IMG/VR virus record: IMGVR_UViG_3300034118_000910
Location: 1 to 28,899 of that record
DNA length: 28,899 bases
Direction: 5' to 3' (one strand)
Source of the DNA: a virus
Shown here piece after piece: positions 1 through 28,899 of this stretch (position 1 is its first letter; each line of letters opens with the position of its first letter). A model generated the notes under the pieces. It did not search any database. It was not told the DNA's origin and worked only from the letters and a program-made list of their open reading frames with translations. Made by a program: the position numbers and the translations under genes.

Positions 1-321
1 CGCGGCTTCCTTCCAAGTGGAACGTTCTTGGATGATACCGCGCAGGCGATTACAGCCTTCAGTGCCGGTGAGTGTGGCTTCCTGTTCGTCGCAACCACGG
101 CGGAATATGCAATCATCTTGTTTGAGTGCGCAGGCACGCCATCGCTGACCAGCATTTCTGCAAGCGCCAACGTGGTGCTGACCACGGGCATCCTTTCAGG
201 CACGACCGGAACCGACGCGCGGCTCAACATCTCAATCGATACCTCAACGCGAATTGTTTACATCGAGAACCGCCTTGGCGGATCGATTACGTTGCGCTGT
301 ATCCTGTTCGGAGGCTATTGA
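1..321 (+). CDS. Virion/tail-type protein, C-terminal part (5' end outside window)
   Basis: The frame is open from base 1 and ends at TGA 319-321, giving 106 visible residues with no stop. A TTG at 28 is in frame, but the coding-like sequence continues upstream of it, so I read this as the tail end of a longer gene. The visible part is rich in Gly, Thr, Ser and Ala with alternating hydrophobic residues (for example LTTGILSGTTGTDARLNIS), as in beta-structured C-terminal domains of phage tail or fibre-like proteins. It lies directly before the lysis region, where tail genes commonly end. The last base of its stop is the first base of the next ATG, so the two are probably translationally coupled. 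The family is not identified; the virion role is inferred. Confidence 0.6.
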   Translation, partial: RGFLPSGTFLDDTAQAITAFSAGECGFLFVATTAEYAIILFECAGTPSLTSISASANVVLTTGILSGTTGTDARLNISIDTSTRIVYIENRLGGSITLRCILFGGY

Positions 322-428
322 TGTCTACGGACAAAGCGGGCGCGCTTGGCTGCATTCTTGGCGCGATCATAGCAGCCATATTTGTTGGCATGATCTGGCT
401 CGGCGTGAACCTCATCTCGAACATGTAG
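321..428 (+). CDS. 35-residue single-pass membrane protein
   Basis: This short gene starts at an ATG that overlaps the preceding TGA by one base (TGATG), which is the main support for it. The product has a short polar N-terminus (MSTDKAGALG) followed by about 20 hydrophobic residues (roughly 10-30, CILGAIIAAIFVGMIWLGV) and a tiny polar tail. No function can be assigned from sequence. Its size, single helix and place upstream of the endolysin make a holin/pinholin or other lysis accessory possible, but that is a positional inference. Confidence 0.55.
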   Translation: MSTDKAGALGCILGAIIAAIFVGMIWLGVNLISNM

Positions 429-453
429 TTCGATCTTCACAAGCAGGTGTTAC

Positions 454-1008
454 ATGGAAGAAGCGCCGGAAATGGTGGCGGCTGACGTATGCGTTTTGCG
501 TATGCGCCTTGCCAGCGTCGTGGATAATCAAGCATCGCAAGCGATCTTTGAACACTTCCCGATTTACAAGCAGTTGAACCTGATCAGCAAGGGCGGACAT
601 GCCAAGCGGCAGATGGATGCTTATGTCGATGAGGTCATCGAGCACGCGCGCAGGCTGAAGCGCGTGCTGGACGAAACCGCGCTGCAAGATGCCAGCATGA
701 TCGACATCTATCGCGGATGGCCGAAGTTCAATCCATCCGCGCAGCTTCCCGCCCCTGAACCAGAAGCCCCGCTCTTGCCTGCCCCTGATGCGCCAGAAAA
801 TCACTTTGCAGACTTGATGTTGGCGGATGAGACAGCCGACGACGCCAAGACGCGTCTGTCACAACGTCTCAAGGAGCTGCGTCACTACCTCATCGCCCCG
901 GAAATCAAGGTCAACGAGGACGGCTCTGTCGGCCTCACGGGCGAGGAGCAAGCGGAACTGCAAGACCTCGAGCGAAGGCAGACGCTGGGGCGCTGGCTGG
1001 AAGCCTGA
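454..1008 (+). CDS. Conserved-type phage protein of unknown function, 184 aa
   Basis: ATG start with a weak purine-rich AGG upstream. The protein is soluble: a helical N-terminal half with many charged residues (residues about 1-100, including KRQMDAYVDEVIEHARRLKR), a proline/alanine-rich spacer near 105-125 (PAPEPEAPLLPAPDAPE), and a helical acidic C-terminus (GEEQAELQDLERRQTL). There is no signal peptide or membrane segment. It is the first of a run of plus-strand genes leading to the endolysin. I do not recognise the family. The linker and two helical parts would suit a small scaffolding or adaptor role, but nothing in the sequence proves it. Confidence 0.7.
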   Translation: MEEAPEMVAADVCVLRMRLASVVDNQASQAIFEHFPIYKQLNLISKGGHAKRQMDAYVDEVIEHARRLKRVLDETALQDASMIDIYRGWPKFNPSAQLPAPEPEAPLLPAPDAPENHFADLMLADETADDAKTRLSQRLKELRHYLIAPEIKVNEDGSVGLTGEEQAELQDLERRQTLGRWLEA

Positions 1009-1034
1009 CGCCCTAAACTGAAAGGCTGGGAACA

Positions 1035-1442
1035 ATGGATGACGATTTCAATGAGCGCTTCAAGGCGCTCAAGCGTGAATTGCGTGAGGTTGCGGAGGAT
1101 TTTGAACAACTGCGGAAACGCAAGGCTAACGGAGAAGACGTGGAGCAAGTAGCTGCGAAGGTCACAGCCCTCGAATCCGAAATGAGGGTGAAGCTGGCCT
1201 CTCTCCAATCCGATAGCCAGGAAGTCCGGCACAGCCTCCAGAAGCTGATTGAGACAATCGAGCATTTGCGCACCGACTTGTCAGTCCACAAGCGTGAAGT
1301 CGCGCAGGTGCAGGACAGCCAGAAAATCAACGGCTGGTCACGAATTCCCGCTTTTGGCTGGGCGCTTATGGCCGTGGGTTGCTTCGCGGTGATGCAGCTT
1401 GGCCTGGAACGCTGGGCCGAGTTTCAAGGGGTGGGGCGTTGA
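1035..1442 (+). CDS. Coiled-coil protein with C-terminal membrane anchor, 135 aa
   Basis: Residues about 5-100 form a nearly continuous charged heptad-like helix (FNERFKALKRELREVAEDF, and later LIETIEHLRTDLSVHKREV). One hydrophobic segment follows at about 109-125 (FGWALMAVGCFAVMQLGL), then a short tail, so the protein is probably tail-anchored with the coiled coil on one side of the inner membrane. The stop codon overlaps the TTG start of the next gene, which also encodes membrane helices and a coiled coil, so the two may act together. No family is recognised. Some phage proteins of this plan are annotated as putative holins or membrane-associated virion proteins; I do not commit to either. 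Confidence 0.7.
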   Translation: MDDDFNERFKALKRELREVAEDFEQLRKRKANGEDVEQVAAKVTALESEMRVKLASLQSDSQEVRHSLQKLIETIEHLRTDLSVHKREVAQVQDSQKINGWSRIPAFGWALMAVGCFAVMQLGLERWAEFQGVGR

Positions 1443-2452
1443 GAGCCCCCACGAAAGCAGAGTGGGCGTCTGCTGGCCGGTGGGTCAGGGATCACGCTCC
1501 CGCGTTCACCGTGTCCTTCGTGACGTTCTCGGCGCTCTGGGCCGCTGTCGTGGTGGCGTGCCTGACGCTCTACGTCTGGGACAGCCAGTTCTACTCCAGC
1601 CTCGCGCCGCCCGGCATGGAAGCCAGCTTCATGGCTGCGGGGATCGTGTTCAGGACGTTCGTCATCTTCGGCGGTCTGGCAATCGTCTGGATGAAGACCA
1701 ACAAGCTGAACCCCGCTGCCGGCCGCACGCTGCGCTTCATCTGGGTTATGGGGCTTGTGGCTTGCGGTGTCGCGGCGCTCGGCTTCGTCACCGAGGGCAA
1801 TGACTACCATTACCGCAAAGGCGCCGCGATCACGCAGACGGAAAGCGCATCGACGGAAAGCGCCGACACGATCATCGCGCGTGCCGAAAAGGAAAAGGTG
1901 GCGATCCGCGCCGACCGTGACCAGTTGGTAGCAGCCGCGCGTCAGTCGATGAACCTTGTCCTTGATGACGGCAACAGCAAGAATGATGACGTCTCGAGCT
2001 ACGAGAAAAACATCGCGCAGTACCAGACCGAGGCGCAAGCCAAGCTGGACGAGCAGGACGCGAAGATTGCGGCCGCAGAGACAGACCGCCTCGGCGCACG
2101 TCAGCAGGCGACGGAAGCCGCCATTGGCGATCCGGCCTTGCCCGCCGTGTTCCAGGCTCCCGCGCGCTATTTCCCCGGCTTCGATGGCGTGACCTTCCGG
2201 GACATGTTCGCGCTGTTCTGGGTAATCCTGCTCGAGGCGTGCGGCTCTGTCGGCGCGCAAGCCTTGCTTGCGGTCCAGATGGGTATGAGCAAGCGCAAGG
2301 AAGCGCAGGAAAACGGCGCAAAGGGCGGGCGCACCACATCGCGCCGCCGCCTGATCGAAGACATGCGCAAGGCGCGAACCGAAACCAAAGCCGATCTCTC
2401 GGAGGACAAGAACGATGGCGATAGAAATTCTCCGCCGAAGGCCGCCGAGTGA
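1439..2452 (+). CDS. Polytopic membrane protein with central coiled coil, 337 aa
   Basis: I chose the TTG at 1439 because it overlaps the preceding stop and has AAGGGG about 9 bases upstream; the open frame before it runs inside the previous gene. Hydrophobic segments lie near residues 25-47, 60-82, 95-115 and 265-290 (DMFALFWVILLEACGSVG). Between the third and fourth is a long charged region of about 130 residues (AQYQTEAQAKLDEQDAKIA) that looks coiled coil. The C-terminus is basic then acidic. The last 38 bases overlap the endolysin gene. The layout (three helices, large extramembrane coil, one helix, charged tail) is clear; the function is unknown. It could be a virion-associated or lysis-accessory protein. 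Confidence 0.75.
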   Translation: MRAPTKAEWASAGRWVRDHAPAFTVSFVTFSALWAAVVVACLTLYVWDSQFYSSLAPPGMEASFMAAGIVFRTFVIFGGLAIVWMKTNKLNPAAGRTLRFIWVMGLVACGVAALGFVTEGNDYHYRKGAAITQTESASTESADTIIARAEKEKVAIRADRDQLVAAARQSMNLVLDDGNSKNDDVSSYEKNIAQYQTEAQAKLDEQDAKIAAAETDRLGARQQATEAAIGDPALPAVFQAPARYFPGFDGVTFRDMFALFWVILLEACGSVGAQALLAVQMGMSKRKEAQENGAKGGRTTSRRRLIEDMRKARTETKADLSEDKNDGDRNSPPKAAE

Positions 2453-3581
2453 GCTGTATCCGTCGAAGGCCGCGCTAGACCTTATCCGGCACTTCGAGGG
2501 GCTAAGCCTCACGGGATACCTCGACCCTATCGGCATCCCGACCATCGGATACGGCAGGACCGGGCCGGTCGCGGTTGTCGGCAAGCGCATCACGCTCGCT
2601 GAAGCCGACGCACTGCTTGACGAAGACGTGGCACGACACGCGCAGATTGTGCGGGACCAGATCACAGTGCCGCTCACGCAAGGCGAGTTCGATGCCCTCG
2701 CAAGTTTGGTCTTCAATCTAGGCTATATACCCAAAAGCCTGAAAGCTTGCCTTAATGGCGGCGTGACAGACGCGGGCAAGGTGATGACGCCAGGCAGCTA
2801 CGGCTCGGCGCTGTTGCAGTTCCCGCGCAACTGCCGCGCAGGTGGCAAGCCGCTCAAGGGCCTCTACCGGCGAAGGCTGGCTGAGGCGTGCCTGTTCTGC
2901 GACCTCCCGTGGGAGAACGCCTGTTCGATCAGCGTGGTCCAGCTATCTGTCGATGACGCTGGCAAGATCGACACGAACGAAAGCACGTCTCTGGAAGACA
3001 CCCTCATGCGTGCGCGGCTCGACACGTCGAAGCCGCCCGACACGTCTCACATTCTCAAGAAACAGTGGTCCGAACTGATCGCGAAACAAGCTGAACCCCC
3101 GACCTCTGTGATTGAGGCGGAGGGCGATGCGGAGCCAGCGGAGAAGCAAGCCCCCCAGCCCAGCCCCCCTCCGCTGGTATCTGCGCCCGTTCCTGCGCCG
3201 CCGAGTGGTCCCGTGGTCGCAGGGCCGGCGGTGGTGGTCCCGGCTCCCCAGCCGCCACCGCCGCCGGTTAAGCCTGCGCCGCCGCCACGTTTGCCAGATC
3301 CGCCCGTTCCCATCGGCCAACAGACCGGCGCTGTAGACGCTGCGAGAAAGTCGGAGGAGTGGTCATCATCTGCCAAGTCGATGATCTACTCCCGCCGATT
3401 TTGGGGCCTTCTCCTGGTTGTGGCGGGCCGTGTGTGGATGCTCAAAACTGGCAGCAACGCGGTTCTTGGGGCTGTTTCTGATCCGCTCGTGATGGAGATG
3501 TTCTCAGGCTTCATGGTCATGGTGATCGGGGAAGCCGTCCAGCACTGGGGCGAACGCAAAGCGACACGGCCTCTCAAATGA
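2415..3581 (+). CDS. Endolysin: GH24 (T4-type) lysozyme with proline-rich linker and C-terminal membrane hairpin
   Basis: Peptidoglycan muramidase for host lysis. Residues about 17-165 match glycoside hydrolase family 24: E28, D37 and T43 in HFEG...YLDP...TIGYG have the 9- and 15-residue spacing of the T4 lysozyme triad (Glu11, Asp20, Thr26). Residues about 210-310 are a very proline/alanine-rich linker. After it come two hydrophobic segments near 329-344 and 362-378, flanked by basic residues, resembling a small holin-like hairpin. At 388 residues it is more than twice a plain GH24 endolysin. There is no N-terminal signal or SAR segment. ATG 2415 follows GGAGG at 2401-2405. The spanin gene follows with an ATGA overlap. 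The enzyme call is firm; the role of the membrane hairpin is inferred. Confidence 0.92.
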   Translation: MAIEILRRRPPSELYPSKAALDLIRHFEGLSLTGYLDPIGIPTIGYGRTGPVAVVGKRITLAEADALLDEDVARHAQIVRDQITVPLTQGEFDALASLVFNLGYIPKSLKACLNGGVTDAGKVMTPGSYGSALLQFPRNCRAGGKPLKGLYRRRLAEACLFCDLPWENACSISVVQLSVDDAGKIDTNESTSLEDTLMRARLDTSKPPDTSHILKKQWSELIAKQAEPPTSVIEAEGDAEPAEKQAPQPSPPPLVSAPVPAPPSGPVVAGPAVVVPAPQPPPPPVKPAPPPRLPDPPVPIGQQTGAVDAARKSEEWSSSAKSMIYSRRFWGLLLVVAGRVWMLKTGSNAVLGAVSDPLVMEMFSGFMVMVIGEAVQHWGERKATRPLK

Positions 3582-3880
3582 TGGCGCTGTGGATGGGCCT
3601 GCCACAATGGGCGCGCACTGCGCTCATGTGGTGCGGCGCGCTGTTCATGATGGCGCTAACCGGCAAGTTCCTGCTGTCGCAGCACGACAAGCGCATCCGC
3701 AGGGAAGTGAACGACGCGCGCGACATCGAAGCCGCGCAGGTAGAGTCAGAAGTCCTCACCCAGATCACGGAAAACACCAATGAAGTCGTTCGCGAGGCTG
3801 ACGCTGTGCGCAGCCATACCGCTGTTGTCGAGCTGCCAGACGGAACCAAAAGCCTCCCCGAATATCATTTCCGCGACTAG
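3578..3880 (+). CDS. Rz: i-spanin (Rz-like), inner-membrane spanin subunit
   Basis: The 100-residue product has an N-terminal membrane anchor at about residues 8-30 (ARTALMWCGALFMMALTGKF) followed by a charged, helical periplasmic domain (KRIRREVNDARDIEAAQVES), the standard plan of Rz-type spanins. The ATG overlaps the endolysin stop (ATGA). Its 3' third overlaps an out-of-phase lipoprotein gene beginning at 3780, the hallmark Rz/Rz1 arrangement. Spanins join inner and outer membranes and complete lysis after the endolysin has degraded the wall. The length is somewhat shorter than lambda Rz (153 residues). The call rests on architecture and context rather than sequence identity. Confidence 0.82.
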   Translation: MMALWMGLPQWARTALMWCGALFMMALTGKFLLSQHDKRIRREVNDARDIEAAQVESEVLTQITENTNEVVREADAVRSHTAVVELPDGTKSLPEYHFRD

Positions 3881-4055
3881 CGGGGCGGTGTGGAAGGAAG
3901 TGCTCTGCACCACGGGGACGCCGATCCTGATCTCGCGCGGCGACGTGCTGACGCTCCCGACCGCCGAGGCAATCGGGGACCACAACAACGCAATCTTCTG
4001 CGCTTGTCCGGAGAAGCGGCCTCCGGCGTTTGATGCCGCCATTTGCAAAACATAG
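3780..4055 (+). CDS. Rz1: o-spanin (Rz1-like) outer-membrane lipoprotein
   Basis: The 91-residue product starts with a lipoprotein signal peptide (MKSFARLTLCAAIPLLSSC) whose lipobox L16-S17-S18-C19 would make Cys19 the lipidated N-terminus; Gln at +2 predicts outer-membrane sorting. The gene begins inside the i-spanin gene in another frame, overlaps it by 101 bases, then extends well past it. Unlike lambda Rz1 it is not proline-rich. It has an LTLPTAEAIGDHNNAIFCAC segment that I associate with small lipoproteins in alphaproteobacterial lysis cassettes, plus extra cysteines. It is predicted to pair with the 3578-3880 product across the periplasm. Confidence 0.82.
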   Translation: MKSFARLTLCAAIPLLSSCQTEPKASPNIISATSGAVWKEVLCTTGTPILISRGDVLTLPTAEAIGDHNNAIFCACPEKRPPAFDAAICKT

Positions 4056-4065
4056 GAGACTTGAC

Positions 4066-4302
4066 GTGAACATTCTCGGGCTGGAAATCACAAGCAAGGG
4101 GGGCGCCGTGAACTGGATGAATGTTCGCCGGTTCTTCTACGTCGCGCTCGCAACCTGGCTGGTCGGCGTTCGCCTGATCGGCCTGAACCCGTTCGATGAC
4201 AAATCCATCGGGCTAGACACCATCCTCGACGGCCTCGCGCTGTACGCCGTCTGGCTGATCGTCTGGCACATGCTCTGGTCGCTGCGTCCGAAGTTCAGCT
4301 AA
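4066..4302 (+). CDS. Small two-helix membrane protein, 78 aa
   Basis: I place the start at GTG 4066 because AGGAG at 4054-4058 sits at the right distance; the same frame is open earlier, but that part overlaps the o-spanin. The product has hydrophobic segments near residues 24-42 (RFFYVALATWLVGVRLIGL) and 56-73 (LDGLALYAVWLIVWHMLW), with a short loop containing NPFDDKS. It directly follows the spanin pair. A holin role is reasonable by topology and position but unproven, and the window offers several rival candidates. Confidence 0.65.
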   Translation: MNILGLEITSKGGAVNWMNVRRFFYVALATWLVGVRLIGLNPFDDKSIGLDTILDGLALYAVWLIVWHMLWSLRPKFS

Positions 4303-4304
4303 CC

Positions 4305-4526
4305 TTGCAGGTACGTGTAACCAACCCGGCGATGCTCGGCGCTGTCGCGCTGTGTGTCGCCGGGGCCATCGGCGCGTGGGCGTTCGTGGCCGGCCATGCG
4401 CATGACTGCGCGGCGCGCTGGGCTGAAAGCGGCCTGCGTGTGACCTACCGGGATGGGCAGTGCCTCGTGGAAGCGGGCGGGCGGTTCTACCCTGAACGAG
4501 TTATTCGGGTGCATGTGCGCCAATGA
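4305..4526 (+). CDS. Small membrane-anchored protein, 73 aa or 64 aa
   Basis: The frame opens with TTG 4305 two bases after the previous stop; ATG 4332 (MLGAVALCVAGAIGAW) is an alternative, and neither has a good ribosome binding site. The product has one hydrophobic N-terminal segment (about residues 10-29) and then a small polar domain with two cysteines (HDCAARWAESGLRVTYRDGQCLVEAGGRFYPE), probably exported with a disulfide. The stop overlaps the ATG of the next small gene, which supports real translation. The function is unknown; the position in the lysis cluster is the only clue. Confidence 0.6.
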   Translation: MQVRVTNPAMLGAVALCVAGAIGAWAFVAGHAHDCAARWAESGLRVTYRDGQCLVEAGGRFYPERVIRVHVRQ

Positions 4527-4615
4527 GATACGTGCCGTTTCTCAAGACGCTGTTGCTGGTCATCTCGAGCGCAAGCGCGCTGGTATGGTTCGCTGTGGTG
4601 CTGGAGAGGTTGTAG
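4523..4615 (+). CDS. 30-residue single-pass membrane peptide
   Basis: An ATG at 4523 overlaps the TGA of the preceding gene by four bases (ATGA) and the frame ends at TAG 4613-4615. The peptide is almost one membrane helix with a basic N-terminal flank (MRYVPFLKTLLLVISSASAL, then VWFAVVLERL). It ends two bases before the stop of the convergent minus-strand operon. The exact overlap makes it more likely than chance, but so short a gene cannot be assigned. A small holin, antiholin or membrane regulator is possible. Confidence 0.45.
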   Translation: MRYVPFLKTLLLVISSASALVWFAVVLERL

Positions 4616-4617
4616 GC

Positions 4618-4938
4618 TCACCGCTCCCCGCTCCCCGCTAGTGCTGCGGCGCGCTCAAACGCTGCTACGGAGATGTTGACGGGTGACAGCGTGCCGTCTC
4701 CGTCACCGACAATCAGGTAGCCTTGTTCGGCTATGTCGGCATCGTCTTTCCAGTATTGCCATTCGTCGCCAAACGGCACCAGCGCCTCCCGTAGCCTCGC
4801 ATTCTCCCGCTCCAGCTCGGAGAGGCGGGCGGCTGCGGCGCGGAAGATTTTGGCGTCACTGTATTTTGAACCAAAACCCTCATCTGCCGCGCCCGCCATA
4901 AAGTTAAGCTGAAACACAATCTCACTCGTCGTGCTCAT
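4618..4938 (-). CDS. Small phage protein with a leucine-zipper-like helix, 106 aa
   Basis: Last gene of the 4618-9186 minus-strand chain. I chose the ATG at 4938-4936 because it overlaps the preceding stop by four bases; the longer open frame upstream is arginine-rich shadow sequence. The product has an N-terminal part (STTSEIVFQLNFMAGAADEG), a strongly helical centre (AAARLSELERENARLREAL) and a C-terminal portion with an acidic DGDG segment. Short helices of the ELERENARLREAL type are common in small early phage proteins. No family or function is recognised. Confidence 0.7.
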   Translation of the reverse strand: MSTTSEIVFQLNFMAGAADEGFGSKYSDAKIFRAAAARLSELERENARLREALVPFGDEWQYWKDDADIAEQGYLIVGDGDGTLSPVNISVAAFERAAALAGSGER

Positions 4939-5267
4939 GCGCGGGGGTCCTGTGCTGCGGGAGGGGCGGGGAGAGGCGTCAGCCGCGCAACGACCGTGTC
5001 GATAAGATCGACCGCCTCGTATTCGCCCTGTTCGGTGAGGTAGGACGCCAGCTTGTTGAGCTTGTCGATCAGCTCTGGAGATACGCGCGGAGGCATCGCG
5101 TCGAGATACGCGGTGACGGCGGCGGGAACAGCGTCCTTCATGAGATGCTTCAGCGCAGCCTGCACGCTCCATCCATGATTGGTGCGCTTGAGTAGGTCGC
5201 TTGCATCGTAGCTAGTGAGACTGGCGCGCAAAGCCGCCTCCAGCGCGCGGGGGTGGGGGTGGGTCAT
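4935..5267 (-). CDS. Small phage protein of unknown function, 110 aa
   Basis: The start overlaps the upstream stop and its stop overlaps the next ATG, four bases each, so the frame is well fixed. The protein is soluble and mostly helical, with segments such as AALKHLMKDAVPAAVTAYLD and PELIDKLNKLASYLTEQGEY and an alanine/proline-rich end. It has no recognisable motif, no cysteine cluster and no membrane helix. It belongs to the minus-strand early-type operon of small proteins, where host-takeover or DNA-metabolism accessories are frequent. Confidence 0.72.
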   Translation of the reverse strand: MTHPHPRALEAALRASLTSYDASDLLKRTNHGWSVQAALKHLMKDAVPAAVTAYLDAMPPRVSPELIDKLNKLASYLTEQGEYEAVDLIDTVVARLTPLPAPPAAQDPRA

Positions 5268-5440
5268 CGGGTGTCCTCGCTTTCAAGCTCAAGCAGGTCA
5301 GCGATGGCTTTGTCCGCAGTGGCGCCATATCCCATCAAAAAATCTTCGTCGTTGTCGTCCCCCTCGCGAAACGCGACCCAGTCGAACTGGCGAATTGGGA
5401 TCGGCGGGTGGACATACTCGGTGATGATCTTGCGGCTCAC
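5264..5440 (-). CDS. Short conserved phage protein (PPIPxRxFDW type), 58 aa
   Basis: I choose GTG 5440-5438, which overlaps the upstream TGA by four bases and has GGAGG just upstream; the longer open frame would lie inside the HNH gene. The product contains HPPIPIRQFDWVAF followed by an acidic stretch (REGDDNDEDF) and GYGATADKAIADLLEL. From general knowledge, small phage proteins with a PPIPxRxFDW part and a G-x-TxxxAIADL end recur in many phages and are annotated as hypothetical. The role is unknown. Confidence 0.75.
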   Translation of the reverse strand: MSRKIITEYVHPPIPIRQFDWVAFREGDDNDEDFLMGYGATADKAIADLLELESEDTR

Positions 5441-6171
5441 TCCCCACCTCCTTCCGCCAGCGCCTGAAGTGCGGCGCGTGTTGAACTGACGCCAAGCTCG
5501 CGCCTGATCCATTTCTTCACAGTCTCTTGGTGAACGCCCACGGTCGTGGCGATCTCGGAAACCTTCATCCCAGATCGAGCAAGCCGCATGATTTCTTTGT
5601 GGTCAGCGACAACCCTTGTGTTCACTCCCTGCTCGGCTGGCGTTGCCCAGCGGCAATTCCCAGGCTCGTAGTTGCCGTTATTGTCGATGCGGTCGATGGA
5701 ATGCTTGGGTGACGGTTTAGGCCCCATGTCATCGGCAAAGCATTGTCCGCCGCTGCGAACGCCGTCGCCGTTCAACCAGCGATCACAGACCGTGATCCCG
5801 CGTCCACCATATTGATGGTAATTGCGGTTGCCGACTTCATAGCATCGACGCCGGATGTGCTGATGCGTGTAATAGAGCGGGTGATAATGGTCGAACTGTT
5901 CAGGGTTTCGCACCTTGAACGGATGGTTCTGACAGCCGCAGCTTTTGGTGTTGCCAGTCCGCAGGTGGTTTGCAGATATGGCCTTCTCCACTCCGCAGTC
6001 ACACTTGCAATTCCAGAACGCTACAGGCCCATGTTTCTGCATTCGGCTTGGGGCTTTTTCGATGACTGTAAGCATTCCAAACCTGATGCCACGCAGGTCA
6101 GGTGTCCACCTTCCGCTCGGAAGCTGCATCATGGGCGCCCGCTGGCGAGTTGTTGTTTCGCTGGCGCTCAT
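5437..6171 (-). CDS. Zinc-ribbon / HNH-type endonuclease with C-terminal HTH
   Basis: Residues about 28-82 carry a Cys cluster (NCKCDCG ... NTKSCGC), a zinc-ribbon-like part seen in phage HNH/AP2-type homing proteins. Residues about 120-190 have the pattern GGRGITVCDRWL ... FADDMG ... SIDRIDNNGNYEPGNCRW, typical of phage HNH-related endonucleases. The C-terminus (RLARSGMKVSEIATTVGVHQ, then ETVKKWI) looks like a helix-turn-helix. The three-part build of 244 residues suits a free-standing homing-type endonuclease or DNA-binding nuclease. Both ends overlap neighbours by four bases, so it is fully embedded in the operon rather than an obvious intruder. Catalysis and target are not determined here. 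Confidence 0.85.
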   Translation of the reverse strand: MSASETTTRQRAPMMQLPSGRWTPDLRGIRFGMLTVIEKAPSRMQKHGPVAFWNCKCDCGVEKAISANHLRTGNTKSCGCQNHPFKVRNPEQFDHYHPLYYTHQHIRRRCYEVGNRNYHQYGGRGITVCDRWLNGDGVRSGGQCFADDMGPKPSPKHSIDRIDNNGNYEPGNCRWATPAEQGVNTRVVADHKEIMRLARSGMKVSEIATTVGVHQETVKKWIRRELGVSSTRAALQALAEGGGE

Positions 6172-6440
6172 TTTGCAAGTTCCTGCAATTGCACCAGCGA
6201 ACGGCGGGCCTTGTCGATGAGAATGCCGTAGCCACCTTCAAAGTCGGCGTGGTCGTATTGATCCTCGTCCAGCTCTGCGCCTGTCTTCTGCGCGGCGATG
6301 TCAGCCAACACTGACGCGCACTCCAGCAGCGCGGGGAGGGCGTCATGCAGCGCAACCTCCTCGTCCATCATTGTAAAGCGATGCGCCGTCGCCTTGGCGC
6401 GCAACTCTCGCAGGCGCGCGATTGCTTCACTTGCACTCAC
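6168..6440 (-). CDS. Small phage protein of unknown function, 90 aa
   Basis: I use GTG 6440-6438, which overlaps the stop of a 39-residue upstream gene (GTGA) and has AGGAGG at the right distance; the open frame before it is inside that gene. The product begins SASEAIARLRELRAKATAHR and is helical and acidic, with a distinctive EDQYDHADFEGGYGILIDKA stretch. There is no signal peptide, membrane helix or metal site. It looks like the small helical accessory proteins common in phage early operons. Confidence 0.72.
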   Translation of the reverse strand: MSASEAIARLRELRAKATAHRFTMMDEEVALHDALPALLECASVLADIAAQKTGAELDEDQYDHADFEGGYGILIDKARRSLVQLQELAK

Positions 6441-6556
6441 GGTTTCCTCCTCACAGGCCACAGCCACACCGCCAGGAACATCACCACGCCCACAGCAGCC
6501 ATCGGCGCGGCGAGCATGACGCTTTCATAGAGGAGGTCGATCTCGGCGGGGGTCAT
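6437..6556 (-). CDS. 39-residue single-pass membrane protein
   Basis: ATG 6556-6554 overlaps the stop of the methyltransferase gene by four bases and its TGA overlaps the GTG of the next gene by four bases, so it fills exactly the space between them. The peptide starts MTPAEIDLLYESVMLAAPMA, continues with a membrane helix (AAVGVVMFLAVWLWP) and ends with basic VRRKP, predicting a cytoplasmic C-terminus. The function is unknown. Confidence 0.6.
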   Translation of the reverse strand: MTPAEIDLLYESVMLAAPMAAVGVVMFLAVWLWPVRRKP

Positions 6557-7785
6557 GCTGCCACCTGCAATGCTTCGACCATCTGGATGCGCTCACCGAT
6601 CCAAGCCATCACGGGGACGGCCATGCTGTTGCCCAGCGCCTTGTAGCGGGGGCCATCAGCGGCGGGCTTTCCGCGATGGCTGATCAGCGTGTAATCGTCG
6701 GGGAAGCCTTGGAGGCGCTCGCATTCACGGGGCGTGAGGCGGCGCACGGCAGAGCCGCGCAGGAAGCCGTGGCCGGTGTCTTTTGTGCCGATAGGATCAG
6801 CGACAGGGCCGTGCGTGGGGTCTTGCCTGGCGTTGAAGAGAATGGGGACGATGTAAGCGTCCTTTGTATCGCCTGATCGCGCATTGTGGCCGGCCGGCGT
6901 GTCGGCGCCGTTTTGCATTGTCGGCATGATGTCAACGTGCGGGATGGCAACCAGAGGCGTGCCCCTGCCCGTTCCATCTTCGCTGGCGTCGAAGCCATCG
7001 GCGCGGAGAGCGTGAGCTACATCGAAGCCGCACCTTTGGGATGGAACGAATAGCCCCCCCCCATTCAAGGCGTGCTGGTCTTCAAGGCCTTGCTTGTCGC
7101 CAAAGGCTGCATTGAGCGTAGGCGCGACATCTGCGGGCCAGCCGACTAATCTAACGTCTTGGGCGTCTTTGCCGCCGCCGCCTTCAGTGCGTGCGCTAAT
7201 TGTGGGGGCAGCTCTTTGCCCCGCTTCCCGGCGCGGCGGAGAATGCCCTTGCAGGCTGTGGCGCTCAAAAAGAACCGCTGCGGCACGTCGCCAGTCTCCA
7301 GCACATCCGACAACGAACACACGGCGGCGGCGCTGTGGTACTCCGAAGAACTGAGCGTCAAGCACTCGGTAGGCGAACCCATACCCGAGTTCGACCAGGC
7401 CCCCGAGAATGGAACCAAAGTCCCGTCCTCCAGCCGACGACAGGACGCCGGGGACGTTCTCCCAAACCAGCCACTTGGGCCGCAGTCGTTGAGCCAGCTT
7501 AAGATACTCAAGCGCCAGGTTGCCACGCCCGTCAGCCAATCCGCCTCTGAGGCCGGCGACTGAGAAAGACTGACAAGGTGTTCCTCCGACCAAAAGGTCG
7601 ATTGGGTCATACTCGCCTGTTTTGATCGTGGTGAAGTCGCCATGCAGCGGAACCTTCGGATAATGAGCGGCCAGCACGGCGCGCGGGAATTTGTCGATTT
7701 CGCTGAAGAATGACGGACGCCAGCCGAGGCCATGCCAGGCGACCGTCGCGGCTTCGATGCCAGAGCAGACGGAGCCGTATCTCAC
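6553..7785 (-). CDS. DNA (cytosine-5-)-methyltransferase
   Basis: SAM-dependent C5-cytosine methyltransferase. The 410-residue protein shows the family motifs in order: motif I GSVCSGIEAA near the N-terminus, motif IV GGTPCQSFS with the nucleophile Cys71, motif VI WENV with Glu109, motif VIII QRRRRVF at 151-157, motif IX RRLTPRECERLQGFPDDYT, and motif X YKALGNSMAVPV. Between VIII and IX lies a long, low-complexity target-recognition-like region with GFDASEDGTGRGTPLV, a feature I associate with phage-borne relatives. The start is GTG 7785-7783, overlapping the upstream stop. No partner restriction enzyme is evident, so self-protection against host restriction is the likely role. Sequence specificity cannot be read from the window. 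Confidence 0.95.
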   Translation of the reverse strand: MRYGSVCSGIEAATVAWHGLGWRPSFFSEIDKFPRAVLAAHYPKVPLHGDFTTIKTGEYDPIDLLVGGTPCQSFSVAGLRGGLADGRGNLALEYLKLAQRLRPKWLVWENVPGVLSSAGGRDFGSILGGLVELGYGFAYRVLDAQFFGVPQRRRRVFVVGCAGDWRRAAAVLFERHSLQGHSPPRREAGQRAAPTISARTEGGGGKDAQDVRLVGWPADVAPTLNAAFGDKQGLEDQHALNGGGLFVPSQRCGFDVAHALRADGFDASEDGTGRGTPLVAIPHVDIMPTMQNGADTPAGHNARSGDTKDAYIVPILFNARQDPTHGPVADPIGTKDTGHGFLRGSAVRRLTPRECERLQGFPDDYTLISHRGKPAADGPRYKALGNSMAVPVMAWIGERIQMVEALQVAA

Positions 7786-7964
7786 TCGCGCTCCTCCACC
7801 CGCACAATGATGTGGTCGAGCAAGTCGGCCAACAACCGCATCTCGCGTTCAGGCGTGCGTCCGTCACGCACAAGGCGGCGCATCAGGCGCTCGCAATCTG
7901 CGCGGATGGTGTCGTCAGTGGCGGGGCGCGGAGCGTGGGGGCGGAGGGGGATTACGTTGCTCAT
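7782..7964 (-). CDS. Small phage protein, 60 aa
   Basis: ATG 7964-7962 overlaps the stop of the upstream 54-residue gene by four bases and is a better start than the in-frame codon further upstream. The product opens MSNVIPLRPHAPRPATDD, a proline-rich head, followed by a helical charged body (ADCERLMRRLVRDGRTPERE) and an acidic C-terminus. Its stop overlaps the methyltransferase start. There is no known domain; it could be a small regulator or an accessory to the methyltransferase. Confidence 0.68.
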   Translation of the reverse strand: MSNVIPLRPHAPRPATDDTIRADCERLMRRLVRDGRTPEREMRLLADLLDHIIVRVEERE

Positions 7965-8125
7965 ATCGGCCGCCGCAGCTTGGCGCATGTGCTGCGCACC
8001 ACGTTGACGGTCTGGCGCGGTTTCACCCACGCGGAGAGATCGAACGCCTCGACTTCAGCGCTTCGTGCCAAGTGCCGTTCCAAATTGAAGGCGGGGCGGG
8101 TGAGGGATTGGAGTTGGGCGAGCAT
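7961..8125 (-). CDS. 54-residue phage protein
   Basis: This reading frame is defined by its neighbours: its ATG 8125-8123 shares one base with the upstream stop and its TGA overlaps the next ATG by four bases. The product reads MLAQLQSLTRPAFNLERHLA at its start and ends basic (STCAKLRRPI). It carries no recognised motif. It would be missed by a length cut-off, and leaving it out would create the only gap in an otherwise gapless chain of genes. Confidence 0.62.
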   Translation of the reverse strand: MLAQLQSLTRPAFNLERHLARSAEVEAFDLSAWVKPRQTVNVVRSTCAKLRRPI

Positions 8126-8355
8126 CAGATTTCTTCATCAATTTGAGAGAGCAGGCTCATCGCTGCGTTCGGAACTGGTTCGCCGTAAGCGCCATCAACA
8201 ACGTCGCTGTAGGGCTCCAGATATTCGGCGCAGGCGACGAGCAGGGCTTCCAGCTTCTTGATGCGGAGGCGCTGTTGGCCGACTTTCTTGGCCGCATCAT
8301 CAAGCAGGCTGTGAAGCGTCTCGACGCGGTCTTCTGTGAGGTCGTTCGCGTTCAT
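8125..8355 (-). CDS. Small helical phage protein, 76 aa
   Basis: ATG start overlaps the upstream stop by four bases. The product starts MNANDLTEDRVETLHSLLDD, continues with a basic helix (KKVGQQRLRIKKLEALLVAC) and ends acidic. It resembles small early phage proteins of about 70-80 residues with one long amphipathic helix. No catalytic or metal-binding motif is visible, and I do not assign a function. Confidence 0.7.
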   Translation of the reverse strand: MNANDLTEDRVETLHSLLDDAAKKVGQQRLRIKKLEALLVACAEYLEPYSDVVDGAYGEPVPNAAMSLLSQIDEEI

Positions 8356-8546
8356 GGCTCGTACTCCGATGTTGCGCCGGTCATGAAGAACTGATGCTCC
8401 AGGTCGTAAAGCTCGGCCCTGAGTTGGCGGATGTCGTCGCCGCTGGCGTTCGGGTCGCCTTGGGCTTCGTGGAGAGCCTCGCGAGCCTCTTGGATCTCAA
8501 GATCAAGCGCGCGGGCGAGGCTCCAGTTGGTGCGGAAAAGGGTCAT
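8352..8546 (-). CDS. Small helical phage protein, 64 aa
   Basis: I choose ATG 8546-8544 (MTLFRTNWSLARALD) because it overlaps the upstream stop by four bases; the longer frame would run through the upstream gene. The protein is highly charged with a probable coiled-coil hairpin (DLEIQEAREALHEAQGDPNA, then DDIRQLRAELYDLEHQF) and a short loose tail. Its function is unknown. Confidence 0.68.
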   Translation of the reverse strand: MTLFRTNWSLARALDLEIQEAREALHEAQGDPNASGDDIRQLRAELYDLEHQFFMTGATSEYEP

Positions 8547-8830
8547 GCGGACACCTTCTTGCGATTGGAGCGGGCCTTGCTGACCGTGTTGATCAGCGTC
8601 CGCATTGCCTGTCGTGACGGGGCGAGAGCGGCGAGCATGTCGTCTGCCCAATCAGCCGCTTCCTGAGCGCCGACGAATTTCTCGGACGGCAGGAAGTCGT
8701 CCAGCCGATCCATCTCGGTTTGGATCTGATCGGCAAAACGGAGGAGCTGGCCTTCCAGCATGTAGGCGCGGTCATCAGCTTCATCGCTTTCAGAGGCGCG
8801 ACCGAAGATGGGATGCTCGGGGCGGCTCAT
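8543..8830 (-). CDS. Small helical phage protein, 95 aa
   Basis: ATG 8830-8828 overlaps the upstream stop by four bases. It has a polar acidic N-terminus (PIFGRASESDEADDRAYMLE), a helical centre (LLRFADQIQTEMDRLDDFL) and a basic C-terminus (SKARSNRKKV) that could bind nucleic acid. No family is recognised. It lies second in the 13-gene minus-strand chain, so it is expected to be expressed early with its neighbours. Confidence 0.7.
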   Translation of the reverse strand: MSRPEHPIFGRASESDEADDRAYMLEGQLLRFADQIQTEMDRLDDFLPSEKFVGAQEAADWADDMLAALAPSRQAMRTLINTVSKARSNRKKVSA

Positions 8831-9186
8831 GACGACACCCGTTCGTCGCGGGCCAGATCGCGGTAATAATCGGCGCGGGCTTCAGCCTCGGCTTCGCGCG
8901 CATCGCCCACGAACACTTCGTAAGCGCGCCATGCGTTTGCGTTGATCTCCGCACGTTCAACAGCCGTGGACAGGGCGTCGGGGAGAGCTTCGTATGCGGA
9001 TGCCGTGAACAGCGCGGCTTCGGTGCCTGACATTTCGTCCGTCAGGCTCTCGATCATGCCGTCAAACACGCGGCGGACCTTGCGGGCTCCAAGCGCGTAG
9101 TAGGCGTCATCGATCGCGGCGAGGATCGACTTTCCAGCTTTGTGGCCAGCTTCGCAGATCGCGTCGGCTTCTTGTTCGTGGGTCAT
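8827..9186 (-). CDS. First gene of the minus-strand chain; unknown, 119 aa
   Basis: I choose ATG 9186-9184 because AAAGGAGC lies about 8 bases upstream; an in-frame earlier ATG has no such site. The protein is helical, soluble and rich in alanine and glutamate (THEQEADAICEAGHKAGKSI ... DAREAEAEARADYYRDLA). It is the leader gene of a run of thirteen overlapping genes and sits about 40 bases downstream of an inverted-repeat promoter-like element at 9225-9254. The function is unknown. Confidence 0.72.
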   Translation of the reverse strand: MTHEQEADAICEAGHKAGKSILAAIDDAYYALGARKVRRVFDGMIESLTDEMSGTEAALFTASAYEALPDALSTAVERAEINANAWRAYEVFVGDAREAEAEARADYYRDLARDERVSS

Positions 9187-9224
9187 GTGGTCAGCTCCTT
9201 TGTTGTCCCCATATGCGCACATGA

Positions 9225-9254
9225 TCTATCATTCTGCAAGCCCCTATTTGCGCT
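9225..9254 (-). promoter_or_regulatory. Promoter/operator-like element, copy 1, for the 4618-9186 operon
   Basis: On the plus strand this reads TCTATCATT, CT, GCAAGC, CCCTA, TTTGCGCT. It is nearly identical to 11486-11514, which sits at the same place ahead of the other minus-strand operon. The core GCAAG-N6-TTTGC is an inverted repeat. Read on the minus strand, TTGCAG (9239-9234) could be a -35 hexamer, with CATATG 18 bases later as a poor -10. That would put the start of transcription shortly before the AAAGGAGC ribosome site of the 8827-9186 gene. The conservation is seen directly; the promoter/operator role is inferred. Confidence 0.55.
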
Positions 9255-9263
9255 GGCGTGCAA

Positions 9264-10211
9264 TTATTTTCGCTCCGTCGTCCCGTCCATCCTGCGGCGC
9301 AGGGTGGTCGAGAAGCCTCGTGATTGGATCAAAGGCTTGTCGCGTTCGCGGCGGCGCTTTTGCTGTCCAGATAGTCCGCGCAATCTTCGACCCTTTGCGG
9401 ACAATTTATTGTCGTGCGTCCACGCCTTTTCAAAGTTGCAACCCAGGTGCGATGCGCGGCAATTTGCGAAGGTGTGTCCCCCGCCGTTTGCAAGGGCGTG
9501 TTCGTGGTCGATACTGAGTGAACGCCGATCAGGCCGCTTTGCATCAGGTGGAATGCTTTTCCCGCAAATGTAGCAGGCCCAGCCGTCTCGTTCGACAACG
9601 GCCAGCAAGTCAACCTTGGGCTCAAAGTGTACGCCCAACTTTTTGGCGCGCGCGCGGTGGATGCCGTCTGCGTGCTTGAGCCGGTTCACTAGGATGCTGC
9701 GGCGCTTCGCGTTCTGGCAATGATCAGAACAAAAGCGCGATTGATTTTTGCTGGTAGCTGATCCGCACCATTGACATGGCGGGTGGATTGGCCCGTCTCC
9801 CAATTGCGACCCCCTTCTGTCACGATAGTAGTGCGTCTCACACTTAAAGGCGTGACCACTGCGAACCTTTTTGGTGCAGCCAGCAACCGTGCATAATCCG
9901 TCCACCGCCCTCGGCTTGTCGGGGCCGCGCCAGTCCCCACCATTGATCGCTCTTAGATAGTGCTTGTTACAGGCGACCTCAGCGCTATTGGGTATGCGGA
10001 TAATGGCTGGTCTGTCGCAATGTTCGTTAGCGCATTTGGCAAACCCGAAGGCATAACCTTTGCCCTTTCGTTCCTTTTTTGGCGCAGACGCAAGAGGATT
10101 GCCGTGACGGCGCAGGCGAAGATAATGCGAGTTGCAAAGCCCTTTTGAGACGACATGCATCGCCCGTTCACATCCAGGTACAGAACACGCGGGCTTGGGA
10201 AGGTCAGCCAT
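9264..10211 (-). CDS. HNH endonuclease with tandem zinc modules
   Basis: The 315-residue protein has three similar Cys/His modules: C9-x4-C14...C26-x2-H29, C60-x4-C65...C81-x2-H84 and C107-x4-C112...C124-x2-H127, each ending in HY-x-R and a glycine. A fourth Cys cluster follows (C146-x2-C149 ... C161-x3-C165). The C-terminal third is an HNH nuclease: CYICGKSI ... LSIDHEHALANGGGH ... ANCRASHLGCNFEKA. ATG 10211-10209 follows GGGAG. The N-terminus overlaps the ninB end by eight bases, so it is third in the recombination operon. A structure-guided DNA nuclease in recombination or a homing-type enzyme are both possible. The HNH call is firm; the zinc modules rest on residue spacing. Confidence 0.88.
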   Translation of the reverse strand: MADLPKPACSVPGCERAMHVVSKGLCNSHYLRLRRHGNPLASAPKKERKGKGYAFGFAKCANEHCDRPAIIRIPNSAEVACNKHYLRAINGGDWRGPDKPRAVDGLCTVAGCTKKVRSGHAFKCETHYYRDRRGSQLGDGPIHPPCQWCGSATSKNQSRFCSDHCQNAKRRSILVNRLKHADGIHRARAKKLGVHFEPKVDLLAVVERDGWACYICGKSIPPDAKRPDRRSLSIDHEHALANGGGHTFANCRASHLGCNFEKAWTHDNKLSAKGRRLRGLSGQQKRRRERDKPLIQSRGFSTTLRRRMDGTTERK

Positions 10212-10602
10212 CGGCAAGCTCCCGCGCGTGAAACTTGATGCCGTGCTGTGCGCCGAATGCCTCGATGATTTCGAACAGGTCCGACATTTCCTGCGTCGAT
10301 AAGTTCGCCGTTGATCTGCCAAGCTGGACGAAGCCTGTGCCTTCGATGTTCGGCACAATGCGCATTTCCTGCTTGAGCGCGGCCATGAAGACGAGCTTCC
10401 AATCAGCGAGTGACAGGCGCTGGCCATGCCAGAGCATTTGCGTCTGAACGTCTGTGATCATTGCGTGCAGTCTGTCGTTTTGCGGCAGCGTGCGTTTCGG
10501 GCCTTGGAACGTGACGCGCGTTTCCCTCGGCGCTCGACGTATCCAGTCTATCGCCTTGGCGCGTGTCGCATCGTTCCAGAGAACCAGAAGCGCCCGACCC
10601 AT
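10204..10602 (-). CDS. ninB: NinB-family recombination protein
   Basis: The 132-residue product matches the lambda NinB (Orf) family in length and layout: an N-terminal beta-rich part with WIRRAPRETRVTF and KRTLPQNDRLHAMITDVQTQ, then LADWKLVFMAAL, PNIEGTGFVQLGRSTANLS, and the C-terminal EMSDLFEIIEAFGAQHGIKF. The family binds single-stranded DNA and helps phage recombination by assisting annealing proteins. Its ATG shares one base with the stop of the RecT-like gene upstream, a functional pairing seen in other phages. The identification is from family pattern recognition. Confidence 0.88.
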   Translation of the reverse strand: MGRALLVLWNDATRAKAIDWIRRAPRETRVTFQGPKRTLPQNDRLHAMITDVQTQMLWHGQRLSLADWKLVFMAALKQEMRIVPNIEGTGFVQLGRSTANLSTQEMSDLFEIIEAFGAQHGIKFHARELADG

Positions 10603-11447
10603 CAGCCTCGCGCCCCTGCCTCGTCAGTCCATTCAACCGTCTCGCCCAGCTCATCCCACCGCTTCTGGAACTCGATACGGTAAAACGCGCGCATCATGTG
10701 GGGCTTGCGAGCCTTCAGCGCCTTCTTGTCTGGCGTTGTCCACCATGCTTTCAGATCCTCGCGGGTGGAGTATTCTTCCATCTCCTCAAGCATGACGGGC
10801 CACTCAGGTTGCGTGGTCTGGTCAACCTCTTCGCCGTCCAGTTCAGGAGGAGGCGGCTCCCGAGGCGTTTCCGCCTGTCCAGGCTCCTCAGGAGCCGCCA
10901 GTTGCCCACGCACAGGGGTTGGGGGTATGCGCGTGGGTTGTTCAAAGTCGATGACCTCTTCTGGGGCGTACATGCCGCCGAGGGCGCCGGGGTATGCTGT
11001 CCTGACGCCTTCGCTGATCACGCGAGCGCGGAGCATCTGGCGCGGAAACTTCTTCCACATATCCTTGCCGCCGAGGCCAGCCATGCGGGCTCTGGGCATG
11101 TCCCAATCGATCTCGACGGGCTCGCATTGTGAGTGCGAGAAGATCGCCGCGACACGCGTGTCGGACAGCTCCGTCCACTTGACTTTGCCGCCTGCCTGCT
11201 GGAAACGCGCAAGCATTGCCTCCGCTTTCAGCGACGGCTTGCCTTGGATCACTGAATAATCCTGCATCGCGCTGGCGACGTGGCGTCCCTCGGCCTCTGC
11301 CATCAGCATCAGGGCGACGACCTGGTCCACCTGCGTCACGCCGAACAGGCGAGACTTGGCGATCGTCTCAGCCATGCGCATGATCTCGTCAAAGCTGCGG
11401 CGCTGCGCCGGCGCTGCATGTTCTACTTTCACCAACTCGTTAGCCAT
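10602..11447 (-). CDS. RecT-like single-strand annealing protein
   Basis: Residues about 15-170 follow the RecT-type pattern found in phage recombination operons: an N-terminal helix (SFDEIMRMAETIAKSRLFG), VVALMLMAEAEGRHVASAMQ, QGKPSLKAEAMLARFQQAGG, then LGGKDMWKKFPRQMLRARVI and EGVRTAYPGALGGMYAPEEV. The C-terminal 100 residues are proline- and acid-rich and probably flexible. I choose ATG 11447-11445 because AAGGAG lies 8 bases upstream; ATG 11453 would be too close. NinB follows with a one-base overlap, supporting the role. No partner exonuclease (RecE or lambda Exo type) is evident. The RecT label is by pattern and context and is less firm than ninB. Confidence 0.68.
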   Translation of the reverse strand: MANELVKVEHAAPAQRRSFDEIMRMAETIAKSRLFGVTQVDQVVALMLMAEAEGRHVASAMQDYSVIQGKPSLKAEAMLARFQQAGGKVKWTELSDTRVAAIFSHSQCEPVEIDWDMPRARMAGLGGKDMWKKFPRQMLRARVISEGVRTAYPGALGGMYAPEEVIDFEQPTRIPPTPVRGQLAAPEEPGQAETPREPPPPELDGEEVDQTTQPEWPVMLEEMEEYSTREDLKAWWTTPDKKALKARKPHMMRAFYRIEFQKRWDELGETVEWTDEAGARG

Positions 11448-11485
11448 CTGCATTGCTCCTTGTGCGCCGACACTATGCCCCGTCG

Positions 11486-11514
11486 TCTATCATTGCGCAA
11501 GCTATCTTTGCGCT
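11486..11514. promoter_or_regulatory. Divergent promoter/operator-like element, copy 2, between RecT operon and YdaS-like gene
   Basis: The plus strand reads TCTATCATT, GC, GCAAGC, TATC, TTTGCGCT, matching 9225-9254. The centre is an inverted repeat, GCGCAAG-CTATC-TTTGCGC. Its two arms supply -35-like TTGCGC hexamers in both directions. Leftward, TTGCGC (11500-11495) is followed after 17 bases by CATAGT (11477-11472), four of six matches to TATAAT, 25 bases before the RecT-like start. Rightward, a -10 is poor. The regulator at 11549 is the obvious candidate to bind here. The repeat is seen; binding is inferred. Confidence 0.6.
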
Positions 11515-11548
11515 AGACACACGCCCAATCTTGTGGCAGACGTCGCGT

Positions 11549-11758
11549 ATGGACGAGAAGACATTTCACCGCGCATTAGGCAATCCGCAGCAGTTGGCGG
11601 AAGCGATCGGCACAACCCCGGACATGATCTATGTTTGGCGGCAGAGACGAACCGTCCCCGCCAAATGGGTGGCGAAGGTGTCGGATGCGACAGGCGTTCC
11701 GCCCTATGACATGCGCCCGGATATTTTCATGCGGCCAAAGCGCAAGGTAAGCGCATGA
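11549..11758 (+). CDS. YdaS/Cro-like HTH regulator
   Basis: The 69-residue product is one helix-turn-helix domain: LGNPQQLAEAIGTTPDMIYV followed by WRQRRTVPAKWVAKVSDATG and VPPYDMRPDIF. The QLAEAIGTTPDMIYVWRQRR stretch is a Cro/YdaS-type HTH, and the VPPYDMRPDIF ending is a common signature in small phage regulators of this family. It starts at ATG 11549 with no ribosome binding site, so it may be leaderless, as with many phage repressors. It is transcribed away from the RecT operon, with the inverted-repeat element between them. It probably represses one or both minus-strand operons; whether it acts as repressor or Cro is not decided by sequence. Confidence 0.82.
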   Translation: MDEKTFHRALGNPQQLAEAIGTTPDMIYVWRQRRTVPAKWVAKVSDATGVPPYDMRPDIFMRPKRKVSA

Positions 11759-12003
11759 TGGGCCGGTTGCGCATCGGTTCGCTGTACCTTGGGGGGCGTG
11801 ACAGCGGCGGAGGCATGATGCTCGCCTTCTGGCATCCGCGTAACGAAGGCACTTGGCATTGGTCGGTGTCGATCCAGAAGCCCAACGGGCGACCTCACCG
11901 CACGCCGAAAACGCAACGCGCCTATCAGTGGCACGACACCTATTGGTTGCCGTTCAAGCGCCAACTGGTTGTGTCGTTTCAGGATTGGCACAAGCGCAAA
12001 TGA
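11755..12003 (+). CDS. Small phage protein with aromatic-rich motif, 82 aa
   Basis: ATG 11755 overlaps the regulator stop (ATGA). The protein is rich in Trp, His, Tyr and Arg: FWHPRNEGTWHWSVSIQKP, then QWHDTYWLPFKRQLVVSFQD. Small proteins with a WHWS...WLPF...QDWH pattern occur in other phages as hypotheticals. It looks like a compact beta-rich fold, but no function is known. The overlap with both neighbours places it in the same transcript. Confidence 0.72.
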   Translation: MMGRLRIGSLYLGGRDSGGGMMLAFWHPRNEGTWHWSVSIQKPNGRPHRTPKTQRAYQWHDTYWLPFKRQLVVSFQDWHKRK

Positions 12004-12221
12004 CCTCCGAAATCGAGCGCCGCGCTGATGAGCTGAGAGACGTAGCCCGCGCCTGCAAGACGCTGAACGACTTTGCAAAGGCCACCGGGTTCAGTATGGA
12101 AATCGCGAGGCATGCCCGAACCGTTCTCAGCCTGGATCTTCCCGACGCCAAGCTCCAAGCCGGGAAGCGCACGGAAGCGCGATCTGTTCCCAAGCCGCAA
12201 AAGGCAAAGCCGAAAGCTTGA
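12000..12221 (+). CDS. Small basic helical protein, 73 aa
   Basis: I choose ATG 12000, which overlaps the previous stop by four bases. The N-terminal two-thirds is helical (SEIERRADELRDVARACKTL, NDFAKATGFSMEIARHAR) with a weak HTH-like look (DFAKATGFSMEIARHARTVL), and the end is strongly basic (KRTEARSVPKPQKAKPKA), as in small DNA-binding proteins. It is the last gene before a 196-base non-coding stretch. A DNA-binding role is plausible but not proven. Confidence 0.68.
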   Translation: MTSEIERRADELRDVARACKTLNDFAKATGFSMEIARHARTVLSLDLPDAKLQAGKRTEARSVPKPQKAKPKA

Positions 12222-12294
12222 TGGCAATTTGTCAATTCCGGGTGTTTTTGGCTTGCAAGGGGCTGTGAATGGGTTGATTGTGACGGAACGGAAA

Positions 12295-12326
12295 AACGGC
12301 GCGCTCCGGTCAAGAAACGCGCCGTT
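12295..12326. repeat. Perfect 9-bp inverted repeat in the 12222-12417 non-coding gap
   Basis: Arms AACGGCGCG (12295-12303) and CGCGCCGTT (12318-12326) are separated by 14 bases. On the minus strand the second arm is followed by a short T run, which would suit an intrinsic terminator of leftward transcription; on the plus strand there is no T run. No minus-strand gene lies immediately to the right, so a terminator would stop only read-through or an antisense RNA. The rest of the 196-base gap holds no gene that I can support. A structural element or part of a replication origin is another possibility. Confidence 0.4.
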
Positions 12327-12417
12327 GGATCCGACCACTGACGGGTGAAGCGTCAATGTCGAGCGGAGTTTAGCCCCGCTTGCATCTCACGCCAAGCCCT
12401 TTTTGCGAGGTGAAGGC

Positions 12418-12669
12418 GTGGCTCAAACATTTAGAAAACGATATGGCGGCAACGAACAGGAATTGCGCGAGTTTGCGCGCCTGCTTTGCATTGAGAAGGG
12501 CGTGGAATACCGAGGCGTTTCCATATTCCAGATGGTCAGGGAGCTGTCTGGCATCCCCGACATTGCCGCTGGCGATGCATGGCAATGGATAGCTGACAAG
12601 CGCCGCGCCGCTCGCCCTGTCGAGAGCTTTCATATAACGCACGATCCGCTGACAGGGTGGCCGCTATGA
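12418..12669 (+). CDS. Small phage protein of unknown function, 83 aa
   Basis: I choose GTG 12418 because GAGG lies 7 bases upstream; TTG 12403 is the alternative in the same frame. The product begins AQTFRKRYGGNEQELREFAR and has a mostly helical, mixed-charge body, then GDAWQWIADKRRAARPVESF. It is followed with a four-base overlap by the DUF1376 replication gene, so it is probably co-expressed with it. No domain is recognised. A replication accessory role is inferred only from its neighbour. Confidence 0.65.
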   Translation: MAQTFRKRYGGNEQELREFARLLCIEKGVEYRGVSIFQMVRELSGIPDIAAGDAWQWIADKRRAARPVESFHITHDPLTGWPL

Positions 12670-13535
12670 GCCTTCCGTTTATGCCGATCAGCCTGGATGC
12701 CTACGCAGGAGGGACTACGGCTTTTGATGCAGAGGAACACGGCGCCTACCTGCTGCTTCTGATGGAGATGTGGCGCAGCGAAGGATCGCTCCCCGACCGA
12801 CCCGGATACCTAGCCCGCGTGGCGCGCGTCAGCCCCCGCCGCTGGGCGAAGGTCTGGGCGTCAATCGGGTCCAAATTCATACCTCATTCCGAGGGGCGCC
12901 TGACCAACGAAAGGTTGGCTCAGGAGTACAGAAAGGCGACCGCTATCTCTGAGCAGCGCAGCACCGCTGGAAAGGCCTCTGTAAAGGCTAAGTCATTGAA
13001 ATCATTCGCCAGCAATCCAACAAGCGTTCCCGCCCCGTTAGTAGCTGCGTTGCCGCCCCGTACCCCCACATTAGTACAGAGTACAATAGAAGAAAAAGAA
13101 GAAGCTAAAGCTTCTTCCAAAAAGACGGCTTTGAAAACCGCGCTGGGCGAGGATTGGACTTTGCCGAGAGATTGGGTGGAAGACGCTCTAGCCGTTGCCG
13201 TCAAAGCCAAGCAACCAATCACTTACGAGGAGATCGAAAATGAAGCCGATGGCTTCCGCGACCACAGCCATAGCAAATCGGTCAGGCACGCAAACTGGCG
13301 GGCCGCATGGCGGAACTGGATCAGAAATTACATCAAGTGGCGCAAGCCGCGAAATGCACCCGGCAGTCATGGCCCGCGCGCCAGCGGCCAACACGGAAGC
13401 AGCTCTATCGCGGATGCAGCAATTCGGCGTCACCTCGCACGTCAAAACGGAAACGGTGTTCCCGATGACCGAGGGCGACACGACGTTCCGGCAGAGGGCG
13501 ACGTCATTGAGGGTCAGCTTAGGCTCGTCAAATGA
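12666..13535 (+). CDS. DUF1376 (YdaU-like) phage replication protein
   Basis: Residues about 5-105 match the DUF1376 family: MPISLDAYAGGTTAFDAEEH, GAYLLLLMEMWRSEGSLPDR, then LARVARVSPRRWAKVWASIG and GRLTNERLAQEYRKA. This domain is found in phage replication-initiation proteins, usually at the start of a replication module. A low-complexity linker (about 110-160, with a run of Glu and Lys) leads to a C-terminal segment with HANWRAAWRNWIRNYIKWR, also typical of the family. ATG 12666 overlaps the preceding stop; GTG 12657 is less likely. The family's exact biochemical role is poorly defined, so replication initiation or helicase recruitment is inferred. Confidence 0.82.
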   Translation: MSLPFMPISLDAYAGGTTAFDAEEHGAYLLLLMEMWRSEGSLPDRPGYLARVARVSPRRWAKVWASIGSKFIPHSEGRLTNERLAQEYRKATAISEQRSTAGKASVKAKSLKSFASNPTSVPAPLVAALPPRTPTLVQSTIEEKEEAKASSKKTALKTALGEDWTLPRDWVEDALAVAVKAKQPITYEEIENEADGFRDHSHSKSVRHANWRAAWRNWIRNYIKWRKPRNAPGSHGPRASGQHGSSSIADAAIRRHLARQNGNGVPDDRGRHDVPAEGDVIEGQLRLVK

Positions 13536-14007
13536 CCTGCCCGCAGCTCTGGCCGTTGCGAACGAAAGCCTGCGGCCGGCGCCCATCGAAGCCATCGAGG
13601 AATGGCTTGCCCGCCTGAGCGTCAAGACCGCGCGGCGCAAGGATACGGCCAACGGGGACGAGCTGGCCCTGAGCGTCTACACGGATCACCTGCGGGCATA
13701 TCCAGGCGATGCCGTGCGCCACGTCCTGAGCAACTATCGCGGCACATGGTTCCCGACATGGGGCGAGCTTGCCGACCTGCTGGACGAGTTCACAGAGCCG
13801 CGCCTGATGATCCGCGACAGGCTGGCGGAAATGCTTCAGGGCAAGCCTGAGACGATCACGGAAGCGCCGACGCTGGAGCAGCTACGCAACGAGCTGGCCG
13901 CGCTGAACCGTATGCTGTTGCGCTTTCCGGAGACGGCTTGCGAGAAAACAGACCGGCTCCGCGATGAACTATTGGCGGGGATTGAGCGCGCAAAACAAAA
14001 CTGTTGA
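13507..14007 (+). CDS. Replication-module protein of unknown biochemical function, ~166 aa
   Basis: The gene overlaps the DUF1376 end. The start is uncertain: TTG 13507 has AGAGGG about 9 bases upstream and gives a 29-base overlap, while ATG 13465 in the same frame has no good site. The conserved-looking core is RPAPIEAIEEWLARLSVKTA, ELALSVYTDHLRAYPGDAVR and NYRGTWFPTWGELADLLDEF. Proteins with this W-F-P-x-W-x-E-L pattern often follow DUF1376-type genes in phages. The C-terminus is helical. It may be a loader or partner of the upstream protein, but I do not recognise a defined family. Confidence 0.72.
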   Translation: MRVSLGSSNDLPAALAVANESLRPAPIEAIEEWLARLSVKTARRKDTANGDELALSVYTDHLRAYPGDAVRHVLSNYRGTWFPTWGELADLLDEFTEPRLMIRDRLAEMLQGKPETITEAPTLEQLRNELAALNRMLLRFPETACEKTDRLRDELLAGIERAKQNC

Positions 14008-14031
14008 CCAGCCGACAAATTTGTTTAGGTT
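14004..14031 (+). promoter_or_regulatory. Putative promoter with operator palindrome for the 14038 HTH gene
   Basis: TTGACC (14004-14009) is a good -35. TAGGTT (14026-14031), 16 bases later, is a weak -10 with three of six matches. The 10-bp perfect palindrome ACAAATTTGT (14015-14024) lies in the spacer. A start site here would fall at or just before ATG 14038, giving a leaderless or near-leaderless mRNA. The palindrome is certain, the promoter less so. Autorepression by the downstream HTH protein is a natural guess. Confidence 0.42.
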
Positions 14032-14037
14032 GGCCGC

Positions 14038-14241
14038 ATGAAACGACTGCGCCTCACAACTGTTTTGAACCGCATTCGCGCCGAGTGCGACCGTGTCGGG
14101 ATTGATCGTTACGCCCAACGCTGCGGCGTCACGGAGCAATACCTGTATTCAATCCTCGCAAGCAAACGCCCGCCGACGAAAACCGTGCTGGCGCCGCTGG
14201 GGATCAAACGCGAAACCATTTACGTCGATATCGAACACTGA
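14038..14241 (+). CDS. Small HTH DNA-binding protein (Cro-like), 67 aa
   Basis: The protein is essentially one HTH: RIRAECDRVGIDRYAQRCGV then TEQYLYSILASKRPPTKTVL, where RYAQRCGVTEQYLYSILASK has the helix-turn-helix pattern. The basic N-terminus (MKRLRLTTVLNR) and short C-terminal tail fit small phage DNA-binding regulators. Upstream is a TTGACC/palindrome promoter-like site. It lies between the DUF1376 pair and a DnaA-like protein, so it may time replication genes. It could also be an excisionase-like or architectural DNA-binder. Confidence 0.75.
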   Translation: MKRLRLTTVLNRIRAECDRVGIDRYAQRCGVTEQYLYSILASKRPPTKTVLAPLGIKRETIYVDIEH

Positions 14242-14264
14242 CACAAAGGGCATGGGAGCTGTAA

Positions 14265-14654
14265 ATGTGGGACGGGCAATCACTATCCGAGACAACCGAA
14301 GAGCGATCCGACTTTGATCGCCTCGCAGCCGAAACGGCTGGAATGTATCGCTGCGCTGAGATCCGCAGACACGTCGAGCGGCATTTCCAGCTCGAGCCTG
14401 GCGCGTTGCTGATCCGCTCCCGCAAATGGCACATTTCGCACCGCCGACAGATCGCAATGGCCATCTGCTACAAGCATTTCCGGGTCCGCATGAGCTACGA
14501 AAGCATCGGCAGGCAGTTCGGCGGAATGCACCATTCCAGCGTGCTCTTTGCGTGCCAGAAGTTCGGGCTGGAGCCTGACCCCGTGTACTCCGCCAACGGT
14601 CGCAGGGCGCGCACGTTCAGAGCGGATGCGCAGATCAAGCGGTTCGCAGCATGA
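14265..14654 (+). CDS. Orphan DnaA domain-IV-like protein
   Basis: Residues about 51-97 match the DNA-binding domain IV of the replication initiator DnaA: SHRRQIAMAICYKHFRVRMS then YESIGRQFGGMHHSSVLFAC, corresponding to the DnaA signature IGDAFGGRDHTTVLHACRK. There is no AAA+ domain in the 129-residue product, so it cannot act as a full initiator alone. In DnaA the D-H-T of GRDHTT contacts the DnaA box; here the equivalents are H89, H90 and S91, predicting altered box recognition. ATG 14265 follows GGGAG. The neighbours are an HTH regulator and a nuclease. It may mark the phage origin or interfere with host DnaA. The domain call is strong; the function is inferred. Confidence 0.86.
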   Translation: MWDGQSLSETTEERSDFDRLAAETAGMYRCAEIRRHVERHFQLEPGALLIRSRKWHISHRRQIAMAICYKHFRVRMSYESIGRQFGGMHHSSVLFACQKFGLEPDPVYSANGRRARTFRADAQIKRFAA

Positions 14655-15079
14655 GCAAGCACAACGCATGCCATGCGCTTGCCGAAGCCGACAGGCCGGC
14701 CGGCAAACCGCAGGAACGCATTCCCGCCGCCAAGCTCGCAACCTACCTGACCGAAGAACAGATACAGGTGCAGGTCGCCCAATACCTTGACGCCAAGCTG
14801 CCGAAGGATTGGCGCTGGCACCACACGCCCAATGGCTCACACCGCCTGAAGTCCGTCGCGGCCAAACTCAAAGCCCAAGGCGTCAAGCCCGGCGTGCCTG
14901 ACGTGTGCATCCTGCGGCCGAACGGCTCCCCGATATGGATTGAGCTCAAGGCGTTTGCGGGCGTCCTGACCGTATCGCAGAAGGAGTTCATGAGCTGGGC
15001 CATCGCCGCAAAGCAGCCATTCAAGGTCTGCCGCAGCGTGGGTGAGGTTGAGGTATTCCTGAAGGAATTCCTCGCATGA
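14651..15079 (+). CDS. VRR-NUC domain nuclease
   Basis: The C-terminal part (residues about 34-140) matches the VRR-NUC branch of the PD-(D/E)XK superfamily: EEQIQVQVAQYLDAKLP, AAKLKAQGVKPGVPDVCILR with Asp84, IWIELKAFAGVLTVSQKEF with Glu98 and Lys100, and the terminal VCRSVGEVEVFLKEFLA. Bacteriophage VRR-NUC proteins are stand-alone and act on structured or damaged DNA. The product is 142 residues, a normal length. ATG 14651 overlaps the DnaA-like stop (ATGA) and its own stop overlaps the next gene, so it belongs to the replication operon. Confidence 0.88.
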   Translation: MSKHNACHALAEADRPAGKPQERIPAAKLATYLTEEQIQVQVAQYLDAKLPKDWRWHHTPNGSHRLKSVAAKLKAQGVKPGVPDVCILRPNGSPIWIELKAFAGVLTVSQKEFMSWAIAAKQPFKVCRSVGEVEVFLKEFLA

Positions 15080-15639
15080 CCCTTTGCACAGGCTCTGGAA
15101 GCCTCCTTCAGCACATCTACTGCCACGTAGAGCGCAGCTTTGTCCGCACTTGCGAGCAGACCGGCACAGAGCCCGCTGTCTGGTTTGGCCTTCGCGCTTA
15201 CCCCGGCCGCGCATGGGGTTGTCACGTCTTATTGGAGTGCGGCGCTGTGGTGCGTGACCTCCCGCTGCACGCTCTCAGCGCAACGCCAGAGGCTGAATAC
15301 TGGCATTGGGAAGCGGCGCAGCAGTGGGATTGTTATGGCGACCAGTTCAGCCTTGTTCGCTACACGTACCTCCAAGGCTTGGAAGCGCGCGTAAAGTGCG
15401 CCGACGATGAGTACATAGGCGAGTACCTGTTCACCGCCTGCCCGCTCAACGATGGGTTTTCAGCCGAGCCTGCGCAATCGAAAGAGTTCAAGTTTTTTGC
15501 GCTTCGAAACGGACGTTACACGGCGCAACCAACCAATCGCGCCCTTTTCATCGAACGATCCTTCACAGACGAAAAAGACTGGCCGACCGACATCAAGCGT
15601 CAAAGCGAAGTCTGGTCTTGTGAAAGCTGGGCAGAATGA
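15076..15639 (+). CDS. Phage protein of unknown function, 187 aa
   Basis: ATG 15076 overlaps the previous stop by four bases. The protein is soluble and cysteine- and aromatic-rich, with VWFGLRAYPGRAWGCHVLLE, LHALSATPEAEYWHWEAAQQ, and a middle acidic stretch. Similar sequences recur in other phages as hypotheticals. It has eight or more cysteines scattered through the chain rather than a compact zinc cluster. Its place beside the VRR-NUC gene suggests a DNA-metabolism link, but nothing more can be said. Confidence 0.75.
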   Translation: MTLCTGSGSLLQHIYCHVERSFVRTCEQTGTEPAVWFGLRAYPGRAWGCHVLLECGAVVRDLPLHALSATPEAEYWHWEAAQQWDCYGDQFSLVRYTYLQGLEARVKCADDEYIGEYLFTACPLNDGFSAEPAQSKEFKFFALRNGRYTAQPTNRALFIERSFTDEKDWPTDIKRQSEVWSCESWAE

Positions 15640-15941
15640 CCACGCGCCGCAACCACACCCACGATGTGAAGCAGGCTGCTTCCCAAGCCGCCCAGCTCGT
15701 CCAGCGCCTCACCTGCGAGGGATGCCAGCACCTGCGAGCTCTGCGCCCAATGTGCATGTGCGAAGCCTCGCCGCATTGGCGAGCACCTCGAGCAACCTAC
15801 CAGGACCGCTGCAACGCCTACGCCGTCAAAGGCCGTCAGCAGCCCGCGCCCGCACCGATTGTAACCAGCGTACCCCGACCGCCCGAAACAAAGCGCAAGC
15901 GGTCCTACGTCACCGGGGATGTCTCCCGGCGACTGTCCTAA
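15636..15941 (+). CDS. Small Cys-rich (probable zinc-binding) phage protein, 101 aa
   Basis: ATG 15636 overlaps the upstream stop. Residues about 26-60 contain five cysteines (LTCEGCQHLRALRPMCMCEA ... RCNAYAV), with a CxxC pair and a C-x-C pair, that look like a small zinc-binding unit. The remainder is proline-rich and basic (VPRPPETKRKRSYVTGDVSR), suggesting nucleic-acid contact. No named family is recognised. It lies in the replication operon and could be a small DNA-binding accessory. Confidence 0.68.
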   Translation: MTTRRNHTHDVKQAASQAAQLVQRLTCEGCQHLRALRPMCMCEASPHWRAPRATYQDRCNAYAVKGRQQPAPAPIVTSVPRPPETKRKRSYVTGDVSRRLS

Positions 15942-15959
15942 CAACCCAAGGAGCTACCT

Positions 15960-16241
15960 ATGACCGACGCCTACAAACTTGCCCTGAACGAATTCAAGGA
16001 AGCCAGCGCCGCAGTGCGACACGCGTTCGCCGCACAGATGGAAGCACGCGCCGACCAGATCACAGCAAACCGCGCATATACGTCCGCTTCTGACGCATAC
16101 CTCGCAGCACAGGATCGCCTGTCCCGCGCCGACGAGGCGATGGTATTGATCAAGGACGCACCGGAAGTTGTGGCGCCCGTATCCTTCCTTGATGGCGTGA
16201 CGTTCGTCGAGGCGACCCTCACCAACGGTTCAGCGGAGTAA
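15960..16241 (+). CDS. Helical phage protein, 93 aa
   Basis: ATG 15960 follows AAGGAGC at a good distance. The product is a long alanine-rich helix pair (YKLALNEFKEASAAVRHAFA, ADQITANRAYTSASDAYLAA, AQDRLSRADEAMVLI) with a short beta-like end (SFLDGVTFVEATLTN). The coiled-coil look suggests dimer formation. There is no recognised family, catalytic motif or membrane segment. Confidence 0.7.
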   Translation: MTDAYKLALNEFKEASAAVRHAFAAQMEARADQITANRAYTSASDAYLAAQDRLSRADEAMVLIKDAPEVVAPVSFLDGVTFVEATLTNGSAE

Positions 16242-16245
16242 TCCA

Positions 16246-16785
16246 ATGGGGCGATTGGGGAGACCACGTAAGGCAGGCGCACGCTACCCATGCGGCAAGC
16301 CGCGCCTGACGGATACGGAAATCGAACGCCGCAAAACACCACGCGGCGAGACGGTCGAGCCAACGCCCGAGACCATCGCCCGCAGACAGGCCCTGTTTGG
16401 CGATTACAAGCTTGCCCGTGAGGAAGTCTGTCCGGTCGATAGGGTGGCCGCCCGACTGACCGAAGAACAGTACCACGCAGGCCGCTACGCCCGAACGGTC
16501 TATGCCCGGTACGTGGTCGCCATCCGCGCGCCCCGGGTGACGGCCGGCCAGCTTCGCGATTACGTGCAGGGCAGCGGTGAGGGCGGCATGACGCTGGAAC
16601 AGGCTATCGCCGCGAAGAACGAGTACATCGAAGCGGTGACAGCCATCCGGCGGTATTCATTGCGCGCCCTGAAAGACGTAGAACGCGTCATGAGGGGGTC
16701 GCCGCCCCGGTCAATCGACAACCTGGCTATCGGCTTGACCGCGCTGGCGGATCACATGGGCATGTTTCGGCGGGAGGCGGCATGA
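16246..16785 (+). CDS. Phage protein with basic N-terminus, 179 aa
   Basis: ATG 16246 lies four bases after the preceding stop. The N-terminus is strongly basic (MGRLGRPRKAGARYPCGKPR), as in nucleic-acid-binding or small terminase-like phage proteins. The rest is helical: ETIARRQALFGDYKLAREEV, QYHAGRYARTVYARYVVAIR and IEAVTAIRRYSLRALKDVER. I have no firm family for it. Being near the late gene block with a basic start, it could be a DNA-packaging or late-gene regulatory accessory, but this is guesswork. Confidence 0.72.
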   Translation: MGRLGRPRKAGARYPCGKPRLTDTEIERRKTPRGETVEPTPETIARRQALFGDYKLAREEVCPVDRVAARLTEEQYHAGRYARTVYARYVVAIRAPRVTAGQLRDYVQGSGEGGMTLEQAIAAKNEYIEAVTAIRRYSLRALKDVERVMRGSPPRSIDNLAIGLTALADHMGMFRREAA

Positions 16786-16958
16786 AGCGGGCAATCGTCT
16801 TCGTGGCGCTGATCGCCATCGTCTGCACCGGCTTCGCCGCGCTGATCAATCCGCACTTCGGGCTGCTGCTGCTCGGCCTCGCCATCCTCGGCGTCCTCTG
16901 GCGGATGGCAGGCGGCATCGTCGCCAATGACAAGGAATATGAGAGGGACGCAGAATGA
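16782..16958 (+). CDS. 58-residue two-helix membrane protein
   Basis: ATG 16782 overlaps the previous stop by four bases and its TGA overlaps the next ATG by four. The peptide has an N-terminal hydrophobic helix (RAIVFVALIAIVCTGFAALI) and a second hydrophobic stretch (FGLLLLGLAILGVLWRMAGG), then an acidic tail (DKEYERDAE). The topology is a small hairpin in the inner membrane. The function is unknown; superinfection exclusion or a small membrane regulator are possibilities. Confidence 0.62.
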   Translation: MKRAIVFVALIAIVCTGFAALINPHFGLLLLGLAILGVLWRMAGGIVANDKEYERDAE

Positions 16959-17062
16959 ACCCGGATCAGGTCGCGTTGTTGATCGGGGTGATTGCGGTCG
17001 CGCCGCTTATCGTGTGGATTGTGTGGAAAGCAATACAGCACGGGTCGGGCGGCAATACGTAG
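16955..17062 (+). CDS. 35-residue single-pass membrane peptide
   Basis: ATG 16955 overlaps the upstream TGA. The peptide begins MNPDQVALLIGVIAVAPLIV and ends with a small polar tail (KAIQHGSGGNT), so nearly all of it is one membrane helix. It is the last gene before the strong terminator at 17106-17135. The function is unknown. The overlap and operon end support it modestly. Confidence 0.5.
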   Translation: MNPDQVALLIGVIAVAPLIVWIVWKAIQHGSGGNT

Positions 17063-17105
17063 GCTTTACAGCGCCAACAAATCGCTTTATTTCCGAAATT
17101 CAGAG

Positions 17106-17135
17106 TGGCGGTTCCTGTGTGGAGCCGCCATTTTT
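17106..17135 (+). terminator. Intrinsic terminator ending the 11549-17062 block
   Basis: TGGCGGTTCC (17106-17115), loop TGTGT, GGAGCCGCCA (17121-17130) form a ten-pair stem with one G-T pair, followed immediately by TTTTT (17131-17135). This is a classic rho-independent terminator on the plus strand, 43 bases after the last gene of the operon. Transcription into the following gene would need read-through or its own promoter. Confidence 0.8.
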
Positions 17136-17149
17136 GATTCCGGGGCGCC

Positions 17150-17575
17150 ATGATCCTACCATCGCGGGACATGGTCACACAGATCGAAACCGCGCGCTGG
17201 TCCCCCGATCCCGAAACCGTCGCTACCCTTGATTTCATCGTTGTTTCCCTGACCGCTCCCGATGCTGACGGGATCTGCGAGCTGCAACGGATCTACGAGC
17301 GGTGCGCCTTCGAAGCAGAACGCGACGAGGCTGTCGGCGCGATAGGCTTTCGCCTGGCTGCGGCTCGCCGGCGTCACGTCTACGTCTGGTTCATGGCGGA
17401 TTGCCCGGATGATGGCTGGTGTTCGTTTCATCTGGTTCTGTCTGACCGGCCGATTACCCGGGAAGACGTCCGACGAAAGGCCAAGCGGCGGTTTTCATTG
17501 AACCTGCTGAAAGAGCGGTCCGAATGGGTCGGCCCACAAAGCAAAGCGCCCCCGGATTTCTCCGAGGGCGTTTGA
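17150..17575 (+). CDS. Isolated phage protein, 141 aa
   Basis: ATG 17150 lies 14 bases after the terminator; ATG 17171 is an alternative start. The protein mixes a beta-like N-terminal half (DPETVATLDFIVVSLTAPDA) with a cysteine/aromatic centre (HVYVWFMADCPDDGWCSFHL) and a basic C-terminus (REDVRRKAKRRFSLNLLKER). No family is recognised, and the ribosome site is weak (GGGGC). Being alone between two terminator-like structures it may be an independently expressed accessory gene. The opposite strand also has a shorter open frame here, which I consider a shadow. Confidence 0.6.
   Translation: MILPSRDMVTQIETARWSPDPETVATLDFIVVSLTAPDADGICELQRIYERCAFEAERDEAVGAIGFRLAAARRRHVYVWFMADCPDDGWCSFHLVLSDRPITREDVRRKAKRRFSLNLLKERSEWVGPQSKAPPDFSEGV
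17547..17570. terminator. Possible bidirectional terminator between convergent genes
   Basis: CGCCCCCGGA (17547-17556), loop TTTC, TCCGAGGGCG (17561-17570) pair with one mismatch. The following plus-strand bases are GTTTGACTTG and the minus-strand ones are CTTTGCTTTG, so T runs are short on both sides. The hairpin lies across the end of the 17150 gene and just before the end of the convergent 17581 gene. Weak T tracts lower confidence. Confidence 0.45.
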
Positions 17576-17580
17576 CTTGT

Positions 17581-18051
17581 TCAGGCCACTTTGTTCCAGC
17601 GCTTCTCAGCGAGTAGACGGGCCGGGTTGATTACCGGCGCCACTTGCCTGTGATCCTTCATGGCTCGGGCAAACCCGAAGCTGGCAAACACGTTGACCAG
17701 CGAGATGAAGAAGCAGGCGGGCCACAGCGCCCAATTAGGGGCCAATGCGTATTCTGCGTTGAGGTGTTCCAGGCCTACGTGGTTAAGCCCGGCCTCGATG
17801 CAGCCGAAACCTACGCCGAGGACGCCGGCAATCACTGCCGTGGCGTAGTTCTTGGTTTCCCAGGCTTCCATCACACGCTCCACAGCGCGGGACAGAAGGA
17901 ACACGATCACCACCATTGCGACGGTGAGAAGCATTCCGGGGAGCCAGCCCTTCGACCAGAAGCCGAGGGTGGCGGTAATTACCGAGAGCCCAACAAAAGC
18001 AAGGCAAGCCTGGCTTTCAAACGGACGCTCGGAGGTGTATTTAATGGTCAT
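17581..18051 (-). CDS. Four-helix membrane protein, candidate moron, 156 aa
   Basis: I choose ATG 18051-18049 (MTIKYTSERPFES) because AAAGGA lies about 8 bases upstream; the longer frame crosses a hairpin leader. Hydrophobic segments lie at about residues 15-32 (ACLAFVGLSVITATLGFW), 36-54 (WLPGMLLTVAMVVIVFLL), 70-90 (TAVIAGVLGVGFGCIEAGL) and 107-127 (WPACFFISLVNVFASFGF). The N-terminus is polar and the C-terminus basic (RLLAEKRWNKVA). The gene is alone, opposite to both neighbours, with a terminator-like hairpin at its 3' end and a structured leader at its 5' end. Those features fit a moron such as a superinfection-exclusion protein, but the function is unproven. Confidence 0.75.
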   Translation of the reverse strand: MTIKYTSERPFESQACLAFVGLSVITATLGFWSKGWLPGMLLTVAMVVIVFLLSRAVERVMEAWETKNYATAVIAGVLGVGFGCIEAGLNHVGLEHLNAEYALAPNWALWPACFFISLVNVFASFGFARAMKDHRQVAPVINPARLLAEKRWNKVA

Positions 18052-18071
18052 AGCGGGGTCCTTTCCCGTTA

Positions 18072-18107
18072 GGGGCTGGAAAACACGGTTGCTGCCGTGC
18101 CAGCCCC
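18072..18107 (-). promoter_or_regulatory. Long hairpin in the leader of the four-helix membrane gene
   Basis: GGGGCTGG (18072-18079) pairs with CCAGCCCC (18100-18107) and CACGG (18084-18088) pairs with CCGTG (18095-18099). Together they form a 13-pair stem with a one-sided bulge of four bases and a six-base loop. It sits about 20 bases upstream of the 17581-18051 start and would be in its 5' untranslated RNA. A TTGACA (18120-18115) precedes it on the minus strand, but the -10 at the right spacing is poor. The stem is certain from sequence; regulation is inferred. Confidence 0.5.
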
Positions 18108-18137
18108 GATTGATTGTCAAACATCTCGGAATTGCTT

Positions 18138-18221
18138 CCGTACTCGCAAGATACGCGAGTAATCGCTAAGCAAAACCGGAAATACGTGAACGGTAGGCCG
18201 CAAAAGCCCCGTATTCGCAAG
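18138..18221. repeat. Repeats and inverted repeat in the intergenic region before the terminase genes
   Basis: The 18052-18265 gap between divergent genes has no further gene. It holds an inverted repeat TACTCGC-N7-GCGAGTA (18141-18161), and a 13-base direct repeat CCGTAYTCGCAAG at 18138-18150 and 18209-18221 (71 bases apart, one difference). Such repeats suit operators or protein-binding sites for the divergent promoters. No convincing -35/-10 pair is visible for the plus-strand terminase operon, although one must exist here unless it is transcribed from outside. Confidence 0.45.
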
Positions 18222-18265
18222 CAAACAAATCACAATCGCGTGAGCAAGGTAAAGGAAGGCAAGTA

Positions 18266-18640
18266 ATGGCCTACCCGCACCCAACTATTCGCTATCGCGA
18301 GAACAACCGCGAGATCTTGCGCGGCGTCACGAAAGACCATCGTGTTGGGAGGTTCGTCTTGCAGCAACGAGAGGACGAGACAGCAAAGACCACGCTGGAC
18401 TTTACGGACGTCCTCAACGGCGCAACCATCACAGCCGCTGTTGCTGACAACAACATCGCCGGCAGCGTCTCAGTTTCAGGCGGGCAAATCACGCTCACCA
18501 CGAATGGCCTGGGCATGGGCTATGGAGACACCGACATAACCGTGACGTTCTCGGACGGACGCATCCGCATCGAGAAGCTTCGCTATGTTGAGGTCAACGG
18601 GAACTGGCGCAGCGATTATGGCTGGACTTACGCATCGTGA
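18266..18640 (+). CDS. Beta-rich protein preceding the terminase genes, 124 aa
   Basis: ATG 18266 has AAGGAAGG upstream. The product mixes a charged N-terminal half (YRENNREILRGVTKDHRVGR) with an alternating beta-like second half (SVSVSGGQITLTTNGLGMGY, TDITVTFSDGRIRIEKLRYV). It overlaps the terminase small subunit start by four bases (GTGA), so it is first in the packaging operon. Its location and beta-rich sequence suggest a virion or packaging-associated protein; the family is not recognised. Confidence 0.72.
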   Translation: MAYPHPTIRYRENNREILRGVTKDHRVGRFVLQQREDETAKTTLDFTDVLNGATITAAVADNNIAGSVSVSGGQITLTTNGLGMGYGDTDITVTFSDGRIRIEKLRYVEVNGNWRSDYGWTYAS

Positions 18641-19098
18641 GTGACCTGAGCGAACAGCAGGAACGGTTCTGCCGCGCTATCGTCAAAGGCATGAGCCAGC
18701 GCGAGGCTTACCTCGAAGCCGGATACAAGCCGAGCAACGAAAACGCGACAGACGCCGCAGCCTCGCGGTTGTTAAGCACTGTTAAGATACAGGCACGCAT
18801 TGCAGAGATGCGCGAACCCATCGCCAGAAAGTTCGAAATCACAACGGACTTCCTCGCAACCGAGCTGCTGAATGTCTGGAAAGCCTCGATAGGCGCAGAC
18901 GACAGAACCAACGCGCGTCAGGCGCTCATGGACATTGCCAAGCTCACGGGCCGCATCGTCGATATGAGCCGCGTGCAGGCTGAAAACATCAATTACAACC
19001 TGTCCGCAGATCCCTTGCCGGCCGAGGAATGGGAGCGAGAGTTTGGAGACGCGAACGCTCTGGGCGCCGCAGCCGGGTCCACAGCACGCGCTCATTAA
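18637..19098 (+). CDS. terS: Terminase small subunit
   Basis: GTG 18637 overlaps the preceding stop. The 153-residue product has the Terminase_2-type N-terminus: LSEQQERFCRAIVKGMSQRE then AYLEAGYKPSNENATDAAAS with an HTH-like DNA-binding region, a coiled central part (VKIQARIAEMREPIARKFEI) and an oligomerisation-type helix. It recognises phage DNA and delivers it to the large subunit. The large subunit gene starts inside its 3' end at 19043, overlapping by 56 bases, the expected order. Confidence 0.88.
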   Translation: MSDLSEQQERFCRAIVKGMSQREAYLEAGYKPSNENATDAAASRLLSTVKIQARIAEMREPIARKFEITTDFLATELLNVWKASIGADDRTNARQALMDIAKLTGRIVDMSRVQAENINYNLSADPLPAEEWEREFGDANALGAAAGSTARAH

Positions 19099-20449
19099 AT
19101 GCCCTGCGCGCGAAATCCTGTTCGGCGGGGCGCGCGGCGGTGGCAAGACTGACGGCATCGTTGGCCGGATCGGCCTTCGCCAGAAGATCATGGGCGCCAA
19201 CTATAACGGCGTGATCTTCCGGCAGGAGATGCCGCAGGCGGACGACTTGATTGAACGCAGCCAGGCCGTTTACGGGCCGCTCGGCGCGCGGTTCAACAAG
19301 GTGCAGAGCCAGTGGAGCTTTCCCGATGGGGGCAGGCTCAGGTTCAGGCCGCTCGAAAGCATAGACGACGCGGCCAAGTATCAGGGCCAGAACCTCACCG
19401 ACGCGGTGATCGAGGAAGCGGGCAACTATCCGACGCCCGACCCCATCGACCGCCTCTGGGGCGCTCTGAGGGGCGCTAACGTGCAGATGCTGCTGACCGC
19501 CAACCCGGGCGGCGCTGGCGCGTCATGGATAAGGCCACGGTTTCACATAGACGAGTGTCCGCAGGGAATGCGGATCTTCAGGGACAAGCTGCCCAACGGG
19601 GCGGAACATACACGCTGCTACATCCCAAGCCGGGTGACGCAGAACCGGGCTCTGCTGAGCAAGGATCCGGACTACGTCAACCGCCTGTATCTCGTCGGAT
19701 CCAAGGAACTGGTTCGCGCCTGGCTGGATGGCGATTGGAACGCCATTGAAGGCGCGTTTTTCGATTGCTGGGGACCGCAACACGTTGTCAGCCCTTTCGA
19801 GGTGCCGGCCGAGTGGCATTGCTTCCGGTCTTTCGACTGGGGCAGCGCCAGCCCGTTCAGTTGCGGGTTCTGGGCTGTCGCAAGCGACGACCTGCACCGG
19901 CCCGAAGGCGTCATCCCGCGAGGTGCGCTGGTCAGGTTTAACGAATGGTACGGCGCCCGAGGGCCAAACAAGGGCCTGAAGCTCACCATTGAGCAGGTTG
20001 CCGCTGGCATCTTGGAGCGATCCAAGGGCAAGCGATACGTCGGCTGTGTCGCTGATCCGGCCATCTTTGCCGAGGATGGCGGACCGAGCCGCGCCGAAGT
20101 GCTGAGACGCAACGGCGTGGCGTTCAAGTCTGCCGATAACAAGCGTGTCGGCCGCAATGGCATGATGGGCGGCTGGGACGAGATGCGCCAACGGCTCGTT
20201 GGGCATGGCGGCCGGCCGATGATTTACACGTTCTCGACCTGCAAGGACTCAATTCGGACGATCCCGTCCCTGCCTCACGACACGACCAGGCCGGAAGACG
20301 TGAACACGGACGCAGAAGACCACGCAGCGGATGAATGGCGTTACGCCTGCATGTCGCGGCCGTGGATTGCTCCGCAACCAGACGCAGGACCGGGACGACC
20401 CCGCGACTACCGACCCCCACCAAAAACAGACAATTGGCGAGTGCTGTGA
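19043..20449 (+). CDS. terL: Terminase large subunit (packaging ATPase/nuclease)
   Basis: The 468-residue protein has Walker A GGARGGGKT (residues 28-36), a Walker B-like DAVIEEAG (120-127) with Glu-Glu where most families have Asp-Glu, and the coupling motif TANPGG (152-157). The C-terminal nuclease starts with SFDWGSASPFSCGFW and the metal ligand candidate Asp265, followed by GCVADPAIFAEDG. It pumps DNA into the prohead and cuts the concatemer. The start is TTG 19043 with GGGAG about 9 bases upstream. A portal gene follows after one small gene. The Glu in Walker B is the only oddity. Confidence 0.95.
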   Translation: METRTLWAPQPGPQHALIKCPAREILFGGARGGGKTDGIVGRIGLRQKIMGANYNGVIFRQEMPQADDLIERSQAVYGPLGARFNKVQSQWSFPDGGRLRFRPLESIDDAAKYQGQNLTDAVIEEAGNYPTPDPIDRLWGALRGANVQMLLTANPGGAGASWIRPRFHIDECPQGMRIFRDKLPNGAEHTRCYIPSRVTQNRALLSKDPDYVNRLYLVGSKELVRAWLDGDWNAIEGAFFDCWGPQHVVSPFEVPAEWHCFRSFDWGSASPFSCGFWAVASDDLHRPEGVIPRGALVRFNEWYGARGPNKGLKLTIEQVAAGILERSKGKRYVGCVADPAIFAEDGGPSRAEVLRRNGVAFKSADNKRVGRNGMMGGWDEMRQRLVGHGGRPMIYTFSTCKDSIRTIPSLPHDTTRPEDVNTDAEDHAADEWRYACMSRPWIAPQPDAGPGRPRDYRPPPKTDNWRVL

Positions 20450-20652
20450 CGACACCAAACCCACCCTCGTTAGGGGAACGCATCGCGGCTGTGCTGCCGC
20501 ACCGCAACGGGGCGCCGCACGTGTTCCGCAGTGGTCGCCTGATGCATTGGGGCGGGGACAACGTGCCTTGCTATCTCACGTCAGACCCCTCGCTCTGGGT
20601 TGCCGGTGAGCTGCTGCTGCGCTTGAAAGGCACGAATTGGCAAACATCGTAA
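20446..20652 (+). CDS. Small protein between terminase and portal, 68 aa
   Basis: I choose GTG 20446, which overlaps the terminase stop by four bases. The product begins MTTPNPPSLGERIAAVLPHR and continues RLMHWGGDNVPCYLTSDPSL, ending with a helical LWVAGELLLRLKGT. Its end overlaps the portal start by 16 bases. It has no known domain. Being wedged between packaging genes it may be a small head-assembly or packaging accessory. Confidence 0.68.
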   Translation: MTTPNPPSLGERIAAVLPHRNGAPHVFRSGRLMHWGGDNVPCYLTSDPSLWVAGELLLRLKGTNWQTS

Positions 20653-22787
20653 GCATGTCGTCTGCCAAGCCCGAAGCGGGCGAGGACGGCGCCGAGCGCA
20701 TCCGGAAGATGGTGCGCGAGTATCTCGACACGATGGAAGAGGCCCGCGACCGCTCGGCCCTGGCGCGCGACTACTACGACGGCAAGCAATGGACGCGTGA
20801 GGAGATTGCGACCCTCAAACAGCGCGGCCAGCCTCCGATTGTGTTCAATCGGATCAAGAGGAAAGTGGACTCGATTTTGGGCGTCGAGCGCAACAGGCGC
20901 ACCGATCCCAAGGCTTACCCACGGACACCACGCGACGAGCAAAGCGCCGACATCGTAACGCAGGCGCTGCGCTTCGTGAGCGACCAGACCAGGCTGAACA
21001 ACATATTCTCAGGCGCTTTCGAATGCGGGATGATCGAGGGCGCTGGCGCTGCTGAAGTCATCATGGACGGGCCTGAGGATATCAAGGTCAACCTGATCCC
21101 GTGGGACGAGTTCATCTTTGACCCGCGCTCGAGCCGTCATGACTTCTCGGATGCTCGCTATCTGGGCGTCCTGAAGTGGATGGACGCTGACGACGCGATC
21201 AGCTTGTACCCCGACAAGGGCAAGGAGATTGAGGCGGGCATTACGGGCAGCGAGAAATCTTTCGTTGCGGATCAGTCTGTAGACGACAAGCCGTCATCTG
21301 GAACGTGGATCGACCGCAAGCGCCGGCGCGTCCAGGTCTGCCAGCTCTATTACAAGCAGGGCGCCGAGCATAACTACGCGGTGGTTGTCGGATCCACGCT
21401 CGTCATGGACGGGCCATCGTATTATTTGGACGAGAAGGGCAAGACTGTCTGCCCCATCGAGGCGTTCAGCGCGTACGTGGACCGCGAGAACGCCCGTTAC
21501 GGCGTTGTCCACGACATGCGCGGGCCGCAGGACGAGATCAACCACAGGCGCTCCAAGGCCGTCCACTTCCTGCACTCCCGGCGCGTCATGGCCCAACAGG
21601 GCGCGGTGGCTGATGTGGGCCAGGCCAAGCGCGAGATTGCCCGTCCTGACGGCTGGGTGGAAGTTGTCGACCCGCAAGCCGTGCAGGTGCTGGACACAGC
21701 GCAGGAAACGACCGGCAACCTGAACATGTTGCAGGAGGCGAAAGCCGAGATTGACCTTCTCGGGCCGAACAACGCGCTTCAGGGCAAGGGCACGGAAGGC
21801 GAAAGCGGCCGCGCCATCATCGCGCAGCAGCAGGCAGGGCTTGCAGAGCTCGCGCCGCTCTATGACCGCTTCAATGATTTCAAGTTGCGCGTCTACCGGG
21901 CGACATGGGCCAGGATCAAGCAGTTCTGGAAAGCCCCGAAGTGGGTGCGCATCACGGACGATGAGCAGGCGACGCAATTTATCGGGCTGAACCAGGTGCA
22001 GGTGGACCCGATGACGGGCCAGCCGATGGTGCAGAACGCTGTGGCGCAGATGGACGTGGACGTGATCCTCGAGACGGGACCGGACACGGTCACGTTGCAG
22101 TCGGAGGAGTTCGAGCAACTCGCGCAGATCATGCCGCAACTGGCCGCGCTGCCGCCGCCTTACGCGCTGGCGCTGATCGAGGCGAGCAGCCTGCCGGCGC
22201 AGCGCAAGAAGAAGATGACGGAGCTGTTGTCGGGCGGTGGCGAGCAAAGCCCCGAGGCGCAGGCGATGGCGCAGAAGCAGGCGCAGATGCAGGAACGCGC
22301 TGCAATGGCCGAGATTGCGACAAAGGAAAGCTCCGCCGCGCTGAACATGGCGAAGGCGCAGAACGAGGGCGCGCTTGCGCAATCCAACATTGAGCTAGAG
22401 CGCGAGCGGATGACGGCCGAACAGGTCAAGGCGCAGGGCGAGACAGCTATCAAGGCGCAGGAACTACAGATCAAGCAGCAAGAGCTGCAATTCAAGCTGG
22501 CCGAACTGGACCTCAAGCGGGCCGAACTCGGGCTGAAGCAGCAGGAACTGGCGGCGAACGTCGAGATGGAACGCGAGCGTTCCGCGCTGACCGAGCGCAT
22601 GGCCGACCGTCAGGCGATGGCAGAGGACAACCGCGCGCAACGCGAGGCGTCGAAGCCGAAGGAAACCGAGAAGCCGGACAAGAGCGGGGATGCTGTGGGC
22701 ATGGGCCTGCAAGCCCTGGCTGCGGCACTAAGCAAGCCTAAATCAATCGTCCGTGGTGCGGATGGCAAGCCGATAGGGATTGAATAA
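20637..22787 (+). CDS. Portal protein (P22 gp1-like)
   Basis: The 716-residue protein shows the P22-type portal pattern in its N-terminal part: ARDYYDGKQWTREEIATLKQ, PPIVFNRIKRKVDSILGVE, RRTDPKAYPRTPRDEQSADI, and later IPWDEFIFDPRSSRHDFSDA. The middle carries RYGVVHDMRGPQDEINHRRS and the C-terminal 200 residues are a long glutamine/glutamate/alanine-rich coiled coil (EAQAMAQKQAQMQERAAMAE), like the barrel of P22 portal. The portal is the ring through which DNA enters. TTG 20637 has AAAGG upstream; ATG 20655 is an alternative. It supports a podovirus-like genome. Confidence 0.92.
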   Translation: MANIVSMSSAKPEAGEDGAERIRKMVREYLDTMEEARDRSALARDYYDGKQWTREEIATLKQRGQPPIVFNRIKRKVDSILGVERNRRTDPKAYPRTPRDEQSADIVTQALRFVSDQTRLNNIFSGAFECGMIEGAGAAEVIMDGPEDIKVNLIPWDEFIFDPRSSRHDFSDARYLGVLKWMDADDAISLYPDKGKEIEAGITGSEKSFVADQSVDDKPSSGTWIDRKRRRVQVCQLYYKQGAEHNYAVVVGSTLVMDGPSYYLDEKGKTVCPIEAFSAYVDRENARYGVVHDMRGPQDEINHRRSKAVHFLHSRRVMAQQGAVADVGQAKREIARPDGWVEVVDPQAVQVLDTAQETTGNLNMLQEAKAEIDLLGPNNALQGKGTEGESGRAIIAQQQAGLAELAPLYDRFNDFKLRVYRATWARIKQFWKAPKWVRITDDEQATQFIGLNQVQVDPMTGQPMVQNAVAQMDVDVILETGPDTVTLQSEEFEQLAQIMPQLAALPPPYALALIEASSLPAQRKKKMTELLSGGGEQSPEAQAMAQKQAQMQERAAMAEIATKESSAALNMAKAQNEGALAQSNIELERERMTAEQVKAQGETAIKAQELQIKQQELQFKLAELDLKRAELGLKQQELAANVEMERERSALTERMADRQAMAEDNRAQREASKPKETEKPDKSGDAVGMGLQALAAALSKPKSIVRGADGKPIGIE

Positions 22788-23227
22788 TGAGCAAGGGCAA
22801 TACCTTCGAGAACGATCTGCTTTTGTTGATCTTCAACAACACCGCAGCGGCGCTCATTGGTGACGCATCGGGCCTGCAACCGTCAGCTACGGCGGGCTCG
22901 CTCTATGTGTCGCTGCATACGGCCGACCCGGGCGAAGCTGGAACCCAGACCACGAACGAATGCGCTTACACGAGCTATGCGCGGGTCGCTGTCGCACGCT
23001 CTGGCGCTGGCTGGACGGTGTCGGGCAACGCCGTGACCAACGCTGCGCTTGTGCAGTTCCCGCAATGCACGGGCGGTTCCGAGACGGCGACATACTTCGC
23101 GATTGGCACGGCATCGAGTGGCACGGGCAAGGTGCTGTATCGCGGTGCGTTGTCGGCTTCGCTGGCGATAAGTAGCGGAATTCAACCACAATTCTCCGCC
23201 GGTGACTTGGACGGCACCGAAGACTGA
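22787..23227 (+). CDS. Minor virion protein, 146 aa
   Basis: ATG 22787 shares a base with the portal stop (TAATG). The protein is glycine/threonine/alanine-rich and beta-like, with a helical start (MSKGNTFENDLLLLIFNN) followed by GSLYVSLHTADPGEAGTQTT, SYARVAVARSGAGWTVSGNA and TYFAIGTASSGTGKVLYRGA. Proteins with SLYVSLHTADPGEAGTQ-like stretches are frequent in phage structural gene blocks, usually annotated as hypothetical structural proteins. Its place next to the portal supports a virion role. Confidence 0.75.
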   Translation: MSKGNTFENDLLLLIFNNTAAALIGDASGLQPSATAGSLYVSLHTADPGEAGTQTTNECAYTSYARVAVARSGAGWTVSGNAVTNAALVQFPQCTGGSETATYFAIGTASSGTGKVLYRGALSASLAISSGIQPQFSAGDLDGTED

Positions 23228-23244
23228 ATTGAGGCGAGATCAGC

Positions 23245-24144
23245 ATGGCTGGCTTCCGCAACCTTCGCGCATGGACCGACGCGGACAACGCTGGGCAATG
23301 CCACTTCACCAGCTTCCGCAAGGCTGTCTCATCGACGGCCACGACGACGAGCGCATGGATTGATTACAGCTACTTTCCGGGTGCGCCGACTGCCAACTTC
23401 TACGCATCCTCACCGCTTGAAGCAGCCTATGTGGATGCAGCGCGCGGCATCTACGTCCCGACCGTAACGCCTGCAACGCAATGGCTGCGCAACCTGAAGC
23501 TGATGAGCGCGGCGAGCAGCGCGACAAGCACGACGAGCGGGCGTCAGCAAATCGTTCTCGCTGACCTGCTGATGTACTATCCATTCGTGGATACCGATGC
23601 GGTAGGCGAACAGCAGGGCATGATTCAGACGGTGTCGCTGCCTCGCTACACAAGCGGCAGGGTCATAGCGGTGGGTCAGTCGGCGTCATCGACCACGGGC
23701 CAGTTCACGTTCAGATACACTAATCAGGACGGCACGGCAGGACGGACAAGCCAAAACCATTTCACCTTCGCGGTGGCTGGTGGCGGTCAGGTGGTGGCCT
23801 CAAGCGTTCAGAGCGCCACAAGCTATCACCCGTACCTGTCGCTCCAAGCTGGTGACAGCGGCGTGCGGTCTATTCAGTCGGTGACCTTCACGGCGGGCGG
23901 CGGCGGGCTGATGGCGCTGGTCATCGTGCAGCCTATCCTTGAGTGCTTCGTGACGCAGGAAAGCCGCAGGACAACGACTGGCAACCTTGAGAGCTACGGC
24001 GCGTGCGACGAGTTCGCCTCGGTCATCAATCACAGGCCGCGCCAGATCAAGGACGGCGCAGTGCTTAACCTTTTCGCAGCCGGTCACGCCGGTTCGCTCG
24101 CCTCATCGATCCTGGCGGGTATTCTCGAAACAACGTGGAACTGA
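23245..24144 (+). CDS. Virion-type protein A, paralogue of the next gene, 299 aa
   Basis: ATG 23245 follows GAGG. The product is glycine/serine/threonine-rich with beta character. It shares a clear pattern with the following gene: SYHPYLSLQAGDSGVRSIQS then TFTAGGGGLMALVIVQPIL, and near the end RPRQIKDGAVLNLF. These align with KYNPFLPLAAGDTGV and PQIKDGANIQF of the neighbour. Such tandem proteins are probably a duplicated virion component (tail, fibre or head decoration). No named family is recognised. Confidence 0.72.
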   Translation: MAGFRNLRAWTDADNAGQCHFTSFRKAVSSTATTTSAWIDYSYFPGAPTANFYASSPLEAAYVDAARGIYVPTVTPATQWLRNLKLMSAASSATSTTSGRQQIVLADLLMYYPFVDTDAVGEQQGMIQTVSLPRYTSGRVIAVGQSASSTTGQFTFRYTNQDGTAGRTSQNHFTFAVAGGGQVVASSVQSATSYHPYLSLQAGDSGVRSIQSVTFTAGGGGLMALVIVQPILECFVTQESRRTTTGNLESYGACDEFASVINHRPRQIKDGAVLNLFAAGHAGSLASSILAGILETTWN

Positions 24145-24147
24145 CGC

Positions 24148-25044
24148 ATGGGCTGGTCTTCACAGGACGACCTAATCAACCAGATCACGACCAACGGCAA
24201 AACAGGCAACGTCTATTCCAACAAAACCCTTTCATCTGCCGGAACGGCTGGTCACTGGACGCTGCTTGCTGGCCATGCGGGCTTTCCTGCGGCTGCGACG
24301 TTTGCGGGAGCGGACCTCACCTACGTAGCGACCAATGACACATGGGGCGAGGGAACGCTTTATCATGGTGGCAACGTCTCGACAGCGACGAAGCACTTCC
24401 TGACGGCTGGCGCGACAGTGGTCGCGGCTGCGGGTGCGCCGTGGTATCTGATGGCGATTGACCTCGTTGGCTATGTGCCCTTGTCGGGAACCAACGTTTC
24501 GACCACGGGCACAAAGACCGTGACCATGACGGCGATTTCCAACACGGGCAGCACGGGTGATCGCTACGCCAATGGCGCCGGTCTTCAAATGTTCGTGGCG
24601 GCTGACACGGCGCTAGGCGCCAACGCGCCGACCTGCATTGTCAACTATCTGGACACGGGCGGCGGCGCTGGTGCGACTACCACATTCACAAGCACGGCCT
24701 CGCTCGGCGTGGGTCAACTGCTCAACTCTGGGACTGCGGCCAACAAGTACAACCCGTTCCTTCCGCTTGCGGCGGGCGACACGGGTGTGTCCGACATCGT
24801 CTCGCTGGTCTGGGCGGGTACGGCGCACGCTTCCGGCACGGTCATCATCGGCCTGTGCCGGCCGCTGTGGACGATCCCTGTCCCTGCGACCGGCCTTTAC
24901 ACAAAGCTGGACTTCGTGAACGCCTTCCCGTCGCTGCCGCAAATCAAGGACGGGGCGAACATCCAGTTTCTCATGTTCCAGACCGGCGCCACGACATCGG
25001 GCGGCACGATTATGGCCGACTTCGATTGGGGATATGGCGGCTAA
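24148..25044 (+). CDS. Virion-type protein B, paralogue of the previous gene, 298 aa
   Basis: ATG 24148 lies three bases after the previous stop; the ribosome site is weak. The 298-residue protein has the same length and overall pattern as the 23245 gene. Matching parts are WYLMAIDLVGYVPLSG, GDRYANGAGLQMFVAADTAL, AANKYNPFLPLAAGDTGVSD, IIGLCRPLWTIPVP and SLPQIKDGANIQFLMF. Identity is low but the order of blocks is kept. It ends with DWGYGG. Its stop shares a base with the next ATG (TAATG). A duplicated virion component is the best reading. Confidence 0.72.
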   Translation: MGWSSQDDLINQITTNGKTGNVYSNKTLSSAGTAGHWTLLAGHAGFPAAATFAGADLTYVATNDTWGEGTLYHGGNVSTATKHFLTAGATVVAAAGAPWYLMAIDLVGYVPLSGTNVSTTGTKTVTMTAISNTGSTGDRYANGAGLQMFVAADTALGANAPTCIVNYLDTGGGAGATTTFTSTASLGVGQLLNSGTAANKYNPFLPLAAGDTGVSDIVSLVWAGTAHASGTVIIGLCRPLWTIPVPATGLYTKLDFVNAFPSLPQIKDGANIQFLMFQTGATTSGGTIMADFDWGYGG

Positions 25045-25196
25045 TGGATAAATCTCTGCTCGACATCATCAACGATTTCGCAAGCTGGCGGGGCAACCTG
25101 TTCACCCTGGCCGCGCTTCTTATTGCGCAGAATACGGAACTGGTTAAACAGCGCCTGATCGATGCGGGCTTTCAGGAAGCAGCGGATGCGCTCTAA
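25044..25196 (+). CDS. 50-residue protein
   Basis: ATG 25044 shares its first base with the preceding stop and its TAA 25194-25196 shares a base with the following ATG. The peptide is helical and amphipathic (MDKSLLDIINDFASWRGNLF, TLAALLIAQNTELVKQRLID) with a central mildly hydrophobic stretch. It may be a small virion or assembly peptide. Its real existence is supported by perfect packing between neighbours. Confidence 0.6.
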   Translation: MDKSLLDIINDFASWRGNLFTLAALLIAQNTELVKQRLIDAGFQEAADAL

Positions 25197-25984
25197 TGGC
25201 TTTGCTCCAGAACGGCTTCCGCGACGCATCGGCGGGCGTTCGTATCTTCGGGGCGACACAGAGCAACAACGCTTATCCGCCTGCGCTGCAGAGCAACAAC
25301 GACAAGGCGGGACCGCGTCGTAACATCTTCACGGCTCAAGGCTATTCGGCCAAGTCGGGCATTCCGAGCGGCCACTTGCACCCGTCAAGCTGGATGCTGC
25401 CGCAGAAGCCTGGCGGTCTGTCCAGCCACTCCGAAAGCATCGGCGTAGCAAGCTGGTCTGGCGGGATCGCTGCGGGCCGGAACATCGTCGGCACGTTTGA
25501 TGGCGCTGCGACGTTCACCGGTACGGGCCAGCTCGTTGTTTCGGGTGTCGGCTCGTTTGCTGGTATCGGGGCCTTCGCAGGCAACGTCACGGCGGCGCTG
25601 GGTGCGGTTGGATCGTTCGCGGGTGTTGCTGCCTTCACTGGCACTGTGCTCGCCAAGGGCAATATCGTGGGCGCGTTTACGGGTGTCGCAAGCTTCGAGG
25701 CGATCCGGTACGCGTCAGGCTCGCTGGCTGGGTCATTTGCGCCGGCCATCACACTGGAGGCGCAAGGTTTCTCGTCCTACCTGCTCGATCAGGAAGACGT
25801 TGAGACGGGCCTGACACTGAGGCAGGCGCTGCGTCTGGTGACGGCGGCGACGGCGGGCAAGATTTCAGGCGGCGGGACGGCGACCATCACCATACGGAAC
25901 GCGGTGGCTGATGGTGCAAACCGCATCGTCGCGACGGTGGACACGGACGGCAATCGAACCGCCATAACCTACGACCTCGACTAA
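25196..25984 (+). CDS. Virion-type protein with 20-residue tandem repeats, 262 aa
   Basis: ATG 25196 overlaps the previous stop. Residues 99-178 contain four exact-length 20-residue repeats of form G-[ST/A]-F-x-G-x-x-x-F-x-G: GTFDGAATFTGTGQLVVSGV, GSFAGIGAFAGNVTAALGAV, GSFAGVAAFTGTVLAKGNIV, GAFTGVASFEAIRYASGSLA, then a partial fifth. The C-terminus (VETGLTLRQALRLVTAATAG, ATITIRNAVADGANRIVATV) is a segment I know from phage structural proteins. The repeats probably make a beta-solenoid or sheet-stacking fibre-like region. It starts a run with the next gene, which carries another copy of the repeat. Confidence 0.78.
   Translation: MALLQNGFRDASAGVRIFGATQSNNAYPPALQSNNDKAGPRRNIFTAQGYSAKSGIPSGHLHPSSWMLPQKPGGLSSHSESIGVASWSGGIAAGRNIVGTFDGAATFTGTGQLVVSGVGSFAGIGAFAGNVTAALGAVGSFAGVAAFTGTVLAKGNIVGAFTGVASFEAIRYASGSLAGSFAPAITLEAQGFSSYLLDQEDVETGLTLRQALRLVTAATAGKISGGGTATITIRNAVADGANRIVATVDTDGNRTAITYDLD
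25490..25729 (+). repeat. Four in-phase 60-bp (20-residue) tandem repeats inside the 25196 gene
   Basis: Four coding repeats of exactly 60 bases give G-x-F-x-G-x-x-x-F patterns. The DNA copies are diverged, so it is the protein pattern that is kept, consistent with selection on a repetitive fold. A partial fifth copy (GSFAPAITLEAQG) follows. Confidence 0.8.
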
Positions 25985-26445
25985 TGGCTAATTTTTTCTC
26001 AGCCGACTACTGGAAAGCGCTCTACTTCAAAGCGGCGGGCGGGCAGGAAACTGCAACCGACCCAAACGCGATGTCGGGAAGCTTTGCGGGCTCGTCAGAG
26101 TTCACCGCGACGCTGTCAGGTCAGGGTACTGAAGAAGTCCAGTCGCGCTCACAAGGCGGCTTTGAAGACCCCTATTATTACAAGAAGCGCAAGAAGAAGA
26201 AGCAGCCAGAGCCTGTCTCGAAGGATTTCGGGGACAAGTGGCAACCGCCAACGCCACGGCCGGCAATCCCGCCGCTGGCAGCGCAGCAGATCATCGCGCG
26301 CCCGGATGCAGCATTCGCGAGAACGCAGGCCGCGATTGTCGCAGCGCTTGAGCAATACGACCGGCAACGCGCCGAGGCATTGGCCCGCGCGGCGCAGGAA
26401 CAGGAAGACGAGGACGAAGCGATCATGCTGCTGCTCGCGGCGTAA
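25984..26445 (+). CDS. Virion-type protein, 153 aa
   Basis: ATG 25984 shares a base with the preceding stop. N-terminal SADYWKALYFKAAGGQETAT is followed by MSGSFAGSSEFTATLSGQG, one more copy of the repeat of the previous gene. The centre is basic (KKRKKKKQPEPV), then proline-rich, and the C-terminus is an alanine/glutamate-rich helix ending in acidic EDEDEAIMLLLAA. It looks like an adaptor with a fibre-type part and a coiled-coil part. It is the last gene before the strong terminator. Confidence 0.72.
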   Translation: MANFFSADYWKALYFKAAGGQETATDPNAMSGSFAGSSEFTATLSGQGTEEVQSRSQGGFEDPYYYKKRKKKKQPEPVSKDFGDKWQPPTPRPAIPPLAAQQIIARPDAAFARTQAAIVAALEQYDRQRAEALARAAQEQEDEDEAIMLLLAA

Positions 26446-26472
26446 CGCTTCCGACATTCAAGAGATGAACGA

Positions 26473-26497
26473 CCCGCCCTGATCAGGCGGGTTTTTT
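26473..26497 (+). terminator. Intrinsic terminator between minor virion genes and scaffold/capsid genes
   Basis: CCCGCC (26473-26478) pairs with GGCGGG across a seven-base CTGATCA loop, followed at once by TTTTTT (26492-26497). The stem-loop and uninterrupted T run make a textbook rho-independent terminator on the plus strand, between the 25984 gene and the scaffold gene. Capsid genes downstream would need read-through, antitermination or their own promoter in the 26498-26580 region, where I see no convincing promoter. Confidence 0.85.
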
Positions 26498-26580
26498 CGT
26501 ACCCGCCGCCGGGGTCAACGGGCGTCAAACAGGACGCCGCTGTTTCGGGCGATTGCGTGACGACGACGAAAGGTCGAACG

Positions 26581-27312
26581 ATGAGCGATGAGAAGCTGAA
26601 CTTTCTGGACGAAGCTGACGAACCGGCCGCCGCTGCGCCTGAGCCATCCGCTCCGGTCATCGAAGCCGAGAAGCCAGCCGCACCGGAGCCCGAGCCGCAA
26701 GGCGATGGCAGGGCGCGCGATCCGGAAACAGGGCGTTTCGTCCCCATCTCCGCGCTTCTAGACGAGCGCGACAAACGACAAGCCGAGACCCGCAAGCGGG
26801 AAGAACTCGAGCAACAGCTACAACGCTACCAGCAACCGCAACAGCCTGAGCAGATACCGACTGACCCTTCGGGGATCATCCAGTATGCGCTCGCTGAACA
26901 GCAGCGGATCGCCTTCAACGAACGCCTCAACACATCCGAGCTGATGGCCCGACAGGCCCACGGCGAGGACATCGTAAGCGAGGCGCAACAGGCGTTTCTT
27001 GCCGCTGTCGGTCAGAACCCGATGCTGCAACAGCAACTGCAAGGCCAGATCCATCCATACGACTTTGTCGTCAAATGGCACCGCCAGCACAAGCTGATGT
27101 CAGAGATCGGGCAAGACCCGGAAGCATGGCGCAAGAGCGAAGCCGAGAAGATCCGCGCGCAGGTACTGGCTGAACTTCAGGGTCAAGGCGTCTCGCCGGC
27201 CCCATCGTCACAGCAACCCCCGCCGAGTGTGGTCGGAAGACCAGCGGCAGCAAGGGCAGGCTCCGTCCCCGTTGGGCCGGGCAATGCCTTTGACAACCTA
27301 TTCAGAGGATAA
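26581..27312 (+). CDS. Scaffolding protein
   Basis: I choose ATG 26581 because AAAGG lies 8 bases upstream; a TTG/ATG further up is weaker. The 243-residue product is acidic, proline/alanine-rich at its start (PAAAAPEPSAPVIEAEKPAA) and helical/glutamine-rich in the middle (KREELEQQLQRYQQPQQPEQ), with a C-terminal GRPAAARAGSVPVGPGNAFD. The lack of cysteines, high charge, glutamine-rich coil and position immediately before the capsid gene are typical of phage scaffolds, which direct prohead assembly and are then expelled. The identification is by composition and context. Confidence 0.82.
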   Translation: MSDEKLNFLDEADEPAAAAPEPSAPVIEAEKPAAPEPEPQGDGRARDPETGRFVPISALLDERDKRQAETRKREELEQQLQRYQQPQQPEQIPTDPSGIIQYALAEQQRIAFNERLNTSELMARQAHGEDIVSEAQQAFLAAVGQNPMLQQQLQGQIHPYDFVVKWHRQHKLMSEIGQDPEAWRKSEAEKIRAQVLAELQGQGVSPAPSSQQPPPSVVGRPAAARAGSVPVGPGNAFDNLFRG

Positions 27313-27315
27313 CCA

Positions 27316-28428
27316 ATGTCAGAAGTCATGCTGGCTTCTGCTTCTGAAAAACAGAAGTGGATCAGCCAATACTACGCTGAGTATGTCCGCGCATCCGGCT
27401 TCAAGCCGTACATGGGCCGCTCGTCGTCATCCATCATCATCGCCAAGTATGAGCTGCAGGAAGAAGCGGGAAAGACCATCAACATCCCGCTGATCACGAA
27501 ACTGGTCGGCCAGGGCGTGAGCGGGGCAACCATGCTCGACGGCGCCGAGGAAGAACTCGGCAACTACAACTGCGCAATCTCCGTCGATTGGCGCAGGAAC
27601 GGCGTGCGCGTGCCGAAATCGACCAGCTACAAGACCGAGATTGACCTGTACGGCGCCGCGAAGGACATGCTGCGCCAGTGGGAAGCGGAGAAGCTGCGTG
27701 ACGATGTCATCACGGCTATGCTGTCGGCTGTCACGACTGGCGACACGACTGTCACGCTTGCAAGCTCGTCGGCTGCGAACCGCAACGCTTACGCGGCTGC
27801 GAACGCTGACCGCCTGCTTTTCGGCAAGCTCAAGTCGAACTACTCCGCGACTTGGGCAACCGCCACGGCGACGCTCGACACGACCGACGACAAATGCACG
27901 GTTGCGTCGATGTCGCTGGCGAAGCGCATCGCCAAGTCGGCTGACCCCCATATCCGCCCGTACAAGACAGCGGACGGCCGGGAATACTACGTGGCGTTCC
28001 ACGGTGCGCGGACATTCCGCGACCTGAAGGCCGACACCACGATGACGCAGGCGAACCGTGAGGCTCGCTCGCGTGAAGGCTCTGGCATGGACGACAACCC
28101 GATCTTCCAGGACGGCGACCTCCTGTATGACGGGATCATCCATCGCGAAGTGCCTGAAATCGATGACGTGTCATCGACCGGCACCTACAACCTGACCAAC
28201 GCCGGCGCTTCTGGAACAACGGACGTCCGTCCGGTGTTCCTGTGCGGCGCGCAGGCTGTCGGCATCGCATGGGGTCAAGAGCCGACCCCGCGCAGCGACA
28301 TGGACAAGGACTACAAGTTCCGCCCTGGCGTTGCCATCGAGGAACTGCTTGGCGTCAAGAAACTCGCATACAACGGCAAGCAACACGGCATGGTGTCGTG
28401 CTTCTTCGCAGCCGCCGCCGACTCGTAA
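27316..28428 (+). CDS. Major capsid protein (Phage_capsid_3/DUF4043, N4 gp56-type)
   Basis: The 370-residue product has the pattern of the DUF4043/N4 gp56-type capsid family: WISQYYAEYVRASGFKPYMG, SIIIAKYELQEEAGKTINIP, LITKLVGQGVSGATMLDGAE, EELGNYNCAISVDWRRNGVR and AEKLRDDVITAMLSAV. The C-terminal part has VRPVFLCGAQAVGIAWGQEP. It forms the HK97-fold shell. ATG 27316 follows AGAGGA. It lies immediately downstream of the scaffold gene, the expected order. The family assignment is from pattern recognition, not a search. Confidence 0.88.
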   Translation: MSEVMLASASEKQKWISQYYAEYVRASGFKPYMGRSSSSIIIAKYELQEEAGKTINIPLITKLVGQGVSGATMLDGAEEELGNYNCAISVDWRRNGVRVPKSTSYKTEIDLYGAAKDMLRQWEAEKLRDDVITAMLSAVTTGDTTVTLASSSAANRNAYAAANADRLLFGKLKSNYSATWATATATLDTTDDKCTVASMSLAKRIAKSADPHIRPYKTADGREYYVAFHGARTFRDLKADTTMTQANREARSREGSGMDDNPIFQDGDLLYDGIIHREVPEIDDVSSTGTYNLTNAGASGTTDVRPVFLCGAQAVGIAWGQEPTPRSDMDKDYKFRPGVAIEELLGVKKLAYNGKQHGMVSCFFAAAADS

Positions 28429-28441
28429 GGAGCACTGAACA

Positions 28442-28899
28442 ATGGTTGCTGAAACACTCACCGCTACGCGCGGTGCAACGGGCTTCCCGATTGCGGGTCC
28501 TTCCCTGGCTGGCGTTCTCCAGTGCGCTTACGGCTCCTACACAATCGGGGCTGCGGTCGAAGATGGCGACATCTTCGAAATGTGCTGGGTTCCGGCCGGG
28601 GCGGTTGTCGTCGGAGGCATGTTCTACGGCGCCGACCTTGATACCGGCACGGAGACGCTGGACATGGACCTCGGCTGGGCCGCTAACGGCGGTTCGGGAA
28701 CATATGACGCTGCCGACCCTGACGGGCTTGGCAATCTCGGCGTGCTGACGGGTGACGCGTTTGCCCTTGGCAACGTGTCGCCGGTTGCGGGCCTCATGTA
28801 CCCGCTGAGCGGCATTCTCGCCACTGGCGTGCTGCCGTTCTTCACGAAGAAGACAAAGCTGCAAGTCGAAGCCAACGTAGCCGGCAACGCAGGCCACAC
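28442..28899 (+). CDS. Head decoration/structural protein, N-terminal part (3' end outside window)
   Basis: ATG 28442 has AAGGAGC upstream and the frame remains open to the window edge, giving 152 visible codons. The product starts MVAETLTATRGATGFPIAGP and is glycine/alanine/threonine-rich and beta-like, with CWVPAGAVVVGGMFYGADLD and TETLDMDLGWAANGG. Proteins with this pattern commonly follow the major capsid gene in tailed phages and are considered head-associated (decoration or minor structural). The rest of the gene lies outside the window. Confidence 0.72.
   Translation, partial: MVAETLTATRGATGFPIAGPSLAGVLQCAYGSYTIGAAVEDGDIFEMCWVPAGAVVVGGMFYGADLDTGTETLDMDLGWAANGGSGTYDAADPDGLGNLGVLTGDAFALGNVSPVAGLMYPLSGILATGVLPFFTKKTKLQVEANVAGNAGH

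Follow-up and report, generated by a model that had tools for sequence, protein, structure and literature searches.

Results

Two copies of one element precede two leftward operons

The window, by which we mean the whole stretch of DNA analysed, is a phage contig from IMG/VR, 28,899 bases long. It carries TCTATCATTNNGCAAGC twice, at 9225-9241 (site B) and at 11486-11502 (site A), each copy just upstream of a leftward gene set: operon A, a recombination cassette, lies between the sites, and a string of small genes starting at 9186 lies to the left of site B and includes a C5 DNA methyltransferase-like protein (6553-7785). The features are listed below, with OR, OL, PRM and PL used as in phage lambda.

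8827..9186, minus strand: first gene of operon B, 119 aa, function unassigned, with homologues after OL in the cI-bearing G016 and G019
9225..9241, minus strand: candidate operator/promoter core of site B, OL-like (minus strand GCTTGCAGAATGATAGA)
9264..10211, minus strand: HNH endonuclease-like protein, operon A (weak Pfam HNH match; PHROG 1271, E 1.5e-23)
10204..10602, minus strand: NinB, operon A (Pfam PF05772, E 3e-34)
10602..11453, minus strand: RecT-family annealing protein, first gene under site A (domain search)
11486..11502, minus strand: candidate operator 1 (A1) and promoter core of site A, OR/PRM-like (minus strand GCTTGCGCAATGATAGA)
11501..11517, plus strand: second operator-like 17-mer of site A (A2), overlapping A1 (GCTATCTTTGCGCTAGA)
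11549..11758, plus strand: Cro-like HTH protein of the YdaS family, 69 aa, proposed reader of both sites (PF15943, E 6e-9)

A sequence-only reading of this DNA had reported a duplicated promoter/operator at these two places, and the copies are indeed there, site B (TCTATCATTCTGCAAGC) and site A (TCTATCATTGCGCAAGC) being identical at 15 of 17 positions. No other pair of 17-mers from the two intergenic stretches matches better; this value was equalled by 2 of 2000 dinucleotide-shuffled pairs, and when the shuffle test was rerun on the same pair, none of 400 reached 15/17. The window holds no third copy within two mismatches, and the only further match, at 25069, has three. The sequences flanking A and B are unlike each other. 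Site A is better described as two overlapping 17-mers, 11486-11502 and 11501-11517, the second of which agrees with A1 at 13 of 17 positions (a value equalled by about 1.7% of shuffles) and is replaced by the allele GCTATCATTTAGGTGGA in some relatives; the centres of A1 and A2 are 15 bp apart, which is tight for two dimers.

Other parts of the element as it had been drawn did not hold. The inverted repeat GCGCAAG-N5-TTTGCGC, described as clean, has arms of only 6 bp (GCGCAA/TTGCGC) and is found at site A alone, and we rejected it as the operator because the outer arm is lost in several relatives. We found no support for -35 hexamers on both strands, and the outer TTTGCGCT block, which stands at N4 in one copy and N5 in the other, is not in a fixed register. 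A tandem direct repeat, AWGATAG, flanks the -35 at site A and is absent at site B; confined to site A, it was dropped as a general feature.

Several neighbouring genes deserve mention. Across the window family the NinB position holds either NinB or another protein, and in L003 NinB and the adjacent HNH gene seem to be fused in frame into a chimera, with one open reading frame (2440-2976, minus strand) that begins as NinB and then turns into the C-terminal half of the HNH protein. A small protein encoded at 12000-12221 (plus strand) has no PHROG match and looks HTH-like by eye; its gene is conserved to the right of cro across the whole mosaic family. Further right, 14038-14241 (plus strand) encodes a possible HTH protein of 67 aa whose matches are all weak, HTH_3 below the cut-off and the PHROG 35 repressor at E 0.005, with no Pfam family match. 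The leftward operon of G001 (L002, L042, L043) encodes, by eye, PAPS-reductase-like and ParB-like proteins, while G012 has an integrase in operon B; together with the methyltransferase-like protein of the window (6553-7785), these look like exchangeable cargo at one place.

The protein beside site A is a Cro homologue

The 11549 protein scores 36 bits against PF15943 (cut-off 30), and its best sequence match in the PDB is the Cro protein 3bd1 of Xfaso 1 (E 0.001). An AlphaFold (AF2) model with a mean pLDDT of 77 gave the same structure as the top fold match, at a TM score of 0.69-0.74 and a modest E of 0.02. The Cro proteins of Xfaso 1 and Pfl 6 (PDB 3bd1 and 5w8y) are thus the closest solved relatives in both sequence and fold, at about 30% identity, and the protein is a Cro homologue with the sequence and fold of a Cro/YdaS HTH.

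The element is conserved wherever this YdaS occurs

We looked for the element in 12 other viral contigs with this YdaS, which with the window make 13. Site A is present in 13 of 13 and site B in all nine contigs, the window among them, that extend far enough, with two copies only, at the heads of both operons; this conservation has limited power, since the carriers are closely related to one another (YdaS 88-97% identical). The conserved core, read on the minus strand, is CTTGC-NNN-ATGATAGA (CTTGC-NNN-ATGATAG), that is, a -35-like TTGC and a box in the spacer. The central NNN differs between A and B inside one contig and varies independently while the rest stays fixed, so the pair is not a fresh duplication. 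Several contigs have another sequence in place of the outer GCGCAAA arm, CACCTAAATGATAG at site A and GCCAGAAATACAC or CCAGAAATACAC at site B.

The genes behind these control elements are exchanged. The first gene under site A encodes RecT, ERF (PF04404) or a Rad52-type protein (PF04098), and several different, unrelated genes stand first under site B; exchanged gene modules with constant control elements between them point to a function for the elements. RecT-bearing relatives that do not have this YdaS do not have the motif.

A viral scan for CTATCATNNNGCAAGCTATC, seeking a cI-bearing relative with the same operator, returned the family only, plus three chance matches in unrelated coding sequence (L077, L078 and L081). 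Two other apparent carriers, L029 and L026, were also judged chance, the former lying in an unrelated phage, at a terminase gene. The GTDB genomes scanned yielded nothing related to YdaS or RecT, and named phages gave only distant YdaS and RecT matches, with terminases at most 55% identical.

Three further sequences were noted during these scans. At position 5770 of G001, a weaker operator-like 17-mer overlaps open reading frames. In the rightward gene region of G007, a perfect 17-bp palindrome, GCTAGCATTTCGCTAGC (12590-12606, locus L045), lies just upstream of a 51-aa minus-strand open reading frame; it resembles the operator 17-mers, and none of the other contigs scanned had it among their top matches. 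Finally, the block ACGGCAAGACAGAGCGAAAATAATTGCACGCC occurs about 30 bases upstream of site B in L002 and other site-B contigs; in some it forms the end of the HNH gene, and in those where a different gene stops short of it, it seems not to be coding.

The element overlaps predicted leftward promoters

At both sites the sequence places the element across the -35 and the spacer of a predicted promoter:

11495..11500, minus strand: -35-like TTGCGC of the leftward promoter at site A
11472..11477, minus strand: -10-like CATAGT of the same promoter, 17-nt spacer, with a conserved adjoining ATGCC block
9234..9239, minus strand: -35-like TTGCAG of the leftward, PL-like promoter at site B
9211..9216, minus strand: weak -10-like GCATAT of the same promoter, 17 nt from the -35

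The TTGC-type -35-like hexamers proposed earlier are thus in place 17 nt from their -10s, but the -10 hexamers are weak at both sites, including CATAGT, which had been called fair. Since an automatic sigma-70 consensus scan picked up neither promoter, their assignment rests on conservation and comparison; for the 11549 gene, no rightward promoter was identifiable.

In relatives the leftward promoters consist of TTGNNN, a spacer of 16-17 nt that contains the operator and a weak -10, and this format is kept across phages while the operator sequence changes. The -35 is TTGACC in L057, TTGACA in L075, TTGACT in G019, TTGTCA in G016 and TTGCAA in L076, and at site B it is TTGCAG or TTGCGT. CTTGC also recurs as the -35 in L070 and L076 (AAATARRKCTTGCAA), phages with other operators, and since phages with different operators have in part the same surroundings of the -35 (AAATAGG..CTTGCAA) and in part the same leader, GGGGACAACAAAGGAG, CTTGC is probably at least partly promoter. 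ATGATAGA, which lies some bases upstream of the operator position in the relatives' spacers, is on these comparisons the likeliest operator-specific part of the element.

Relatives with other Cro proteins carry other operators at the same two places

For comparison we turned to members of this mosaic family whose regulators differ from the window's. Where cI and cro form a divergent pair, an operator of 15-17 bp adjoins cro and recurs behind cI, where it precedes the leftward operon. Seven contigs with other Cro proteins show five operator sequences, each different from the window's and in the same two places. G020 pairs GTCAGCATATGGCTGAC with GTCAGCACATGGCTGAC (format GTCAGC-N5-GCTGAC), G016 pairs CTTTGCAGAATGCAAGG with CATTGCATTATGCAAAG and TCTTGCATTGTGCAAGA (TTGCA-N3-TGCAA), G019 pairs GTTCGCCTGAAGCTAAC with GTTCGCTCGTGGCTAAC, and L075 pairs AATACGTTATGTATGGT with AATACGTTCTGTATTGT, while L070, L074 and L076 have GTGCACTAGGTGCAC at both places (GTGCAC-TAG-GTGCAC); L071 looks like the same phage as L070. 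Operators in the relatives are symmetric at 5-6 of 6 arm positions; the window's, at 3-4 of 6, are poor palindromes and in this differ from most of them. When the 17-mer common to OR and OL was set against shuffles for the window, G016, G019, L070, L075 and L076 (G020 and L074 were left out), P ranged from 0/400 to 0.0125, with the weakest support for G019, whose best pair was a shifted one.

The genes downstream also correspond. In G016 and G019, OL is followed by a homologue of the gene after site B (8827..9186), and in L070, L075 and L076 the corresponding gene resembles the one behind site B in L008/G007. The same leftward gene occurs in L053, which is cut off, and in L057, where a Cro-like gene directly adjoins it with no cI between. 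The operators of L053 and L057 have the same GTGCAC-N3-GTGCAC format with 1-2 mismatches, and the Cro proteins of L057 and L076 are identical at 38 of 60 positions; similar Cro proteins with the same operator format indicate that the operator sequence varies with the type of Cro. The two thus go together in L057/L076 as they do in the 13 ydaS contigs, all with the motif, and in the RecT-only relatives without it. No operator pair was detected ahead of the site-B gene homologue in L054, L055 and L060, where this gene closely follows another gene.

No recognised repressor is encoded between the sites

A cI gene is not found between the operator regions of the window family; a RecT/ERF/Rad52-NinB-HNH cassette stands there, with the HNH-like gene (9264..10211) at the end of the cassette that occupies the cI slot. 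No HTH_3, HTH_31 or S24 repressor scored over the cut-off in G000, G001, G005, G007, G008, G011 or G012. Since the two ends of G001 (41,194 bases) carry genes that are neighbours in the window, G001 is apparently complete. As far as the known repressor families go, the window family has probably truly lost cI.

Discussion

The results show the same candidate operator beside cro and ahead of a leftward early operon, and we conclude with high confidence, from the comparison with relatives, that sites A and B represent an OR/OL-type pair as in lambda. Site A would correspond to OR, with a leftward promoter at the place of PRM, and site B to OL with PL. This pair, with the cI between its members replaced, had been missed by the sequence-only reading. 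The proposal made there, that each leftward operon is preceded by a copy of one promoter/operator with the neighbouring HTH protein as its possible reader, gains support from the operator pairs of the relatives. By the same comparison, a single regulator over both operons appears well supported, and YdaS is its probable identity as the reader of sites A and B.

Could the element be something other than an operator for YdaS? A -35 with a favoured spacer might simply be repeated as a promoter block for host RNA polymerase, with no phage operator in it, and both the recurrence of CTTGC as a -35 with other operators (L070/L076) and the constant spacing to the -10 fit such a block. We consider it unlikely, however, because the ATGATAGA box hardly varies in any member at either site, is missing where the YdaS type is missing, and corresponds to a spacer that in relatives holds the local Cro/CI operator. 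It is slightly less likely still that a CII-type activator or another phage HTH protein, such as the product of the 12000 gene or the 14038 protein, binds the element in place of YdaS. The 12000 gene is conserved right of cro throughout the family, and the AWGATAG repeats flank the site A -35 as activator sites can, but the same gene is present alongside quite different operators in G019, L070, L074, L075 and L076 and therefore cannot account for the motif, site B lacks the flanking repeat, and the 14038 protein matches no Pfam family.

The location of both sites at mosaic boundaries, where neighbouring genes change, could also suggest a recent segmental duplication or a recombination joint with no regulatory role. 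The unlike flanks of A and B, the independent evolution of the three central bases within an otherwise fixed core, and the position of the copies exactly at the predicted promoters make this very improbable. What we consider probable is a lambda-type switch in which YdaS most likely binds both boxes and cI has been replaced by the recombination cassette. Weighing most against this reading are the limited symmetry of the window's sites and the near relationship of the contigs with the same element.

We hypothesize that each site is a leftward promoter in which the -35 (TTGC) is followed by the ATGATAGA box inside the spacer. YdaS would most likely bind both ATGATAGA boxes, and from there repress or time operon A (annealing protein-NinB-HNH), operon B (accessory genes) and its own gene. 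With the recombination cassette in place of cI between the two sites, the recombination genes would be driven from the cI promoter position.

In phage lambda, paired operator regions lie on either side of the repressor gene, with three operators each. The window resembles lambda OR/OL in that candidate operators, placed over predicted promoters, stand next to the gene of a Cro homologue and before the leftward early operon, and relatives G012 and G019 have, like lambda, an integrase in the leftward operon. Unlike lambda, the window carries a recombination cassette in place of cI between the sites; it has a single clear operator at OL and an overlapping pair at OR, and their dyad symmetry is poor.

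In the prophage CP-933P, the part of Cro at PRM, PR and PL is played by a YdaS (PMC8630535). The YdaS-YdaT regions of CP-933P and Rac (PMC8630535, PMC9986795) share with the window a YdaS-family Cro analogue divergent from a leftward operon and a second promoter (PL) with the same operators. Their operator sequence, in contrast, is unrelated to that of the window, and CP-933P keeps the repressor PaaR2 and YdaT, neither of which was recognised in the window. The kind of switch is thus already known, and the variant is unusual.

More tentatively, and at somewhat less than even odds in our estimate, this is an immunity region that has kept both operators and Cro and exchanged cI for an interchangeable cassette, so that Cro would govern the recombination genes from the PRM position and by default the phage would be lytic, while remaining sensitive to the CI of a homoimmune prophage. 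Some family members may be temperate, given the G012 integrase in operon B, and YdaS or another protein would then have to maintain lysogeny. The arrangement suggests a route by which a temperate phage may lose its repressor, the recombination genes taking the cI slot while the operators and Cro stay. The family as a whole forms a natural series, in which the same two control positions hold different operators matched to different Cro proteins, and which could help to derive the rules of recognition between Cro and its operators.
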